From assembly GCA_017512365.1 (NCBI GenBank), contig JAFWGQ010000049.1:1-64000 (forward strand): 64,000 nucleotides of DNA. The letters run 5' to 3'. Numbering within the stretch: position 1 is the first letter of the stretch; each line of letters begins with the position of its first letter. This stretch comes from Mogibacterium sp. Its GTDB lineage: Bacteria; Bacillota; Clostridia; Peptostreptococcales; Anaerovoracaceae. This document shows positions 1-64,000 of this stretch, in pieces. The position numbers and the translations under genes are program-made. Under the pieces are notes generated by a model. It searched no databases, was not told where the DNA came from, and saw only the letters and a program-made list of their open reading frames with translations.

Positions 1-68
1 ACAAATCTGTATTTGAATCCAATCGTACAGATAAAATACTGAGGTAAAACTAGCGGACATATTAAAGA

Positions 69-112
69 GGCGAAGTGTAGCATCCGGAATGGCTACTCTT
101 CGCCGTTTTCAT
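69..112 (+). terminator. Intrinsic terminator of a gene upstream of the window
   Basis: A long imperfect hairpin has arms 69-82 and 91-104 (GGCGAAG pairing with CTTCGCC plus inner pairs) and is followed by a T-rich stretch GTTTTCATTT. The orientation fits the end of a + strand transcript that lies before position 1. No gene is visible in 1-209. Confidence 0.6.
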
Positions 113-159
113 TTGAGTAGGAAAAACACAGGAAGTTAAGGATATCCGTGCAATACAAA

Positions 160-183
160 ACTCCGGCAGCTACACACCGGAGT
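160..183 (-). terminator. Terminator downstream of alanine dehydrogenase
   Basis: ACTCCGG and CCGGAGT form a perfect 7-bp stem with a 10-nt loop, 27 nt past the ald stop codon. Read on the - strand the stem is followed directly by TTTTGTATTG. A run of eight T lies on the + strand side a few bases further on, so it may work in both directions. Confidence 0.5.
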
Positions 184-209
184 CTCTTCGTTTTTTTTGA
201 TTCTATTCA

Positions 210-1388
210 TCAACCTGAGAACTCAGGATAATAGTTTTCCGAACGGGTCAGCGTTACCGGCGGAGCCGGATCGAGTTCTCTGTCCTCGATCCCGAGTATC
301 CTTTCAGGCGGCACCCACGGTCTTCCCTGTATGCCGCTTGTCTCCTCGTGAGTCAGATACCCGTTATGGCAGGTAAGGCTCCTGCGAAGGAAACCGTCCC
401 TCACGCAGGCTTCTGCAAGTCCGTTCTTCAGTATGGAAAGGAAATGAGGCAGAAGAGCTTTAGCGTATGCCACCGAGGTCGATCCCGCTATCGCGCCCGG
501 TATGTTGTTGACGCAGTAGTGTATCACGCCCTCTTCCGTATATATCGGGTCGTCATGCGTGGTCTCGCGGAACGTCTCTATGCAGCCGTAATCATTGCTT
601 ATGTCGCAGATCACAGAGCCCCGTCTCATGGAAGCGACCATTTCGCGGCTTATCATGAAGTCGGAAGCGTCCTTCGGCCAGCGCACGCTGTTGATGACAA
701 GATCCGTGTCCGGAATGATTTCCGTAAGTTTTTCTTTTGACGACTGCACGGTTTTTATCCCCGGAAACTCTCCGGCAATGCGCTCCAGGACGTCCTCCCT
801 TACATCAGCCACCGTGACGCGGGCTCCGAGACGCCAGAGCGTATCTATCGCCGCCCTGCCCACTGTTCCGGCGCCGCACACAAGAGCCGTGACCGGATCG
901 GACGGTCCGACGCCGTTTGCAAACTTGCCGAGTCCTCCGTGATTGCTCATCATCGCCCAGAGTCCCATGAATGCTCCGGCCTTGCCGGCTGCCTCGCAGT
1001 TCGGCGAGCCGAAGCGGTGCGAGTCCTCCGCGGTGACGGCAGTCACCTTCTTTTCGAGCAGCACGTCCACTTCCTCCCTGTGAGCAGCCGGGTGTATGCA
1101 TGTGAATATGATCTGTCCCTCGCGTATGAGATCGTACTCCGAAGGCTCGATCTCCTTGACCTTGACTATCATGTCGCATCCGGCCCAGATCTCTTCGTTA
1201 GTGTCCCTGATCACAGCTCCTGCGGCGGCATATGCTTCATCATCGAAGCCCGCCTTTGCTCCCGCTCCCGAAGCCACATATACCCTGATCCCTTCGGAGA
1301 CGAGTTCGCCCGCCTCGGACGGAGTCATGACCACGCGGAATTCACCGCTCTTTATGTCTTTGAGTACGCCGATGTTTTTTTCTTTCAT
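210..1388 (-). CDS. ald: Alanine dehydrogenase
   Basis: Cytosolic NAD-dependent enzyme of the alanine dehydrogenase/transhydrogenase family (L-alanine to pyruvate, ammonia and NADH, reversible). The 392 residues are slightly longer than the usual ~370. Visible: the N-terminal substrate region with the conserved Lys (DMIVKVKE) and His (FTCIHPAAH), a Rossmann motif VCGAGTVGRAA near residues 170-180, and the closing NNIPGAIAGS block typical of the family. The C-terminal tail of about 50 residues is less conserved. The start is set by AAGGGAC just upstream. It is the last gene of a tight - strand operon after ddl (5-nt gap), so it may link alanine turnover to D-Ala-D-Ala synthesis. A lysine-forming relative such as saccharopine dehydrogenase is less likely. 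Confidence 0.85.
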   Translation of the reverse strand: MKEKNIGVLKDIKSGEFRVVMTPSEAGELVSEGIRVYVASGAGAKAGFDDEAYAAAGAVIRDTNEEIWAGCDMIVKVKEIEPSEYDLIREGQIIFTCIHPAAHREEVDVLLEKKVTAVTAEDSHRFGSPNCEAAGKAGAFMGLWAMMSNHGGLGKFANGVGPSDPVTALVCGAGTVGRAAIDTLWRLGARVTVADVREDVLERIAGEFPGIKTVQSSKEKLTEIIPDTDLVINSVRWPKDASDFMISREMVASMRRGSVICDISNDYGCIETFRETTHDDPIYTEEGVIHYCVNNIPGAIAGSTSVAYAKALLPHFLSILKNGLAEACVRDGFLRRSLTCHNGYLTHEETSGIQGRPWVPPERILGIEDRELDPAPPVTLTRSENYYPEFSG

Positions 1389-1393
1389 GTCCC

Positions 1394-2614
1394 TTACCTG
1401 CTGTCTTTCTGTCTGCCCTGCTTTCCTCCGCCGAGATCGGCGTTCGCCAGTATGTTCGTGTCGAATGTGAATGTGAGTGCTTCCTCAGTCCTCATCCTTT
1501 TGAGAGCCAGCTGTATCATCCTGTCGAGAAGCTCCCCGTAAGGCACTCCCACGGGCTCCCAGAGATAGAACGAGAGCGACCCCGGTATAGGATTGATCTC
1601 GTTGAAGTAAAGCTCTCCGCCTGCTTTGTCTATAATGAAGTCTATCCTCGACACTCCGTTGCAGCCGAGGGCTTTGAACGCCCTGACGGCCATCTCCCTG
1701 ATTTCTTCTCTCTTTTCAGGGGAAAGATCCGCAGGGATCTTCCTCGAAAGATTGGCCATGCCCGCGCCCTTCGAGCCGCTTCCGCCCTTGGCGCCTCCCT
1801 TCTTGCCGCCTCCGCCGTTCACGTATTTGTCCTCATAGCTCAGGATCTCTCCCGATGTGAGAGGCTCTTCGCATTCCGAAGCCTCGGCTTCGTTCTCGTC
1901 GCCCAGCACCGCGCAGTTGATCTCGCGGAGCTCCGTGACAGCGTGCTCGATAAGTACTCTGGTCGCATACATGAACGCGTCGTCGAGGGCCTGTATGAGC
2001 TCATCCCTGTTCTTTGCGAGGCCTATGCCTACGCTCGAGCCGAGATTGACCGGTTTGACAATAAGCGGATATCCGACAACCTCCTCGGCATCATCGATAA
2101 GAGAGTCCATCTTAGCGTAGTCCGCGAGGGTATACACCCTGGCGTCCAGCACAGGCACTCCCGCGTCCTTCAGCACGGCCTTTGTGATGTACTTGTCCAT
2201 GCTTATCGCCGATGACGTGACGTCCGGTCCGACGAACGGCACTCCCAGAGTCTTCAGATATCCCTGAAGAGCTCCGTCCTCGACATTCGTGCCGTGGACC
2301 ACAGGAAAGGCGATGTCTATCTGCACCGGCTTCGCACCGAACATCTTTGACGGATAAGGCACGAGCTGCACCCTTCCGCCCTCGTTCACCATGATGACCC
2401 TCTGAGATCTTTTCAGAAGCGCGGGGATGTCCCTGTAAGCCGATATATCGCCTATATCGCTGCCGGTATACATTTCGTTTTCCTTTGTCAGGTAAACGGG
2501 TATGACCTCGTATTTGTCCGTATCCATGGCCATTATCGCCTGGATGCCGGATATCACGGATACTTCGTGCTCGACGGTCTTGCCGCCGAACATCATGGCT
2601 ACCTTCGTCTTCAT
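1394..2614 (-). CDS. ddl: D-alanine--D-alanine ligase family protein
   Basis: ATP-grasp ligase that joins two D-alanines for peptidoglycan precursors in the cytosol. Motifs: N-terminal FGGKTVEHEVS (residues 9-19), FPVVHGTNVEDG (103-114), YPLIVKPVNLGSSVGI (182-197), and the metal-binding DFIIDK...YFNEINPIPG (325-345). At 406 residues it is longer than typical Ddl (~310-370). Most of the excess is a Gly/Lys/Ser-rich insert at residues 267-285, just after the SYEDKY motif of the omega-loop region. AGGAG precedes the ATG. It follows murF by 12 nt and precedes ald, so three D-Ala/alanine genes are adjacent. A VanG-like D-Ala-D-Ser or D-Ala-D-Lac specificity cannot be excluded from sequence alone. 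Confidence 0.85.
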   Translation of the reverse strand: MKTKVAMMFGGKTVEHEVSVISGIQAIMAMDTDKYEVIPVYLTKENEMYTGSDIGDISAYRDIPALLKRSQRVIMVNEGGRVQLVPYPSKMFGAKPVQIDIAFPVVHGTNVEDGALQGYLKTLGVPFVGPDVTSSAISMDKYITKAVLKDAGVPVLDARVYTLADYAKMDSLIDDAEEVVGYPLIVKPVNLGSSVGIGLAKNRDELIQALDDAFMYATRVLIEHAVTELREINCAVLGDENEAEASECEEPLTSGEILSYEDKYVNGGGGKKGGAKGGSGSKGAGMANLSRKIPADLSPEKREEIREMAVRAFKALGCNGVSRIDFIIDKAGGELYFNEINPIPGSLSFYLWEPVGVPYGELLDRMIQLALKRMRTEEALTFTFDTNILANADLGGGKQGRQKDSR

Positions 2615-2626
2615 GATGGTCTTCTC

Positions 2627-4237
2627 CTAGTAGTTGTCCGGTAAATCGTTTTCAAGCAGTATGTATTTGTGCTGATCAGTCTTTACGGCATAAGCGCGGC
2701 TGATAGCGTCCTCGACCCTGTCGAACACCTCTATGTGCTTCTCAGGGAAGCCTTTTTCGAGTATTCCCTGTTTTATAGGTTCCGTATGCTTTTCTCCGAC
2801 CAGGAATATCCTGTCGCAGCAGTCCGCAGCGTATGTCCCGAACTTTCTGTTGTATTCGGCCTCGTCTTCTCCGAGCTCTACCATGCCGGGCGTGATGAGT
2901 ATCCTCATCCCGTCAAAAAGAGCCAGTGTCTCCACAGCAGCCTTCGAGCCTATAGGGTTTGAATTGAACGCGTCGTCGATGATGGTCACATCGCCGTGGG
3001 CCTTCATCTCCATCCTGTGAGGAACGCTCCTGAGCCTGCGCACGGGTATCCTGAGTTCTTCCAGAGATATGCCGAATCTGTGGGCCACGGCGATGGCTCC
3101 CATGACGTTTATGACGTTATGGGCACCGACCAGTTTCATGCTGAATCTTTCGCTCTCGCCGCCAGGCGCAGTTACGGTGAATTCCGTGCCCAGCGACGAA
3201 ACGGATATGTCCGACGCGTGATAACCTGATCCGGCCTCCGACGCGTGGTAGAACACAGGCTCGCCGTAGTCATGGTCCTCAAGGTAATCGTTTATGTATT
3301 CGTTGTCTCCGTTCAGGAAGAGCAGTCCGCCCTCAGGCAGAGCATCCGCCAGCTCGAATTTCGTCTTCTGTATGTTCTCAAGGCTGCCGAAGGTGTCAAG
3401 GTGCTGAGGCCCGATCGATGTGATGAGGCCGTGATGCGGGTGCACGAGGTCACAGTCCTCTTTTATTTCACCCACATATCTGGCACCCATCTCGCATACG
3501 AATATCTCATGCGTAGGCTTCAGCATCTTCCTTATAGTTATTACTATCCCCATAGGGGTGTTGTAGCTCTCAGGCGTCACGAGAGTGCTGTATCTGGTCT
3601 TCAGCAGGGTCTCGAGAAAGAATTTTACGCTCGTCTTGCCGTAGCTGCCCGTGACCCCGATTATGGTAAGGTCCGGATTCTGCCTGAGGATACGCTTTGC
3701 GTCGTTGATGTAGTGATCGTTGACGCCCTTTTCTATCGGCTTGTTGATGAAGTTTGCAAGCATGCACATCCAGAGCTGCGATCCCACAAGGAATACGAAG
3801 AGCCCGCTCAAAGGCATCCGGTCATGCGGCAGACGGCCTTTAGTGAAGTGCAGAAGCACAAAGACGCCCGTGACAAGAAGGCATATGACTATGATCGTGA
3901 CGATCATCCTCTTCACTCTCGGAGTGAACTTCAGAGGCTTCTTTGAGTTCATCTCGACCATGAGCCTGTATACGAGTATGATCACGGCCAGAGTCATCCA
4001 TATCAGCACATCGAGCACGATATCCAGCCAGTCGGAGGCATACGCGATCAGCATGCGCACTATGCCAAGGCCCATGGCAAAATACAGTATCCACTGCAGA
4101 TGCCTGTTCTTTCTGATCCACGCTCTCTGCTCACCGGCCATGTAGACGTTGAGCTGGAACATGTGCATGTTGTATCTCATCGTGAGCCAGAACGCCGGCA
4201 CAGCCAGCGCTAGCGTTATGAGTGTCCTGATCATCAT
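2627..4237 (-). CDS. murF: MurF-type ligase with N-terminal membrane domain
   Basis: Mur ligase that adds D-Ala-D-Ala to the UDP-MurNAc-tripeptide. The catalytic part starts near residue 180: P-loop GVTGSYGKTS (194-203), central-domain EMGAR, and C-terminal RMEMK and DDAFNSNP motifs. The first ~165 residues hold about five predicted membrane helices (near 5-22, 47-67, 70-90, 110-130 and 143-162), which classical soluble MurF lacks. Total is 536 residues against ~450. GGGAGGTG lies 6 nt before the ATG, and the ATG overlaps the stop of the upstream hydrolase (ATGA). Operon context with ddl supports MurF over the related MurT or CapB families. Placement of the ligase at the membrane is an inference. 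Confidence 0.85.
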   Translation of the reverse strand: MMIRTLITLALAVPAFWLTMRYNMHMFQLNVYMAGEQRAWIRKNRHLQWILYFAMGLGIVRMLIAYASDWLDIVLDVLIWMTLAVIILVYRLMVEMNSKKPLKFTPRVKRMIVTIIVICLLVTGVFVLLHFTKGRLPHDRMPLSGLFVFLVGSQLWMCMLANFINKPIEKGVNDHYINDAKRILRQNPDLTIIGVTGSYGKTSVKFFLETLLKTRYSTLVTPESYNTPMGIVITIRKMLKPTHEIFVCEMGARYVGEIKEDCDLVHPHHGLITSIGPQHLDTFGSLENIQKTKFELADALPEGGLLFLNGDNEYINDYLEDHDYGEPVFYHASEAGSGYHASDISVSSLGTEFTVTAPGGESERFSMKLVGAHNVINVMGAIAVAHRFGISLEELRIPVRRLRSVPHRMEMKAHGDVTIIDDAFNSNPIGSKAAVETLALFDGMRILITPGMVELGEDEAEYNRKFGTYAADCCDRIFLVGEKHTEPIKQGILEKGFPEKHIEVFDRVEDAISRAYAVKTDQHKYILLENDLPDNY

Positions 4238-5022
4238 GCGGCACCTCCCGTCAGTAGGAAGGCCCTCAGTATGCGCCTGAATTCAGCAGGTTTGTACAGG
4301 AACGAGTAGTGATCCGTTCCCTCAAGCACCACGAGAGCCGCGTTCGGCATCTTTTCCTCCATGACATGGGCGTCGCCGATCGGGGTATCGAGATCGAGAT
4401 CTCCCCATACGAGCAGCGTCTCCTGCCTTACAAGCGGCATCCGGTCCTGAAGGTCCTCGTTGACCGCCATGACAAGGCATTTCTTCATTATCGGGCTCGC
4501 GTTCCTGTAGTCCTCCGATCCCTGCTTGCTCATCCAGTAGTCTATGACCTCCGGGAAGAGCGAATGGACCGGCCTGCTCATGAGGAAGCTCCTCATCGCC
4601 TTGTACCTCTTCACCCTGAAGTTCTGCCCCGCCGTGCGCACAGGCATGACGCCCGCGCTGTCTATCAGTACGATCTTCGTGATCTCAAAAGGGAGCTCAT
4701 CCTTCGCCGCCATTTTGATGATCATGCGTCCGCCGTAGGAATGTCCTATGAGAGCCGTCTTTTTGATCCCGAGAGCGTCCATGAAGTCACAGAAAAAGCC
4801 GCAGTAGGCTTCGACGTCCCACGGCTCGGGAGGCTCATCGCTCGAGCCGAATCCCGGCAGGTCGAACTGCACGACCCTGTACTCATCGTTTATCGCAGCA
4901 GCGACCGAATCGTAGATCGTCATGTCGGTGCCCCATCCCTGGAGCATTACCGCGGTCTCTTTCGCGTCCTCAGGTCCGCTTATCTTATATGTGATATCTA
5001 TTCCGTTTATATTTGTAACCAT
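4234..5022 (-). CDS. Alpha/beta hydrolase
   Basis: Alpha/beta-hydrolase fold enzyme of unknown substrate, about 262 residues. Visible: oxyanion-side motif LQGWGTD, the nucleophile elbow GHSYGG, an Asp in WGDLDLDTP, and the catalytic His in EGTDHYSF near the C-terminus, so the triad is intact. I chose the ATG at 5022 over a GTG six codons earlier because the GTG lies inside an extended -10 element (TGTTACAAT) and no Shine-Dalgarno exists for either. Its stop overlaps the murF start, so it heads the hydrolase-murF-ddl-ald operon. The coupling suggests a role near cell-wall synthesis, but no specific reaction can be assigned. Confidence 0.8.
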   Translation of the reverse strand: MVTNINGIDITYKISGPEDAKETAVMLQGWGTDMTIYDSVAAAINDEYRVVQFDLPGFGSSDEPPEPWDVEAYCGFFCDFMDALGIKKTALIGHSYGGRMIIKMAAKDELPFEITKIVLIDSAGVMPVRTAGQNFRVKRYKAMRSFLMSRPVHSLFPEVIDYWMSKQGSEDYRNASPIMKKCLVMAVNEDLQDRMPLVRQETLLVWGDLDLDTPIGDAHVMEEKMPNAALVVLEGTDHYSFLYKPAEFRRILRAFLLTGGAA

Positions 5023-5030
5023 ACATAATG

Positions 5031-5039
5031 ATTGTAACA
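5031..5039 (-). promoter_or_regulatory. Extended -10 promoter, possibly leaderless
   Basis: TGTTACAAT (extended -10 pattern TG-n-TACAAT) ends 8 nt before the hydrolase ATG at 5022. No good -35 is seen at 16-18 bp. With a normal start distance the transcript would begin at or within 1-2 nt of the ATG, which agrees with the lack of any ribosome binding site. Confidence 0.45.
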
Positions 5040-5054
5040 CATGGACAGCTCATT

Positions 5055-5081
5055 AAAAAGAGCCGCTCTGCTGAGCGGCTC
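5055..5081 (-). terminator. Intrinsic terminator after the zinc-ribbon gene
   Basis: GAGCCGCTC and GAGCGGCTC form a near-perfect stem with a short loop, followed on the - strand by TTTTT and then AATG. It lies 19 nt past the stop of the small gene at 5100-5300 and separates it from the hydrolase-murF operon. Confidence 0.8.
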
Positions 5082-5099
5082 GATCGTCCCGATCTTCTT

Positions 5100-5300
5100 C
5101 TAGAATTCGCCGAATGCGTGCGTCTCCTTGTATCCGCAGTCCGGACAATAGTACTGCGCATATCCGAGCTTCGCATCTCCTTCGGTCTTCTGAAGCCTGA
5201 TGTTCTTGCTCCCGCATGCAGGGCACTCAGAATAATGTTCGACGCCTGTTCCGCCTGCTACCTTATCGAGCTGATCTACTTTGATATCATTCTTTTCCAT
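5100..5300 (-). CDS. Small zinc-ribbon protein with double-glycine leader-like N-terminus
   Basis: A 66-residue protein. The C-terminal two thirds is a zinc ribbon with two CPxC knuckles (C26/C29 and C52/C55). The first 17 residues end in LDKVAGG, which looks like a double-glycine leader of bacteriocin and other secreted peptides. A textbook AAAGGAGG lies 8 nt before the ATG and a strong terminator follows, so it is a real single-gene transcript. The upstream gap to feoAB (5301-5524) shows no further gene or clear promoter boxes. It may be a cytosolic zinc-ribbon peptide or an exported Cys-rich peptide. No peptidase-containing ABC exporter is seen in the window. Confidence 0.75.
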   Translation of the reverse strand: MEKNDIKVDQLDKVAGGTGVEHYSECPACGSKNIRLQKTEGDAKLGYAQYYCPDCGYKETHAFGEF

Positions 5301-5524
5301 TGTCTTATCCTCCTTTATCAGCGGCAGTCCATGCTGACTTCCTCGCTGTTTTAACGGATCATGCCGGACTTTGCGATCGCTCCGTCCAGCCTTTCAGCAA
5401 TGATGGAGTATGCCTCCCTGAACCTTCTGAAAACGGATCATCTTTATCTGTATCCTATACAAATCATAACACTTTCGGGAGGCAGATCCGAACTAATTCC
5501 GGACACGTTCCTTTGCCCTCAGTA

Positions 5525-7873
5525 TCAGGCTATGCCGAGCATGAGACCTATGACGCGTATCATCACCGCAGCGATCCATGCGATGAAGCACTGCCACAGC
5601 ACGACGTACGCCGCCCATCTGCCGCCCATCTCGCTTCTGATCGATGCTACCGCGGCGACGCAAGGCGTGTACAGCAGGCTGAACACCAGAAGTGAAACAG
5701 CTGTCAGCGGCTTCATCACCGCAGTGACTCCGCCCGCTCCTCCGAAGAGCACCCTCAGTACAGACACCACGCTCTCCTTGGCCATGAAGCCGCTCAGCAG
5801 AGATGTGATTATCCGCCAGTCTCCCAGGCCCGCAGGCCTGAATACGGGCACCAGCACTCCGGATATGACGGCCAGCATGCTGTCATGCGAGTCGGTGACT
5901 ATGTTGAACCTGAAATCAAATGTCTTCAGGAACCATACGATGACAGTCGCGATCAGTATCACTGAGAACGCTCTGGACAGGAAATCCTTCGTCTTCTCCC
6001 ACAGCAGCTGAGCCACGTTCCTCGCGCTCGGCAGTCTGTAATTCGGCATCTCCATGACGAAAGGCACCGCTTCGCCTCTGAATATCGTGCTTTTGTATAT
6101 CAGGGCAACGATTATGGCAAAGACTATGCCTGTCACATACAGGCCTATCATTATCAGGGCCTTGCGATCCTCGAAGAAGGCGTCCACAAAGAAAGCGTAT
6201 ATAGGCAGCTTTGCCGTACAGCTCATGAACGGCGTCAGCAGTATGGTCATCCTGCGGTCTCTCTCGGACGGGAGCGTCCTTGTCGACATGACGGCAGGCA
6301 CCGTGCACCCGAAGCCTATGAGCATAGGCACTATGCTCCTGCCCGAAAGGCCGAAGCGCCTGAGTATCTTGTCCATCACAAACGCGACGCGCGCGATGTA
6401 TCCGCTGTCTTCGAGCATAGACAGGAAGAAAAACATGGTCACGATTATCGGCAGGAAGCTCAGCACGCTTCCCACTCCCTCGAATATGCCTCCGATCACG
6501 AGGCTCTGTATCACAGGATTGACATTGCCCGCGGCCATCGCCGCCTCGACTCCGCTCTGCAGCAGGCCTATCCCCGCCTCGAGCAGATCCTGCAGCCACG
6601 CCCCTATGACGTTGAAGGTCAGGAAGAATACAAGCCCCATCACGATGATGAATACAGGTATGGCCGTATATTTTCCCGTGAGGACGGTGTCGATGGCACG
6701 GCTCCTCTCGCGCTCCCTTGTCTCCTTTGGCTTTCTGACGCAGGCGGCGCATACCTTCGTGATGAAGGCGAACCTCATATCTGCCATCGCGGCGCTGCGG
6801 TCGAGCCCCCTCTCCTTTTCCATCTGCAGAGTTATGTGCTCGACGGTCTCCTTTTCGTTCTGATCGAGTCCCAGCGCTTTAATGACATGTTCGTCCCCTT
6901 CGATCACCTTGTCCGCGGCGAACCTCAGTGGCAGGCCGGCCGCTCTTGCGTGGTCATCGATGAGATGTATGACCGCGTGCAGAGCCCTGTGGACGGCGCC
7001 GCCGTGGTCGTTCTCATCGCAGAAGTCCTGACGCGCCGGCTTCTCCTGATACCTCGCGATATGTACCGCGTGTTCGACGAGCTCGTCTATGCCCTGATTC
7101 TTTGCTGCGGATATCGGAACGACCGGCACCCCCAGCATCGCCTCCATCGTGTTGACATCGACCGAGCCGCCGTTGCCGGTGACCTCGTCCATCATGTTGA
7201 GGGCCACGACCACCGGTATCCCCATCTCGAGAAGCTGCATGGTAAGATACATGTTCCTCTCGATATTGGTGGCGTCCACTATATTGATGATGGCGTGAGG
7301 CTTTTCCTGCAGCACGAAATTGCGCGACACGAGCTCCTCGCTCGAATACGGCGACATCGAGTAGATGCCGGGGAGGTCGGTGATGAGAGTATCCCTGTAG
7401 CCGGTGATCACTCCGTCCTTTCTGTCGACGGTGACTCCGGGGAAATTCCCTACATGCTGTTTCGATCCCGTGAGCTGGTTGAAGAGGGTCGTCTTGCCGC
7501 AGTTCTGATTGCCCACCAGAGCGAAGGTGAGGACTGTTCCTTCAGGCAGCGGGTCGCCCGTCCCCGGCGGATGGAACCTGCCTCCCTCTCCGTAGCCCGG
7601 GTGTTCCGGCTCTTTTCTTTCCTCCTCCTCGTGCAGTCTCTCCGCCGCATCCGCCTCCGTTACTTTTATCCTGGCCGCGTCATCGAGCCTTATTGTCAGC
7701 TCATAGCCGTGTATCCTGATCTCCATAGGATCGCCCAGGGGCGCGTATTTGACCAAAGTAACAAGGACCCCCGGTATGAGGCCCATGTCAAGGAAGTGCT
7801 GGCGCAGAGCGCCGCTTCCTCCCACTTCTGTCACTATCGCGGATTCTCCTGTTTTCAGATCCCTGAGAGTCAT
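5525..7873 (-). CDS. feoB: Ferrous iron transporter, FeoA-FeoB fusion
   Basis: GTP-dependent Fe(II) importer of the cytoplasmic membrane. Residues 1-75 are an SH3-like FeoA domain. An acidic linker then leads to the FeoB G domain: G1 GNQNCGKTT (121-129), G3 DLPG (166-169), G4 NMMD (226-229), G5 SAAK (255-258). After the helical insertion domain the C-terminal half has the Gate and Nucleoside-recognition membrane segments with conserved Cys motifs (GFGCTVPAVM, FMSCTAKLPIY). The total of 782 residues fits FeoA plus FeoB. AGGAGATAT precedes the ATG. It lies 13 nt after the MFS gene, so the two are probably cotranscribed. In this strict-anaerobe context it would feed the many Fe-S proteins encoded downstream. 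Confidence 0.95.
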   Translation of the reverse strand: MTLRDLKTGESAIVTEVGGSGALRQHFLDMGLIPGVLVTLVKYAPLGDPMEIRIHGYELTIRLDDAARIKVTEADAAERLHEEEERKEPEHPGYGEGGRFHPPGTGDPLPEGTVLTFALVGNQNCGKTTLFNQLTGSKQHVGNFPGVTVDRKDGVITGYRDTLITDLPGIYSMSPYSSEELVSRNFVLQEKPHAIINIVDATNIERNMYLTMQLLEMGIPVVVALNMMDEVTGNGGSVDVNTMEAMLGVPVVPISAAKNQGIDELVEHAVHIARYQEKPARQDFCDENDHGGAVHRALHAVIHLIDDHARAAGLPLRFAADKVIEGDEHVIKALGLDQNEKETVEHITLQMEKERGLDRSAAMADMRFAFITKVCAACVRKPKETRERERSRAIDTVLTGKYTAIPVFIIVMGLVFFLTFNVIGAWLQDLLEAGIGLLQSGVEAAMAAGNVNPVIQSLVIGGIFEGVGSVLSFLPIIVTMFFFLSMLEDSGYIARVAFVMDKILRRFGLSGRSIVPMLIGFGCTVPAVMSTRTLPSERDRRMTILLTPFMSCTAKLPIYAFFVDAFFEDRKALIMIGLYVTGIVFAIIVALIYKSTIFRGEAVPFVMEMPNYRLPSARNVAQLLWEKTKDFLSRAFSVILIATVIVWFLKTFDFRFNIVTDSHDSMLAVISGVLVPVFRPAGLGDWRIITSLLSGFMAKESVVSVLRVLFGGAGGVTAVMKPLTAVSLLVFSLLYTPCVAAVASIRSEMGGRWAAYVVLWQCFIAWIAAVMIRVIGLMLGIA

Positions 7874-7886
7874 ATATCTCCTGATA

Positions 7887-9116
7887 TCATTCGTCTGCGC
7901 TCGCCCTGTTCAGCAGAGCCCACATCACAAGGGCGGCAAGAGCGAAGCCCACTATCGCATAGAAATTGGTGTCGTAGCTTCCTCCGGCCTTCTCGAGCAG
8001 AGCCGACGATATCATCGGTCCGATGGTCGCAGCCGGTATGAGGCTGAAATTGGCTATGCTGAAATTGGTCGGGAAATTGGCAGACCCGAAGGCGCTGTTT
8101 ATGTAAGCCGATGTGATCGTCGGGCATCCCCCGTAGGCAAGGCCCACGAACACAAGACCGCAGAGTATGAACGCATACATGCCCGTCATGCCTCCGAGAG
8201 TGAGCAGGACGCCCGCTCCGAGCATGAACGCCGTATTGACGATGGTCGACATCTTCCTTCCGTGTCTGTCGAAGTTGTTTCCGGCTATGATGCGTCCAGC
8301 GCCGTTGAAGAGCGAGACTATCATGCCGAGGACCGCAGTGCCTCCGAACGCGACGGATATGTTCGCGGCGCTGTTTATGACGAGAAGTCCGGCGGAGTTC
8401 AGGAGTATGGCCCATATCGTAAAGAACCAGAACCTCGCCGTCCCGAGCATCTCGACCGCGGTGTAGTTCCTGACATCTCCCGAGGTCTTCCTGTCGTCCG
8501 CTCCCGCAAGGGCGGCGAGCTCCGCGGCGTCTTCCGCTCCGGGCGCTTTGATGATGAGCGCGGCCAGCACGCAGACGACGCCGATGACTACAGCCAGTAT
8601 CCTGAACACGGCGAGTATGCCCATCGAGCCTATCATGGAGTTTACGGCCGAGCCCAGCACGAGCCCTCCCAGGCCGAAGCCCATCAGCATGATGCCCGAA
8701 GCGAGCCCCACCTTGTCGGGGAACCACTTGTTGAGCGTGCCGATGACGCCGTTGTAGGCGATGCCTACTCCGCCGCCTCCGAAGACTCCGTAGAATACAT
8801 AGAGCATCACCAGACTCGCGGACGGCGCGTCGGTCTTTACTGTCGACACGGCAAAGAATCCGGTCAGCAGCATCGCAGCGGACATGAGCATCCTTGCCCT
8901 GATGCTGAGCTTTCTGCTCAGGAGTCCCCCGGCAAAACCGCCGAGACAGAAAAATATCATCGATATCGTGAATGTCAGGGACAGCTGTGATATGGTCCAT
9001 TCAGGAAAAAGCTCTCCGAAAGGCGTCCTGAATATCGACCACGCGTATATCAGTCCGAGAAAGAGGAGCGTTATCGTCCCCATCCCGAGATATATCCATC
9101 TTTTGTTCGATCGCAT
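7887..9116 (-). CDS. MFS transporter, oxalate/formate antiporter (OFA) family
   Basis: 409 residues with about 12 membrane helices. The N-terminal GLIYAWSIFRTPF and the loops GGGGVGIAYNGVIGTLNKWFPDKVGLASG and GRIIAGNNFDRHGRK follow the OFA subfamily of the major facilitator superfamily, which exchanges small carboxylates. The substrate cannot be read from sequence. GGAGG precedes the ATG at 9116. It lies between the DUF975 gene and feoAB on the same strand with gaps of 38 and 13 nt and no terminator, so it is probably part of one transcript from the promoter at 9981-10009. A monocarboxylate role would fit the adjacent C4-dicarboxylate genes, but that is a guess. Confidence 0.85.
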   Translation of the reverse strand: MRSNKRWIYLGMGTITLLFLGLIYAWSIFRTPFGELFPEWTISQLSLTFTISMIFFCLGGFAGGLLSRKLSIRARMLMSAAMLLTGFFAVSTVKTDAPSASLVMLYVFYGVFGGGGVGIAYNGVIGTLNKWFPDKVGLASGIMLMGFGLGGLVLGSAVNSMIGSMGILAVFRILAVVIGVVCVLAALIIKAPGAEDAAELAALAGADDRKTSGDVRNYTAVEMLGTARFWFFTIWAILLNSAGLLVINSAANISVAFGGTAVLGMIVSLFNGAGRIIAGNNFDRHGRKMSTIVNTAFMLGAGVLLTLGGMTGMYAFILCGLVFVGLAYGGCPTITSAYINSAFGSANFPTNFSIANFSLIPAATIGPMISSALLEKAGGSYDTNFYAIVGFALAALVMWALLNRASADE

Positions 9117-9154
9117 CGTTTTCCTCCGAAACCGCGTTGAAAACCGTCTCCGCC

Positions 9155-9940
9155 TTATTTTATGAACGTGATGCCGTCTTCCTCTTCGTCATCGCCTGCC
9201 GGCGACGGTACCGCTGTGATCTCAGCCTCGTCCATGTATTCAGGCTGAGGTACCGGGATGTCCCTTTCGCCGTTCAGCCAGCGGAAGAGCTCCGCGTCTG
9301 TTGCGGCTTTGTACGGATTGGTAAAGATCAGATTCAGGATACCGAGCGTGAGCGCTCCGAGAAGCGCCCATCCGAGGAAGGAAAGATCGAGAACGAACGC
9401 CTCCCACTTGCTGCCGTCCATCATCGCGGCAGACCTTTCCCTTGCCTCCGTTCCGGTGATCTCAGGATCCTCGGCGATGATATACGGGACCATCCTCCAC
9501 GAGTAGGCTTTTATGATGCCCGGTGCTATGAAGCAGAGCGTCCACAGGAATACGAAGATATCCGTCGTGAACATGGCCGCTACTATGTTCGTATAATTGC
9601 CCGAGAACGCGAGCCCGATATTTTCTCTGCTCAGGCCGGTCCTGCTGTTTGTCGCGTTCTGTCTGAAGAACTGTCTCAGGCCTGTCTGGACCGGGTTGAA
9701 CACGAAGACCGACAGCAGGAAGCCTGCTATTACCGCACCTCCGAGTATCGCGATGACCATCTTCAATACCTCAGGAGGGACGTTAAGCTGATCGGAGTTC
9801 TCCTGCCATGTCGATGTCGAAGCAGGCATGCCGGCCCCTCCCGACACGAGCGCCAGCAGGAACGCCGCAAAGATGCAGGTTATCCTGTTTGCGCTGTATG
9901 CAGCCTTTCCTTTTTCCTTGAGTTCTTTCCTGTCCCACAT
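9155..9940 (-). CDS. DUF975 family membrane protein
   Basis: 261 residues. Starts with the RKELKEKGKAAYSANR-type amphipathic segment common to DUF975 proteins of Firmicutes, followed by about five membrane helices. It carries the family blocks FIAPGIIKAYSWRMVPYIIAED and the L-G-W-L/ALL-type closing helices, then NPYKAATDAELF. The last ~30 residues are acidic and probably cytosolic. Function is unknown for the family. GAAGG lies 10 nt before the ATG, and a good promoter lies 41-69 nt upstream. It is first in a probable operon with the MFS carrier and feoAB. Confidence 0.75.
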   Translation of the reverse strand: MWDRKELKEKGKAAYSANRITCIFAAFLLALVSGGAGMPASTSTWQENSDQLNVPPEVLKMVIAILGGAVIAGFLLSVFVFNPVQTGLRQFFRQNATNSRTGLSRENIGLAFSGNYTNIVAAMFTTDIFVFLWTLCFIAPGIIKAYSWRMVPYIIAEDPEITGTEARERSAAMMDGSKWEAFVLDLSFLGWALLGALTLGILNLIFTNPYKAATDAELFRWLNGERDIPVPQPEYMDEAEITAVPSPAGDDEEEDGITFIK

Positions 9941-9980
9941 GTTGTGTTTACCTTCTTTCTGTGCAGATTGAACGCGTAAG

Positions 9981-10009
9981 ATTATAACATTTTTTTATGC
10001 AGTTATCCA
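9981..10009 (-). promoter_or_regulatory. Sigma-A promoter for the DUF975-MFS-feoAB operon
   Basis: On the - strand, -35 TGGATA (10004-10009), a 17-bp spacer and -10 TATAAT (9981-9986) with an extended TGT just before the -10. It lies about 40 nt ahead of the DUF975 start and is well placed to drive it. Confidence 0.7.
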
Positions 10010-10033
10010 TTGCAGTACGCGCTGTTCCCTTTT

Positions 10034-10624
10034 TCAGTACGTCTTCTCTTCAGTCCTGTCCAGAGCTGCGCGGTACAGTTTCTTTTTTTCTTCTAACAGA
10101 TTGGCTCCAGTGGTGTCGATCGACACTATCATTGGTCCGAAGCCCTTTACTCTCATTATCCACAGGGCCTCCGGCATGCCCAGATCGCGCCACTCGCAGC
10201 CTGTGATCTCCTCGACCTCTCTGGCAGCGATGACTGCGCATCCCCCGGGGAAAGCGCAGTGTATGGCACCGTACTTCCTGCATGCTTCGGCAGTCTTTTC
10301 CTGCATGCCGCCCTTGCCGATAATGAGCCTGACTCCCGTCTTCTCAATAAAATCCGCTTCAACGGATTCCATTCGCCGGCTTGTGGTAGGTCCTATCGAT
10401 ACGATGTACTCCCTCCCGTCTTCATTCGCGCCGACTATCGGACCCGCGTGGAATATGGCCCCGTCCCTGAGATCAATGGACTCAGGCATGACTCCCTCTT
10501 TGAGCACGCGCCAGTGACCTGCGTCTCTGCAGGTCGCAAGCTCTCCGCTCAGGTAGACAGTGTCCCCTGTCCTCAGATCCTTTATCTGATCATATGTTAT
10601 CGGTGTTTTTATGAGTTTTCTCAT
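10034..10624 (-). CDS. fumB: Fumarate hydratase class I, beta subunit
   Basis: C-terminal (beta) half of the two-subunit, oxygen-sensitive [4Fe-4S] fumarase that interconverts fumarate and malate. It is 196 residues, the family's usual size. Visible: LRTGDTVYLSG near the N-terminus, the AGP-(I/V)-V block, GPTTSRRME, GKGGM and AFPGGCAV, all typical beta-subunit signatures. A much longer open frame extends upstream, but the true start is the ATG at 10624, preceded by CCGGAGAG. It overlaps the end of the alpha subunit gene by 35 nt. It is the last gene of the C4-dicarboxylate block. L(+)-tartrate dehydratase is an alternative, but linkage to fumarate reductase favours fumarase. Confidence 0.85.
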   Translation of the reverse strand: MRKLIKTPITYDQIKDLRTGDTVYLSGELATCRDAGHWRVLKEGVMPESIDLRDGAIFHAGPIVGANEDGREYIVSIGPTTSRRMESVEADFIEKTGVRLIIGKGGMQEKTAEACRKYGAIHCAFPGGCAVIAAREVEEITGCEWRDLGMPEALWIMRVKGFGPMIVSIDTTGANLLEEKKKLYRAALDRTEEKTY

Positions 10625-11525
10625 GACTTCTCTCCGGAAATACGGTGTGCGAAAGATTCTCTGAACTGAGATCCCCGTGTATGACGATATGTCCTCTTCT
10701 TGTCGCCCAGCATCCGGTGGATATCCCCACGCCGAGGGTCGCCGGATGACGGGCGGCACACTCGATGTTGACGCCGAGCACGCTGAAGGATCCTCCGAAA
10801 CCGAGCGGCGCCATGCCTGTCTCATCGAGTTCTTCTCTGAGCTCATCCTCGAGTTTCGCGGCCTCCGGATGCTCCGAATGCGTACCAAGCGGCCTCAGCA
10901 GAGCCCTTTTTGACAGCATTGCCGAAGTGGACGCATCGGTACCGATGCCGATACCGAATATGAGCGGAGGGCAGGCGTTGACGCCCCATTCGAGCGCTGT
11001 TTCCTTTACGAACCTCTTGATGCCATCCCTTCCTTCGAGCGGCATCAGCACCTTGCTGCGGCCCGGAAGAGAACTTCCTCCTCCGGACATGTACATCCTG
11101 ATCTCGAGATCAGAACTTCCCGGCACGAGATCGTACTCGATGTACGGAGCGCCGAATCCGGCGTTGGTGCCCGTGTTGTGCTCGCCAAACGGATCTACCG
11201 CGTTAGGTCTCAGCGGGACTTCTTCGGTAGCTTTTATCACAGCGTCCCGCAGGACCCCTTCGATATCATCCATGTACGGGAAACCCGTACCCACGCTCAC
11301 GAAGAACTCTATCACGCCGGTATCCTGACAGGTCGGTCTGCACAGCTGCCTCGCGTGGTACATGTTCTTGTGCATGTTGTGATACAACGCGGCGGCAGTC
11401 GGGCTCTTTTCGTGTCTCATCAGCTCCATGAACTTGCCGTAGACATCCGCAGGCAGGACGATGCTCACAGTACGTATGAAGTCGCTTACAGTATCGACGA
11501 ACTGTTCTCTCCTTATCTGATCCAT
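10590..11525 (-). CDS. fumA: Fumarate hydratase class I, alpha subunit
   Basis: N-terminal catalytic half of the heteromeric class I fumarase. Visible: RPTCQDTG, followed by G-T-G-F-P; GGGSSLPGRSKVL; GVNACPPLIFGIGIGTDAS; and VNIECAARHPATLGVGIS. These supply the three Cys that hold the catalytic [4Fe-4S] cluster. Length is 311 residues, about 30 more than usual, through a C-terminal tail that overlaps the beta gene. I take the ATG at 11525 (AGGAAGTGAGC upstream) rather than earlier in-frame starts that lie inside the Fe-S subunit gene. The gene starts 2 nt after the frdB stop, so translational coupling is likely. Confidence 0.85.
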   Translation of the reverse strand: MDQIRREQFVDTVSDFIRTVSIVLPADVYGKFMELMRHEKSPTAAALYHNMHKNMYHARQLCRPTCQDTGVIEFFVSVGTGFPYMDDIEGVLRDAVIKATEEVPLRPNAVDPFGEHNTGTNAGFGAPYIEYDLVPGSSDLEIRMYMSGGGSSLPGRSKVLMPLEGRDGIKRFVKETALEWGVNACPPLIFGIGIGTDASTSAMLSKRALLRPLGTHSEHPEAAKLEDELREELDETGMAPLGFGGSFSVLGVNIECAARHPATLGVGISTGCWATRRGHIVIHGDLSSENLSHTVFPERSHEKTHKNTDNI

Positions 11526-11527
11526 GC

Positions 11528-12205
11528 TCACTTCCTGTTCATGTACCCTATCGATGACAGGGTCTGTATCTCCGCGGGGCATATCTCCCTGCACGCCAGC
11601 GATTTGGAGCATCCGCGCGCAAAGTGCTTTTTGTATTCCCCCGCTATGTCTTTCGCGCGGTCTTCCGAGGAGCTCGCAAGAAGGTACGCCTCATTTGCCA
11701 GCACCGCGCCGTAGAACCGTCCCTCCGGGCCGGCAAAGTTCGGGCATACCTCCAGGCAGAGACCGCACTTCAGGCACTTTGCAGCCGAGTACTGCTGATC
11801 GTGCTCTCTACGGTCAGGCCTGCCCCTTTTGCCCAGATACATCACAGCTTCCTTCTGGTGCTCTGTGATGCAGGATCTGTCGGTTATGAGATCGGCTGTT
11901 ACGGGGAACTTGCTCAGAGGTTCGAGCAGCAGCACATCAGCTTTGTCCGTGTCGATGAATTCAGAGCACGCAAGAGCGGGCCTGCCGTTTATCACCATGG
12001 CGCATGCGCCGCACATCTTCTGCAGGCAGCTGCATTCCCATCTGATCTTTGAAGCGGCTCTGCCTGCAGCGTCCCTGAGATCGTCAGCCGAATTGATCGC
12101 CTCGAGTATGTGGGAAACGGTGTCTCTGCCGCTTCCCCTGTATTCAAATTCCTGGTAATAGCTCTCCGACGAAGCGTTATCCTGTCTTTTGATCCTTACT
12201 ATCAT
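11528..12205 (-). CDS. frdB: Fumarate reductase/succinate dehydrogenase iron-sulfur subunit
   Basis: 225-residue electron-transfer subunit. The N-terminal plant-type [2Fe-2S] domain carries CSCLQKMCGACAMVING and ALACS. The C-terminal domain carries CLKCGLCLEVCP and a later CSKSLACREICP, giving one [4Fe-4S] and one further cluster ([3Fe-4S] or [4Fe-4S]). The ATG overlaps the flavoprotein stop (ATGA). In an anaerobe with adjacent fumarase the complex most likely reduces fumarate, but direction cannot be proven from sequence. Confidence 0.88.
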   Translation of the reverse strand: MIVRIKRQDNASSESYYQEFEYRGSGRDTVSHILEAINSADDLRDAAGRAASKIRWECSCLQKMCGACAMVINGRPALACSEFIDTDKADVLLLEPLSKFPVTADLITDRSCITEHQKEAVMYLGKRGRPDRREHDQQYSAAKCLKCGLCLEVCPNFAGPEGRFYGAVLANEAYLLASSSEDRAKDIAGEYKKHFARGCSKSLACREICPAEIQTLSSIGYMNRK

Positions 12206-13833
12206 TTCTTCACTCCGCTGCGCGCATCATCCCCGAAGCTGATGCTTATCGCGCCGTCTTTGTACTCCGCGACTGAGCAGCTGCAGAACTCATCCTTCGT
12301 TTCCGGACAGTCCTGTCTGTAATGAGCTCCTCTTGACTCCTCTCTGACAAGAGCGCTCATCAGCATGGCCTTCGAGAGTATCAGCATGTGCTTTATCCTG
12401 AGATTCTCATAGACGGAGAGTCCTTCGTCATACCTGACCGCCTCTGCGGCCAGCTCCTCTGCTTCGGCCAGCCCTGCCCTGAGTCCTTTTTCATCTCTTG
12501 CGATGCCCAGCCTGCTGTTCATTATCGCAGACAGCTTCATCAGCATGCTGTCTGCGGCCGTTCCTTTGTCCGAGGACTTTGCGGCCGCGAGCCCGGCTTC
12601 TGCCTCTGCTGTCACCGCATCTGCATCAGGCCCTCCTTTTGCTTCGCCTCTTTCGCTGCAGGCTTCCGCCGCCTTCCTTCCCGAATAGACAGCCGCCAGG
12701 AGAGAATTGCCTCCCAGCCTGTTGGCTCCGTGGTATTTCGACGCGCACTCGCCGGCAGCGTAAAGCCCGTCGATGTCCGTCATGTGATCATCATCGGTCT
12801 TTATGCCTCCCATGAAGAAATGGACGGACGGAGCAACCGGTATGGCCTCTTTCGTCACATCGAGCCCGAGGTAGTCCATGCAGACATCGTATACCTCCTG
12901 AAGGCGCTCATGTATGAGCTTTTCTCCGAGGAAGGATATGTCCAGATATACCTGCGAAGGGCATCTGTACATGCACCTCGACACCACGTCGCGCGGCATC
13001 AGGTTGCCTCTCTCTCCGAACTCGTCCTCCATGAAATACACGCGGCGGCCGCCTTCCTCATAATACAGCCTTCCGCCTTCGCCTCTCGCCGCTTCGGATA
13101 TGAGCATGCGCTTGTTGGGCGTTTCGATCGATGTAGGATGATACTGTATCATCTCGAGATTGCGGAGCCTGACGCCCTGAGTGAACAGCCGACCCGCGGC
13201 GTATCCGTCGCAGAGGGACGATCCTGTGGTCTTGCCGAAAAGCCGGTTCATGCCCCCGGCCGCCATGATGACCGCATCCGCGGGAAGCGTCACGATCCTG
13301 CCGCTGACGGTCTCCGTGAACACAGCGCCGCAGCATCTGCCGCCGTGAATGACAGCGGAATGGAAGTTCAGTCCGATGCGCCTTTCTATCTTTCCGACTA
13401 TCTCGTATTCGCGGCACTTCTGTATGAGGGCTGTCACTATCTGTCTTCCCGTAGAGGCGCCGGCATATGCCGTGCGGTCTCTGCTCTGCCCTCCGAACGC
13501 TCTCTGAGCTATATTCCCGGAAGGATCCCGGCTGAACATGACGCCGATGCTGTCGAGCCACCTCACGATATCCGGCGCTGCCGTGCAGAGACCTCTTACA
13601 GTGTCTTCATCCTCAATAAAGCACCCGCCCTTCATCGTGTCTTCGATATGGAGTTCTATGCTGTCTCCCTCGCGCGAAGGATCCAGCACGGCATTGATGC
13701 CGCCCGCAGCCATTACAGACTGCGCCCTCTCGGATACATAAGGCGACGCCAGTATAACATGGCATCCGAGCTCCGCCGATCTTATCGCGGCGCTCAGTCC
13801 GGCTATTCCGGATCCGATTATCAGTACCTGCAT
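12202..13833 (-). CDS. frdA: Fumarate reductase/succinate dehydrogenase flavoprotein subunit
   Basis: 543-residue FAD subunit. It shows the dinucleotide fold VLIIGSGIAGLSAAIRSAE at residues 3-21, the FAD-attachment-type region with AFGGQSRDRTAYAG (the usual SHSxxAxGG motif is reduced here), MIQYHPTSI with the catalytic His, SEAARGEGGRL, and LYAAGECASKYHGANRLGGNSL. The ATG at 13833 is preceded by GGAGGTGGGACC; a longer frame upstream has no ribosome site. It follows the membrane subunit by 13 nt. L-aspartate oxidase is a homologous alternative, but the flanking Fe-S and membrane subunits argue for the reductase complex. Confidence 0.85.
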   Translation of the reverse strand: MQVLIIGSGIAGLSAAIRSAELGCHVILASPYVSERAQSVMAAGGINAVLDPSREGDSIELHIEDTMKGGCFIEDEDTVRGLCTAAPDIVRWLDSIGVMFSRDPSGNIAQRAFGGQSRDRTAYAGASTGRQIVTALIQKCREYEIVGKIERRIGLNFHSAVIHGGRCCGAVFTETVSGRIVTLPADAVIMAAGGMNRLFGKTTGSSLCDGYAAGRLFTQGVRLRNLEMIQYHPTSIETPNKRMLISEAARGEGGRLYYEEGGRRVYFMEDEFGERGNLMPRDVVSRCMYRCPSQVYLDISFLGEKLIHERLQEVYDVCMDYLGLDVTKEAIPVAPSVHFFMGGIKTDDDHMTDIDGLYAAGECASKYHGANRLGGNSLLAAVYSGRKAAEACSERGEAKGGPDADAVTAEAEAGLAAAKSSDKGTAADSMLMKLSAIMNSRLGIARDEKGLRAGLAEAEELAAEAVRYDEGLSVYENLRIKHMLILSKAMLMSALVREESRGAHYRQDCPETKDEFCSCSVAEYKDGAISISFGDDARSGVKK

Positions 13834-13846
13834 GGTCCCACCTCCG

Positions 13847-14404
13847 CTATGCCGGGTCCCACATGATGAGGAACCTCGCGAGAGCAAAGAAGGTAACGGC
13901 AAAGCCAAGGGCGCATAAAGCTCTCGCAGCCCAGTCGACCGCGCGCTCCGCCTTTTCCGACCTTATCAGCCCCATCGTTATGAGGGATCTTGAGAAGGAG
14001 CATTCAAGGTGCGTGTATATCGCGCCGAAGAAGAGCATCTCGACGATGAATATGAATATCTTTCTGCCCGGGTTCAGAGGCAGGTTTTCATAGATGAAGC
14101 CCGCAAAGAGCTTGACATGCGGATGCACGAGCAGCAGGATCAGAAGTCCGGACAGCCTCTGCATGAAAGTCCTCTGATTCAGCTTCCCGTATTTGAAGTC
14201 GGATCCGTCATGCATGAAGAACACGATGGCAAGGCTTATGCACACATGTATGATGCATACGACGGCAAGCGCCCTCGGCGCCTTCATCATGATGTCCATG
14301 TTTACCCAGCCCGTGAGCAGATATGCGAGCGTCGTAAAAATGTGCACCAGAAGAAGTGCGATCAGTATCCAGGATATAACAGCGTTTGTTTTCTTCAGGG
14401 CCAT
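13847..14404 (-). CDS. frdC: Membrane anchor (cytochrome b-like) subunit of the fumarate reductase
   Basis: 185-residue hydrophobic protein with about five membrane helices and membrane-placed His residues (H21, H53, H94, H96, H132) that could bind heme b. I infer the role from position directly upstream of frdA and from size and topology; sequence similarity to SdhC/FrdC is not obvious by eye. AAAGGAAAAAATCG precedes the ATG. If heme is bound, quinone-linked electron transfer is expected. Confidence 0.6.
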   Translation of the reverse strand: MALKKTNAVISWILIALLLVHIFTTLAYLLTGWVNMDIMMKAPRALAVVCIIHVCISLAIVFFMHDGSDFKYGKLNQRTFMQRLSGLLILLLVHPHVKLFAGFIYENLPLNPGRKIFIFIVEMLFFGAIYTHLECSFSRSLITMGLIRSEKAERAVDWAARALCALGFAVTFFALARFLIMWDPA

Positions 14405-14445
14405 CGATTTTTTCCTTTCTCTTTCCCCTTATCGTGAGCTGGCAG

Positions 14446-15867
14446 TCAGTATCCGACCGCCAGCCCGAACAGAAGTATGCCGGACGTCAGCAGCAGGTTG
14501 AGCAGCTGGAACTTCCAAGAGTATCTGAACCATTCACCGTAGCTCACGTCCGTGAGTCCGAGTGTGATCAGAAGTCCCGCGTTGGTCGGATATATGACAT
14601 TGCTGAAGCCGTCGCCGAAGGCGAAGGCCACTATCGTAAGCTGCATGCTGATGCCGAAGATCTGCGCCAGAGGCGCTATTATCGGTATCAGCAGGAATGC
14701 CTTGGCTGAGCCCGATGAGATGAAGAAATTCATCACCAGGCAGATCAGATATATGAAGAGTATCACGCCCGCCTTCGGCATGCCTCCTGCCATCTCCGCG
14801 GCCGAATGCAGTATGGTGTCGAGTATCTTCGCCTCTGTCATGGTGTATTTGATGGACGCAGCCATAAGTATCATGAGTATGGACGGCGAGATAGCGGCGA
14901 CGCCCTTCACAAAGAACTTACCGAGATCCTTCGCGCTCATGCCGGATATCAGGAGCGAAGAGATGCCGGCCGCCAGGAACATGAGCGCCACGATTATCAT
15001 CGTGTAGTCCTGGAGAGCCGTGATGAATCCGGAGCTGAGCACTGTCAGCATACCGATCCCCAGCAGGACCGCGAACGCCCTGAGACCCCTGTCCATCTTC
15101 GGATCCCTGACGGATCCGCCGGCTGCAGATGTCTCATCAACGGGCTTCTCTGTCCTGCGGGCGCGGCTTCTTACGAACCACAGCAGAAGAGCGTATATCA
15201 GGACGAACGAAAGCGCCCTCAGCCACATGCCGCTGAACATCGGAAGCCCCGCGAGCTCCTGAGCGACTCCTATGGTGAAGGGGTTCGCGATCCCCGCGGC
15301 AAAGCCGCAGCCCGCGGCAAGAAGCGACATGGCGACGCCGGTCACGGGATCCCATCCGAGAGCTGCCGCAAGAGCGACGACTATCGGCGCCATCGGGATG
15401 ACTTCTTCGAACGATCCCACCAGAGACCCCATGGCCATGAAGAAGAATATGAGCACGGCCATCAGCCTGTACCTGACCTTGCCGAAGCGGTCGACTATCC
15501 TCCCGAGCATGTAGTTCATCAGCCCGCCCGCGGAAAGTGCGTTGAACACTCCCCCGATAACGAGCAGAAATATGAGGACCGCGATTATCGTGCCCGAGCC
15601 CTCGGCCCCCAGCACCAGGATTGGCGAAAGCAGCCACTTCCAAAACGGGATGCCTCCGTCCACATAACGGAAGCCCCCTTCGGTATCTATCACGGAATGC
15701 CCCGCTTCATCGGTGATCCTCGCGTACTCACCGCCCGGTATCACGAGCGTGAGAATGTAGGTGAACACCATCAGGAGGAATATTATCCCCAGCGCGATGA
15801 GAAAGGACCTGGCTCCTATATTGATGCCCTGAGTTTCAGCATCGTTTTGTCTGCTTTTGTCTGACAT
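14446..15867 (-). CDS. YfcC/DcuC-type carboxylate transporter
   Basis: 473-residue carrier with about 12-13 membrane helices. Visible features: VIPGGEYAR after the first helix, IFLLVIGGVFNALSAGG, GSFEEVIPMAPI, and the C-terminal FFISSGSAKAFLLIPIIAPLA and DGFSNVIYPTNAGL, all typical of the YfcC family in the DcuC/ion-transporter clan. Such proteins carry C4-dicarboxylates or related acids. GAAGGGACC precedes the ATG. Its place between an M20 peptidase and the fumarate reductase genes suggests import of a substrate (an acyl amino acid or dicarboxylate) whose product enters the fumarate branch. Confidence 0.8.
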   Translation of the reverse strand: MSDKSRQNDAETQGINIGARSFLIALGIIFLLMVFTYILTLVIPGGEYARITDEAGHSVIDTEGGFRYVDGGIPFWKWLLSPILVLGAEGSGTIIAVLIFLLVIGGVFNALSAGGLMNYMLGRIVDRFGKVRYRLMAVLIFFFMAMGSLVGSFEEVIPMAPIVVALAAALGWDPVTGVAMSLLAAGCGFAAGIANPFTIGVAQELAGLPMFSGMWLRALSFVLIYALLLWFVRSRARRTEKPVDETSAAGGSVRDPKMDRGLRAFAVLLGIGMLTVLSSGFITALQDYTMIIVALMFLAAGISSLLISGMSAKDLGKFFVKGVAAISPSILMILMAASIKYTMTEAKILDTILHSAAEMAGGMPKAGVILFIYLICLVMNFFISSGSAKAFLLIPIIAPLAQIFGISMQLTIVAFAFGDGFSNVIYPTNAGLLITLGLTDVSYGEWFRYSWKFQLLNLLLTSGILLFGLAVGY

Positions 15868-15879
15868 GACAGGTCCCTT

Positions 15880-17205
15880 CTATACGTGAGTCAGCATGTA
15901 CCTGTAGTAGTCGACGGCAGGCACGAGCGTATCTGTATCGAGGCACTCGTTCACGCCGTGTATCGAATCCATCTGTTCCCCCGATATAAGGAAAGGCAGG
16001 AACCTGATGCACTGATCGCACAGACTGGAGAAGAATCTCGAATCAGAGCAGCCTGTCATGATGAAAGGCGCGCAGGCGTCGACGAAAGGCAGCGTAGCTG
16101 CAACAGCCTCCTCAACCAGTCTGAAGGCCCTGCCGTTATAGTCCGTGATACCCGACTCGAGACCCTGCTCCGTGATCTCTGTCTCAAGGCCGAACTTCCT
16201 TGCCGCCTTTGTTATCTCTTTCATCGAATCCGCCATGCCCTGGTGGTGGGAGCATCTCATGTCTCCGAGCACCCACGCTTCTCTCGGTATGACGTTGGGA
16301 GCTTCTCCTCCGCCCGTCATCGTGAATGCTATGGTCGTCGTGACCAGCGCGTTGGCTGTCGGACCGAACATCGGCAGCAGTGCTCCGAGAGGCTTTTTCA
16401 GTCTGCCGGCGTTCTCCATGACTTTGCCGGCCATGCCCATGTACGGCGCAAAGCGCCTCAGCATCTCGACCGTGGCCGGCGCGAGCTGCACATCGAAGAT
16501 ATGGTGCCTTTCGACATATGTGATGAATCCGGCGAGCCTCGCGACAGGCGTGTCTTTGCCCGGCGTGGATGAATGGCCTCCTTCGGATCTTGCGGTGAAC
16601 TTCATATTGACGATGCTCTTTTCACCCACTCCGATCATGGCGAACGTGCCCTTCGCCCCGCCTATCGGTTCATAAAGTATGTCTCCGCCCTCGTCGAAGA
16701 CCATCTCGGGACGTATGCCGCGTTCCCTGAGCCAGGCGGAGATATCGCCGGCGCCCTTTCCGTGGGTCTCTTCATTGCACGCCATCTCAAAGTATATCGT
16801 CCTTTCAGGCCTGAAGCCCTCCGCCGCGAGTTCCTCCGCGGCCTGCATCATGGCAAAGACGCCGCTTTTGTCATCGAGAGTTCCTCTGCCCCATATCTTT
16901 CCTTCGGCGATCTCGCCGCTGAAAGGCGGATACTTCCACTCTCCGGACGCCGGCACCACGTCGTAATGGTTCATGAAGAGCACCGGAGCGATGCTCTCGT
17001 CGCTTCCCTTCCATTCCATCAGAACGGATCCGTCAAAATCCCTTACCTCGCAGGCGTCCTTTATGTGCGGGAAGAGCTCCCACATCAGTTCGCGGAACTT
17101 CGCGAAGTTTTCAGGATCGCTTCCGTTGTTCGCATCCGACACCGTATCGATCCTTATCATCCTCTGAAACGCGCTTACATACCTGTCCTGTCTTTCCGTG
17201 CTCAT
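15880..17205 (-). CDS. M20 family metallopeptidase (carboxypeptidase S/PM20D1-like)
   Basis: 441-residue zinc-dependent peptidase or amidohydrolase. Metal ligands are visible in order: NHYDVVP (His), GRGTLDDKSG (bridging Asp), CNEETHG (catalytic Glu and metal Glu), the late Asp near VFDEGG, and a terminal His in SIHGVNE. I chose the ATG at 17205 with GGTGG 8 nt upstream; earlier in-frame ATG/GTG codons overlap the SEC-C gene and lack ribosome sites. It lies just before the YfcC carrier, so it probably hydrolyses a peptide or N-acyl amino acid that carrier brings in. Confidence 0.82.
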   Translation of the reverse strand: MSTERQDRYVSAFQRMIRIDTVSDANNGSDPENFAKFRELMWELFPHIKDACEVRDFDGSVLMEWKGSDESIAPVLFMNHYDVVPASGEWKYPPFSGEIAEGKIWGRGTLDDKSGVFAMMQAAEELAAEGFRPERTIYFEMACNEETHGKGAGDISAWLRERGIRPEMVFDEGGDILYEPIGGAKGTFAMIGVGEKSIVNMKFTARSEGGHSSTPGKDTPVARLAGFITYVERHHIFDVQLAPATVEMLRRFAPYMGMAGKVMENAGRLKKPLGALLPMFGPTANALVTTTIAFTMTGGGEAPNVIPREAWVLGDMRCSHHQGMADSMKEITKAARKFGLETEITEQGLESGITDYNGRAFRLVEEAVAATLPFVDACAPFIMTGCSDSRFFSSLCDQCIRFLPFLISGEQMDSIHGVNECLDTDTLVPAVDYYRYMLTHV

Positions 17206-17225
17206 GAATATCCACCCGCTTTTCG

Positions 17226-18179
17226 TCATGACGGCCTGCCGCAGCAGTTCTTGTATTTTTTCCCGCTCCCGCACGGGCAGGGATCGTTCCTGCCGATCTT
17301 GACGCGCCGGACGGGAGTTTCCTTCTTTTTGCCTCCCGCGCTTTTCAGCGCCATCAGCGCCGCCATCTCGTAAGAGTCATGTCCTCTGTTGTCCCTTATG
17401 CGGCACTCCCTGCTCATCTCCATGAAGAGCTCTATGAGCTTTACCTCCGCCTCATCGGACGGGAAGCTGAGACCCAGAGCATCGACCGCGTCGTTCACCC
17501 TGACATGGTTGTTGACCGCCTCGTACAGCTCGTGCACCTTCATGCCCGCCTCATCAGGGTCCATCCTGAAAGTCAGAGCTATGTATTCCTGCAGCTTCGC
17601 GTGCGACTCCCTGCTCAGAAGGCAGCCTTTCTCGTAAAGCTCCTCTATCTCTTCGCGCGCCGGGACATAGTACGGCGTATCGCCCTGGAGCTTCGTCTCC
17701 AGATACTTCCAGTAATCGTTCTTTTCGTAGCCGTTCAGCACGAGTCTCCCTTCCCTTTCGGCGAACCACTGGCTGTGCGCCGGGGTATCGCCGAACAGCT
17801 CCATGACCTCGTCCACGCCGGCGTTTACGTATCTTACGTTGAAGAGACTGCGCAGAGCCTCTCTGCTCATAACGCCGTAAAGGTATCTCGCCGCCTCGAG
17901 GCACTTGTACATCCAGTTGCGCTTCTGCCATCTGAGCTCGAGATCGTCGTTCCAGATCTCTGAGTAGGTCTCGCGTATCTTTTGCGGGATCATCACTTTG
18001 TCACCCGGCATCAGCATCACAAGATCGTCCTTTTCGAGAAGCTCCGCGATCAGCCTGTCCGTCCCGTCAGTCAGTATGGCTCCCGCCGGCCTGTCCAGCA
18101 GGAATCTGAAAAGCTGCATCTCGCTCTCGCCGAGCGCAGTCAGCCTGTCCTCAAACGCCTTCATGCTTTTATCACTCAT
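17226..18179 (-). CDS. SEC-C motif protein
   Basis: About 317 residues. The last 20 form a SEC-C zinc motif ([18 protein letters not shown]). The rest is mostly helical, without recognised catalytic motifs, and resembles the long helical SEC-C proteins of Clostridia with no known function. A GTG 20 codons upstream is open but lies only 8 nt from a -10 element, so I prefer the ATG at 18179; its ribosome site (GGGAG, 13 nt away) is weak. It is the first gene of the - strand block that continues with the M20 peptidase. Confidence 0.65.
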
Positions 18180-18239
18180 TCCGCGATGCTTCTCCCTGTG
18201 AATACTTCCGATCTCTTTTCTGAGACTACCAAAAAACAC

Positions 18240-18264
18240 TCATTGATAGTATAATGTATTCATT
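18240..18264. promoter_or_regulatory. Overlapping divergent -10 elements
   Basis: + strand TATAAT at 18250-18255 sits 9 nt before the ATG of the + strand gene. On the - strand TATACT occupies nearly the same bases and points to the SEC-C gene. No convincing -35 is seen for either. The two -10 boxes overlap, so the transcripts would compete. Confidence 0.45.
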
Positions 18265-19152
18265 ATGAAAATGACAGAAATACTGGAAAAAGACAAAGAG
18301 AATCTCCTTACCGGGATAGCCGGAGCGGGTTCAGCCGAAGCCGCGGTCCCTGTTCTCGAAAAGGAGGTCGACAAGCTTCTTCTCATGCACAACGACGCTG
18401 CTGAGAGCGACGCCGAGCGCGATGCTGCCGCGCACATCATGCAGGCCGTACGCCTGTCTCTGCCGATGATCGATTCCATCGGCTACACGAAAGTGTGGGA
18501 GCGCGGCAAAAACAGATCCCCCGAAGAAGAAGGAGGCGGGCTCTCGGTCACCTCGATAATAATGCTTCTGGGCGGCGTCGTGCTCATCGTGTACGGTCTC
18601 TTCCCTCTCATCATGACGGGACTTGATCAGACAAGATCCGACGACATGGCGGCCTTCGTAGTGAAATGCGGCTCCATACTCATGGGCATGATCTTCCTGT
18701 ATCTTTCAGGATCGGTCTACGGCAGGCCGAAAAGCAGAGCAAAGAAGGAATATCAGGTCGAGATGCGCGTGGATCCCGAACGCATCTTCCGCTGCTTCAG
18801 GTCAGTGATCATTTCCGTCGATCAGAGCCTCGATGAGGTCAGGCTCGCTGAGAAGCAGAGCAGACGCGAACAGGCCGGGCTCATAGACGGAAGGGCTGCG
18901 ACAGGACCTGAGCTGGATCTCTTCTCGGATCTGCTCGCGGCGTCCTACAGCGGGGATCCGGAATACGCCCTCGAAAAGATCGAAGCGATAAAATACTACC
19001 TGCACAAGCAGCAGATAGAGGTAGTCGATTACAGCCCTGAAACGAAGGACTGGTTCGACCTCATGCCGGGCAAAAAGAAAGGTACCATCAGACCTGCCAT
19101 GACGGCGAACGGCGCCCTTCTCAGAAAAGGCCTCGCTTCAAGCGGAAAATAA
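18265..19152 (+). CDS. Two-TM protein of an Hsp70-like/GH25 cassette
   Basis: 295 residues, family not recognised. Residues 1-90 are helical and charged, 94-115 and 132-152 are two membrane helices, and the rest is a soluble helical domain ending in WFDLMPGKKKGTIRPAMTANGALLRKGLAS. That C-terminal block is reminiscent of short motifs in proteins encoded beside Hsp70-like ATPases (nucleotide-exchange-type partners), but this is an impression. No ribosome binding site precedes the ATG. Spacing from the TATAAT suggests a very short or absent leader. The next gene follows 41 nt later with its own AAAGGTGG. Confidence 0.65.
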   Translation: MKMTEILEKDKENLLTGIAGAGSAEAAVPVLEKEVDKLLLMHNDAAESDAERDAAAHIMQAVRLSLPMIDSIGYTKVWERGKNRSPEEEGGGLSVTSIIMLLGGVVLIVYGLFPLIMTGLDQTRSDDMAAFVVKCGSILMGMIFLYLSGSVYGRPKSRAKKEYQVEMRVDPERIFRCFRSVIISVDQSLDEVRLAEKQSRREQAGLIDGRAATGPELDLFSDLLAASYSGDPEYALEKIEAIKYYLHKQQIEVVDYSPETKDWFDLMPGKKKGTIRPAMTANGALLRKGLASSGK

Positions 19153-19193
19153 AAACACTTGCCTGATTATTACCGAAAGGTGGATAAGCCATA

Positions 19194-21107
19194 ATGGATC
19201 GTTTTTTCGGATTCGACCTTGGTGACGCCGAGAGCGCCATCTCAAGACTTGTAAAAGAAGAACAGAATACACCGGAGATGCTCACCGTCGTAGGCGAGCA
19301 GAGCTTCATCACCGCATACGCTCAGCTGCAGAACGGGGATCTCATCATCGGCGAGAAGGCCTGCTATGCAGACAACGCGGTAAAGAGAAAACTCCGTTTC
19401 AAGAGCCGCTTCCTGACCGACAGATCGAGCGAAGCGGACGTCAGGAGCTTTGCCGCGGGAGTGCTCGGAGAGCTCTACGGCAGCGGAGAACTCGTCAAGA
19501 ACGAGAACTGCAGCTTTTACATCGGCTGCCCTGCCGGATGGGACAGGAACACCCGCGAGCGCTACAGAGAGATATTCGAGAAAGCCGGGTATCCCCCTTC
19601 AAGGATAATCTCCGAATCGCGCGCGGCCATGGTGAGCGCGTGCCAGTCCAAGCACCTTCAGGTCGGAGTGGACATACTGTCCAGGCCTGTGCTCGTGATA
19701 GACATAGGCTCATCGACGACCGACTTCGCCTACATCATGGGCGGCAAGGAGGTCGAGATGAGGACAGGCGGCGAAGTGGTCCTCGGCGGCGGCCTGATGG
19801 ACGAGATACTGCTCGAGGAATCGGTCGCGTCTGCAGGTCTCATGAAAAAGAAGATACAGTCGGTGTTCGAAAAGAGCGAGCCGTGGAGGACGTACGCGGA
19901 GTTCGCGGCCAGAAGGCTCAAGGAAAAATACTATTCCGACGAGGAATACTGGAGCACGCATGACTGCTATGAGAGCATAGTCCTCCACTACGATCTTCCT
20001 GTCAAGCTCACTCTGAGGATGGACAGAAAGACCGCCGACAGGCTGGTCAACAAAAAGATAGACAAGCTGGGCAGACGCTCATGGAAGGATGTCTTCATCT
20101 CATCTCTCAAGGATGTGCAGAAGAGCATCACCGGAGCGCAGCCTGAGCTCATTTTCCTTACCGGCGGAGTGAGCAAGCTCCCTGCGATACGCGACTGGTG
20201 CAGCAGCGTGTTCAGGGATTCCATCGTCATATCGGCTACGGATCCTGAGTTCTCCGTATCCAAGGGTCTCTCCTACTGCGGACGCATAGACGAGGATCTT
20301 TCGGAATTCAGGGCTGAGCTCGACGAGCTTATCGCATCCACGGCCATCGAGGATATCGTCAGCAAGCACATCCCTTCGCTTTACAGGAAAGCTGTCGATA
20401 CGCTGGTCGATCCTATCGTAAAGAAGGTCGCCGTCCCTGTGTTCGACAGATGGAGGAATGGCGAGATCGCAAGACTCGGCGACACTGACGAGATACTTCA
20501 GAACGAGGTGGAGCATTTCATCAGGACGGACGAAGCGAGAGAGCTTCTTGCCGGTCCTATCACCGACTGGCTCAAGCCTGTGGTCGAAGAGCTCGAAGGC
20601 CTGACTGTCCCTGTCTGCCTCAGGCACAGGGTGCCGTACACGGCTCTGAGCCTCAAGTCGTATCTGAACGCTTCGGACATAGACATCAAGGTCGACGCAA
20701 AGAACATATTCGCTGTCGATGAGCTTACTTTCCTGATCGATTCCATAGTCACGGCTCTGGTCGCCCTCCTGATAGCGGCCATCGACGTGATCCCGTTCAT
20801 GGCGGGTCCCGAGGGCGTGCTGATCGGCATAGTCGCTTCTGTAGTCGTGCTCTTCCTCGGCAAGGACAAGATGCAGGAGACTATGCTCACCGCGGACATA
20901 CCCAAGGCGATGAGGAAGCTCATCCCTAAGGGCGCGTTCAGTTCGCGCACCGACAGCATCAGCGCGGACATCAAGGAATCCTTCTACGAGACTCTAGACA
21001 AGGAAAAGAGCGACGAGATCAGAGAGCGCATGGTAGCCGAGATAAGCGGACAGATCGAGACCACGCTCATACACATGGCAGAAGTCGTGGAGATACCGCT
21101 GGGATAG
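19194..21107 (+). CDS. Hsp70-like (actin-fold) ATPase with C-terminal membrane hairpin
   Basis: 637 residues. The N-terminal ~370 form an Hsp70/actin-type ATPase: phosphate-1 FFGFDLGDAESA (4-15), phosphate-2 VLVIDIGSSTTDFAYI (166-181) and adenosine motif FLTGGVSKLPAI (321-332). Instead of a DnaK substrate domain, residues 370-500 are helical. Residues 511-535 and 539-555 form two adjacent hydrophobic segments, followed by a helical tail. So it is probably a membrane-embedded chaperone-like ATPase, not DnaK or MreB. AAAGGTGG lies 10 nt before the ATG. Flanked by a two-TM protein and a membrane-anchored lysozyme on the same strand with short gaps, it probably belongs to one functional unit. No characterised homologue is known to me. 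Confidence 0.75.
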   Translation: MDRFFGFDLGDAESAISRLVKEEQNTPEMLTVVGEQSFITAYAQLQNGDLIIGEKACYADNAVKRKLRFKSRFLTDRSSEADVRSFAAGVLGELYGSGELVKNENCSFYIGCPAGWDRNTRERYREIFEKAGYPPSRIISESRAAMVSACQSKHLQVGVDILSRPVLVIDIGSSTTDFAYIMGGKEVEMRTGGEVVLGGGLMDEILLEESVASAGLMKKKIQSVFEKSEPWRTYAEFAARRLKEKYYSDEEYWSTHDCYESIVLHYDLPVKLTLRMDRKTADRLVNKKIDKLGRRSWKDVFISSLKDVQKSITGAQPELIFLTGGVSKLPAIRDWCSSVFRDSIVISATDPEFSVSKGLSYCGRIDEDLSEFRAELDELIASTAIEDIVSKHIPSLYRKAVDTLVDPIVKKVAVPVFDRWRNGEIARLGDTDEILQNEVEHFIRTDEARELLAGPITDWLKPVVEELEGLTVPVCLRHRVPYTALSLKSYLNASDIDIKVDAKNIFAVDELTFLIDSIVTALVALLIAAIDVIPFMAGPEGVLIGIVASVVVLFLGKDKMQETMLTADIPKAMRKLIPKGAFSSRTDSISADIKESFYETLDKEKSDEIRERMVAEISGQIETTLIHMAEVVEIPLG

Positions 21108-21119
21108 CAAAGGGGTGCA

Positions 21120-22397
21120 ATGAGACAGGGCAGAGCTGCAAGAAACGCTGAAACTTATAAGGAAGACAATAAAAGCAGTACTATGAAGGTGCTGCTTTTG
21201 GTTATTGTCATACTTGCGCTTGCCGCGGCAGGCGCTCTCGCATACATGTACAGGAGCGCAAAGCGTTCGATCTCGCTGGACCTGAGCGACAACGGCTTTA
21301 CCGTCGAGTTCGGCGACAGGCTCGCCGCCATGGACTATGTGGCGGGCGCAAGCGGCGAAGTCACACCTTCTGAAAAGATGCTCGACACCGGATCGCTTGG
21401 CGAAAAGGAGATCGTATATACCGTCACGAAGCCGATACTCGGAGGCCTTCTGAAGCCTTCGGGCGAGTACGTCATGAACTACAGCGTGGCGGATACCCGG
21501 AGTCCGCTTACGTTCTGGAGCGGCGACGGCACTGTCATCATGAAGGGAGAAAAATTCGACCTCAGGCATGTCATAGGGTACGGCGACAACGCGGACCGCG
21601 ATCCGAAGGTCGAATGCAAAGGCAGCGTCGACACGGACAAAGCCGGCGACTACCCTCTCCATGTCACGGTCACGGATGCTTCAGGCAACAGCACAGAGTG
21701 GGACCTGACTGTCACGGTTGCCGAAGAGGCGCCGGTATACGATAGCGACAGCGATGATGACGAAGGCATTGAGTTCGCGGATTTCGTGAAGGCATACAGG
21801 GGCGACGGCCGGTCATTCGGCATAGACGTTTCCTCGTGGCAGGATGAGATCGACTTCGAGGCCGTAAAAAAGGCTGGCTGCGAATTCGTCATCATCAGGA
21901 TAGGCTTTTCTTCCGGAGACGGGACCGTAGCCACGCCTGACAACAGGTTCAGCGAGAACCTCAAAAACGCAAAGGCAGCGGGGCTCAAAGTCGGAGTATA
22001 CATATACAGCTATGACAGGAACGAGAGCATGGTGCGCGGCACGGCCAGATGGGTCCTTCAGAAGCTGAAGCACGAAGAGCTTGATCTGCCTGTGGCCTTT
22101 GACTGGGAGGAGTTCGGACAGTTCCAGACATACAAGATGAATTTCCTGGATCTGAACAGCATGTATGACGCCTTCGCGGATGAGATCTCCAAAGGCGGAT
22201 ATGACTGCATGCTCTACAGCAGCAAAAACTATCTCGAGGATGTGTGGGAGGACACCGACAAAAGGCCGGTGTGGCTCGCCCACTATACCGACAGCACGGA
22301 TTACGAAGGTCCGTACATGATATGGCAGGCCAGCAGCACCGGCCGGATCAGCGGCATCAAAGGCGATGTCGATCTGGATATTATGTATGAGAAATGA
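21120..22397 (+). CDS. Membrane-anchored GH25 lysozyme-like hydrolase
   Basis: 425 residues. A short cytosolic N-terminus is followed by one membrane helix (24-44), an extracellular region, a beta-sandwich (Ig/DUF5011-like) around 125-202, an acidic linker, and a GH25 domain from ~232 to the end. Catalytic features are present: GIDVSSWQ (Asp236), AFDWEEF (Asp328, Glu330), WLAHY and the closing GDVDLDIMY. It should cleave the MurNAc-GlcNAc glycan bond outside the cell while tethered. AAGGGGTGC precedes the ATG 12 nt after the Hsp70-like stop, so the genes are probably coupled. Its stop is 8 nt from the convergent deaminase gene. Confidence 0.88.
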   Translation: MRQGRAARNAETYKEDNKSSTMKVLLLVIVILALAAAGALAYMYRSAKRSISLDLSDNGFTVEFGDRLAAMDYVAGASGEVTPSEKMLDTGSLGEKEIVYTVTKPILGGLLKPSGEYVMNYSVADTRSPLTFWSGDGTVIMKGEKFDLRHVIGYGDNADRDPKVECKGSVDTDKAGDYPLHVTVTDASGNSTEWDLTVTVAEEAPVYDSDSDDDEGIEFADFVKAYRGDGRSFGIDVSSWQDEIDFEAVKKAGCEFVIIRIGFSSGDGTVATPDNRFSENLKNAKAAGLKVGVYIYSYDRNESMVRGTARWVLQKLKHEELDLPVAFDWEEFGQFQTYKMNFLDLNSMYDAFADEISKGGYDCMLYSSKNYLEDVWEDTDKRPVWLAHYTDSTDYEGPYMIWQASSTGRISGIKGDVDLDIMYEK

Positions 22398-22405
22398 ATC
22401 CGGTC

Positions 22406-23767
22406 CTAAACGGCACCGTCAAGATATCTTTTGAGCTCTCTGTCTGAATCGGCAGCGAGCTTTTCTTCATCTGCTCCGCATATCCTTCCGTGCTCGACAG
22501 TGACCTCTCCGTCTATGACAGTGTAGTCGACGGCGCCTCTCACGCCGACTGTGCCGAGCACCGACGCAGGGTCGTAGCATGCTCCGGTGAGCTCTGTGCG
22601 TCCGGAGTCGATCAGGAAGAAGTCCGCGCACTTGCCGGTCTCGATCGAGCCGATCTCCTTGTCCCTTCCGAGAAGGCGCGCAGAACCGATCGTCGCCATC
22701 CTCAGGATGTCGTAGCCTGTAGGGGCGTCCTTGCTCGAATTGAGTCTGTGCAGCAGGAAGGCCACTCGGATCTCTTCGAGCAGATCCGAACCGTCATTCG
22801 ACGCGGATCCGTCCACCCCGAGACCCACAGGTATACCCATGTGGAGCATCTCAGGGATGCGGGCTATGCCTGATGAAAGCTTCATGTTCGAGATCGGGCA
22901 GTGACATACGCCTGTGCCTGTCTCGGCCAGCCGCGCCAGTTCCGCATCGTTGAAGTGTATGCCGTGCGCATACCAGACATCGTCGCCTATCCAGCCCACT
23001 TTTTCCATGTACTCGAGAGGTCTGACGCCCTCGCGGGCGATCATGTAATCCTCCTCGTCCTTTGTCTCGCAGAGGTGTGTATGGAGCCTGACGCCCTTCT
23101 CTCTTGCGAGCTTTGCGGACTCAACAAGCAGTTCCTCGGATACTGAGAACGGCGAGCACGGAGCCAGAGCTATGCGCCTCTTTGAGCGGAAGGATGTATC
23201 GTGATACTTGTCGATCAGATCTATGCTGTCCTTCATGATCTCGTCGACCGTCTGGACCACGCTGTCAGGAGGGAGTCCCCCGTCCTTTACGGAAAGATCC
23301 ATCGATCCTCTCGAGAAGTGCATCCTCACGCCGAGTTTGTCAGCAGCTGCCGCCTGGGCGCCGATCAGGTCTCCGGCGCCGGCCGGGAACACGTAGTGAT
23401 GATCGAAGACCGTAGTGCAGCCGTTCTTCATCAGCTCGCCCATGCCTGTCAGCGATGACAGATATATCGTGTCCTCGTTGAGGTTCTTCCAGATCTCGTA
23501 GAGAGTCTTGAGCCAGTCGAAGAGCTCCATGTTCTGGACCTTCGGGAGGTTGCGCGAGAACACCTGGTAAAGGTGGTGATGCGCGTTCACGAGGCCCGGA
23601 TAGCAGAGCATGCCCTTTCCGTCTATTACGGTATCCGCGTCGCGCTTTTCAGGGCCTATGTATTTGATAAGCCCGTCCTCGCAATACAGATTCACATCCT
23701 CATAGACCGTGTTCTTCATGTCGCACGATACGATCGCGCGTATGTCGTTAACTGCCAGTGTACTCAT
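22406..23767 (-). CDS. 8-oxoguanine deaminase-like amidohydrolase
   Basis: 453-residue metal-dependent hydrolase of the TRZ/ATZ group. Metal ligands: NAHHHLYQ (HxH), HTHLCETKDEE, GIHFND and the Asp in GVDGSASND. The NAHHHLYQ and VDGSASND blocks match the 8-oxoguanine deaminase branch (8-oxoguanine to uric acid) better than guanine deaminase or SsnA. AAAGGA lies 8 nt before the ATG. It follows xpt by 33 nt and ygeY lies one gene further up, so the three are probably one purine-salvage/degradation transcript read from the ygeY promoter. A broader aminohydrolase specificity is possible. Confidence 0.8.
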   Translation of the reverse strand: MSTLAVNDIRAIVSCDMKNTVYEDVNLYCEDGLIKYIGPEKRDADTVIDGKGMLCYPGLVNAHHHLYQVFSRNLPKVQNMELFDWLKTLYEIWKNLNEDTIYLSSLTGMGELMKNGCTTVFDHHYVFPAGAGDLIGAQAAAADKLGVRMHFSRGSMDLSVKDGGLPPDSVVQTVDEIMKDSIDLIDKYHDTSFRSKRRIALAPCSPFSVSEELLVESAKLAREKGVRLHTHLCETKDEEDYMIAREGVRPLEYMEKVGWIGDDVWYAHGIHFNDAELARLAETGTGVCHCPISNMKLSSGIARIPEMLHMGIPVGLGVDGSASNDGSDLLEEIRVAFLLHRLNSSKDAPTGYDILRMATIGSARLLGRDKEIGSIETGKCADFFLIDSGRTELTGACYDPASVLGTVGVRGAVDYTVIDGEVTVEHGRICGADEEKLAADSDRELKRYLDGAV

Positions 23768-23800
23768 GTTATCAGTCCTTTCCCGATCACCCGCGCAGGA

Positions 23801-24376
23801 TCAGTCCCTGCGGAATGTGATCTCGCTGTCTGTCATCTCGTCTACTATGGCGAGCGACTCCACTCTGTAGCCCTTCGCCCTGAGGCTGTCGCCTCCCATC
23901 TGGAAGCCTTTTTCTATCGCGGCGACGCAGCCGACTACCGTCGCTCCCGCCTGTCCCACGATGTTTATGAGGCCGTTGAGAGCGCTGCCGTGAGCCAGGA
24001 AGTCATCTACTATCAGGATGCGGTCGTCCGGAGATATGTATTCCTTTGTCACTACGACATTGTTCGTATCGCCGTGCGTGAACGACTTCACCGGAGTCGT
24101 GTAGCAGTCGCCGGAGATGTTCGAAGACTTGTTTTTCTTGGCGTATACGACCGGCACTCCCATGGCGAATCCGGCGGATATCGCGATCGGGATGCCCGAT
24201 GATTCGATCGTAAGGATCTTGCTGATCTCATCGTCTCCGAAAAGATCAGCTATCTCCTCACCTATCTCCTTCATGAATACCGTATCCACCTGCTGGTTGA
24301 GAAAGCTGCCCACCTTGAGCACTCCGCCCGGAAGTATGGTCGCCTCAGCCAGTATCTTTTCCTCCATCTTTTTCAT
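23801..24376 (-). CDS. xpt: Xanthine phosphoribosyltransferase
   Basis: 191-residue type I phosphoribosyltransferase that turns xanthine plus PRPP into XMP. It has ILTIESSGIPIAIS, VVYAKKNKSSN, the flexible-loop region, and the PRPP motif ILIVDDFLAHGSAL (about residues 119-132). Size and motifs match Bacillus Xpt. GAGGAG precedes the ATG. It sits 17 nt after ygeY. Unlike many xpt genes it has no room for a purine riboswitch in front and depends on the upstream promoter. Confidence 0.93.
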   Translation of the reverse strand: MKKMEEKILAEATILPGGVLKVGSFLNQQVDTVFMKEIGEEIADLFGDDEISKILTIESSGIPIAISAGFAMGVPVVYAKKNKSSNISGDCYTTPVKSFTHGDTNNVVVTKEYISPDDRILIVDDFLAHGSALNGLINIVGQAGATVVGCVAAIEKGFQMGGDSLRAKGYRVESLAIVDEMTDSEITFRRD

Positions 24377-24393
24377 GAAGTCTCCTCGCTTTG

Positions 24394-25794
24394 CTATTTG
24401 ATGTCGTTGTTCGTCTTGCCCTGACGGAACTGGCTTACATCTCCTGTCTTCTCCTGATCAGGATACAGAGGGATGGCAGCGGCGTACAGAGCGGCGCATG
24501 TCACGAGATCCTGCTTCCAGGTGATCTCGTTAGGAGCGTGAGCCTGGCTCTCCGCTCCCGGACCGAATCCCACGCAAGGGATGCCGTAGCGTCCCTGGAT
24601 GGAAACTCCGTTGGTCGAGAATGTCCACTTGTCGCAGAGCGGACGTCCCTCTCTCTTGTCCATGGCTGTAGGCGAGCCTATCCTCTTCTCGCCGAAGAGA
24701 GCCTTGTGGGCCTCGACAAGAGCCTTTACGTGAGCGGAGCTCTCCTTGTTGATCCATGTCGGGAAGTAGCACTCTGTCTCGTATACTTCGCCTGTCCATG
24801 ACGGACGGTCATACATGTACATCGATACTTTTACATCATCTCCGTACTTTCTGACGCTCGGAAGATCCCTGATCTCATCGAGGCAGCTGTCCCATGTCTC
24901 GCCGGCAGTCATTCTTCTGTCGATCGAGATAGCGCAGGAGTCCGCTACCGCGCAGCGGCTAGGCGATGTATAGAAGATCTGCGATACTGCGCATGTTCCG
25001 CGCCCGAGGAACCTTGCGTCCTCGTAGTGATCAGGATTGAACTCAGGATCGAGCATCTTCACAAGGCCGCGGATGGCTGTGCTGTCGTCGCATCCGTTGT
25101 TGTTGAGCTGTCTGACCTCGTCGATGATGTCCGCCATCTTGTAGATCGCGTTGTCTCCTCTTTCCGGAGCCGATCCGTGGCAGGATACGCCCTTTACGTC
25201 CACTCTGATCTCCATGCGTCCTCTGTGTCCGCGGTATACGCCGCCGTCCGTAGGCTCTGTCGAGATAACGAAGTCGATCTTCGAAGCAGCGTCTTCAGGA
25301 CCGTTGAAGTACTTGTTCACGATGTACTGCCAGCACATTCCGTCGCAGTCCTCTTCCATGACGGAGCCGACTACCATGATCTTGTAGCCCTCAGGAATGA
25401 GGCCGAGGTCCTTCATGATCTTTGCGCCGTATACCGCGCTGGACATTCCGCCTTCCTGGTCGGAGCCGCCGCGTCCGTAGATGATGTCATCAGTCTCATA
25501 GCCCTTGTAAGGGTCCTTTTCCCAGTTGTTGATGTTGCCGATGCCGACCGTGTCGATGTGAGAGTCGAGAGCGATGATCTTGTCTCCCTCGCCCATCCAG
25601 CCGATGATGTTGCCGAGTCCGTCGATCTCGACCTTGTCATAGCCGAGCTTTTCCATCTCGGCCTTGATGCACATCACCACGTCCTTCTCCTCCGCGCTTT
25701 CGCTCGGATGAGAGATCATGTCTCTGAGGAACCTGCTCATATCAGGTCCGTATTTCTCAGCGGCTTTTCTTATAGCTTCATAATAAGGAATCAT
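24394..25794 (-). CDS. ygeY: YgeY family selenium metabolism-linked M20 hydrolase
   Basis: 466-residue M20-type amidohydrolase whose family is linked to selenium and purine clusters. Strong block matches to E. coli Yge[92 protein letters not shown] and SQAHAPNE (final metal His). The ATG at 25794 has GGAGG 7-8 nt upstream; the GTG six codons earlier is not the start. It heads the ygeY-xpt-deaminase operon and is divergent from a regulator. Its likely role is hydrolysis of a carbamoylated or ureido ring-opening product in anaerobic purine breakdown. Confidence 0.93.
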
Positions 25795-25896
25795 ATCGTT
25801 TACCTCCGTCACAAAATTATTTTTTATTGTATATGAAAATTTTTGTTGCTAAAATTAGTTATCTTATTTATGTACCACACGAAAGCGGGATACAGA
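25795..25896. promoter_or_regulatory. Divergent control region of ygeY and its regulator
   Basis: Very AT-rich stretch between two divergent genes. On the - strand CATATACAAT supplies a -10 (TACAAT) about 30-40 nt before the ygeY ribosome site; its -35 is weak. A small palindrome CTAA-AA-TTAG lies near 25850-25860, where a regulator could act on both genes. Exact start sites cannot be fixed by eye. Confidence 0.4.
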
Positions 25897-26553
25897 ATGA
25901 AACACAGCAATGAATTCGAATTTGCGATCCGCATGGCCAGAGGCATCGCAGGCCAGTTCGGTCCGAACTGCGAAGTTGTCATCCACGACCTGCGCGGCAA
26001 CGATACCGAGCATTCCATAATAGCCATCGAAAACGGTCATGTCACCGGCCGCTCCATCGGAGACGGCCCTTCTCATATCGTTCTCGAGTCTCTTAGGGAA
26101 GACTCTTCGATGATCGAGGACCGCATATCCTACCTCACAAAGACCCCGGACGGCAAAGTCCTCAAGTCCTCCACGCTCTTTATACGCGATGAGGACGGGA
26201 AAGCCATAGGTCTCATGGGCATCAACTACGACATAAGCATGATGCTCGCGATGGACGATTCGATCCGTGCCTTTACAGGACAGGAGCAGTCATATGCCGA
26301 GCCGGAATCCATATCCAGGAACGTTGCCGATCTGCTGGACGAGCTGCTCGAGCACAGCGTCAGGATAGTCGGAAAGCCTGTCGCGATGATGAACAAGGAA
26401 GACAAGATCCGTGCGATCCGCTTCCTCGACAGCAGCGGAGCTTTCCTGATAACCCGCTCGGGCCCTAAGGTCTGCCAGTACTTCGGGATCTCGACCTACA
26501 CACTGTACAGCTATCTCGACGAGATCAGGAAGGCCGGAGAGTCCGGTGAGTGA
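25897..26553 (+). CDS. YheO-like PAS domain transcriptional regulator
   Basis: 218 residues. The N-terminal half is a YheO-type PAS domain (GQFGPNCEVVIHDLRG, SIGDGPSHIVLE, KSSTLFIRDEDGKAIGLMGINYDIS). The C-terminal half is a helix-turn-helix of the same family (KIRAIRFLDSSGAFLITRSGPKVCQYFGISTYTLYSYLDEIR). Members such as DauR sense small metabolites. I chose the ATG at 25897 because the domain starts right after it (weak GCGGGA upstream); two earlier in-frame starts would add 9-18 residues. Divergence from ygeY suggests it controls that operon, and possibly the adjacent arcC/ygeW/hyuA genes. Confidence 0.85.
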   Translation: MKHSNEFEFAIRMARGIAGQFGPNCEVVIHDLRGNDTEHSIIAIENGHVTGRSIGDGPSHIVLESLREDSSMIEDRISYLTKTPDGKVLKSSTLFIRDEDGKAIGLMGINYDISMMLAMDDSIRAFTGQEQSYAEPESISRNVADLLDELLEHSVRIVGKPVAMMNKEDKIRAIRFLDSSGAFLITRSGPKVCQYFGISTYTLYSYLDEIRKAGESGE

Positions 26554-26568
26554 TGCAAAGCACAGCAG

Positions 26569-26594
26569 GCGCCCTTCAGCGAGGGGCGCTTTTT
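26569..26594 (+). terminator. Terminator of the YheO-like regulator gene
   Basis: GCGCCC (26569-26574) and GGGCGC (26584-26589) form a stem with a 9-nt loop, followed on the + strand by TTTTT. It fills the 41-nt gap between two convergent genes. Confidence 0.75.
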
Positions 26595-27566
26595 CTATGC
26601 GTGTATCCTCGTTCCGGTCAGGCCGTTTATGCCGTCCTTTGCCTTTTCGAGCAGTGTGATGAGAGCTGTCCTTCCCGGCTTGGATTCCGCGAATTTCACG
26701 GCAGCCTCCACCTTAGGAAGCATCGATCCCTTGGCGAACTGGCCTTCCTCCATGTACTTCTTTATCTCGCTGACGCTGACATCTCCGATCTCTTTCTCAT
26801 CAGGCTTGCCGAAGTTGAGAGCCGCATTCTCGACGGCGGTGAGAATGATCAGATAATCGGCATCGAGTTCTTCTGCCAGAAGCTCCGAAGCGAGGTCCTT
26901 GTCGATGACAGCCGGAGCACCTTTGAGATGGTTGTTCTCTGTCCTGAACACAGGTATGCCGCCTCCGCCTGCTGCGATCACGATGTGGCCGGTATCGGCA
27001 AGAGCCTTGATGGTATCGATCTCGACGATAGCCTTCGGCTTAGGGCTCGCGACAACTCTCCTGTAGCCTCTTCCGGAATCCTCAATGAAGATATGGCGTT
27101 TTTCCATAGCCTTTTTGTCGGCTTCGGCCTTGGTCAGGAAAGGTCCTATCGGCTTTGTAGGATTCTTGAACGCAGGGTCCTGAGGATCGACCTCGACCTG
27201 GGTGAGGCAGGTCGCAACGTCCATATTTATGCCCCTGTCAAGCAGTTCCTCTCTGAGCCTGTTCTGGATATCGTATCCGATATAGCCCTGGCTCATGGCT
27301 GTGCATACGGACAGTGGGAAGTGCGGATGCTTCTCCGGGTTCTCTCTCGAAAGAAGCGTCATGGCATCCTGTATGACTCCGACCTGAGGGCCGTTGCCGT
27401 GGGTGACGACCACCTCGTATCCTTCCTCGATGAGGTCGGCGATCGGCTTGACCGCTTCCGATACGGAGACCATCTGCTCGATCAGATTGCTGCCCAGAGC
27501 ATTGCCGCCCAGCGCCACTACTACTTTCTTCTTATCGCTCTTCTGTTCTTTTTTCTTTTCTTCCAT
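26595..27566 (-). CDS. arcC: Carbamate kinase
   Basis: 323-residue amino-acid-kinase-fold enzyme that makes ATP from carbamoyl phosphate and ADP. Family blocks: VVVALGGNALG, VTHGNGPQVG, AMSQGYIGY, AAGGGGIPVF, VIDKDLASELLA, LTAVENAALNFGKP and FAKGSMLPKVEAA. A 14-residue Lys/Glu-rich N-terminal extension precedes the core. AAAGGTG lies upstream of the ATG. It follows ygeW by 78 nt containing a strong hairpin. In this cluster (the E. coli equivalent is yqeA) it would be the energy-yielding last step after YgeW. Confidence 0.95.
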   Translation of the reverse strand: MEEKKKEQKSDKKKVVVALGGNALGSNLIEQMVSVSEAVKPIADLIEEGYEVVVTHGNGPQVGVIQDAMTLLSRENPEKHPHFPLSVCTAMSQGYIGYDIQNRLREELLDRGINMDVATCLTQVEVDPQDPAFKNPTKPIGPFLTKAEADKKAMEKRHIFIEDSGRGYRRVVASPKPKAIVEIDTIKALADTGHIVIAAGGGGIPVFRTENNHLKGAPAVIDKDLASELLAEELDADYLIILTAVENAALNFGKPDEKEIGDVSVSEIKKYMEEGQFAKGSMLPKVEAAVKFAESKPGRTALITLLEKAKDGINGLTGTRIHA

Positions 27567-27599
27567 CTTGCTTGCACCTTTATGATCTTTTAAACGAAC

Positions 27600-27634
27600 G
27601 GAGACGGTACCGCCCTTCCGGGCAGCACCGCTCC
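27600..27634 (-). other. Intercistronic hairpin with GNRA-type loop between ygeW and arcC
   Basis: On the - strand GGTGCTGCCC pairs with GGGCGGTACC around the tetraloop GGAA, extended by GGAG/CTCC pairs below. It is followed by GTCGTTT-type sequence without a real T tract, so a processing or stability element or a weak attenuator is more likely than a full terminator. Confidence 0.5.
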
Positions 27635-27644
27635 TCAGTACGAT

Positions 27645-28841
27645 CTAGAATTTTTTTCTCGGAGCTGCCTCTCCGTCGAGAGCCTTGAGTGCAGCTACAG
27701 GGTCCTTGACCTTTGCAAGGAATATCATGGCCGCGATGATATACGGCTTGTTTGACGCCTCTTTGTAGAGGGAGTCGCGGGCGTGATCGAAGACATCAGC
27801 CGTGACTTCGCCGTGCTCGCAGGAAATGCCCTGGATGTCTGCAGGCAGCGGATGCATGTAGAGAGTGTCGACTCCGTTCTTCGTCAGCTTCATCATCTCT
27901 TCATCAACGAGCCAGTCCTGATGCTTCGCGTTCTGTACGAGCAGTTTCTTTTCGAGGGCATCGATCCCGTTGAAGTCTCCCTTGCCGTAGAGGTCTGTAC
28001 GGATCTCCATGGCGTGGAACGGGGCCCAGCTCTTAGGATATACGACGTCGGCATCTTTGAATGCTTCCTTCATGTCGTGTGTGATGCTGAACTTTCCGCC
28101 GGATTCGGCAGCGTTCTTCTTTGCGACCTCTACCACGTCCTCCATCACCTCGTATCCTTCCGGATGAGCGAGCACTACGTCCATCCCGAAACGCGTAAGG
28201 AGTCCGATGATGCCCTGCGGAACCGAAAGAGGCTTTCCGTACGACGGCGAATAAGCCCAGCTCATCGCGATCTTCTTGCCCTTGAGGTTTTCAACTCCGC
28301 CCATCTCATGGATGATGTGGAGGGCATCTGCGAGCGCCTGTGTCGGATGGTCGATGTCGCACTGCAGGTTTACCAGGGTCGGCTTCTGTTCGAGCTCGTG
28401 ATCCTCGGCCGCCTGTGTCACGGAATCGATGAACTCGTGCATGTAGGCGTTGCCCTTGCCGATGTACATGTCGTCACGAATACCGATGACGTCCGCCATG
28501 AAGGAGATCATGGTAGCTGTCTCGCGTACCGTCTCGCCGTGTGCGATCTGCGACTTCTTCTCGTCGAGGTCTGCTACCTCAAGTCCGAGCAGGTTGCATG
28601 CGCTGGCATACGAGAATCTCGTACGTGTGGAATTGTCCCTGAAGATCGAGATGCCGAGTCCGGAATCGAAGATCTTTGTGGACTTGTTGCGTTCTCTGAG
28701 ATCTCTCAGTGCGTCTGCCACTGTGAATACAGCTTCGATCTCATCGTCTGACTTCTCCCATGTCAGGAAAAAATCGTTTTCGTACATGTCGGCGATGTTC
28801 AGTTTCGCCAGCTTTTCAGCAAGTTCTGTTGTCTTGGACAT
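27645..28841 (-). CDS. ygeW: YgeW family knotted carbamoyltransferase
   Basis: 398-residue member of the aspartate/ornithine carbamoyltransferase fold, close to the E. coli YgeW size. Carbamoyl-phosphate motif FRDNSTRTRFSYASA (about residues 68-82), then DEKKSQIAHGE, CDIDHPTQALAD (HPxQ), KSWAPF and YMHPLPADI. The ATG at 28841 is preceded by AAAGGAG; a TTG nine codons earlier lies within that ribosome site region and is rejected. It has its own promoter 78 nt upstream. Presumed to phosphorolyse a carbamoylated intermediate of purine breakdown and feed carbamoyl phosphate to ArcC; the true substrate of this family is not settled. Confidence 0.93.
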   Translation of the reverse strand: MSKTTELAEKLAKLNIADMYENDFFLTWEKSDDEIEAVFTVADALRDLRERNKSTKIFDSGLGISIFRDNSTRTRFSYASACNLLGLEVADLDEKKSQIAHGETVRETATMISFMADVIGIRDDMYIGKGNAYMHEFIDSVTQAAEDHELEQKPTLVNLQCDIDHPTQALADALHIIHEMGGVENLKGKKIAMSWAYSPSYGKPLSVPQGIIGLLTRFGMDVVLAHPEGYEVMEDVVEVAKKNAAESGGKFSITHDMKEAFKDADVVYPKSWAPFHAMEIRTDLYGKGDFNGIDALEKKLLVQNAKHQDWLVDEEMMKLTKNGVDTLYMHPLPADIQGISCEHGEVTADVFDHARDSLYKEASNKPYIIAAMIFLAKVKDPVAALKALDGEAAPRKKF

Positions 28842-28918
28842 TGTTTTCTCCTTTGCTCTCTTAATCAACGTCTGCGTTTTATCTTCTAAAAATTTTTTAT
28901 GCTTCCTAAACTATTTTT

Positions 28919-28946
28919 ATTATATACTCTGCTGATTCTTTTTCAA
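28919..28946 (-). promoter_or_regulatory. Sigma-A promoter of ygeW-arcC
   Basis: On the - strand -35 TTGAAA (28941-28946), a 16-bp spacer and a perfect -10 TATAAT (28919-28924). The start should fall near 28912, leaving a ~70-nt leader before ygeW. The -35 box overlaps the inverted repeat at 28939-28965. Confidence 0.8.
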
Positions 28947-28965
28947 TGCTTTGACCATTGAAAAA
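28939..28965. repeat. Perfect 10-bp inverted repeat over the ygeW -35 box
   Basis: TTTTTCAATG (28939-28948) and CATTGAAAAA (28956-28965) are exact reverse complements separated by CTTTGAC. One arm covers the -35 of the ygeW promoter, and the other ends 5 nt from the hyuA stop. It can be read as an operator or as an AT-rich terminator of hyuA. Confidence 0.7.
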
Positions 28966-28969
28966 CCGA

Positions 28970-30376
28970 TTATTTTTTTGAGATCAGCACGCTTTCTCCG
29001 CGCCTGAGATATCTTCCGTCTCCCCTGCTGCCGGTGAACTTTCCGTCTCTGGCTATCTCGCTTCCTCTCAGAAGGACTCTGTCGATCCTGCCGTCGAGAG
29101 TCATGCCTTCGTAGCATGAATAATCCGATGCCCCGCGGATGTACGCTCTGTCGATCACCGTCTTCCCTGCCGGATCGATCATGACTATGTCCGCGTCTGT
29201 CCCCGGCTCGAGCGATCCCTTCTGAGGATACATACCGAACATGCGGCACGGTTCTGCCGAAGCGTACCTGACCACCTGAGGCAGGCTTATGCGTCCCTTC
29301 ATGAAGCCCTCGGAGAAAAGCAGCATCAGCCTCTCCTGCACGCCCGGCGCTCCGTTGGGGCACTTAGTGAAATCGTCCCTGCCGTACTGCTTCTCGGCTT
29401 TGCCCTCCTTGAAGTGGAACGGGCAGTGGTCGGTAGCCACCGTATCTATGATGCCTCCTTCGGCGAGCGCCTGCCAGAGTTCCTCCCTGTCCTGATCTTT
29501 GCGGAGCGGCGGCGACATTATCGCCTTGAGCCCCTCCTCAGGATCATCGTACGCGCTGTCATTGAGTATCAGATACTGTATGCAGGTCTCGACGCCGAGG
29601 TTCGGCCTGTTCTCGGCCCTTGCCTTCATCACCTCGTGCAGTCCCTCCGCGCTCGAGAGATGCACTATGTATAAAGGCGCGTCCCCTGCCATAGCGGCTA
29701 TGTGTATCATGCGGTTCACCGCCTCGGCTTCGCACCTTGCCGGTCTTGAAAGCGGGTGGTACTTCGCCTCGGTATGGCCCTGCTCTGGCAGCTCCTTTCT
29801 GAGCTGAGTGAGGACTCCGTGGTTCTCGCAGTGCACGGTGATGACTATGCCGGCCTCCTTAGCCGCTCTGAGCACGCGGAAGACTTCATCATCCTCGAGC
29901 CTGTAATCGTATGTCAGATAGACCTTGAAGCTTGTGATGCCTTCCTCTTCCTTTATCTCCTTCATCTCATCGAAAGTGTCGCCGTGCACATGCTGAAAGA
30001 CTCCGTGGAAGCCGTAGTCCACGACCGCGTTGCCGTCGGCCAGCCTGTGATATTCGTTCACCTGATGCCACAGGCTGCAGTCCTTCGGTCCGAAGGCCAT
30101 GTGATCGACTATGGTCGTCGTGCCTCCGCACGCCGCCGCGACCGTCCCGTCATAGAAGTCGTCTACAGCCCGCGCGAAGCCCACATCGAGATCCATGTGG
30201 GTATGGACATCGACTGCTCCCGGCATCACGTACATGCCTTCCGCGTCGATAACCTCGGCATCATCGCACCCGATGTCTTCGCCGACCCTGACTATCTTCT
30301 CATCTTCGATAAGGATGTCTCCTTTGAAGACCTCGGTATCCGTCACGATCTGTCCGTTCTTTATTACTTTCTTCAT
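28970..30376 (-). CDS. hyuA: Dihydropyrimidinase/D-hydantoinase family enzyme
   Basis: 468-residue cyclic amidohydrolase. Binuclear zinc site: DVHTHMD, carboxylated Lys in SFKVYLTYD, TVHCENH, YIVHLSSAEG and ATDHCPFHF. Substrate loop SPPLRKDQD. The protein is complete and typical in length. It matches HyuA of the E. coli purine/selenium locus and should open a hydantoin-like ring in anaerobic urate/purine degradation. The ribosome site (GGCAGAGAAAAG) is weak. Its upstream region 30377-30709 contains the phased inverted-repeat array and no other gene, so control of hyuA is the most obvious role for that array. Confidence 0.92.
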   Translation of the reverse strand: MKKVIKNGQIVTDTEVFKGDILIEDEKIVRVGEDIGCDDAEVIDAEGMYVMPGAVDVHTHMDLDVGFARAVDDFYDGTVAAACGGTTTIVDHMAFGPKDCSLWHQVNEYHRLADGNAVVDYGFHGVFQHVHGDTFDEMKEIKEEEGITSFKVYLTYDYRLEDDEVFRVLRAAKEAGIVITVHCENHGVLTQLRKELPEQGHTEAKYHPLSRPARCEAEAVNRMIHIAAMAGDAPLYIVHLSSAEGLHEVMKARAENRPNLGVETCIQYLILNDSAYDDPEEGLKAIMSPPLRKDQDREELWQALAEGGIIDTVATDHCPFHFKEGKAEKQYGRDDFTKCPNGAPGVQERLMLLFSEGFMKGRISLPQVVRYASAEPCRMFGMYPQKGSLEPGTDADIVMIDPAGKTVIDRAYIRGASDYSCYEGMTLDGRIDRVLLRGSEIARDGKFTGSRGDGRYLRRGESVLISKK

Positions 30377-30425
30377 CTTTTCTCTGCCGCTCTTCCTCTC
30401 TGCTGTTTCTGCACGCCCGGTGATA

Positions 30426-30706
30426 TGTGTATTATCTGCTCAAAATGCTTGTTTCATACACAAAATAAGCTTATTCATTGATCATAAATCAGTCTGATGA
30501 TGCGTTTTTGTGTATTATTTCCATATGATCCGGTTGTCATACACAACTTTTACCGAATTCCTGTGTATGGTTCTTCTGTTTTGGCAGGAAAATACACAAA
30601 CAGGCCCGGTTCACGGTCTTTTCAGGCATGGATCAGCCGTTTTTTGTGTATGACTGTCATCATTTGAAGAAATAATACACAACTCTGCCCGGATGGATGA
30701 CACACA
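30426..30706. repeat. Helically phased array of four TGTGTA-N25-TACACA inverted pairs
   Basis: This fills the 333-nt gap between the xanthine dehydrogenase stop and hyuA. TGTGTA cores start at 30426, 30509, 30562 and 30645. Their inverted partners TACACA start at 30457, 30540, 30593 and 30676, each exactly 31 bp on. A degenerate ninth site, CACACA, is at 30701. Inter-pair steps are 52, 22 and 52 bp, so all steps are close to whole helical turns. The extended half-site reads T(C/A)ATACACAA, always flanked by A/T. The alternating 83/53/83-bp unit spacing suggests an old 136-bp duplication. The halves are one base (position 2) from a DnaA box (TTATNCACA). Most likely a cooperative operator array for hyuA; the protein is unknown. 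Confidence 0.85.
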
Positions 30707-30709
30707 ATT

Positions 30710-33574
30710 CTACTTTTTGCTGTAGTAGGTGTCCTCCATCGGAAGCGAAGTTCTGAGAACTCCGTCTCTTGCGTAGTAAGCTCCGGCGACGGCAGGCGCA
30801 GCAGGGATCGTGGTGATCTCGCCTATCCCCTTGGCGCCGTAGGCCGCGTCGAGCAGCTCATTCTTTTCTATATGTATCGCGTGTATGTCAGGGATGTCCG
30901 TTGCCCGCAGGAGGCCGAGCGTCCCGTATCTTGCCGTCGGCACGCAGTCCTCGAGCGGCCAGTGCTCGGTCAGGGCGTAACCCATGCCCATCAGTACTCC
31001 GCCTTCGATCTGGCCCGACATCGACAGAGGGTTCACCACTTTGCCGGCGTCAAACGCCGCGTAGATGTCAGTGACTCTGCCCTCCGCATCCAGTACAGCG
31101 ACATTCGTAGCGTATCCGTAAGCTATGTGGCTCTTCGGATTTGGCTTGTCCGAGCCGAGCTTGTCGGTCGGTTCGAAATATTCGTATTCGAATCTCCTCC
31201 CGTTAAAGCGTCCAAGGGTCTCTTCCGTGACCCCCTCTTCATCCATGGCTGCCTTCAGGAGCTTTGCCGCTTCCTTTACGGCCTCGCCCGTCACAAGGGT
31301 CTGCCTCGAGCCCGATGTCGTCCCGGAGTCAGGCGAATTGCCCGTATTGCTCGGTCCTACCCATATCTTCGTAAGCGGCAGCTCAGTAGCCTGGGCCACA
31401 TCCTGGATGAACACGGTCTGGCAGCCCTGCCCTATGTCCGAAGCCGCGGTGTATATCCAGACCAGACCGTCCTTTATCTCCAGAACAGCCCTTCCCTTGT
31501 CAGGAAGACCTACCCCGACTCCCGCGTTCTTCATGGCGCAGGCGATCCCGACCCTGTCTTCGGGGGCGTCATCGAAGTATGGCTTTACCGCGACGAGAGT
31601 TTCCTTCAGCGCCGTCGACACATCTGCTATCTGCCCGTTCGGAAGCTCCAGACCGGGCTCGATGGCGTTGCGGTATCTTATCTCCCACGGGCTTATGCCG
31701 ACCTTTTCGGCAAGCACGTTCAGAAGCGACTCGAGCGCGAACTGGCTCTGGCACACGCCGAAGCCCCTGAACGCTCCCGCAGGAGGGTTGTTCGTGTAAT
31801 ATCCGTGCCCGCGTATGTCCGTGTTGTGGTAATTATACGGTCCCACGCTGTGTGTGCAGGCTCTTTCGAGCACAGGCCCGCAAAGGCTTGCATAAGCTCC
31901 TGTATCGAAGTCTATGTCACAATCGAGAGCTTTCAGTATGCCGTTCTCATCGCATCCCAGGGTGAAGGTCCCTTCCATGGCGTGCCTTTTCGGATGCACA
32001 CGCAGGGATTCGCTCCGGCTGAATTTCGCCTTTACAGGTCTGTTGAACTTCAGCGCCGCCAGCGCGGAAATGTGCTGGGTCGTCACATCTTCCTTTCCTC
32101 CGAACCCGCCGCCTATGAGCTGGTTCTCGACGATTATGCGCTCCGGCGTATCCTCCCAGCCAAGCATGATGCTTACCTCATGCCTGGTATCGTAGGCGCC
32201 CTGATCGGTCGAGAGTATCTTCACTCCGTCTCCGTACGGGAACGATACCGCGCACTCCGGCTCGAGGAAGGCGTGCTCTGTGAAAGGCGTCCTGAAGGTC
32301 CCGGTCACAGTGTATGCCGATTCCTTCATCGCCTTCGCCGCGTCTCCCCTTACCACGTGTCTCTGCTGGCAGAGATTTCCGGCGGAGTGCACCTTCGGTG
32401 CGCCTTCGGCCTTAGCCTCGGCGATGCTCCTTACCGGCTCGAGCGGCTCGTATTCTATCTTTACGGCCTTCTTTGCCTGCTCGAGTATGTACGGGGACTC
32501 TGCGACCACAAGGCATATCGCGTCTCCCACCATCCTTGTAGTGTCACCTTCGGCTATCATGACATCCCAGTCCTGCTGGATATGCCCCACCTTGTTGTGC
32601 GGCACATCCTCAGCGGTCAGGACACCGAGGACTCCCGGCAATGACTCCGCCTTTTCCTTTATTATCTTCTTTACTACCGCCCTCGGATATCGGGATCTTA
32701 CCGCCGAGCAGTATGCCATCGGAGGCATCTCCGGATCCACCACGGTAAATATATTGCAGAGAGGCTCGTCTTTTCTGGAAACTGTCATGCCGATCCCGGT
32801 CAGTCCCTTTGCCGAGGCTTCCTCATATTCTTCTTTTGTCCAGCCGGCCAGCTCCATCATGAGATCCGGCCTGTCGGCAGGCACGAAATATTCAGGGCCT
32901 ATGTCATCAGGATACTTGCCGTATCCCAGGACCTTCTTCCTGACATCGATGCGGAACACGTTCTGCCCCACCCCGAACTCGGTGGATCTGCCTTTGTTTT
33001 CGTAATTCTCTATGCCTGACGCCAGCTCAGGGTCGTATTTCGAACCCACGACAGAGATGAACTCCTTCTGCTCCGGCAGCATCTTGCCGGTGAACTGGAC
33101 GACATCCCTTATCTCTTCTTCTCCCCTGAGGATGGCAGCGGCTCTTTTTATGCCCGTGATTATCTTCTTGTATCCGGTGCAGCGGCATACATTGCCCCTG
33201 ATCGCTTTTTTTATCTCAGTCGCGGACGGATCCGGGACTTTGTCGATCAGAGCCTTTGCTGCCATGACCATTCCCGGTATGCAGAAGCCGCACTGAACGG
33301 ATCCCGCCGTTCCGAAAGCGTATACGAAAGCTTCCTTCTCGCGCAGGGAAAGTCCTTCGACCGTGACTATGCTTTTGCCCGCCGCTCTTTCTGTCGTAAG
33401 GACGCACGATCTTACCGCATAGCCGTCCACCACGATGGTGCAGGTGCCGCAGGCCCCCTCCGAGCAGCCGTCCTTTACCGAGTACAGCTTAAGATCGTCC
33501 CTCAGATATCTCAGGAGGGGCTTGTTCTCTTCGGTCGTTCTTTCTGTTCCGTTTACTGTGAATGTATAAGCTAT
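30710..33574 (-). CDS. Selenium-dependent xanthine dehydrogenase (fused 2Fe-2S and Mo domains)
   Basis: 954 residues. The N-terminal domain binds two [2Fe-2S] clusters: C37, C42, C45, C57 and C95, C98, C130, C132. The molybdopterin domain has GGGFGGKED (Glu at the bovine XDH Glu802 position), LERACTH (Arg at the Arg880 position), GAFRGFG and GAKGIGEITTIPAAP with the base-catalyst Glu. These residues mark a true purine hydroxylase. There is no FAD domain, as in the Se-dependent XDH family. No ATG, GTG or TTG exists upstream of residue 48, which lies beyond the first cluster Cys. The frame reaches back to an ATA codon placed 7 nt after AGGAGG, with an in-frame stop just before it, so AUA is the probable start. 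Last gene of the merR-xdh operon. Confidence 0.88.
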   Translation of the reverse strand: MAYTFTVNGTERTTEENKPLLRYLRDDLKLYSVKDGCSEGACGTCTIVVDGYAVRSCVLTTERAAGKSIVTVEGLSLREKEAFVYAFGTAGSVQCGFCIPGMVMAAKALIDKVPDPSATEIKKAIRGNVCRCTGYKKIITGIKRAAAILRGEEEIRDVVQFTGKMLPEQKEFISVVGSKYDPELASGIENYENKGRSTEFGVGQNVFRIDVRKKVLGYGKYPDDIGPEYFVPADRPDLMMELAGWTKEEYEEASAKGLTGIGMTVSRKDEPLCNIFTVVDPEMPPMAYCSAVRSRYPRAVVKKIIKEKAESLPGVLGVLTAEDVPHNKVGHIQQDWDVMIAEGDTTRMVGDAICLVVAESPYILEQAKKAVKIEYEPLEPVRSIAEAKAEGAPKVHSAGNLCQQRHVVRGDAAKAMKESAYTVTGTFRTPFTEHAFLEPECAVSFPYGDGVKILSTDQGAYDTRHEVSIMLGWEDTPERIIVENQLIGGGFGGKEDVTTQHISALAALKFNRPVKAKFSRSESLRVHPKRHAMEGTFTLGCDENGILKALDCDIDFDTGAYASLCGPVLERACTHSVGPYNYHNTDIRGHGYYTNNPPAGAFRGFGVCQSQFALESLLNVLAEKVGISPWEIRYRNAIEPGLELPNGQIADVSTALKETLVAVKPYFDDAPEDRVGIACAMKNAGVGVGLPDKGRAVLEIKDGLVWIYTAASDIGQGCQTVFIQDVAQATELPLTKIWVGPSNTGNSPDSGTTSGSRQTLVTGEAVKEAAKLLKAAMDEEGVTEETLGRFNGRRFEYEYFEPTDKLGSDKPNPKSHIAYGYATNVAVLDAEGRVTDIYAAFDAGKVVNPLSMSGQIEGGVLMGMGYALTEHWPLEDCVPTARYGTLGLLRATDIPDIHAIHIEKNELLDAAYGAKGIGEITTIPAAPAVAGAYYARDGVLRTSLPMEDTYYSKK

Positions 33575-33587
33575 TTTTCAGCCTCCT
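33572..33587 (-). promoter_or_regulatory. Perfect Shine-Dalgarno with AUA as the initiation codon
   Basis: On the - strand AGGAGG (33582-33587), a 7-nt spacer CTGAAAA and ATA (33572-33574), followed by codons for AYTFTVNGTER, the usual N-terminus of a [2Fe-2S] hydroxylase subunit. TGA precedes ATA by two codons in the same frame, so no upstream start is possible. Confidence 0.7.
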
Positions 33588-33590
33588 GTT

Positions 33591-34136
33591 TTATTCTTCA
33601 TCTGTGATGATGCCGCGTATGTCCCTGATGACGCCCCGCGGGCACTTTACCGCGCACATGCCGCATCCGAGGCACTCCGCCGGATCTATCACCGGACTTC
33701 CGCTTTCTATGGTTACCGCTCCCGCCGGGCAGACCTTTTCGCAGATGCCGCATGAGATGCACGAATTATCGCAGGCTTCTCTTGCGGTCTTCCCCGCATC
33801 CCGGTTGCTGCACTTCGGCCGGATGATGTATTCCCTGTTCAGTATATCGATTATGTCCTGAGGGCAGGCCCTCTTGCAGAGTCCGCATCCCACGCACTTG
33901 TCCGCGTCGATGACAGGCGGCTTCCCGTCGCCTGTGATCCTTATGGCCGCAAGATGACAGGCGCTGACGCAGGAGCCTCCTCCGAGACAACCGTATCTGC
34001 AGCTGCTTATCCCGTCAGGGTAAAGTCCGAGTATGGCGCTGCAGTCGCGCGGCAGCGCTTCCCTGTCTATACCGTCCAGCAGAGGGCTTCCCCCTCTGCA
34101 CAGCACATATGCTGTTTTCTTGATCCTCTTCGCCAT
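33591..34136 (-). CDS. RnfB-like polyferredoxin
   Basis: 181-residue soluble Fe-S protein. It has an N-terminal CRYGCLGGGSCVSACHLAAI block like the C-terminal domain of RnfB, then CVGCGLCKRACPQDII, then CDNSCISCGICEKVCPAGAV, then CLGCGMCAVKCPRGVI: Cys for about four [4Fe-4S] clusters. No membrane helix. It lies 16 nt before the xanthine dehydrogenase and 14 nt after yqeB, so it is a likely electron acceptor or donor for the hydroxylase or for YgfK. Purine hydroxylation releases electrons and YgfK-type reduction consumes them; a ferredoxin between them makes sense but is inferred. Confidence 0.85.
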   Translation of the reverse strand: MAKRIKKTAYVLCRGGSPLLDGIDREALPRDCSAILGLYPDGISSCRYGCLGGGSCVSACHLAAIRITGDGKPPVIDADKCVGCGLCKRACPQDIIDILNREYIIRPKCSNRDAGKTAREACDNSCISCGICEKVCPAGAVTIESGSPVIDPAECLGCGMCAVKCPRGVIRDIRGIITDEE

Positions 34137-34150
34137 TTCCTCTGTCCGTG

Positions 34151-34942
34151 TTACAGGCGGTCGCCGGCATAGCCCATCACCGCTTCGAGCACGCCTCCGC
34201 CTATGGCAAGCGCCTTGTCCGATACGCTCATGTAGTCTATGATGTCTCCCCTGGGATCGACATCACCGGACTTGAGCCCCTTCGTGACCGGGACACCGTC
34301 CTGCAGAAGTCCCCTTATCATGCCGTCCGTCTTTGCCAGCACAGGCACTCCGTCGACATTTCCGACGCGGTCTCCCTCTTTTACGATATCGCCTATCTCT
34401 TTTTCCGGGTGGAATATGCCGTCCGCCGGGGCTTTGAGCAGACGGTTTATCGTCTGGCCTCCGATATTGCCCGGCACTCCGGTGTTCGCTATCGCAGAGC
34501 CCTCTCTTATGACCCTTCCCAGCGTATGCCCGCGCTTGGTCTCGACTACGGCATCACAATCAATGCCCGCCGTAAAGCCGGGTCCGACTCCTATCACGAG
34601 CGGAGCATCATCGATATCTGTGCCCGTGTTCACCTTCGCGAGTATCGCGTCCACGACCACTTCGGGCTTCAGGATCTCTGTGATCCCTGCCTTCGGGTCC
34701 GGCATGACGGGTATGACACCTCTTCCGAGGCAGTCTCTGACCTCTTCTTCGTTCTCCGCTCTTTCTGCCTTTACATCTTCGATCTGCGTGCTGCCAAGAC
34801 GGACCGCTTCAGAAAAAGCGACCGTCCTGCGCACCGCCAGAGGCACCGGCAGATCCGTCATCACTATGTCGAAGCGTGAGTGATGGAGCCTGAGCGCGAT
34901 CCCGCTCGCAAGATCGCCGGCGCCCTTGATAACTATAAGCAT
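34151..34942 (-). CDS. yqeB: EF2563/YqeB family selenium-dependent Mo hydroxylase maturation protein
   Basis: 263 residues. VIKGAGDLASGIALRLHHSRFDIVMTDLP opens the protein with a Rossmann-like nucleotide fold. DAPLVIGVGPGFTAGIDCDAVVETKRGHTLGRVI and the C-terminal AIGGGVLEAVMGY are signatures of the EF2563 family, found only in genomes with selenium-dependent molybdenum hydroxylases. As I recall, the E. coli YqeB is about twice as long because it also carries an XdhC-type domain; here that part is a separate gene at 49113-50141. It lies within the ygfK-to-xdh stretch. Its exact role (insertion of the labile selenium or sulfido ligand) is not established. Confidence 0.87.
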   Translation of the reverse strand: MLIVIKGAGDLASGIALRLHHSRFDIVMTDLPVPLAVRRTVAFSEAVRLGSTQIEDVKAERAENEEEVRDCLGRGVIPVMPDPKAGITEILKPEVVVDAILAKVNTGTDIDDAPLVIGVGPGFTAGIDCDAVVETKRGHTLGRVIREGSAIANTGVPGNIGGQTINRLLKAPADGIFHPEKEIGDIVKEGDRVGNVDGVPVLAKTDGMIRGLLQDGVPVTKGLKSGDVDPRGDIIDYMSVSDKALAIGGGVLEAVMGYAGDRL

Positions 34943-34956
34943 TATCCTGCTTTCTC

Positions 34957-34970
34957 AGCCCGTGCGGGCT
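34957..34970. other. Short GC-rich palindrome between ygfK and yqeB
   Basis: AGCCCGTGCGGGCT is a near-perfect palindrome in the 51-nt intercistronic gap. No T tract follows. It could be a small RNA hairpin or incidental. Confidence 0.3.
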
Positions 34971-34993
34971 GTCCTGATCCATATCTCCGGATA

Positions 34994-37987
34994 TTATCCG
35001 AGCAGGTATGAATACTCGTTCATTACGGTCTTGATGAAAGCGAGCGCTCCTTCAGGCAGGCTGCACTTCGGATCAGCTGTATCATAGTCGTCAGTGTTTC
35101 CGAAGAGCCTTACGCGTACCTTGCTTCCGCCAAGCGGCAGGAATCCGCTGTTCTCGCTGTCCCTGAAGTCCTCTTCGCTCCAGTAGAGAGTGAATTTGTC
35201 CTTGTACGGACGTCCGCTGTACGGACAGAAGATCGCGCAGTTGCCGCACTCGTTGCACATGCCGTCGACATGGAGGATCTGTGCTTTTGAGAACCCCTTT
35301 ACGTCGATCGCCACATTGGCCCTGTTCGGGCATACCTGTACGCATGATTCGCATATGGTCGGGCATCCGAGGCATCTAGGGTCAGGCTTTCCTTCAGGAG
35401 GATCAGCGAGCACGCCCTTCTTTTCCATCACGGAAGCCTTGTCGAGCTTATCGCCGAGCTCCGCGTATTTGTCGAACTTCACTCCGGCGATGGCTGAAGC
35501 TATCTTCTGCGCATGTCCAATCGCCTTTACGACTGTTGCAGGGCCAAAGCTGCAGTCTCCTGCCGCATACAGTCCCTGTACTGTCGTCATCATGTTCTCG
35601 TCCAGTACAGGATGTCCCTTCGCGTCGAGCTCGGCTCCCGCAGACTCATAGAGGCCTGTAAATACCGTTTCACCTACAGCGCAGATGACCGCGGTCGCAG
35701 GCACCTCCGTGAATTCTCCCGTGCCTTCAGGCGAGCGTCTCCCGCTCTCGTCAGGATCGCCGAGCCTGCAGATCTCGCATTTGAGCATGCCGCCTTCCAG
35801 ACCTTCCGGCGCCAGAAGCTCTTTGAACTCGACTCCGTCCTCAAGAGCCATCACCAGCTCTTCTTCGTCGGCCGGCATGTTCCTTCTGTCTCTTCTGTAT
35901 ACCAGGCGCACATTCTTCACTCCCGGCTGTCTCTTTGCGGCCCTCGCGACATCCATCGCGGTGTTGCCGCCGCCGACGACGGCTACGTCAGTGCCGAGCT
36001 CCACTGAGCCCGGAGCTGACTTGACAGCCTCGAGGAATTCAAGAGCATCGATCTCTTCTCCGTACTTCAGAGCCTTGCGTCCCGAAGCCCATGCACCTAT
36101 TGCTATGATAACATCGCCGAAGCCCTCGTCTTTGAGTTCCTTTACGGACTTTATCTCGCGTCCGGTGACCATCTTTGCGCCATAAGCCGAGCAGAGCGCG
36201 ACATCCTTGTCGAGCGCGTCATCGCCGATCCTGAATCCCGGGATCACATAGCGCGGGACGCCGCCCATCTTGTCGTTCTTTTCGAATACAGTTACGTCAG
36301 CGCCGGCGCGGCTGAGGAACGATGCCGCCGCGAGTCCCGCAGGACCTCCGCCGATGACAGCCACTTTCTTTCCTGTCGCAGCCGCTCCCTTGAGCGTCGG
36401 AAGCACCTTGTCGCATGCGGCTTCAGCGGCCATCAGCTTTACCTCGCGGATGCGGAGAGGCGAATCGTAATGGTTCCTCATGCACTTGGTCGCGCATGTA
36501 TGCGGGCAGAGCGTTCCTGTCGTAAACGGAAGCGCGTTCTTTTCGAGTATGATATTCAGAGCGTCCTCCGCTCTGCCTTCCTTCATGGCGTCAAGGTATG
36601 CAGGGATGTCCTGCCCGATCGGGCAGCTTGTGCTGCACGGCGCCGTGAAGCAGTCGAAGAGAGGCAGATCCTCGCCGTTCTTTCTGCTCGGTACCGGCTT
36701 GACAGGCTTGCGGTTGCGCTCGCCCTGAGACATCTCCACAAGCTTGCTGACCTTCGAAAGATCCACTCCGCTGAACCTCTTGCTGCCGCAGTCCATCACG
36801 AGATCCGCGATCTGCGACATCCTCTCGTAGCCGCCCGGCTTGAGTACTGTCGTGGCCATCGTGATAGGCCAGATGCCCGCGTCGAATATCTCCTTGATGT
36901 TGAAGTAGTCGGCTCCGCCGGAGAAGCTGATCCTGAGTTTGCCATTGAACTGCTTCGTGATCTTCTCTGCCAGATAGATGGTCAGCGGGAAGAGGCTCCT
37001 GCCGGACATGTACATCTCTTCTGACGGAAGCTCACCTGCCTTCACGTCTACCGGGAAGGTGTTCGTGAGCTTGACTCCGAACTCGAGTCCCTTCTCGTCG
37101 CAGAGCTTCTGCAGGCGCTCGAACATCGGCACGGCGTCCTCCCACTGGAGGTCTTCGAGGAAGTGATGATCGTCGAACGCTATGTAGTCAAAGCCAAGCG
37201 AATCGAGGCGCTTTCTGGCGAACTCGTATCCGAGCAGCGTCGGGTTGCACTTGATGAATGTGTTGAGGCCCTTCTCGGTGATGAGATACGAAGCTATCCT
37301 TTCGATCTCGTCAGGCGGGCAGCCGTGGAGCGTCGATTCTGTGATCGACTCGGAGATCCTTGCAGGGATGGCTTTTACGAACGCCTCATCGACGTTTTTG
37401 AGTCTTCCGTCCTTTACTGCAGCGAGGGACTCGGCCATCGCCTCTTTGAACACGTCTGTGTCCGAAGCGTCCTTCATGCCTTCGATGAACCTGTCGATCT
37501 TCTCGGTCTTGATGCCCTCGAGGTCGTAGCCTACCGACATGTTGAAGACGAAGGCGTCAGGATCGCCGAGACCGAGCTCCTTCGCGAGGATCTTGCAGAC
37601 GAACCACGCCTTTACGTATTCCTCGAACGCCTGAGGCACATAGAGCTCTGTCGACCACTCGCAGTTGTAGCACTCATCGGACGCGTTGATGCACGGCTTC
37701 GCCACGCATGCCGCAAGCTCAGCTCCGTCCATCTGCTGAACGGTCTTCAGCTCGAAGAACCTCGAGCCCGCGACGTACGACGCGATGATGTTCTGCGCAA
37801 GCTGGGTATTCGGACCGGCTGCCGGGCCGTAAGGCGATTCGATCTTTTCCTCGAATATAGGCAGGGCCTGTCCGTTAGTGTGTTTTACCATTTTGGAAAC
37901 ACCGAAGATGCTTCCGCTTCTGCCGTACTCTTCGAGCACCCAGTTGAGAAGATGCTTATACGGCATAGGTCTCATAATGTCACTCAT
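34994..37987 (-). CDS. ygfK: YgfK family Fe-S/FAD oxidoreductase (putative selenate reductase subunit)
   Basis: 997 residues, near the ~1030 of E. coli YgfK. Residues 1-430 form a TIM-barrel-like N-terminal part with SITESTLHGCPPDEIERI and FIKCNPTLLGY. Residues 445-530 hold a GltD-like Fe-S region (CFTAPCSTSCPIGQDIPAYL, LCPHTCATKC). FAD motif VAVIGGGPAGLAAA is at 542-555, and the NAD(P)H motif VAVVGGGNTAMDVA at 668-681. The C-terminal ferredoxin part has CLGCPTICESCVQVCP (872-887) and CNECGNCAIFCP (911-922). The family is required for anaerobic urate/purine breakdown in gut bacteria and probably reduces the purine ring intermediate; the selenate reductase name is historical. AGGAGG precedes the ATG. 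Cotranscribed with ssnA. Confidence 0.93.
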   Translation of the reverse strand: MSDIMRPMPYKHLLNWVLEEYGRSGSIFGVSKMVKHTNGQALPIFEEKIESPYGPAAGPNTQLAQNIIASYVAGSRFFELKTVQQMDGAELAACVAKPCINASDECYNCEWSTELYVPQAFEEYVKAWFVCKILAKELGLGDPDAFVFNMSVGYDLEGIKTEKIDRFIEGMKDASDTDVFKEAMAESLAAVKDGRLKNVDEAFVKAIPARISESITESTLHGCPPDEIERIASYLITEKGLNTFIKCNPTLLGYEFARKRLDSLGFDYIAFDDHHFLEDLQWEDAVPMFERLQKLCDEKGLEFGVKLTNTFPVDVKAGELPSEEMYMSGRSLFPLTIYLAEKITKQFNGKLRISFSGGADYFNIKEIFDAGIWPITMATTVLKPGGYERMSQIADLVMDCGSKRFSGVDLSKVSKLVEMSQGERNRKPVKPVPSRKNGEDLPLFDCFTAPCSTSCPIGQDIPAYLDAMKEGRAEDALNIILEKNALPFTTGTLCPHTCATKCMRNHYDSPLRIREVKLMAAEAACDKVLPTLKGAAATGKKVAVIGGGPAGLAAASFLSRAGADVTVFEKNDKMGGVPRYVIPGFRIGDDALDKDVALCSAYGAKMVTGREIKSVKELKDEGFGDVIIAIGAWASGRKALKYGEEIDALEFLEAVKSAPGSVELGTDVAVVGGGNTAMDVARAAKRQPGVKNVRLVYRRDRRNMPADEEELVMALEDGVEFKELLAPEGLEGGMLKCEICRLGDPDESGRRSPEGTGEFTEVPATAVICAVGETVFTGLYESAGAELDAKGHPVLDENMMTTVQGLYAAGDCSFGPATVVKAIGHAQKIASAIAGVKFDKYAELGDKLDKASVMEKKGVLADPPEGKPDPRCLGCPTICESCVQVCPNRANVAIDVKGFSKAQILHVDGMCNECGNCAIFCPYSGRPYKDKFTLYWSEEDFRDSENSGFLPLGGSKVRVRLFGNTDDYDTADPKCSLPEGALAFIKTVMNEYSYLLG

Positions 37988-38014
37988 GTTACTTTTCCCT
38001 CCTGTTGAAAGATC

Positions 38015-39355
38015 CTAGTACTTTCTGTGGTTGAGCTCGCCCCAGAGCTTTTTGCTCTGCTCGAGCGTCCATGCGTTTATGGCCTCTTCGTCGATGCCGA
38101 CGAATTCTCTGTCCTTGTAGAGGACCTTTCCGTTGATGATCGTGGTCCTGCAGTTCTTGCCCATCATGCCGAAGATCATGTGGCCGTCGATATTGTCCGC
38201 CGAGAACGGCGTGAACGGCTTGTAGTCCATGACGATCACGTCGGCCGCAGCTCCCTCTTTCAGGATGCCGAGAGGCTTTTTGAAGTATTTGGCCGCGATC
38301 TTCCTGTTGTTCTCGAAGAGCATGGTCACATCCTCGCCCCATGCAACGTTAGGCATCGCGGCGTTATGTCTCTGGATGATCAGGAAGACCTTGAGGCTCT
38401 CGAGCATGTCGTGGGTATACGCGTCCGTGCCCATTCCGACAGTGATGCCCTTTGCCATCATCTGCAGCACAGGCGCGCAGCCTACGGCGTTGCCCATGTT
38501 GGACTCAGGGTTGTTGACCACCATCGTGCCCGTCTCTTTGATGATATCCATCTCGGCAGGGCTAACGTGTATGCAGTGTCCGAGCAGGGTCTTCTCACCG
38601 AGGAGCCCGTTGTACAGGAGCCTGTTGACAGGTCTGCAGCCGTAATTCCTGAGGCTGTCGTAGACATCGTTCATGCCCTCGGCGATATGGATATGGAAGC
38701 CCGTCATGCCGTCGTTTGCTTCCACCATCTTTTCGAAGGTCTTGTCCGAGATCGTGAAGAGAGCGTGCCCGCCGAACATGGCCTTGATCATGTCGTCATC
38801 CTCATCCTTCGCCCACTTCGCGAAGTCAGCGTTCTCCTTTATGGCCTGAGCCGTCTTTTCCTCTCCGTCTCTTTCGGAGACTTCATAGCAGAGGCAGGAT
38901 CTCATGCCGAGCTCCTTCGCGACGTCTTTGATCGCGAACAGCGATCCCGGTATCTCGCAGAAGCTTGCGTGATGATCGAAGATCGTCGTTACGCCGTCTC
39001 TGATGCAGTCGAGGATGGTGGCGTACGCGCTGGCTTTGGTGCCGTCTATAGTCAGATGGCGGTCGATGTTCCACCACATGCCGTCGAGTATCTCGAAGAA
39101 GTTCGTCGGATTGTGGCCGTCTATCGCAAGGCCCCTTGCGAGGCCGGAATAGATATGAGTGTGCGCGTTGATGAGACCCGGCATAATGATGCCGCCCTTC
39201 GCATCGACGAATTCGGCGTCAGGGTAAGCCTTTTTCATGTCCGCGAGAGTTCCCACAGCCCTGATGACTTCGCCGTCAGTCACGACAGCTCCATCCTTAA
39301 GATAAGGGAATTCAGGGTCCCTCGTTATCACCTGTCCGTTACCTATTAAAAGCAT
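38015..39355 (-). CDS. ssnA: SsnA family aminohydrolase
   Basis: 446-residue amidohydrolase of the TRZ/ATZ group, always linked to ygfK and selenium hydroxylases. Metal ligands: NAHTHIYSG, GFHIHIAEG, LGHCIHVS and the Asp in GMGTDAYTHDM. The stretch GLARGLAIDGHNPTNFFEILDGMWWNID is a typical SsnA block. The C-terminal part has DVIVMDYKPFTP. AGGGAGG lies 8-9 nt before the ATG. It lies between xdhD and ygfK with short gaps. Proposed to deaminate or open a purine-derived intermediate. Distinct from the 8-oxoguanine deaminase at 22406-23767, to which it is only distantly similar. Confidence 0.93.
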   Translation of the reverse strand: MLLIGNGQVITRDPEFPYLKDGAVVTDGEVIRAVGTLADMKKAYPDAEFVDAKGGIIMPGLINAHTHIYSGLARGLAIDGHNPTNFFEILDGMWWNIDRHLTIDGTKASAYATILDCIRDGVTTIFDHHASFCEIPGSLFAIKDVAKELGMRSCLCYEVSERDGEEKTAQAIKENADFAKWAKDEDDDMIKAMFGGHALFTISDKTFEKMVEANDGMTGFHIHIAEGMNDVYDSLRNYGCRPVNRLLYNGLLGEKTLLGHCIHVSPAEMDIIKETGTMVVNNPESNMGNAVGCAPVLQMMAKGITVGMGTDAYTHDMLESLKVFLIIQRHNAAMPNVAWGEDVTMLFENNRKIAAKYFKKPLGILKEGAAADVIVMDYKPFTPFSADNIDGHMIFGMMGKNCRTTIINGKVLYKDREFVGIDEEAINAWTLEQSKKLWGELNHRKY

Positions 39356-39376
39356 ATTTCATCCTCCCTTCATGCA

Positions 39377-42259
39377 TTACTGTATCTTTCCGAGTTCGCG
39401 GAGTATCTTCTCCGGAGTCATCGGCCAGCTTCTCATCCAGACGCCGCAGGCATCGTGGATGGCGTTTCCTATGGCAGGAGCCGCGCCGTTGCATGCGATC
39501 TCGGATATGGACTTAGCTCCGAACGGACCGTCCGGATCGTCCACGTCTATGAGCACTGCCCTGAAGTCATCCGGCTGCTCGGAGATCATCGGCACGCCGT
39601 AATCTGTCATAGTCGCGTTCACGCAGCGGCCTTTCTCATCGAGTATCATGTCCTCGTAGAGCGTGTGGCCGATGGACTTGAGCGATGCTCCGTACATCTG
39701 GCAGAGAGCCGCCTCAGGATTGATAGGCGTGCCCGCGTCCTGAATAGCGTAGAACTTCTGGACCTTTACCTCGCCCGTCCTTACATTGACAGCTACCTGC
39801 GCGAAGTGCGCTCCGTACGGTACTGATGATGCCGCCGTCGTGAAGCTTCCCGGAGCAATGAGATGTCCGCGTCCGGTCCCGGATGTAGATGTGTGGATTA
39901 TGTCGTAGAACGACAGCACCTTGCCGGTCTTCTTCGACTTCACCTCGCCCGGCCATGCTATCTTCATGTCATCGACGGACTCTTCGAGCTGGTACGCGGC
40001 CTCATCGAGTATCTTATCCTTCAGGTTGGTGGCTGCAACTACCGCAGCGTTGCCGCTGAAGAACGTGCCCGACGATGCGTATGAGCCCGTATCGAAAGCG
40101 CCGGAGTCGGTGTCGCCGGATATGACCGTGATCTTATCCATAGGCACGCAGAGTATGTCGCTCGTGACCTTGGCGATGATGGTGTCAAGGCCGGTGCCGA
40201 TGTCGGCAGCTCCGGAGAGCACGATTATCGAGCCGTCCATCTCGAGCTTTGCCACAGCGTTCGCATGATCGAGCCCCGGAAGTCCGGACCCCTGCATGAT
40301 CATCGCAAAGCCCTTGCCGATCTTCCAGTCAGGGTCGCCGCTTTCGACCCTCTTGCCCCACTCTATCATCTCGCAGCCCTTCTCGACCGCTTCGCGGAGC
40401 CCGCAGGATCCTACAGGCACGACGTTTCCTTCGCGGCCCTCGCCGAGACCTTTAAGGATCTCGAGCATGTAGCCTTCTTCAACGTGGTTCTTGAGGACCA
40501 TGTCCTTGTAGTCAACGCCGAGCTTCTCTGCGAGCTCGCACATCGCCATCATGAGGCCGTATGTGCCCTTAGGCGTGCCGTAGCCCTGGTAGGCTCCCGC
40601 AGGAGGCGTGTTCGTGTAGTAGATCGTAAGATCGTATTTCATGTTGTCGCACTTGAACAGCGGCAGGGTCTTCGAGCAGCTGTTCATCGGCACCGTCAGA
40701 GCGTGGTTGCCGTAAGGTCCGGTGTTGGCGTCGACCTTGAGGTAGATGCCTGTGATCGAGCCGTCCTTCTTGCCGCCCATCTTTACATGGACGCGCATCG
40801 GGTGCCTGGTGGAGTTAGCGATGAACTCCTCCTCTCTCGTATTATGATAAAGCACTGGTCTGCCGGTAACATAAGTGGCGTATGCTGTCAGGTCCTCTAC
40901 GAGGATGTCCTGCTTGGAGCCGTATCCGCCTCCGACCCTGGTCTTTATTACGTGTATCCTGTTCTCGGACAGTCCCGTGACCCAGCTCACGATGCGGCGC
41001 ACATGGTAAGGCACCTGTGTGCTCGCGTAGATTATGAGCCTGCCGTTCTCGAGCTTCGAGAAGCAGATATGCGTCTCGAGCGGAGTATGCTGGATCTGGC
41101 TGGTCTGGTATGTGGCCTCGACCACGGCGTCGGCCTCCTCGAATGCCTTGTCCACATCGCCTATGCCGCCGTGGTTCGCGGCAGCAACGTTATGCAGTAT
41201 GTCGCCGTGCAGCGGGAACTGGTACACTACCTTGCCCTCGCGCTCGTCTCCGGAGAGCTTCGCGTTGTATTCGTCGAGATTGTCCGGCGCTCCGGAGTTG
41301 TACTGGACTCTTCCGTTATGCACCAGAGGCGCTCCCTCGGCCATTGCCTCCTCTACCGTAAACACGGCATCGAGAGGTTCATACTCGACCTCTATGAGGT
41401 CTCTGGCCTTTATCGCCTCTTCGAGAGTCTCGGCTACGACCGCCGCGACCCTGTCGCCCACGTGCCTGACCTTCTTGTTGATCAGTTTCCTGTCATGCGG
41501 CGACGGCTCCGGATTGCCCTGGCCGGCCGACATGTATGTTGCGTCCGAACAGTTGTAGGCAGTGATGACTTTGATGACTCCCGGAAGGGCCTCGGCCTTG
41601 CTGGTGTCCACCTTGTTGACATAGGCGTGAGCATACGGCGAACGCAGGACGACCATGTAGCATGTGTCCTCGTCCACGTAATCCTCCACGAAGGCCCTCT
41701 CGCCCGAAACGAGCTGAGGAGCGTCGATCTTAGGCATGACCTTGCCAACCGCCTTGAGATGCGGCCTGAATTCAGGCGCTATCTCTGTCCTGTACTCGCC
41801 GTTTTTAATCTTTTCCTTTATGAGCTCTGCAGCGAGATAGTAATGCTCATAGCTTGCGTCTCTGATGAATATGCCTGAAAGCGCATCCTTTACGTCATCT
41901 CTTGTCGGAGCCGGATTTTTTTCGAACAGCCATGTCATCAGCAGGGCCGCAGCCGGAGCATTATAAGCGCTCTGCACCACGCCCGCATCGATGAGAGCCT
42001 GCTGAACCACCGTGAGGTGCATGGAATCTCCGAGGCTGTCAGGAGTGATGATCTCGCATCCCTCGGCCTCTCCGGCGAGCACCAGGTTCGAGAACACAGG
42101 CGTGCCGTCGAGCAGTACCGTGTCGCTTCCGCAGAACCCCTCCGCATCGTCGCTGTCGCGGACGGCGAAGTTCCCGTTCATCAGGAGCATCTCGCGGAGC
42201 CTCTTTACAGGGTCGATATCGAATGACCGTTTTTTGCCGTTTATCGTACAGTTGATCAT
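39377..42259 (-). CDS. xdhD: XdhD molybdopterin hydroxylase with degenerate N-terminal Fe-S domain
   Basis: 960 residues, collinear with E. coli XdhD. Residues 1-150 keep the fold of a [2Fe-2S]-[2Fe-2S] domain but have lost nearly all ligands: the CxxxxCxxC loop reads RDSDDAEGFCGSD with one Cys (C43), the QCGFC motif reads QSAYN (96-100), and the CRCTGY motif reads IRDASY. From ~170 on it is a complete molybdenum hydroxylase: GGGYGSKQD, GAYQGYG, GTGLDTII, and FGAKSISEIACNGAAP with the catalytic Glu. The Glu802 position is Gln, so it differs from the neighbouring xanthine dehydrogenase. GGAGG precedes the ATG, 2 nt from the ygfM stop. Electrons must leave through other subunits, probably YgfM or a separate ferredoxin. 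Confidence 0.92.
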   Translation of the reverse strand: MINCTINGKKRSFDIDPVKRLREMLLMNGNFAVRDSDDAEGFCGSDTVLLDGTPVFSNLVLAGEAEGCEIITPDSLGDSMHLTVVQQALIDAGVVQSAYNAPAAALLMTWLFEKNPAPTRDDVKDALSGIFIRDASYEHYYLAAELIKEKIKNGEYRTEIAPEFRPHLKAVGKVMPKIDAPQLVSGERAFVEDYVDEDTCYMVVLRSPYAHAYVNKVDTSKAEALPGVIKVITAYNCSDATYMSAGQGNPEPSPHDRKLINKKVRHVGDRVAAVVAETLEEAIKARDLIEVEYEPLDAVFTVEEAMAEGAPLVHNGRVQYNSGAPDNLDEYNAKLSGDEREGKVVYQFPLHGDILHNVAAANHGGIGDVDKAFEEADAVVEATYQTSQIQHTPLETHICFSKLENGRLIIYASTQVPYHVRRIVSWVTGLSENRIHVIKTRVGGGYGSKQDILVEDLTAYATYVTGRPVLYHNTREEEFIANSTRHPMRVHVKMGGKKDGSITGIYLKVDANTGPYGNHALTVPMNSCSKTLPLFKCDNMKYDLTIYYTNTPPAGAYQGYGTPKGTYGLMMAMCELAEKLGVDYKDMVLKNHVEEGYMLEILKGLGEGREGNVVPVGSCGLREAVEKGCEMIEWGKRVESGDPDWKIGKGFAMIMQGSGLPGLDHANAVAKLEMDGSIIVLSGAADIGTGLDTIIAKVTSDILCVPMDKITVISGDTDSGAFDTGSYASSGTFFSGNAAVVAATNLKDKILDEAAYQLEESVDDMKIAWPGEVKSKKTGKVLSFYDIIHTSTSGTGRGHLIAPGSFTTAASSVPYGAHFAQVAVNVRTGEVKVQKFYAIQDAGTPINPEAALCQMYGASLKSIGHTLYEDMILDEKGRCVNATMTDYGVPMISEQPDDFRAVLIDVDDPDGPFGAKSISEIACNGAAPAIGNAIHDACGVWMRSWPMTPEKILRELGKIQ

Positions 42260-42261
42260 CT

Positions 42262-43059
42262 CTATGCCTCCTTCCCCCTGAGCTGTCTGTGAAGATCGTA
42301 CGCCGTGACAGCTATGAGATAGCGCTTGTATGCGTCGCTTCCGAACATGTCATCGGCTGTTTCAAGGCCCGTACAGGTCCTGACCATCTCTATGATATCC
42401 TCTTCACTTACATCAGGCTCTTTTCTGAACTTCTCCTCAAGATCGCAGAAGTGAAGCAGCCCCGCGTTTTTTACCGCTCCGTTCAGGCGGATGCCCTCAT
42501 CGGACATCGCCGCGCTCATCGTCAGGACCGCGTGGCTCTGCGCCGTATTTGCATAGCGCTTAGAGACCAGCTTTACGTCCTTCGGCACTGTGACCGATGT
42601 GATCAGCACGTCATGCTTGCCGCCTGTATACTCTTTTATGCCGATGCTGCCTTTCTTTCCGTCCCTGCCGATAAACCCGATCTCAGCTCCGGCTGCGGAA
42701 AGCGCAGGGATCAGATATGAATCATCCCTCTTCGCCGCTATGTTGCCGCCTATGGTCGCCATGTTGCGCTTTGTGCGCGACGCCATGAAGAGCGCGGCCT
42801 CCTTCAGCCATTCCGGAGCCTTCGGGGAATCGACCAGTTCCTGGAAGCTGGTCATCGCTCCGATAGTTACATTACCGGCCTCTTCCCTGAAGCCTTTAAG
42901 ACCGCTGCATTTCTTGAGAGAGATCAGAGTATCCGTCTTGTCCGCTGTCTCGGAACCCAGGCGGTTCACTTCGGTCCCTCCTGCGAGAAAGGCGTCTCTG
43001 GCTGTCTTTGCGCCGATCGCCTCTTCAGGGCTTTTTGCCATCAACAGTTTGTTTGCCAT
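42262..43059 (-). CDS. ygfM: YgfM family FAD-binding subunit
   Basis: 265-residue FAD subunit of the molybdenum-hydroxylase type. FAD motifs are FLAGGTEVNRLG near residue 25 and NMATIGGNIAAKRDDSYLIPALSA near residue 100. The AYKRYL block near the C-terminus matches E. coli YgfM, which also lies next to xdhD. GGAGGAG precedes the ATG. Its stop is 2 nt from the xdhD start, so the two are translated together, and YgfM is probably the flavin partner of XdhD. Confidence 0.9.
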   Translation of the reverse strand: MANKLLMAKSPEEAIGAKTARDAFLAGGTEVNRLGSETADKTDTLISLKKCSGLKGFREEAGNVTIGAMTSFQELVDSPKAPEWLKEAALFMASRTKRNMATIGGNIAAKRDDSYLIPALSAAGAEIGFIGRDGKKGSIGIKEYTGGKHDVLITSVTVPKDVKLVSKRYANTAQSHAVLTMSAAMSDEGIRLNGAVKNAGLLHFCDLEEKFRKEPDVSEEDIIEMVRTCTGLETADDMFGSDAYKRYLIAVTAYDLHRQLRGKEA

Positions 43060-43078
43060 AAAGATCTCCTCCGTTACC

Positions 43079-43630
43079 CTACTTGAACGGCATCGGTTCC
43101 GGATATTCGGTGATGCCCTGAGAATTGACCATTTCGGCTTCTTTTTCCTTGCCGAGACGTCTCAGCATTGTCTTCTTGACTGCTCTGAAAATATTCTCGT
43201 AGCCGGTGCACCTGCAGAGATGCCCCGAGAGCGCCTTTCTGAGCTCGTCGTCCGTATACTCCCTGCCGGAGTTGACTATCTCCCAGCTCGTCATGATGAA
43301 GCCCGGGGTGCAGAATCCGCACTGTATGGCTCCCTCATCAACGAACGCCTGCTGTATGTCGGAAAGCTCGCCGTTCGGGCCCGTCAGGCCTTCGAGAGTC
43401 CATATCTCCTTGCCCTCGGCCCATACCGCGAGGTAGATGCATGAGTTGAAGCCCTCGCCGTTTATGATCACGGTGCAGGCGCCGCACTCCCCTACTTCGC
43501 AGCCCTTCTTGACAGATGTCAGGTGAAGGTCGTTCCTGAGCATGTCGGTGAGCGATGATCTGACATCGACGACCTGCTCGATCTCCTTGCCGTTTACCGT
43601 GCAGTGCACGACTTTGTACTGTTTAGCCAT
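43079..43630 (-). CDS. xdhC: Xanthine dehydrogenase-type 2Fe-2S subunit
   Basis: 183 residues with both clusters intact: CEVGECGACTVIING then a Cys in FNSCIY, and QCGFCTPGF with HLCRCTGYENI. It ends in a ~25-residue tail. The ATG at 43630 (AGGAGGTGAG upstream) overlaps the last codons of xdhB by 8 nt; the longer open frame upstream is not used. Forms the XdhABC complex with the next two genes and could also serve XdhD-YgfM, whose own Fe-S domain is degenerate. Confidence 0.92.
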   Translation of the reverse strand: MAKQYKVVHCTVNGKEIEQVVDVRSSLTDMLRNDLHLTSVKKGCEVGECGACTVIINGEGFNSCIYLAVWAEGKEIWTLEGLTGPNGELSDIQQAFVDEGAIQCGFCTPGFIMTSWEIVNSGREYTDDELRKALSGHLCRCTGYENIFRAVKKTMLRRLGKEKEAEMVNSQGITEYPEPMPFK

Positions 43631-44510
43631 CGATCTCACCTCCTGCCTGCTCTGTGCAGTCCCTGAGGGCGCGTTCCGCCATGACCACGGATATGTGCTG
43701 ACGGAGGGCCTTGCCCGCGCGCCAGCTGTCACGCGGATTGATATCCTCGAGGACGGTCTCTGCGAATTTCTTTATGTTCGCGTCTGTTATCTTCTTTCCG
43801 TTGATGAACGCTTCTGCCGACGGCGCTCTCACCGGGATCGGAGACGCCACTCCGTAGCCTATGCGCACGCGCTCAAAGGTCTTTTTGTCGCTGCTCAGAA
43901 CGACGTTGACAGAGCAGCCCGTCGTCGCTATGTCGAGGGCGTTCCTCATCGAATACTTGATGTAGTGTCCGAAGCAGTTCTCGTAGGACTCCTTCGGGAT
44001 GAGTATCGCCGTCTGTATCTCGGCAGGCTTTATGTCTACCACCTTCGCCTTGATGTAGAAGTCCTTTATCGGTACTCGTCTTACGCCGTCCGGCCCCGTC
44101 AGCTCGATCACGGCGTCCCACGCCATTAGAGTCGATGCCGAGTCGGCCGAGGTGACGCCGTTGCAGGTGTTGCCGCCGATGGTTCCGATCGCCCTTATCT
44201 GAGGACCTCCCACCATGTCTACGGCCTCGCCGAGCACGTTGATGTATTTCTGTATTATCGGGTCTTTCGTTATATGAGAGAAGCTTGTAAGCGATCCGAT
44301 GCGGATGTTCTCCTCTTCATCGATCGATACTCCCCTGAGCTCGTCGAGCATGTATATGCTGACGAATTCTTTGCCGGCCCTTCTGCCTTCTCTTATCTGG
44401 ACCAGAACGTCAGATCCTCCCGCGAGTATCTGCGCTTCAGGGTGTTCCTGCAGCAGCCTGATGGCATCCTTTACGCTTTCTGCTTCGTACAGCGCTTTTA
44501 TGTCATACAT
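43623..44510 (-). CDS. xdhB: Xanthine dehydrogenase FAD-binding subunit
   Basis: 295 residues. FAD motifs are ILAGGSDVLVQIREG near residue 30 and AIGTIGGNTCNGVTSADSA near residue 105. Size and motifs match E. coli XdhB. The ATG at 44510 has AAGGAGG upstream and follows the xdhA stop by 1 nt. Hands electrons from the Fe-S subunit to NAD+ or ferredoxin in the XdhABC complex. Confidence 0.92.
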   Translation of the reverse strand: MYDIKALYEAESVKDAIRLLQEHPEAQILAGGSDVLVQIREGRRAGKEFVSIYMLDELRGVSIDEEENIRIGSLTSFSHITKDPIIQKYINVLGEAVDMVGGPQIRAIGTIGGNTCNGVTSADSASTLMAWDAVIELTGPDGVRRVPIKDFYIKAKVVDIKPAEIQTAILIPKESYENCFGHYIKYSMRNALDIATTGCSVNVVLSSDKKTFERVRIGYGVASPIPVRAPSAEAFINGKKITDANIKKFAETVLEDINPRDSWRAGKALRQHISVVMAERALRDCTEQAGGEIDG

Positions 44511-44511
44511 A

Positions 44512-46854
44512 CTATCTGCCCTCCTTTCCCTGCTCATCTTTTCTCCACGGATCGTTTATGAGGCCCGCGTCGCTGAATTCGCGGAAGAGCGTGTGCGGCG
44601 ACAGCGGAAGCTCGTTTATGTAAAGTCCCGTCGCCTGTCCTATGGCGTTTCTGATCGCAGGAGCGACCGGGCACGCAGGCGGCTCGCCGAGTCCCTTTGT
44701 GCCGTAAGCGCTCGTCGGTTCATAGTTCTCGACGAACGCGGCGTTCAGCCTCGGGTGATCCATGAACGATGAGAGCTTGTAGTCGAGCAGATTGTTGTTC
44801 AGAGGTCTGCCCGTTTTCTCGTCCCAGAGGAGTTTTTCCGAAAGGGCGTAGCCTATCGCCATGCTCTGGCCTCCGTGGACCTGTCCGGCCGCGAGCAGAG
44901 GATTTATGACCTGTCCGCAGTCGTGTACGTTCACTATGTTGAGGAGCCTCACTCTGCACATCGGTATGTCCACTTCGACCTCCGCGAAGCAGCATCCGAA
45001 GGAGTAAGCATTCGACTTTATCTGGTATGTGGACTCAGCGGTCAGATGCTGCGAGCCTTCTGTCGTGTAGAGCTTCGACAGAGCGAGCTCGCCTATCGTC
45101 ATGAGTTCGCGCCCGTCTGTCGTCCTGATGATCTTTCCGTCGACGATGTCGAGGTTATATACAGGCATGCGGGTGAACTGATGGGCCGCCTCGAGTATTT
45201 TGTCTCTGAGAAGCAGAGCGGTCTGCTTTACCGAGAAGCCGAGCGTGTACGTGCCTCTTGACGCGTATACTCCCGTGCCGAACGGCGTTATGTCCGTATC
45301 CTGGCAGGATACCGGGTGCACCATGCTGAAAGGTATGCCTACAGTATCGGCTATCATCTGGGCGGCTACCGTATCTGCGCCCTGGCCTATCTCGGTCTCG
45401 CCGAGCTGGAACTGCACCGAGCCGTCCTGGTTCATGACTATCCTGCACGAAGATGTCTCGAGAGCGATCGGATAGACCGCGGTGTTGTACCAGAATGTGG
45501 ATACCGCGATGCCGCGCCTGATGTCTCCGGTCTGCTTCGCGTATTTCTTTACCTTGTCGTAGTAGCCGATGATCTCGGCTCCCTTGTCGAAGCACTGGTT
45601 GAATGTATCGGAGTAAAGCTCATTCTTCGAGAACGCGTGATAGTATCCGACCGGCATGAGGTTCTTTCTGCGGAACTCGAGCGGATCCATCTTCATGGCC
45701 CTTGCGCAGTCCTCTGCGTGGCACTCGAAGGCGTAGCTCGCCTGAGGCATGCCGTAGCCTCTCATGGCTCCTGCGACCGAGCGGTTGGTGTATACCGTCC
45801 ACGTCTCTCCGTCGATGTTGTCGCACGGATAAAGCTGCGGGAAGGCGTTCAGTCCCTTGGCCGCGATGGCATGGCCGTGCGAGCTGTACGCCCCGTTGTT
45901 GCACCAGGCTTTGATGGTCCTTGCGGCGAAGCTTCCGTCAGGACGCATCCAGGATGTGATGTGGTATCTGATCGCATGCCTGATGCGGTTGCTGACGAAT
46001 GTCTCTTCGCGAGGCACATCCAGCTTTACGAGGCGTCCGCCGAGCTGGATGCTTATCCACGCGCAGAGAGGTTCGTACAGGACATCCTGCTTGTTTCCGA
46101 AGCCGCCGCCTACATACGGCTTGATGACTCTGAACTTTCCCCAGTCCATTCCCGTCGCCTGGCCGATGACCCTGCGGACGATGTGCGGTATCTGGGTAGA
46201 CGTGACCACGACAGTCCTGTCTCCCTCGCCGTAGGCATAGCAGATGAAGTTCTCGATGTGGCAGTGCTGCACAGGCTGAGTCTCGTACCAGCCCTCGACC
46301 TTTGTGAGCCCCGGTTCCTTTATCGCTTCCTCGACGCTTCCCATGTGTATCTCGGTGTGAGCGAGCACGTTGTTCGGGAATTTCTCGTGCAGCAGAGGAG
46401 CATCGTCCTCCATGGCCTCCTGCGCATCGAGAACGAAAGGAAGCTCCTCGTATTCGACGCTCTTTTCCAGTATGGCAAGGGCCTGCTGGGCAGCCACCTC
46501 GTCCTCTGCCACCACGGCGCCGATATCATCGCCGTAGAACAGCGGATGATCCGTCATGATGAGGCGGTCGGCTATGTCCTGATGAGCAGGGTCTGTGGAC
46601 CACGGATGACCGGCGGTCGGGAAGTAGTGCTTTTCCTTGAGATCGAAGCATGTGAAGATCCGTACCACTCCGGGTACCTTCTCCGCCTCGCCTGTATCGA
46701 TCTTTTTGACGATGCCGTTGGCCACTGTCGAATGCAGCACCCTGATGACGAGCGCGTCTTTGCCGCACATGTCATCCGTGTACCTGATGCGCCCCATCGC
46801 CTTGTCGTGCGCATCCAGCCTGGTCACCGCCTTTCCGATATACTTGTTGGACAT
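44512..46854 (-). CDS. xdhA: Xanthine dehydrogenase molybdenum-binding subunit
   Basis: 780-residue molybdopterin subunit. Motifs: GGGFGNKQDVLYEPL, GAMRGYGMPQ, ETEIGQGADTVAAQMI, and KGLGEPPACPVAPAIRNAI with the base-catalyst Glu. The Glu802 equivalent of bovine XDH is Gln, as in E. coli XdhA. GGGAGGGC precedes the ATG, 27 nt after the MerR-type regulator. Subunit of XdhABC, annotated as purine hydroxylase by family; the Gln suggests a substrate preference different from the Se-dependent enzyme at 30710-33574. Confidence 0.92.
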   Translation of the reverse strand: MSNKYIGKAVTRLDAHDKAMGRIRYTDDMCGKDALVIRVLHSTVANGIVKKIDTGEAEKVPGVVRIFTCFDLKEKHYFPTAGHPWSTDPAHQDIADRLIMTDHPLFYGDDIGAVVAEDEVAAQQALAILEKSVEYEELPFVLDAQEAMEDDAPLLHEKFPNNVLAHTEIHMGSVEEAIKEPGLTKVEGWYETQPVQHCHIENFICYAYGEGDRTVVVTSTQIPHIVRRVIGQATGMDWGKFRVIKPYVGGGFGNKQDVLYEPLCAWISIQLGGRLVKLDVPREETFVSNRIRHAIRYHITSWMRPDGSFAARTIKAWCNNGAYSSHGHAIAAKGLNAFPQLYPCDNIDGETWTVYTNRSVAGAMRGYGMPQASYAFECHAEDCARAMKMDPLEFRRKNLMPVGYYHAFSKNELYSDTFNQCFDKGAEIIGYYDKVKKYAKQTGDIRRGIAVSTFWYNTAVYPIALETSSCRIVMNQDGSVQFQLGETEIGQGADTVAAQMIADTVGIPFSMVHPVSCQDTDITPFGTGVYASRGTYTLGFSVKQTALLLRDKILEAAHQFTRMPVYNLDIVDGKIIRTTDGRELMTIGELALSKLYTTEGSQHLTAESTYQIKSNAYSFGCCFAEVEVDIPMCRVRLLNIVNVHDCGQVINPLLAAGQVHGGQSMAIGYALSEKLLWDEKTGRPLNNNLLDYKLSSFMDHPRLNAAFVENYEPTSAYGTKGLGEPPACPVAPAIRNAIGQATGLYINELPLSPHTLFREFSDAGLINDPWRKDEQGKEGR

Positions 46855-46881
46855 TCTCTGCCCTCCCTTCTGAGAATAGTG

Positions 46882-47670
46882 CTAATCTCTCAATATCTTT
46901 ATCATTACTTTCGTGACGAAATTGTTTTTGTCGGCTTCTATGAACTGATCGACTATGTCGATGCAGATCTCGGTGTCGTCCAGATGGCATCCTTCGTCGA
47001 GGATCCCGTCTGCCATGTCCCTCATCCTTTTGAACGTCGTCCTGATCTTCTCGTGAGGTCCCTTGTGGTAGCCCACAAGATACTCATCCGGCGAGAGCAC
47101 CCGTATCCTGTCGCTGTATCTGTCGAAATACACGGTCTCTTCGCCCGGTATCATGACAGCGAACTTCGTTTTGTCATCCGGCATATAAAAAACGAGTGTC
47201 GGATACAGGTAGAAGAGCTCGTTGACGAAGATCTCCTCTATACCTCCTATCTCGATATAGTAGATATCTTCCTCCGAGCAGACGAAAACCTGATCGAACA
47301 CTGCGTATTTCATCTCACGGTTGACCATGGCGAATCTGTCGTTCATCACCGTCTCCATGCGGAGCAGCTTCTCGTAGTTCGCCCTCAGCACTTTCATGCG
47401 TTTTCTGAGGAATTTTTCCGTATTGTCCGGATCGCGTTCAGGCATGAACTCCCCTATCTCGTCCAGCGAGCAGTCGAGCTGCCGCAGAAGGCGTATCATG
47501 CCGAGCGGATAGATCTGGTCATATTTATAGGCGCGCCAGTTGTTCTGCGGATTCCTGATCTCAGGCACCAGCAGCCCCTCCTTGTCATAATAACGCAGGA
47601 GCTGGACATTTATGTCGAACATCCTTGCCAGTTCGCCTATTTTCCATGTCCTGTCATAATAGTTTTTCAT
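46882..47670 (-). CDS. MerR family transcriptional regulator
   Basis: 262 residues. The N-terminal MerR winged-helix covers ~WKIGELARMFDINVQLLRYYDKEGLLVPE (residues 9-37) and the following wing and helix. A coiled-coil linker runs to ~110. The C-terminal ~150 residues form an effector domain resembling GyrI-like/AraC-effector folds. I chose the ATG at 47670 (AGGAAAG upstream); two earlier in-frame starts lie close to the -10 box. It is the first gene of the operon that continues with xdhA and probably senses a purine or intermediate. It is one of two candidate proteins for the array at 30426-30706, the other being the YheO-like protein. Confidence 0.88.
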   Translation of the reverse strand: MKNYYDRTWKIGELARMFDINVQLLRYYDKEGLLVPEIRNPQNNWRAYKYDQIYPLGMIRLLRQLDCSLDEIGEFMPERDPDNTEKFLRKRMKVLRANYEKLLRMETVMNDRFAMVNREMKYAVFDQVFVCSEEDIYYIEIGGIEEIFVNELFYLYPTLVFYMPDDKTKFAVMIPGEETVYFDRYSDRIRVLSPDEYLVGYHKGPHEKIRTTFKRMRDMADGILDEGCHLDDTEICIDIVDQFIEADKNNFVTKVMIKILRD

Positions 47671-47713
47671 GCGCTTTCCTACATTAATATGCATGACAGC
47701 ATTTTCCACTTCA

Positions 47714-47741
47714 ATTATACTACTCCGTTGTTTCAAGACAA
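47714..47741 (-). promoter_or_regulatory. Promoter of the merR-xdhABC-ygfM-xdhD-ssnA-ygfK operon
   Basis: On the - strand -35 TTGTCT (47736-47741), a 16-bp spacer and -10 TATAAT (47714-47719). It lies ~45 nt before the chosen merR start. All genes from 47670 down to 30710 are on the same strand without a clear terminator, so this may drive about 17 kb. Confidence 0.65.
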
Positions 47742-47836
47742 GAACATATCTGCAAAAACCTACAATTATTTTAACTTTGTATCAAAAGAGTACAAGAAAC
47801 ACCCTAAAACGGTCACATTCAGCCGCCACTTTTCCG

Positions 47837-47865
47837 TTGCCGTCAAAGGATGCGGGCTGTAAAAT
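47837..47865 (+). promoter_or_regulatory. Promoter of yqeC-mocA, probably leaderless
   Basis: -35 TTGCCG (47837-47842), a 17-bp spacer, -10 TAAAAT (47860-47865), then 6 nt, then the ATG at 47872. The expected start nucleotide is the A of the ATG. No Shine-Dalgarno is present, which agrees. Confidence 0.6.
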
Positions 47866-47871
47866 AATCAC

Positions 47872-49110
47872 ATGGAACTGCAGAACTTAAGAGGCAGACA
47901 AAACAGCATCACGGATGCGCTGCAGCTGACACTGCCCGAACACGCGGTGATCAGCGTCGTCGGAGCGGGAGGCAAGACCTCGCTCGTCTTCGCGTGGGCG
48001 CGCGAGCTCGCTGCGGCGGGCAAAAGCGTGATCATAACGACCACGACCCACATGTTCCGTCCGGAGGGAACGGAGGAAGAAGGCATAAGGGTGATCGCGG
48101 CTGACGATCCGGAAGATCCGAACAAGCTCACGGCTCTGCCGGATGATGTTCTCATCAGTCTCAGGGACGAGGCGGACGTCGTTCTCATCGAGGCCGACGG
48201 TTCGCGCCGCATGCCGCTCAAATGGCCGGCCGACCACGAGCCGGTCATACCGGACTGCACCGACATAACGGTATGCGTTGCGGGCCTTTCCGGCATCGGG
48301 AAAGCTCCCTCGGACGTGATATACCGGGCCGACAAGCTGCCGGAGAGCCTCCGCCGCGATACGGTCGATCTCAACCTGGTACACGCTCTCGTATCGTCGG
48401 TGAACGGAGGACGCAAAGGCGTACGCGGCGAATTCCGCGTTTTCATGAACCAGGTGGACAACGACACGGACAGGCTTGCTGCCGCTTACAGGCTGCAGCA
48501 GTTCTTCGCCGTGCTCGGCATACAGAGCGCATGGGGCTCGCTCAGGGATCCGGGCGATGTAAAGCTGGCCGTCATACTCGAAGCGGCCGGAGACAGCAAA
48601 AGGTTCGGATCTAACAAGCTCCTGCACATCATGGAAAACGGCCGCCCGATGATATCCTCAGCTCTCGATGCGGCAAGGGGCGTCAATGCGTATAAAAGAA
48701 TACTGGTCACGCAGTACGATGAGGTCGCGGCCATGGCAGACGGCTTCACGGTCATCAGAAACGACAGGCCGGATCTCGGTATATCCCGCAGCATGCAGCT
48801 CGGGATCGAAGCGGCCGGCGATGCGGATGCATACATGTTCTGCGTATGCGACCAGCCGGGCCTCAGGACATCGACGCTTGAGCGTCTTATCGAAGCATAC
48901 AAAAAAGGGACCGCCGGCATCGTTTCCCTCGCATGGCAGGGAAAGATGTGCAATCCCAAGATATTCTCGTCGCGTTACAGAGGCGAACTCATGAGCCTTT
49001 CAGGAGATACAGGCGGCAGGCAGATCATCGCCGGTCATGAAAGCGACCTCCTGCTTGTCGAGGCAAAAAGCGAAGACGAAGTGCTCGACATCGACCACTC
49101 GCCTGAATGA
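47872..49110 (+). CDS. yqeC: YqeC-MocA (YgfJ) fusion, selenium-dependent Mo hydroxylase accessory protein
   Basis: 412 residues combining two proteins that are separate in E. coli. Residues 1-225: YqeC domain with P-loop-like VVGAGGKTSLV (29-39), IITTTTHM, DVVLIEADGSRRMPLK and DVIYRADKL. Residues 230-412: NTP-transferase (MocA/YgfJ) domain with LEAAGDSKRFGSNKLL, ILVTQYDE, NDRPDLGISRSMQLG, CVCDQPGLR, MCNPKIF and GDTGGRQII. The MocA-type half would transfer CMP or AMP to molybdopterin; the YqeC half is linked to selenium insertion. Divergent from merR. It ends 2 nt before the convergent XdhC-type gene, with its terminator inside that gene. Confidence 0.9.
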   Translation: MELQNLRGRQNSITDALQLTLPEHAVISVVGAGGKTSLVFAWARELAAAGKSVIITTTTHMFRPEGTEEEGIRVIAADDPEDPNKLTALPDDVLISLRDEADVVLIEADGSRRMPLKWPADHEPVIPDCTDITVCVAGLSGIGKAPSDVIYRADKLPESLRRDTVDLNLVHALVSSVNGGRKGVRGEFRVFMNQVDNDTDRLAAAYRLQQFFAVLGIQSAWGSLRDPGDVKLAVILEAAGDSKRFGSNKLLHIMENGRPMISSALDAARGVNAYKRILVTQYDEVAAMADGFTVIRNDRPDLGISRSMQLGIEAAGDADAYMFCVCDQPGLRTSTLERLIEAYKKGTAGIVSLAWQGKMCNPKIFSSRYRGELMSLSGDTGGRQIIAGHESDLLLVEAKSEDEVLDIDHSPE

Positions 49111-49112
49111 TA

Positions 49113-50141
49113 TCAGACGGTCTCGAGCAGGACCTCCACCGCTCCTCCGCAGATCATCCCTTCGTCGGCGACTTCCTTTCCGCTCATGTCGACATATATC
49201 ATAACGGGCTTTTGCGGCCCGTTTTTGTTTTCTTCGAGCATTTTTACAGCGCGCCCGATGACCAGGGCTTCGGCGAGCCCCCCGCCTATCGTGCCTGTGA
49301 TGCTTCCGTCTTCTGCGATCAGCATCCTTGTTCCCGGCGCTCTCGGTGAAGAGCCTTTCTTTGATACTATGGTCGCGAGCGCGGCAGCTCCCCTTTCGCC
49401 GGACATCAGCGCCTCCATCACAGAGGCAGATATGCCCTCGCTCTTTCTCACCTTGTTTTTTACCTCTATGATCTCGGCCAGTATGGCGACTGCGATCTCT
49501 TCAGGCGTCTCGGCACCGATGTCGAGGCCTACCGGCATGTGCACCGAATCGACATCATCCTGCGGTACGCCGCTGTCCGCGAGCATCTGTTTCACCATCC
49601 CGACCTTGCGGCGGCTCCCTATCATCCCGACGTATGCGCGCGGTTTTTTCACTATGCTCAGGAGGCATTCCGAATCAGAAAGGTGGCCCCTTGTCACGAT
49701 GAGGAAGAATGTGTCCGGATCGCCCGGGATGGCAGAAAGCGCCGATTCGAATCCGCTGCAGATACCTTCATCCGCGCCATGATCAAGCGCATTCTGTATG
49801 AAGCTTTCACGGTCGTCGATCGCGGTCACATGAAAGCCCATCATCTTCGCTATGTCGATCACCGGCATGGATACATGGCCCGCTCCGCATATGACGAGTT
49901 TCTTTTCGTTTCCGAGGAGTTCCGCGAACACCCTGTCGTCACCGATCCTCGTGAGCCCGCCGTTCTCTGCCGCGGCGGCCTCATCCGGATGCAGGCTGAA
50001 AAAGCCGTCAGAGCGGCTCATCCACACCGGCTTTCCCGCGGATGTTATCATCTTCTCTCCGGCATGCGGCCCGTCACAGACCGTGAACAGACGGTTCTCA
50101 AGGTTAATATTCAGTTCGCTTACAGCTTCATAGAATTCCAT
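49113..50141 (-). CDS. XdhC/CoxI family molybdenum hydroxylase maturation factor
   Basis: 342 residues. The Rossmann-type XdhC_C domain comes first (KKLVICGAGHVSMPVIDIAKMMGFHVTAIDDR, about residues 80-111; IVTRGHLSDSECLL; YVGMIGSRRK). The XdhC_CoxI domain comes second (GERGAAALATIVSKKGSSPRAPGTRMLI, GSITGTIGGGLAEA and the terminal GMICGGAVEVLLE). This order is the reverse of the usual one. Its partner role is sulfuration and insertion of the Mo cofactor into the hydroxylases. AGGAGAA lies just before the ATG. It follows modC by 21 nt, so it belongs to the moeA-modABC transcript, with a possible internal promoter. Confidence 0.87.
   Translation of the reverse strand: MEFYEAVSELNINLENRLFTVCDGPHAGEKMITSAGKPVWMSRSDGFFSLHPDEAAAAENGGLTRIGDDRVFAELLGNEKKLVICGAGHVSMPVIDIAKMMGFHVTAIDDRESFIQNALDHGADEGICSGFESALSAIPGDPDTFFLIVTRGHLSDSECLLSIVKKPRAYVGMIGSRRKVGMVKQMLADSGVPQDDVDSVHMPVGLDIGAETPEEIAVAILAEIIEVKNKVRKSEGISASVMEALMSGERGAAALATIVSKKGSSPRAPGTRMLIAEDGSITGTIGGGLAEALVIGRAVKMLEENKNGPQKPVMIYVDMSGKEVADEGMICGGAVEVLLETV
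49203..49232 (+). terminator. yqeC-mocA terminator embedded in the convergent gene
   Basis: AACGGGC (49203-49209) and GCCCGTT (49217-49223) form a perfect 7-bp stem with a 7-nt loop, followed by TTTGTTTTC on the + strand. It lies inside the coding sequence of the convergent XdhC-type gene, because only 2 nt separate the two stops. Confidence 0.65.
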
Positions 50142-50161
50142 TTCTCCTGTCCCTTGTTCTG

Positions 50162-50170
50162 ATTATAGCA
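50162..50170 (-). promoter_or_regulatory. Possible internal extended -10 promoter before the XdhC-type gene
   Basis: TGCTATAAT on the - strand spans the modC stop codon and lies 20 nt before the ATG at 50141. A 6-4-6 inverted repeat GAAGAA-TGTC-TTCTTC (50171-50186) sits directly upstream, but it also encodes the modC C-terminus. No -35 is evident. Confidence 0.4.
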
Positions 50171-51230
50171 GAAGAATGTCTTCTTCGTTCATTCTGAGCC
50201 AGTCCGGAAGGCCTCTCTTTTCGATCTCCTTCTGCTCTTCGCTCTGGACGAACCAGCTGATGATCGTGTCATCGGCATGGACGCTGTCAGACTCACTGTG
50301 CTCAGGTCTGAAGTAGTAATTCATCTCGAAAGGCAGCTCATCCGTTCTGACGGGAACGAATCTGATGCAGTTGTCCTGCCTTTCTCCCCATACGGGAATA
50401 AAGCTGTGGGCTCTGCAGCCGGCGTGAGCGATCCCGTCCGGTATCTCTTTTGCAAGCCTCACTTCCAGGCCCCAGTCTGTGAGCCTCAGCGTTCTGTCTC
50501 CGGTCTTTTCGGCCCGGGTGAAGTTCTTGCAGCCTGTCAGCCTGGCCGCCTCCACGCTTCCGGGATCCCTGAAGACATCTTCTGTCGTTCCGTGCCTGAT
50601 GACCTTGCCGGACTGCAGCACGAAGAGCTCTTCGCTGAACCTGTACAGCTCGTCTCTGCTGTGCGATACCATGAGCACCTGCCCCGGAAAGTCTTTGAGC
50701 ATCTCCGTCATCTCGAGCTGCATCCTGTCGCGCAGATAGGCATCGAGCGCAGAGAAAGGCTCATCGAGAAGTATCAGCTCGGGTTCAGTCACCATGATGC
50801 GCGCCAGAGCCGCCCTCTGCTGCTGGCCGCCGGAGAGTTCGCCCGGAAGTCTGTTTTCGAGTCCTTCCATCCTGAAGCGTCTCAGCATCTTCATGGCCTT
50901 TGCGCGCTTTTCCTCATCGGGCCTGCCGAGACCCGCCATGACGTTCCTGAGCACGCTCATCGTCGGAAACAGCGCATAGTTCTGGAACATGTATCCGACG
51001 TTCCTCTTCTGGGGCTTCAGGTTCATCTTTGTCTGAGAATCGTACAGCACCCTGCCGTTCACTTCGATGCGTCCGTAATCTGTCTCCTCTATGCCTGCAA
51101 TGCTTCGCAGCGTCATGCTCTTGCCGCTGCCGGACTCTCCGAGTATGCCTATCCTGTCGGCATCGCTCTCGATCAGAACGTCCAGTTCGAAATCATCTGC
51201 TCTTCTGTGTATATCCGCGCTGAGTCTCAC
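50163..51230 (-). CDS. modC: Molybdate ABC transporter ATP-binding protein
   Basis: 355-residue ATPase. Walker A GESGSGKS (31-38), Q-loop MFQNYALFP, signature LSGGQQQRAALARI, Walker B LILLDEPFSALD and H-loop VSHSRDE. The last ~130 residues form a regulatory domain in place of a clear MOP domain. A GTG start follows the modB stop closely, with GAGGAAG upstream. Energises molybdate import for the molybdenum hydroxylases. Tungstate or sulfate specificity cannot be excluded from the ATPase alone, but the neighbours argue for molybdate. Confidence 0.9.
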   Translation of the reverse strand: MRLSADIHRRADDFELDVLIESDADRIGILGESGSGKSMTLRSIAGIEETDYGRIEVNGRVLYDSQTKMNLKPQKRNVGYMFQNYALFPTMSVLRNVMAGLGRPDEEKRAKAMKMLRRFRMEGLENRLPGELSGGQQQRAALARIMVTEPELILLDEPFSALDAYLRDRMQLEMTEMLKDFPGQVLMVSHSRDELYRFSEELFVLQSGKVIRHGTTEDVFRDPGSVEAARLTGCKNFTRAEKTGDRTLRLTDWGLEVRLAKEIPDGIAHAGCRAHSFIPVWGERQDNCIRFVPVRTDELPFEMNYYFRPEHSESDSVHADDTIISWFVQSEEQKEIEKRGLPDWLRMNEEDILLL

Positions 51231-51231
51231 C

Positions 51232-51936
51232 CTACCACTTCCTCACGTTCTTCATCTGTTTTCCGATGATGATGTTTATCATGAAGATCGCAATGAAGGC
51301 GATGATCATGACTACCATGACCCAGAAGCCTGCGGTCACATAATCGCCGTCCTGTATCACCATGGCTATCCTCTGTGACAGAGTCCCCGTTTTGCCCGGT
51401 ATGTTGCCCGCGAGCATGGATGTTGCTCCGTACTCGCCCATGGCGCGGGCGAATGTCAGGATGGTCCCGCTCGCTATCCCCGGCCCTGCGGTCGGGACGA
51501 CAACGCGCCAGAATATGGAGATCTCGGACATCCCGAGCGTCCTGCCGGCAAACACCAGATCGGCGTCGATCTGCTCGAATGCAGCCCTTGCATTCCTGTA
51601 CATCAGCGGGAATGCGATGACGGTCGCAGCGAGTATGCAGCCGAGCCAGGTATGGACGACCTGTATGTCGAACGTCTCGTCGAGAAATATCCCAAGCGGC
51701 CTCCTTCGGCTGAAGATGAGAAGCAGAAAAAAGCCGGCGACTGTAGGCGGCAGCACCATCGGAAGGGTGAGTATGCCGTCGAGTACCGACTTCATCCTGT
51801 AATCTTTTTTTATGACCTTTCTTGCAGCCCAAAGACCGAGAAAGAACGATATGATCGTCGCCACTATCCCGGTCTTGAGGGAGATCCACAGAGGGCTCCA
51901 GTCCAGGCTTTTTGCAAGTTCTGTTATGCTTTCCAA
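51232..51936 (-). CDS. modB: Molybdate ABC transporter permease
   Basis: 234 residues with about five membrane helices. PMVLPPTVAGFFLLLIFSRRRPLG and the EAA-type loop AGRTLGMSEISIFWRVVVPTAGPGIASG are ModB signatures. The start is a TTG with weak GCGGGA upstream, 8 nt after the modA stop; there is no in-frame ATG nearby. Cytoplasmic membrane channel that works with ModA and ModC. Confidence 0.92.
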   Translation of the reverse strand: MESITELAKSLDWSPLWISLKTGIVATIISFFLGLWAARKVIKKDYRMKSVLDGILTLPMVLPPTVAGFFLLLIFSRRRPLGIFLDETFDIQVVHTWLGCILAATVIAFPLMYRNARAAFEQIDADLVFAGRTLGMSEISIFWRVVVPTAGPGIASGTILTFARAMGEYGATSMLAGNIPGKTGTLSQRIAMVIQDGDYVTAGFWVMVVMIIAFIAIFMINIIIGKQMKNVRKW

Positions 51937-51944
51937 TTATCCCG

Positions 51945-52805
51945 CTATACGTTCGTGTCGAATCCGTACTTCTGATACAGCGCCTTTGCATTGTCGTTTG
52001 TGATGAATGCGATGAAGTCGGCAGCTGCCGCTGTTTCAGCATCCGACGCGTCCTTGTTTACTATGCCGGCTACAGGATAGATGATGTCGCCGGACACCTC
52101 ATTACTGACAGTCTCGATTATCCTTACACTGTTTTCGTGTCCCACAGTATCTGAAACGTAGGTCGTTCCCACCTCGCATGAACCCTCCTCCACAGCGGTG
52201 AGGACCTTGCTCACATTGCCCTGCTCGCTGATCTCGACGCCGCCGAGCTGCTCTGACACCTCGGCTGTTGTGATCGTCGCAGGGTCTTCGACCTCGTTCA
52301 GAAGGCCGAGGCTGATCATTGCCACTCTGGTGTACTTGCCCACAGGCACGCTGCCGTCGGCAAGGGCGATGCTCTTTGCATTCCCGATCGTTGAAAGCCC
52401 ATCTACAGCAGTCGCCTGGTTTACAGGACAGATGACTGCAAGCTGATTGTTGACGACATTTATCCTCGTGCCTTTCAGCACCATGCCCTCTTCTTCGAGC
52501 TCGTCCATCTGCTTCTGGGCGGCGCTGAAGAACACATCGCACGGCGCGCCTTCCCTGATCTGTGTCTGAAGGGCTCCCGAGCTGTCCGCGTTTACGACTA
52601 TGTCAGCTCCCGGGTTTGCTTCTTCGAACGACTTCTCGAATTCCGCCATTACATTGCTCAGCGATGCAGCGGCGAAAACATTGACGGTAACAGTCTCTTC
52701 AGTTTGTTCCGCTTCTCCGCTCTCTGTACCGTTGGTTTTTCCGCATGCCGCCAAAGCGAATACCATCGCCAGAGCGAGTCCGATAATAAGAATCTTCTTT
52801 TTCAT
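51945..52805 (-). CDS. modA: Molybdate-binding lipoprotein
   Basis: 286 residues. Lipoprotein signal with the lipobox LAAC at residues 18-21, then an acidic linker. The mature domain starts with VNVFAAASLSNVMAEF and has VNADSSGALQTQIREGAPCDVFFSA, typical of ModA; the Ser residues in AAASLS and DSSG are the usual oxyanion ligands. AAAGGAG lies 8 nt upstream of the ATG. It captures molybdate or tungstate outside the membrane for ModBC. Confidence 0.93.
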   Translation of the reverse strand: MKKKILIIGLALAMVFALAACGKTNGTESGEAEQTEETVTVNVFAAASLSNVMAEFEKSFEEANPGADIVVNADSSGALQTQIREGAPCDVFFSAAQKQMDELEEEGMVLKGTRINVVNNQLAVICPVNQATAVDGLSTIGNAKSIALADGSVPVGKYTRVAMISLGLLNEVEDPATITTAEVSEQLGGVEISEQGNVSKVLTAVEEGSCEVGTTYVSDTVGHENSVRIIETVSNEVSGDIIYPVAGIVNKDASDAETAAAADFIAFITNDNAKALYQKYGFDTNV

Positions 52806-52844
52806 GATCCTTCTCCTTTCGGTTGTGCGGTCCCTTCCCCTTAT

Positions 52845-53867
52845 CTACTTTCCGAACCCGCAGTTCGGGTAAGTGCAGGTATCACAGCTGAGGCACAGGC
52901 CTCCCTCTCCCATCCTGTCTATGGTCTCCTTGTCTATGATCTCGCCGGTCATTATCCTCGGCAGCACCAGATCGAATATAGTCCGCTTCGAGTACATGAC
53001 GCAGCCCGGAAGGCCCATGATCGGTATCTTTCTGTCACCGCAGTACGCGAGCATGAACATGGCTCCCGGCAGTACCGGGGCGCCGTATGTGACAGCTTCC
53101 CCGCAGACGTTTCTTATCGCAAGAGGCGTCCTGTCATCCGGATCTACGCTCATGCCGCCCGTGCAGACAATGAGTTCGCAGCCGTTCTCCAGCTGCTGTC
53201 TTATGTGCTTTTCGATATTCTCGCTCTTATCGTCGCTGACGGACTGATCGATGATCTCGGCTCCGTATTCTTCGAGCTTGGCTCTGACGACCGGTGTGAA
53301 TTCGTCTTTGATGCGGCCGTAGAAGACCTCGTTGCCCGTAGTGACTATGCCGGCCTTCAGATGGATATACGGCTCGACCTTCATGATCGGATCATCGCCT
53401 GCGGCGGCCTTCACCTTCTCCATCTTTTCCTTTTCGATCACGAGCGGGATTATGCGCGTTCCGGCCAGCTTGTCCCCCTTCATCACCGGAAAGTCTCCGT
53501 GCCGCGTGGCTATCATCATCTCACCGAAGGAGTTGACGGCATAGAGCCTTTCCCTGTCTATCCTCAGTACTCCATCGCATTCTGCAGAAAGTTCTATCTT
53601 TCCCTCCTTGACCCCGCCGCGGCTCATGTTCGCGCCTTTGCATATGGCGCACAGCACCTCGGCCGCCTCGTTCTCGTGCATCATGTTCTCATCGTTTTCC
53701 CAGACGTAGATGTGATCCTTGCCGAGCGAAAGCAGTACGGGTATGTCTTCTTCCGTGATGATGTGTCCTTTTCTGAATCTGGCGTCCTTCGTGACGCCCC
53801 TGATTATCTGAGTGATGTCGTGGCAAATGACCTGCCCGACGGCATCCTCTGTCTTTATCAGTTTCAT
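52845..53867 (-). CDS. MoeA-like molybdopterin-binding protein with Cys-rich tail
   Basis: 340 residues. A short N-terminal domain (KTEDAVGQVICHDITQI, FRKGHIITEEDIPVLLSLGKDHIYV) resembles MoeA domains. The MPT-binding core is near the C-terminal half (AGIVTTGNEVFYGRI, LIVCTGGMSVDPDDRTP, PIMGLPGCVMYSKRTIFD). The last ~18 residues hold four Cys (LCLSCDTCTYPNCGFG), a possible metal site absent from classical MoeA. The ATG at 53867 is chosen over a start 15 codons earlier because GAGGACACAGGA lies before it. First gene of the moeA-like/modABC/xdhC-type operon, so probably cofactor assembly or sensing. Confidence 0.82.
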   Translation of the reverse strand: MKLIKTEDAVGQVICHDITQIIRGVTKDARFRKGHIITEEDIPVLLSLGKDHIYVWENDENMMHENEAAEVLCAICKGANMSRGGVKEGKIELSAECDGVLRIDRERLYAVNSFGEMMIATRHGDFPVMKGDKLAGTRIIPLVIEKEKMEKVKAAAGDDPIMKVEPYIHLKAGIVTTGNEVFYGRIKDEFTPVVRAKLEEYGAEIIDQSVSDDKSENIEKHIRQQLENGCELIVCTGGMSVDPDDRTPLAIRNVCGEAVTYGAPVLPGAMFMLAYCGDRKIPIMGLPGCVMYSKRTIFDLVLPRIMTGEIIDKETIDRMGEGGLCLSCDTCTYPNCGFGK

Positions 53868-53894
53868 TGTCCTGTGTCCTCGTATATGATTTAG

Positions 53895-53951
53895 TGCTGA
53901 AACGGTCAACACTTAAAACCGTTGTATTATTATAGCGCGAAAAACTACGTC
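53895..53951 (-). promoter_or_regulatory. Promoter and leader inverted repeat of the molybdenum operon
   Basis: On the - strand -10 TATAAT at 53929-53934, with TTGTTT 18 bp upstream as the likely -35 (a TTGACG at 13 bp is too close). The ~56-nt leader contains AACGGT and ACCGTT, a 6-bp inverted repeat with an 11-nt centre, placed where a molybdate- or cofactor-responsive repressor could bind. It is too short for a Moco riboswitch. Confidence 0.5.
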
Positions 53952-53960
53952 AAAACAATG

Positions 53961-53989
53961 AAAAACACCCCTTTTCAGGGATGTTTTTT
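53961..53989. terminator. Bidirectional-type terminator after the M20D gene
   Basis: ACACCCC and GGGATGT form a 7-bp stem (one G-U) around a 6-nt loop. On the - strand it is followed by TTTTT, and on the + strand by TTTTTT. It lies about 30 nt past the M20D stop and separates the ade operon from the molybdenum operon. Confidence 0.75.
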
Positions 53990-54016
53990 GATTTTAATGC
54001 TAAAACGATTTTAGTT

Positions 54017-55183
54017 TTATTCCGTCGTCAGAGCTGCGCATATCAGCGGGACGGCAGTTTTCAGGTAGTCATCATCCACCCGGAATGCGGGATCGTGCCA
54101 CGGGGCGTTCTCTTTGCCCGGCGTGCCGCTCCCGACCCAGTAGAAGAAGGCCGGCAGTTCTTTCCCGTAGACTGCAAAGTCCTCTGACGCAAGGCTCGGC
54201 TCGCTGTCCGTGATGTGGTCCTTCCCCGCCGCGGCTTCGGCAGCCTTCGCAGCGATATCGTACAGCTCTTCGGGGTTGTCCACCGCGGGCACCATTCGCG
54301 TGATCTTTATCTCGCAGCGGCATTCATACGCTTCCGCAGTGCTCTCTGCGAGTCTCGCGAGTCTTTCTTCCATCCGGAGATGGGTGTCATGATCGAACGA
54401 TCTGATATATCCCGTGATGAGAGCTTCAGAAGGCACCGCTATGTCAGGATCTCCTGCCCTGACGCTGTTGACCGTGCATATCACCGGTCTGAACGGGTCG
54501 GTGTTCCTGCTGACGACAGTCTGTATGCCGCTTATAAGAGACGCCGCTGCAACTATGGGATCGACGCATTTATGAGGGAGCGAGCCGTGTCCCGGGACGC
54601 CCTTCATGCTTATCATGAAGACGCTCTTCTCGGACATCAGCGGGCCTTTATGCACGACGATCTCGCCGCACGGCACCTCCGGTCTGTTGTGTATGCCGAA
54701 GATGCGCTTCGGCCGCTGAGGAGCCTTTTCGAAGAGCCCGTGATCGATCATTGCCTTTGCACCGCGCGTTCCCTCTTCCGCCGGCTGGAACACGAAGAGG
54801 ACATTGTACGGCAATCCCCGGCCAGGGGGTCTGTCCCCCTGGCCGTTTTGTTCGCAGAGGAAGTGCATCGCGCCGAGAAGCGCAGCGGCATGGGCGTCGT
54901 GTCCGCACAGATGCTTCGGGCCGCTTTCCGTCGGGACAGCGTCGATATCCGCTCTGAAAGCGACGGTCTCGTCGCAGCCCGCATCGAGCCAGTACACCGC
55001 ACCGGTCTCCATGCCGAGATCGATCCCGCGCACAGGATATCCGCCGCATGTTTTTTTGATGAAGGCGGTCGTTTCATGTTCTTCGAACGCCCTTTCAGGC
55101 ATCTCGTGAAGGACCTTGCGGTATTGCTCCGCAAGGTCGATCGCTTTTTCCATTATTTCGTTATCCGGGAATGTATCACTCAT
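54017..55183 (-). CDS. M20D family amidohydrolase
   Basis: 388-residue amidohydrolase of the hippurate hydrolase/IAA-amino-acid hydrolase type. Motifs: FRADIDAVP, HLCGHDAHAA (metal Cys/His), FQPAEEGTRGAKAMI (catalytic Glu), GIHNRP, GHGSLPHK, and SEDFAVY near the end. An internal PPGRGLP stretch is slightly longer than usual. No Shine-Dalgarno; the ATG follows the adenine deaminase stop by one nt, so translation is probably coupled. The substrate is an N-acyl or ureido compound; with adenine deaminase as neighbour a purine-derived product is possible but unproven. Confidence 0.82.
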   Translation of the reverse strand: MSDTFPDNEIMEKAIDLAEQYRKVLHEMPERAFEEHETTAFIKKTCGGYPVRGIDLGMETGAVYWLDAGCDETVAFRADIDAVPTESGPKHLCGHDAHAAALLGAMHFLCEQNGQGDRPPGRGLPYNVLFVFQPAEEGTRGAKAMIDHGLFEKAPQRPKRIFGIHNRPEVPCGEIVVHKGPLMSEKSVFMISMKGVPGHGSLPHKCVDPIVAAASLISGIQTVVSRNTDPFRPVICTVNSVRAGDPDIAVPSEALITGYIRSFDHDTHLRMEERLARLAESTAEAYECRCEIKITRMVPAVDNPEELYDIAAKAAEAAAGKDHITDSEPSLASEDFAVYGKELPAFFYWVGSGTPGKENAPWHDPAFRVDDDYLKTAVPLICAALTTE

Positions 55184-55184
55184 C

Positions 55185-56891
55185 TTATTTTATGAATCCG
55201 GAGCCCTTCTCCGATACTCTGTAGAGTCCTCTCGGCGTCACCCTGAGCTCAGGTATCACCGTGAGGGCCATGAACGACAGCGTGATGAACGGATCGAAAT
55301 CCTTTGAAACGCCCATTTCATATGCTTTTTCTTTCATGACTCTGAGTTTTTTGTTGACCTCCTCGAAGTGCACATCGGTCATGAGTCCCATGATAGGCAG
55401 AGGCAGTGTCTCGAAGACCTTGCCGTTTTCCACCACGGTGTATCCTCCCTGCACCCGCGCGATCTCGTTGACAGCGACGGCGATATCATGATCGTTGTCG
55501 CCTATCACTATGATGTTGTGCGAGTCGTGCGATACCGAAGACGCGATGGCGCCTCCCTTTATGCCGTAGCCCTTTGTGACGGCCACGCCGATCTTGCCGC
55601 TGTTCTGGTGTCTCTCGACCGCGGCGATCTTGAGATATCCGTCGTGAGGGATGAAATTGAGCGTCTTGGAGAAGTGCTCGGTCAGGTCCTTCGTGACTAT
55701 CTGCTGAGGCTCCATGCCGATGACATGAGTAGTTCCCGATCTGATCGGCAGCACGAAATCGTCAGGAGTCACCTTGTCCAGATGTACGGTGCGCTTCAGA
55801 TGCGGCGGGCACTTCTTTACCTTTACAGGCGCGTCCCTGTCGATGCGTCTGCCCTTGAAATATACATCGAGCACGTTGAAGTCCTTCATGTTGTCGAAAA
55901 TTACGAAGTCCGCCTGGTAGCCCGGTGCGATGGCTCCCATGTGCTTGAGGCCGTAGCACTTCGCGGTGTTGATAGTGGCCATCTTGATCGCCTTGAACGG
56001 ATCCAGACCGAGCTGTACCGCTCTTCTGACATTGTATACGATGTGGCCTTCTCTCAGGATGTCCTCGATGTGCTTGTCATCAGTGCAGAAGCTGAAGTGC
56101 TCGGTGTCTATGCCCGTTCTGACGATGCCGCTTATGATATCGTCCACGTTGTGAGCCGCGGAACCCTCGCGCACGTGCACGTGTATGCCTCTTCTTGCCT
56201 CTTCGAGCGCGTACTCGAAGGATGATGCTTCGTGGTCGGTATCGACGCCGGCGAGCTTGTACGCCGAAAGCATCCTGTTAGGCAGATACGGAGCATGGCC
56301 GTCTATCGTCTGATGCTCGAAGAGAGCGAACTTCGCAAACATCCTCGGGTCGCCGTTGATGACAGCGTGGTCGTCCATCACTTCGCCGAGGCCCAGTATG
56401 CGCTCGTTGCCTACGAACGGGTACATGTCGTTCGCCGCGAACATGCAGCCGTTGTCATCTATGTCCGTCGCCGGCACGCATGAAGGCATCATGACGAACA
56501 CGTTCGCCTGCGACTTTTCGGTCTGGTCGAGTATGTATCTGATGCCGTCGGCGCCCGATACGTTGGTCGCCTCGTGCGGATCGACTATGAAGGTCGTCGT
56601 GCCGAACGACGCCGCCGTCGCAACGAGCTCTGCAGGCGCTACCATCGTTGACTCGAGGTGCAGATGGGCGTCGATGAATCCCGGCGCGATGTACGCTCCC
56701 TTCAGATCGATCTCCTTCTTGCCGTAATAGGACTTGGATACGCCGAGAATGATGCCGTCCTTGACAGCTATGTTGGACTCGACGATCTCTCCGGTAAAGA
56801 CATCGACCACCTTGCAGTTTCTGAATACAAGATCGGCTTTGACCTTACCGAGCGTAGCATTGGCCAGCTTTTTGTATGTCTCGTATTTCAA
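55185..56891 (-). CDS. ade: Adenine deaminase
   Basis: 568-residue metal-dependent deaminase (adenine to hypoxanthine plus ammonia). Motifs: PGFIDAHLHLESTMV, TFIVDPHEATNV, GLGEVMD, DGHAPYL, VHVREGSAAHNV, SFCTDDKHIEDI, and in the C-terminal domain SHDSHNIIVIGDND and GGYTVVENG. Full family length. The start is TTG with AAAGGAG 7 nt upstream. It sits between the BMP importer and an amidohydrolase on one strand, so imported adenosine or adenine feeds hypoxanthine and xanthine to the hydroxylases. Confidence 0.95.
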   Translation of the reverse strand: MKYETYKKLANATLGKVKADLVFRNCKVVDVFTGEIVESNIAVKDGIILGVSKSYYGKKEIDLKGAYIAPGFIDAHLHLESTMVAPAELVATAASFGTTTFIVDPHEATNVSGADGIRYILDQTEKSQANVFVMMPSCVPATDIDDNGCMFAANDMYPFVGNERILGLGEVMDDHAVINGDPRMFAKFALFEHQTIDGHAPYLPNRMLSAYKLAGVDTDHEASSFEYALEEARRGIHVHVREGSAAHNVDDIISGIVRTGIDTEHFSFCTDDKHIEDILREGHIVYNVRRAVQLGLDPFKAIKMATINTAKCYGLKHMGAIAPGYQADFVIFDNMKDFNVLDVYFKGRRIDRDAPVKVKKCPPHLKRTVHLDKVTPDDFVLPIRSGTTHVIGMEPQQIVTKDLTEHFSKTLNFIPHDGYLKIAAVERHQNSGKIGVAVTKGYGIKGGAIASSVSHDSHNIIVIGDNDHDIAVAVNEIARVQGGYTVVENGKVFETLPLPIMGLMTDVHFEEVNKKLRVMKEKAYEMGVSKDFDPFITLSFMALTVIPELRVTPRGLYRVSEKGSGFIK

Positions 56892-56914
56892 GGCTCACTC
56901 CTTTCTTTATATAC

Positions 56915-56939
56915 GGAAAGGCGCATGAAGCGCCTTTCC
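56915..56939. other. Perfect 10-bp stem-loop between the ABC permease and ade
   Basis: GGAAAGGCGC and GCGCCTTTCC pair perfectly around ATGAA. No T tract follows on the - strand, so a partial terminator or an mRNA-processing or protective hairpin that sets the ade level is more likely than full termination. Confidence 0.6.
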
Positions 56940-56967
56940 CATGTTTGTTGCCGATATTGACGGACCG

Positions 56968-57954
56968 TCACCGGTCTTCTCTGAAGTACGGAAGTCCGAG
57001 AGCTTCAGGCGGCTGGTTCTCGTGTTTGTTCCTCAGGCTTATTCCTATGAGCATGATGATCGTAACGAGATACGGCAGCATCTTGTAGATCTCCTTCATG
57101 GCGAAGTTCGAGCCTGTAGGTATGTACAGATACAGTATGTACAGTCCGCCGAAGAGGATCGATTCCCAGATGGCCCAGTTCGGACGCCATATAGAAAAGA
57201 TTACCAGTGCGATGGCAAGCCATCCGCGGTCACCGAACGCGTCGTTCGACCATACGCCGTTGGCGTAGTCGAGAACGTAGAACAGTCCGCCGAGACCCGC
57301 GATCATGCATCCGATGCAGATCGAGAAGTATTTATATCTTGTGATGTTGATTCCGGCGGCGTCTGCCGTGGCAGGGTTCTCACCTACAGCCCTGAGCTCG
57401 AGGCCCGTGCGGGTCTTGTTCAGAACATAGGATGTGACTACCGCTATTATGATCGCCACATATGTCATGAAGCTGTATGACAGCAGCAGATGGCCTACGA
57501 CTCCGGCCTTGCCTGCGAAAGGAAGGGCCGTCTTGAAAGCCTTGCTCGTCGCCGTCAGCGTGATCGAAGGGACCTCAGCGCCCGTCAGCTTGATGATGGA
57601 TCCGCCGAAGAAGTTGCCGAAGCCTACTCCGAAGGTGGTCATCGCAAGACCTGTAACGTTCTGATTGGCCCTGAGCGTTACAGTCAGGAAGCAGAATATG
57701 AGCCCCATGACCAGTGCTCCGAGCATGCACGTGATGATCGGTATTATTACGCCGAGCACGGGGTTATACGCGCCCCCGGAGTTCTCATACATGAAAGCTC
57801 CGATTACGCCGCATATGCCTCCTACATACATGACGCCCGGGATACCCAGGTTAAGGCTGCCGGATTTCTCGTTGAGCGTCTCGCCGACGCAGCCGAGCAG
57901 CAGAGGTATGCCCTGCACGATGGCTCTTGGCAGGAATGATACTAAACTAAACAT
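56968..57954 (-). CDS. BMP-type nucleoside ABC transporter permease (second)
   Basis: 328 residues with about 8-9 membrane helices of the branched-chain/BMP permease type. GETLNEKSGSLNLGIPGVMYVGG near the N-terminus and GLELRAVGENPATADAAGINITRYKY in the cytosolic loop are the signatures shared with YufQ/NupQ-type nucleoside permeases. It overlaps the preceding permease gene by 8 nt. With the ATPase and BMP lipoprotein it forms a purine-nucleoside importer. Confidence 0.9.
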   Translation of the reverse strand: MFSLVSFLPRAIVQGIPLLLGCVGETLNEKSGSLNLGIPGVMYVGGICGVIGAFMYENSGGAYNPVLGVIIPIITCMLGALVMGLIFCFLTVTLRANQNVTGLAMTTFGVGFGNFFGGSIIKLTGAEVPSITLTATSKAFKTALPFAGKAGVVGHLLLSYSFMTYVAIIIAVVTSYVLNKTRTGLELRAVGENPATADAAGINITRYKYFSICIGCMIAGLGGLFYVLDYANGVWSNDAFGDRGWLAIALVIFSIWRPNWAIWESILFGGLYILYLYIPTGSNFAMKEIYKMLPYLVTIIMLIGISLRNKHENQPPEALGLPYFREDR

Positions 57955-59056
57955 CTGCAGCCTCCTTTCTGTGCGACTTGCGGAAATGCACCTGATAGTT
58001 GATGAAGAACTCTGAACCGATTACGAAGAACAGGATAAGTCCCGTGAGTATGTCTCCGTAGGATCTGTTGAGTCCGAACGCCATCGATATCTCGCTTCCG
58101 CCCTTTGCCATGAAGCAGAGCAGGAATCCTGACAGTATCATGCCGATAGGATTGAAGTGCGCCAGCCATGCGACCATGACGCCCAGGAAGCCCTTGCCTC
58201 CCTCCAGCGTCGTTGTCATCGTGTGGTCGGTGCCTGACACCAGCAGCCATCCTGTCAGTCCGCAGATAAGTCCGCAGAGAAGAAGTGTACGGATAATTAC
58301 CTTGCCTACATTGATGCCTACGTATCTGGCAGTGTTCTCGCTCTCGCCGACTACCGCAAGCTCATAGCCGTGCTTGCTGTATTTCAGGTAGATGTACATG
58401 AATACGGTCACGATCACGGAAACGATCACGATCAGCATGTACGGATTGTTTGCGAGCGTAGGCAGCCAGCCTACGTGGGAAGTCTGGTTGATGACTCCTA
58501 TCTTGCCCGAGCCCTTCGGTTTCTCCCAGATGATGATGTAGTACGCCACTATCTGGGTCGCCACATAGTTCATCATCAGTGTGAACAGTGTCTCGTTGGT
58601 GTTCCATTTCGCTCTGCAGAACGCCGGGATGAACGCCCAGAGCGCGCCTGCAGCAAGCGCTGCGATGCACGAAAGAAGGATGATCACTCCGTTAGGCAGC
58701 TTGCCTGTCATCGTGATCATGACAGCCGTCGTGGCGAGCACGCCCGCCATTACCTGGCCGCCGCCGCCGAGGTTCCAGAACTTCATCTTGAACGCCGGAG
58801 CGAGAGCTACCGAGATCAGTAGCAGCGTGGCAAGCTCCTTCAGAAGAGCCCACAGCTTACGAGGGCTGCCGAACGATCCTTCGAACATCTTCGCGTACAC
58901 AGCGATAGGATTAAGGTGCGTCGCGACCGATGTGATGATGGCGCAGAAGATAAGCGCCGCAAGTATGCCTCCCAGCCTGATCGCCCATTCCTGCTTTTTA
59001 GGGATCATTTTACGCTTGGTAATGTGGATCAGAGGTTCTTTTACTTTTTTATCCAA
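57947..59056 (-). CDS. BMP-type nucleoside ABC transporter permease (first)
   Basis: 369 residues with about 9-10 membrane helices. WALLKELATLLLISVALAPAFKMKFWNLGGGGQVMAG and GYELAVVGESENTARYVGINVGKV match YufP/NupP-type permeases. I start it at the TTG 59056 with GGAGGTGAG 8 nt upstream; an earlier TTG five codons before overlaps that ribosome site. It overlaps the ATPase gene end by 8 nt. Confidence 0.9.
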   Translation of the reverse strand: MDKKVKEPLIHITKRKMIPKKQEWAIRLGGILAALIFCAIITSVATHLNPIAVYAKMFEGSFGSPRKLWALLKELATLLLISVALAPAFKMKFWNLGGGGQVMAGVLATTAVMITMTGKLPNGVIILLSCIAALAAGALWAFIPAFCRAKWNTNETLFTLMMNYVATQIVAYYIIIWEKPKGSGKIGVINQTSHVGWLPTLANNPYMLIVIVSVIVTVFMYIYLKYSKHGYELAVVGESENTARYVGINVGKVIIRTLLLCGLICGLTGWLLVSGTDHTMTTTLEGGKGFLGVMVAWLAHFNPIGMILSGFLLCFMAKGGSEISMAFGLNRSYGDILTGLILFFVIGSEFFINYQVHFRKSHRKEAADV

Positions 59057-60617
59057 CTTTCTCACCTCCAAGCTTTGTCATGAGCAGACCTACTTCGTTC
59101 TTATCTGCCGTTCTGCCGTCAACTATTCCGCTCACCCTGCCGCCGCAGAGAACGAGTATGCGGTCGGAAAGCTCGAGCAGTACGTCGAGGTCCTCGCCGA
59201 CGAATATGACAGCCACTCCTCTTTCCTTCTGCTGGTTGACCAGATCGTATATCGTGTACGAGGCGTTGATGTCAAGTCCGCGTACGGCATACGCCGTGAG
59301 CAGCACCGAAGGCGCGCGTTCTATCTCGCGGCCTACCAGCACCTTCTGTACGTTGCCGCCCGAGAGCCTTCTTACCGGTGTTTCTATGCTCGGGGTCACG
59401 ACCTCGAGATCCTTCACGACCTTGTCAGCAAGGTCATGTGGCGACTTGCGGTCGGTGAACACTCCCTTGCCCTTTCTGAAGGACCTGAGCATCATGTTGT
59501 CGGCAAGATCCATGTTGCCGACAAGACCCATTCCAAGCCTGTCCTCAGGCACGAACGAGAGCTGCACTCCCTTCGCCTCTATCTCGACAGGATCGGCGCC
59601 TATGAGGCTGGACTTTGAACCGTCGTCTTCGATGTAATTGATCTCGCCGCTTTCGATGACCTGAAGTCCTGCGATCGACTCGAGCAGTTCCTTCTGTCCG
59701 CAGCCTGATATTCCGGCGATGCCGAGTATCTCTCCGGTGTTCGCCGTGAAGGATACATCGTCGAGCTTGAGCAGTCCGTCTTCTGATCTGACCGTCAGGC
59801 CTTTTACCTCTATCCTAGGCTTTACGTCATGCGGCTTTGGTCTGTCTATGTTGAGTTTGACCTCGCGCCCCACCATCATGTTGGTCATTTCCTGGGCGTT
59901 GGTCTCCTTTGTTATCAGTGTTCCGATGTACTCGCCTTTGCGAAGTATGGCCACCTTGTCCGAAATAGCTTCCACCTCGTGCAGCTTGTGCGTGATGATG
60001 ATCACGGTCTTGCCGTCTTCTCTCATGTTGTGCAGCACTTTGAAGAGCTTTTCGGTCTCCTGCGGTGTAAGCACCGCCGTAGGCTCGTCGAGTATCAGTA
60101 TGTCTGCTCCCTTGAAAAGGACTTTGACGATCTCGACCGTCTGCTTCTGGGATACGGACATGTCATAGACCTTCTGGTTCGGATCCACATCGAATCCGTA
60201 AAGATCGCATATCTCGCGTATCTTCTTTGACGCCTTCTCGATATCGAGCTTGCTGAACCCGCCTATCTTCTTACCGCTTTCGGAATCGTGGTCGATGCCG
60301 AGAATGATATTCTGTGCAGCGGTAAAGACATTGACGAGCTTGAAGTGCTGGTGGATCATGCCTATGCCCCGGTCAGCCGCGTCCTTCGGAGACGATATGA
60401 CGACAGGTTCGCCGTCCATGTAGATCTCGCCTTCATCCGGATAATAGATGCCCGAGAGCATGTTCATCAGCGTCGTCTTGCCGGAGCCGTTCTCTCCGAG
60501 AAGCGAAAGGATCTCTCCGCGGTAAATGTCGAGATCGACATTCTTGTTGGCGGTGATGGCGCCGAATGTTTTTGTTATGTTTCTCATCGAAACTGCGGGT
60601 GTTCTGCTGTCCTGCAA
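59049..60617 (-). CDS. BMP-type nucleoside ABC transporter ATP-binding protein
   Basis: 522 residues with two ABC domains in tandem. Domain 1: Walker A GENGSGKT (~41-48), signature region YDMSVSQKQTVEI, Walker B ILILDEPTAVL and ITHKLHE. Domain 2: Walker-like GISGCGQKE, signature RRLSGGNVQKVLVGRE and LLTAYAVRGLD in place of a normal Walker B. The second site is therefore degenerate, as is usual for sugar/nucleoside-type ATPases. The start is TTG with AAAGGGGG 7-8 nt upstream. Drives import through the two permeases that follow. Confidence 0.92.
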   Translation of the reverse strand: MQDSRTPAVSMRNITKTFGAITANKNVDLDIYRGEILSLLGENGSGKTTLMNMLSGIYYPDEGEIYMDGEPVVISSPKDAADRGIGMIHQHFKLVNVFTAAQNIILGIDHDSESGKKIGGFSKLDIEKASKKIREICDLYGFDVDPNQKVYDMSVSQKQTVEIVKVLFKGADILILDEPTAVLTPQETEKLFKVLHNMREDGKTVIIITHKLHEVEAISDKVAILRKGEYIGTLITKETNAQEMTNMMVGREVKLNIDRPKPHDVKPRIEVKGLTVRSEDGLLKLDDVSFTANTGEILGIAGISGCGQKELLESIAGLQVIESGEINYIEDDGSKSSLIGADPVEIEAKGVQLSFVPEDRLGMGLVGNMDLADNMMLRSFRKGKGVFTDRKSPHDLADKVVKDLEVVTPSIETPVRRLSGGNVQKVLVGREIERAPSVLLTAYAVRGLDINASYTIYDLVNQQKERGVAVIFVGEDLDVLLELSDRILVLCGGRVSGIVDGRTADKNEVGLLMTKLGGEKVG

Positions 60618-60665
60618 AATGATACCCCCTTTCGAAGATTAGATACTTTTGCTTACTTTTAAAAT

Positions 60666-60697
60666 TTGACCGGTCCCGCCTTCACGAGACCGGTCAA
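60666..60697 (-). terminator. Hairpin between the BMP lipoprotein and ATPase genes
   Basis: TTGACCGGTC (60666-60675) and GACCGGTCAA (60688-60697) are perfect 10-bp arms. On the - strand a short ATTTT follows. Such a partial terminator after the binding-protein gene would give more lipoprotein than membrane components. Confidence 0.65.
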
Positions 60698-60741
60698 TGA
60701 TATTAGTTGTTATGCTGTTGTCGCACTGTCAGACTTGCCGA

Positions 60742-61965
60742 TTAACCGAAGTTGGTGTCGAGCAGGTTGATGCCGTCGATCTGGATGTCGAAGTACGGAG
60801 CTGATCTGAACTCGGACTCATGGAAGTATCCGTCGGATACGACCTCTGTCTCGTGCTCATACTTGTCGTCAGCTTCAACGTCAGCCTTGTAGGAGTCGAG
60901 AGTCTTGCCTTCGACTGTGAATGTGCTTGTGTCGAATACATGAGTGTTTCCGGCAACGAGCGCAGCCTTGACTTCCTCGAGCTTCTCGGCAGTGCCTTCA
61001 GCAGCTACGTCGGTGTTGAGTTCTGTGAGTTCAACAGAACCCGTGTCGATCGTTCCTGTCCAGTTGGTGTCGAATGCCTCGCCGTTCTGGACTGCCTTTG
61101 CAGCATACTCGAAGAATGGTGACCAGTTGATCTTGGACGAGATGATGTATGTGTTAGGGCCGGCTTCCTTTGTGGATCCGTTGTAGGATACGTTCGGAAC
61201 GCCTGCTGTCTCGCATGCTGTAGGTGCTCCGAAGGAGTCAGCGTGCTGTGAGATCAGATCGCAGCCGCCCTGTATCAGCTTGTTGGCGCCTTCCTTCTCG
61301 GCTGTCTCGTCATACCACGAACCTGTGAATGTAACGTCCATCGTTACGTCAGGGCATACGCTCTTGGCACCGAGATAGAACGATGTGTATCCGGAGATAA
61401 CCTCAGCATATGTGAAGGCTCCGACATATCCCATCTTAGGCGTATCGCCTTTGAGCTTGCCTGCTTCCTTGAGCTCGTTGAGCTTCATTCCGGCTGCTAC
61501 TCCGGCGAGATAACGTCCGTCATAGATAGCCGCGAATGCGTTGTGGTAGTTGTCCTGATTGGCTACAAGAGCCTTGTCGCCTGTGCAGCTTACGAACTGA
61601 ACATCAGGGAACTCCGTCGCTGCCTGCAGCATGTAGTCCTGATGACCGAACGAGTCGGAGAAGATCAGCTTGCATCCTGCGTCTGCGAGCTCAGCTGCAG
61701 CATCGTAGCACTCCTGACCTTCAGGAACGCCTGTCTTGATCATGTAATGATCTTCGTCGATGCCGAGATTGCCCATGGCTTCCTTGAACCCGTTGATGAA
61801 GTTGAGGTCATAGGTGGAGTTCTCGTCGTGGAGGCAGATAAGAGCGACCTTGAATTCGCCTTCATCGCTTCCGCCGCCGCTCGAGCTTCCGCCGCCGCAG
61901 CTTGCAAGTACCGGGATCATAGCCATTGTAAGGCATACCAGTAAAGCAATAAGTTTCTTTTTCAT
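60742..61965 (-). CDS. BMP family nucleoside-binding lipoprotein
   Basis: 407 residues. Lipoprotein signal with ASC lipobox, then a Gly/Ser linker. The BMP domain starts with FKVALICLHDENSTYDLNFINGFKEAM and has LIFSDSFGHQDYML, VQFVSCTGDKAL, KMGYVGAFTYAEVISGYTSFYLGA, FTGSWYDETAEKEGANKLIQGGCDLISQHAD and ISSKINWSPFFEYAAKAV. This branch binds purine nucleosides or related compounds. The ATG at 61965 has GGAGG 9 nt upstream; the one two codons earlier is too close. First gene of the importer-ade operon. Confidence 0.92.
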   Translation of the reverse strand: MKKKLIALLVCLTMAMIPVLASCGGGSSSGGGSDEGEFKVALICLHDENSTYDLNFINGFKEAMGNLGIDEDHYMIKTGVPEGQECYDAAAELADAGCKLIFSDSFGHQDYMLQAATEFPDVQFVSCTGDKALVANQDNYHNAFAAIYDGRYLAGVAAGMKLNELKEAGKLKGDTPKMGYVGAFTYAEVISGYTSFYLGAKSVCPDVTMDVTFTGSWYDETAEKEGANKLIQGGCDLISQHADSFGAPTACETAGVPNVSYNGSTKEAGPNTYIISSKINWSPFFEYAAKAVQNGEAFDTNWTGTIDTGSVELTELNTDVAAEGTAEKLEEVKAALVAGNTHVFDTSTFTVEGKTLDSYKADVEADDKYEHETEVVSDGYFHESEFRSAPYFDIQIDGINLLDTNFG

Positions 61966-61991
61966 AATCATTTTCCTCCCTGTTAATGAAT

Positions 61992-62048
61992 AACACAGTG
62001 TTGGGTTTATGATGATTTTATTTTAACCCTACCGGGTCCAATTGACAA
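61992..62048 (-). promoter_or_regulatory. Promoter and operator-like palindromes of the nucleoside importer
   Basis: On the - strand -35 TTGTCA (62043-62048), a 17-bp spacer and -10 TAAAAT (62020-62025). The spacer contains ACCC-GGTA-GGGT, and the early leader contains the palindrome AACACAGTGTT (61992-62002). Both positions suit a repressor. Confidence 0.75.
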
Positions 62049-62095
62049 GAATTAAAATAATTTTATGTTATGCCCTTCTGATATCATTTCTGATC

Positions 62096-62128
62096 AAAAA
62101 AAAGACCGCAGCATCATGGCGTGCGGCC
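62096..62128 (-). terminator. Intrinsic terminator of the 62-64 kb ABC transporter operon
   Basis: On the - strand GGCCGCA and TGCGGTC form a 7-bp stem (one G-U), followed by TTTTTTTT after one C. It lies ~30 nt past the stop of the ATPase gene at 62157. Confidence 0.8.
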
Positions 62129-62156
62129 GCTTGCTTCACAGCAGAACAGGCGGGCT

Positions 62157-62879
62157 TCAGAAGGAATGGCTGCTGTTTCTGAAATAATCGGCGACTCTTT
62201 CATCATCAGGATGTGAAATGACCTCCGAAGGGGTCCCTGTCCGGACTATGCGGCCGTCAAACATCAGAGAGATGCGGTCCGCCATCGACAACGCTTCATG
62301 GCGGTCATGCGTCACCATTATTATGGTCATTCCGGTCCTTTCATGGATATCAGTTACCAGAGAACGCATGTCGTCCCTGAGATTCTCATCGAGGGATGAA
62401 AAAGGTTCATCCATCAGCAGGATCTTCGGAGAAGCAGCGAGCGCCCTGGCCAGGGCCACACGCTGGAGCTGTCCTCCGGAAAGCCCGGATATCCTCCTGT
62501 CATCGAAGCCTTCGAGCCGGACGCTTTTCAGATACCGGGCGGCTTCATCTCTTCGTTCCTTCTTTTTTATCCCCCGTATCTTCAGCGGATACGCAACGTT
62601 TTCCGATACTGTCATGTTAGGGAAGAGTCTCAGATCCTGGAATACGATGACCGCTCCTCTTTTATGGGGAGGGATATCATTTATCAGTTCGCCGTCGAGG
62701 ATGATGTTCCCGCTTTTTGCCGCGTTGATCCCTGCTATGGTCTTCAGCAGAGTGCTTTTGCCGCACCCGCTCGGTCCCAGCAGGATATGGAATTCCTTTT
62801 CGGCAACTCCGAGTGAAACCTCATCCAGTATCAGGTTTTTATTGATCTCTACAGTAAGGTCATTGATTTCCAGTTTCAT
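62157..62879 (-). CDS. ABC transporter ATP-binding protein (spermidine/iron/thiamine-type)
   Basis: 240-residue ATPase. Walker A GPSGCGKST (~36-44), Q-loop VFQDLRLFP, signature LSGGQLQRVALARAL, Walker B ILLMDEPFSSLD and VTHDRHEA. It has no C-terminal TOBE domain, unlike PotA or FbpC. Its start overlaps the permease stop (ATGA). Works with the two permeases that follow. The solute is unknown because the binding protein lies outside the window. Confidence 0.88.
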   Translation of the reverse strand: MKLEINDLTVEINKNLILDEVSLGVAEKEFHILLGPSGCGKSTLLKTIAGINAAKSGNIILDGELINDIPPHKRGAVIVFQDLRLFPNMTVSENVAYPLKIRGIKKKERRDEAARYLKSVRLEGFDDRRISGLSGGQLQRVALARALAASPKILLMDEPFSSLDENLRDDMRSLVTDIHERTGMTIIMVTHDRHEALSMADRISLMFDGRIVRTGTPSEVISHPDDERVADYFRNSSHSF

Positions 62880-63664
62880 TTTTTCACCAAAGTCCTGTGG
62901 ATCAGAGCCTCAAACACGGCAAACACCATGAGCGCAGATCCGACGAACACAACAGCGTATACGGAAGCGAGAGCCCTGTCTCCGCTTTGTATGTACGGCA
63001 CCAGCACAAGCGCAAGCGTCTTCACTCTGGCGCCGCCGGCCAGAAGCGTCGTGAAGTACTGGCTGTACGAGATTATATAAGCCATGCTCGCTGATGACAA
63101 TATCCCGGGCAGCAGCTGCGGCAGCGATACATCCAAAAATCCTCTGAACGGGCCGGCACCCAGCACCGCCGCCTGTTCCTCAAGGCTGTCGCCTACCGCT
63201 GCAGTTACATCCATCATGATGGTGATGCAGTACGGCAGAGCAGCAACCAGATGCACCAGTACCACGCCGGCCAGGGTATCGTTTATATGCATCCTTATGA
63301 GCGATGTCTGTATGCCCATGGCAAAGACCGTCCCGGGAACCAGCAGCGGAAGGAACGCCGCAAAGGTAACGGCTTTTTTTCCGCGCACATTGTATATCTC
63401 CGTTGCCCTGGCTGTCATCAGGGCTATCAGAGTCCCGAGCACCGCGACTGCTGCAGCGAGCAGCATGCTGCTCAAAAGAATCTCAGACAGCGCATTCGAT
63501 CCGAACAGCAGCTCATCCAGCGTTCGCAAGGTCAGGCTTTCCGGCAGCAGATTCGGCCACGGCCACCTTGCTGTCACGGTCCAGATCAGGATCACGGCTG
63601 CAGGCAGCAGTATGACGAACGCCGTGATGATCAGAACAGCCTTCATCAGTCTGTCATTTCTCAT
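62876..63664 (-). CDS. ABC transporter permease (PotC-like)
   Basis: 262 residues with about six membrane helices. The cytosolic loop EEQAAVLGAGPFRGFLDVSLPQLLPGILSS is the EAA motif of spermidine/putrescine-, thiamine- and iron-type importers. It overlaps the neighbouring permease by 11 nt and the ATPase by 4 nt. Confidence 0.87.
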   Translation of the reverse strand: MRNDRLMKAVLIITAFVILLPAAVILIWTVTARWPWPNLLPESLTLRTLDELLFGSNALSEILLSSMLLAAAVAVLGTLIALMTARATEIYNVRGKKAVTFAAFLPLLVPGTVFAMGIQTSLIRMHINDTLAGVVLVHLVAALPYCITIMMDVTAAVGDSLEEQAAVLGAGPFRGFLDVSLPQLLPGILSSASMAYIISYSQYFTTLLAGGARVKTLALVLVPYIQSGDRALASVYAVVFVGSALMVFAVFEALIHRTLVKK

Positions 63665-64000
63665 AACCGCCTCCGATCTTCCTGTACAGCTTTCTCATGC
63701 ATACGGCGTAAGCGACCGCCATCAGAAGCGAGATCATCAGCGTTATGCCGTTCATCGCCATGGAATACGGTCTGAGTCTGAAGTCAGGCTTCAGAAACTC
63801 TATATAGGTATATACGGGGAAAGCCTTGGGCAGAGTAGCTCCCAGGAGCAAAGGCAGCTCGTACCCTCCGAAGGAGAATACCAGCACGATCAGAAATCCC
63901 TTAAGTATCGCAGGCAGGCTCATCGGCAGAGTGATATGAATAAAACTGCGCAGAGGAGTCGCGCCCAGATTCTCGGCGGCTTCGCCCAGAGTCCCGTTTA
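63654..64000 (-). CDS. ABC transporter permease (PotB-like), partial at window edge
   Basis: The C-terminal part only: the frame stays open to position 64000, so the gene starts outside the window. The visible portion has the EAA loop (LGEAAENLGATPLRSFIHITLP) followed by about two membrane helices. An ATG at 63923 falls inside that loop and is not the start. It is the first of two permeases of the same importer. Confidence 0.85.
   Translation of the reverse strand, partial: NGTLGEAAENLGATPLRSFIHITLPMSLPAILKGFLIVLVFSFGGYELPLLLGATLPKAFPVYTYIEFLKPDFRLRPYSMAMNGITLMISLLMAVAYAVCMRKLYRKIGGGYEK

Follow-up and report, generated by a model that had tools for sequence, protein, structure and literature searches.

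Phased half-sites between hyuA and xdh of a Mogibacterium sp. are probably a gene-less copy of a dispersed, nuclease-linked repeat

Free-standing homing endonucleases of the PD-(D/E)XK type (I-Ssp6803I) bring together a restriction-fold nuclease, a mobile gene and a symmetric target. In REPIN/RAYT (TnpA-REP) systems an enzyme gene is accompanied by cognate short inverted repeats that also occur as many gene-less copies, and enzyme and repeat coevolve (PMC3116915, PMC8266576). The arrays described here would share with homing endonucleases a nuclease of putative restriction fold, a seemingly mobile gene and a symmetric target, but the array target is carried by the element itself and gene-less arrays outnumber genes 15 to 1 among the 16 loci of the window's genome. 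With REPIN/RAYT they share an enzyme gene with cognate inverted repeats, gene-less intergenic copies and enzyme-repeat coevolution; the enzyme, however, is PD-(D/E)XK-like and not Y1/HUH, and the repeat consists of eight phased half-sites over 256 bp, partly within the ORF of the enzyme, with no sign of a single-stranded hairpin. We think it reasonably likely that nuclease and arrays form a mobile or homing-like system, one that would be REPIN/RAYT-like in its working and unrelated in enzyme and architecture. The array first seen between hyuA and xdh is probably a solo, gene-less copy of this dispersed nuclease-linked element and not a switch for hyuA.

The window, meaning the whole stretch of 64,000 nucleotides that was analysed, contains the following features.

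28970 to 30376, minus strand: amidohydrolase 'hyuA' (PF01979), downstream of the insertion
30377 to 30709: hyuA-xdh junction, 333 bp, filled by the array; 5 to 66 bp and array-free in 21 relatives, 89 bp in G025
30426 to 30462: pair 1, TGTGTA-N25-TACACA, exact match, 0 in 100 shuffles
30509 to 30545: pair 2, exact pattern match
30546 to 30561: 16-bp dyad centre, ACTTTTACCGAATTCC, from the window sequence
30562 to 30598: pair 3, exact pattern match
30645 to 30681: pair 4, exact match, by eye similar to the one pair that G025 has in this junction
30701 to 30706: ninth half-site, decayed to CACACA; a perfect half-site of G025 aligns with it
30710 to 33433, minus strand: molybdopterin hydroxylase, xdh-like (PF02738, PF20256), upstream of the insertion
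39356 to 39376: array-free xdh-like/amidohydrolase junction, 21 bp, from tblastn and ORFs

Exact TGTGTA-N25-TACACA pairs occur four times between 30426 and 30681 and nowhere else in the window, and 100 shuffles produced none, confirming the sequence-only reading of eight half-sites in four 31-bp inverted pairs with gaps of 52, 22 and 52 bp between pairs. The core starts follow each other at steps of 31, 52, 31, 22, 31, 52 and 31 bp, with dyad symmetry about 30553, and the 15 TGTGTA arrays with a 16-bp centre share the centre consensus ..TTTTcgcGAAAAgC. The same reading had placed all cores near one helical face, and this was borne out: the resultant of the eight half-sites is 0.97 at 10.4 bp per turn, 0.93 at 10.5 and 0.72 at 10.6, and random phases reached 0.9 in 0.015% of trials. 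The ninth site proposed at 30701 aligns with a perfect half-site of G025, which adjoins the xdh stop codon there, but is out of phase with the others. The remark that no other cluster of the motif exists is true of the window, where 8 of the 18 occurrences of TACACA (11.3 expected) lie inside the array, but false for the genome, which has arrays at 16 loci. It is plausible that a dedicated protein binds the window array cooperatively, along one helical face.

The sequence-only reading also found a cluster that titrates DnaA conceivable. Six of the eight half-sites differ from the DnaA-type word TTATACACA by a single base, each at position 2, so the earlier statement that the difference is always there holds for these six but not for sites 5 and 6, CCATACACA and AAATACACA, which have two differences; none of the eight matches the DnaA box TTATNCACA. 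Arrays of identical layout are spelled in GGTGTA, GGTGTG, GATGTA, GTTGTA or ACTGAA, which disfavours DnaA; of all the readings considered we hold this one to be the least probable.

The sequence-only reading had also treated the array as a regulatory site of hyuA and the purine genes. Its position directly upstream of hyuA and its helical phasing would suit an operator of the hyuA/xdh cluster under a local regulator, and absence of the motif upstream of hyuA in close relatives had been named as the result that would speak against it. Absence is what the comparison gave. The amidohydrolase is present in 31 of 47 genus genomes (E<=1e-100), and we read 24 loci, the window's own included; one of them (L147) was unreadable, and the other seven gene-bearing genomes, for which there was no locus to read, stand outside the count. 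In all 21 other readable relatives xdh and hyuA lie 5 to 66 bp apart with no array, and the closest relative, G025 (91% identity), has a single pair (N23) in a gap of 89 bp. The same arrays adjoin unrelated genes, once between convergent ORFs (L057), and examination of the window's MerR- and YheO-type regulators by Pfam found no link to the array. As 21 of 21 relatives are without the array and the 16 loci of the genome lie by unrelated genes, the operator reading is unsupported; we rejected it on the array-free junctions, and its probability is now very slight.

The window's genome (G000) has 33 exact N25 pairs against one for the backward control, and 44 when N24 to N26 are allowed. A generic two-pair pattern gave 24 forward matches at 16 loci in this genome (rows counted by hand) and matched 10 of the 47 genus genomes, with at most one match per genome and strand for the reversed control. 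Nine of the 16 loci have all eight half-sites (at most one mismatch), six have six or seven and one has four; the words used are TGTGTA and GGTGTA, and a single locus, on contig C43, is a nuclease gene (L053), the other 15 being gene-less. Scanning genome contigs for the pattern returned 22 stretches, labelled Mogibacterium (3), uncultured Clostridiales (17) and Ruminococcus (2), and viral contigs lacked the TGTGTA two-pair pattern. In the loci collected for comparison we catalogued 54 distinct arrays scoring at least 18, weaker ones being dropped and a few being cut by contig ends, and most have one layout. At one locus (L015) adjacent TGTGTA and GGTGTA arrays are joined by a pair made of half of each word. 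A GC-rich repeat of ~120 bp flanks composite arrays in inverted orientation (L052 7626-7745 and 8658-8775, and L054), and a stretch that resembles it by eye follows the stop codon of one nuclease gene (L077); this is a further family of dispersed repeats.

As is expected of MITEs and insertion sequences, arrays stand where relatives have an empty site; this was seen at four junctions: hyuA-xdh, truB-ribF, the start of a periplasmic-binding lipoprotein gene (PF01497), and xdh-ssnA in G003. The truB-ribF interval of the window's genome measures 295 bp and contains four pairs; that of the relatives is -5 to 131 bp and without a pair in 29 of 29 (30 loci read, own included, of 43 matching genomes). 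The lipoprotein gene has an array upstream, with the start codon inside it, in G000 and G025, where the 600 bp before the match score 23.5 and 31.5 against 4 to 11 in 19 of 19 other relatives; a stretch of ~85 bp with one pair is present there in G025 and missing from G000. In G003 (L068) the counterparts of window ORFs 39377-42259 (94%) and 38015-39355 (92%) are ~890 bp apart and have arrays between them, where the window has 21 bp; the names xdh, ssnA and ygfK for this second region are our assumption. No target-site duplication was noticed at the junctions viewed. The arrays resemble MITEs and insertion sequences in being short copies between genes that are non-autonomous and have a coding relative, but that relative has no transposase match, and internal sequence diverges while cores and spacing stay. 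Their insertions fall between closely spaced genes of an operon, and the start codon of a host gene can end up inside an array. Before the same lipoprotein gene, L242, L243 and L246 have other tandem TGTGTA-containing repeats, and single inverted pairs precede substrate-binding lipoprotein genes that look alike in G000 (L051, 8331) and G003 (L071, 8080).

The array on contig C43 overlaps the start of an ORF of 283 aa (L053:8438-9289). It spans the upstream region, the Shine-Dalgarno sequence (GGAGG directly before the start codon) and the first ~23 codons, with no promoter recognised, and an ORF of 43.5% identity in G021 (L072) has the same arrangement. Scans of these two proteins gave nothing above Pfam cut-offs, nothing in NCBIfam and no match to a Y1 or other transposase. 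PADLOC found that their C-terminal part resembles the candidate defence proteins PDC-S68 (best E 2.5e-24 and 1.2e-28), and in one of the two it also matched HEAT_CxxC_PDDEXK (E 0.004). All 40 aligned sequences share residues E180 and D210. An AlphaFold2 model from 40 sequences (pLDDT 90.5, pTM 0.60) has an N-terminal helix and a three-stranded sheet; Foldseek gave no match to it at E<=0.001 (best E-values 0.036 and 0.077), the top, non-significant matches including the restriction-fold nucleases NucS, ACE1, TnsA and Card1, and a PDB sequence search gave none. As the Foldseek E-values are weak, we base membership of the PD-(D/E)XK group on the motif together with the match in PADLOC. We presume a kinship to Vsr/MTES_1575-type domains; an AP2- or integrase-arm-like N-terminal domain, which we assumed from the predicted helix-sheet-helix order, had no significant structural match in Foldseek.

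The nuclease family is present in 42 of 47 genus genomes (E<=0.001), 31 of 297 order genomes (1e-40) and 9 of 299 phylum genomes (1e-15), in several of the last by the C-terminal part alone. Phage and plasmid origins were tried and rejected. Eleven viral stretches matched peptide patterns, with none confirmed as a relative, and three short phage records were weak, one covering 81% of the query at 26% identity; the two plasmid matches cover one third of the protein, in AAA ATPases.

Sequence kinship of the C-terminal nuclease region with PDC-S68 would fit a defence effector that is checked or aimed by its array, the dispersed arrays being decoys or safety sites and not mobile copies. PDC-S68 models exceed 1200 residues, against a stand-alone protein of 283 aa here. 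The way the arrays are inserted, and the coding remnants in some of them, indicate copying instead, and we hold a defence role to be improbable. The remnants come from a comparison of solo arrays with the N-terminal coding sequence of the nuclease, in which 10 of 42 arrays exceeded all 20 core-preserving shuffles where two were expected; the other 32, the window array included, gave no remnant in this test. A remnant in the window array noticed by eye, ATGGATCA before site 7, was negative in the shuffle test and is not claimed.

Over 37 full arrays the cores carry 1.75 to 2.0 bits, partly by construction as they were the search key, position +1 carries 0.7 to 1.6 bits and the spacers mostly less than 0.5. 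Median spacer identity between arrays is 34%, with cores and spacing kept. Complementarity within pairs is clearly above random only at positions +1 to +3 beside the core (z 6.2, 3.0 and 2.5), and its ending so close to the core favours double-stranded DNA. Rfam returned one sub-threshold mir-392 match for the array (24 bits against a cut-off of 62) and so no structured-RNA family; on pair statistics and Rfam together we rejected an RNA or single-stranded DNA hairpin.

These figures bear on whether the arrays are a REPIN/RAYT-type element whose hairpins are processed as single strands by a Y1/HUH transposase. Short inverted repeats scattered between genes would fit such an element, as would a Y1-type transposase gene with two in-frame stops (G000:C20:9364-9726) ~2.3 kb from a solo array. 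The restricted complementarity and the two nucleases without a Y1 match count against it, as does the distribution of Y1 transposases (PF01797), which occur in 4 of 10 solo-array genomes and 20 of 37 others (p=0.5); a RAYT partner was rejected because PF01797 is unrelated to the presence of arrays. Neither a Y1/HUH transposase as cognate enzyme nor a hairpin-forming repeat was found here, pairing past the core being clearly above random at +1 to +3 only, and we regard this reading as very improbable. A further REPIN/RAYT feature, an enzyme gene beside the repeat together with dispersed copies, was found except in G025, G008 and G066, assemblies 76-90% complete that have arrays and no close nuclease.

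The nuclease-array reading is supported by a coupling between half-site word and nuclease lineage. We examined the loci of the 13 closest homologues whose 5' side was readable (L077-L081, L083-L090), L082 being cut by a contig end. In 11 of the 13 the array finder scored 16 to 29.5, against per-locus maxima of 10 to 13 over three shuffles; L088 (14.0, null 11.0) and L090 (11.5, null 11.5) were weak, and for L079 the 29.5 belongs to a downstream array, the one at the start codon scoring 27.5. Ten of the 11 array-bearing homologues have their sites at about -187, -155, -104, -72, -51, -20, +32 and +63 relative to the start codon, and the final two fall within the ORF. In the remaining one (L087) the array is shifted upstream by one 83-bp unit and is built of two words, ACTGTA and CATGAC, in dyad order. 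Excision between flanking arrays was considered and rejected, as L079 alone has a second array in the ~560 bp downstream of the 10 close gene copies read.

On this one layout the close homologues use TGTGTA, GATGTA, GGTGTA, GGTGTG, TCCGTA/TCAGTA, GTTGTA/TTTGTA and ACTGAA. Two loci that are orthologous by their flanks differ in word: L081 has GGTGTA at five sites and GGTGCA at three, and L083 has GGTGTG at seven of eight. At sites 7 and 8, inside the ORF, the encoded amino acids differ along with the word (Y to W and Y to H), and the DNA word appears to dictate amino acids within the enzyme's own gene.

The rarer words were searched as exact patterns. Multi-pair GGTGTG arrays occur only in G003 (14 pairs) and G023 (4), both of which have a GGTGTG nuclease; the other 45 genomes have three single matches, and G023 has one single pair outside its nuclease locus. 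GATGTA pairs less than 300 bp apart occur only in G014 and G018, whose nucleases have that word, single matches being found in many genomes and G018 having a single pair alone outside its nuclease locus. A GTTGTA solo array and a GTTGTA nuclease are both in G063, among the matches listed. The TGTGTA and GGTGTA arrays extend beyond their nucleases, to G003, G069 and G000, where the word of the close nuclease is a different one. Of the solo-array genomes 7 of 10 have a close nuclease (E<=1e-70, a threshold picked after viewing the data), as do 3 of 37 others (p=2e-4), counts that are not independent trials as the genomes are related.

The arrays might instead be sites for an architectural or regulatory protein of the host, the nuclease gene merely carrying one as its operator. 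Arrays in genomes without a close nuclease would be expected of such sites, as would host genes that start inside an array, in G000 and G025. The solo array shared by L050 and L066 at an orthologous position has 36 of 36 core bases identical and 81 of 136 spacer bases, a core figure that is inflated because the locus was found by the motif; the comparison suggests selection at the site itself, something that purely selfish spread would not require. A host protein, however, would lead one to expect one word per species, and G003 has arrays in three; the words vary with nuclease lineage, the rare-word multi-pair arrays occur only in genomes with the matching nuclease, and the arrays are lineage-specific insertions. 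We therefore consider a host protein alone unlikely, though less so than a defence role. The strongest facts against the nuclease-array reading are the three array-bearing genomes with no close nuclease and the apparent selection on the solo array in place; both would allow for a protein or function of the host.

If the nuclease does recognise its array, one subunit would read one half-site of 6-8 bp in double-stranded DNA, a dimer would span each inverted pair (31 bp, three turns) and four dimers would align on one helical face in an octamer-sized complex, which may repress the nuclease's own gene. The active enzyme might cut arrays, perhaps within a pair, and repair or insertion could then spread the gene or the bare array in a homing-like or REPIN-like manner. 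Solo arrays could come from gene loss or from spread of the array alone; the routes we considered are homing, transposition of the array, and insertion of the complete unit with later loss of its gene.

On balance we lean, if only slightly, towards an undescribed bacterial mobile system in which a stand-alone PD-(D/E)XK-type nuclease would use a phased platform of eight half-sites over its own start codon, enzyme and word coevolving to the point where the coding sequence tracks the word, and gene-less arrays being dispersed and selected. Two defining features of REPIN/RAYT were looked for and not seen, and we found no family or paper that describes it; the open-access (PMC) literature yielded work on REPIN/RAYT, MITEs, Rpn and homing endonucleases and nothing that we recognised as this system. 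Were all enzyme-linked dispersed repeats counted as one kind, it would fall within that kind. What looked like an operator thus becomes evidence for an unnamed nuclease-repeat system, a parallel to REPIN/RAYT with unrelated parts, and its natural enzyme-word pairs, seven words on one layout, are material for a protein-DNA recognition code.

Distant homologues of the nuclease are mostly at null level for the eight-site layout, with L161 (TATGTA, 17.0 against 10.5) and L170 (GTTGGC, 23.5 against 12.0) as exceptions and L153, L154, L159, L164, L166 and L169 slightly above null. When words were counted without regard to layout, 12 of 36 distant homologues beat the best of 10 shuffles by at least 2 (L203, 11 against 6; L192, 9 against 6), although some of these excesses are plain tandem repeats, as in L096, where eight 21-bp tandem repeats lie upstream of the gene (~1004-1151). 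Related nuclease genes of another family, f15 (L203, L192, L191, L204), have repeated words upstream in other layouts, and the principle may thus reach beyond the genus. In L203 the word GACGTA occurs 11 times, with steps of 22-23, 29 and 51-52 bp, and L204 has CACGTA about every 32 bp. A different repeat was seen in G003 (L069, ~8140-8330), three near-identical units TGTGTATCATT...AATGATACACA at ~73-bp steps; the ORFs beside them look to us like dnaN and dnaA, and the units perhaps adjoin the replication origin of that genome.
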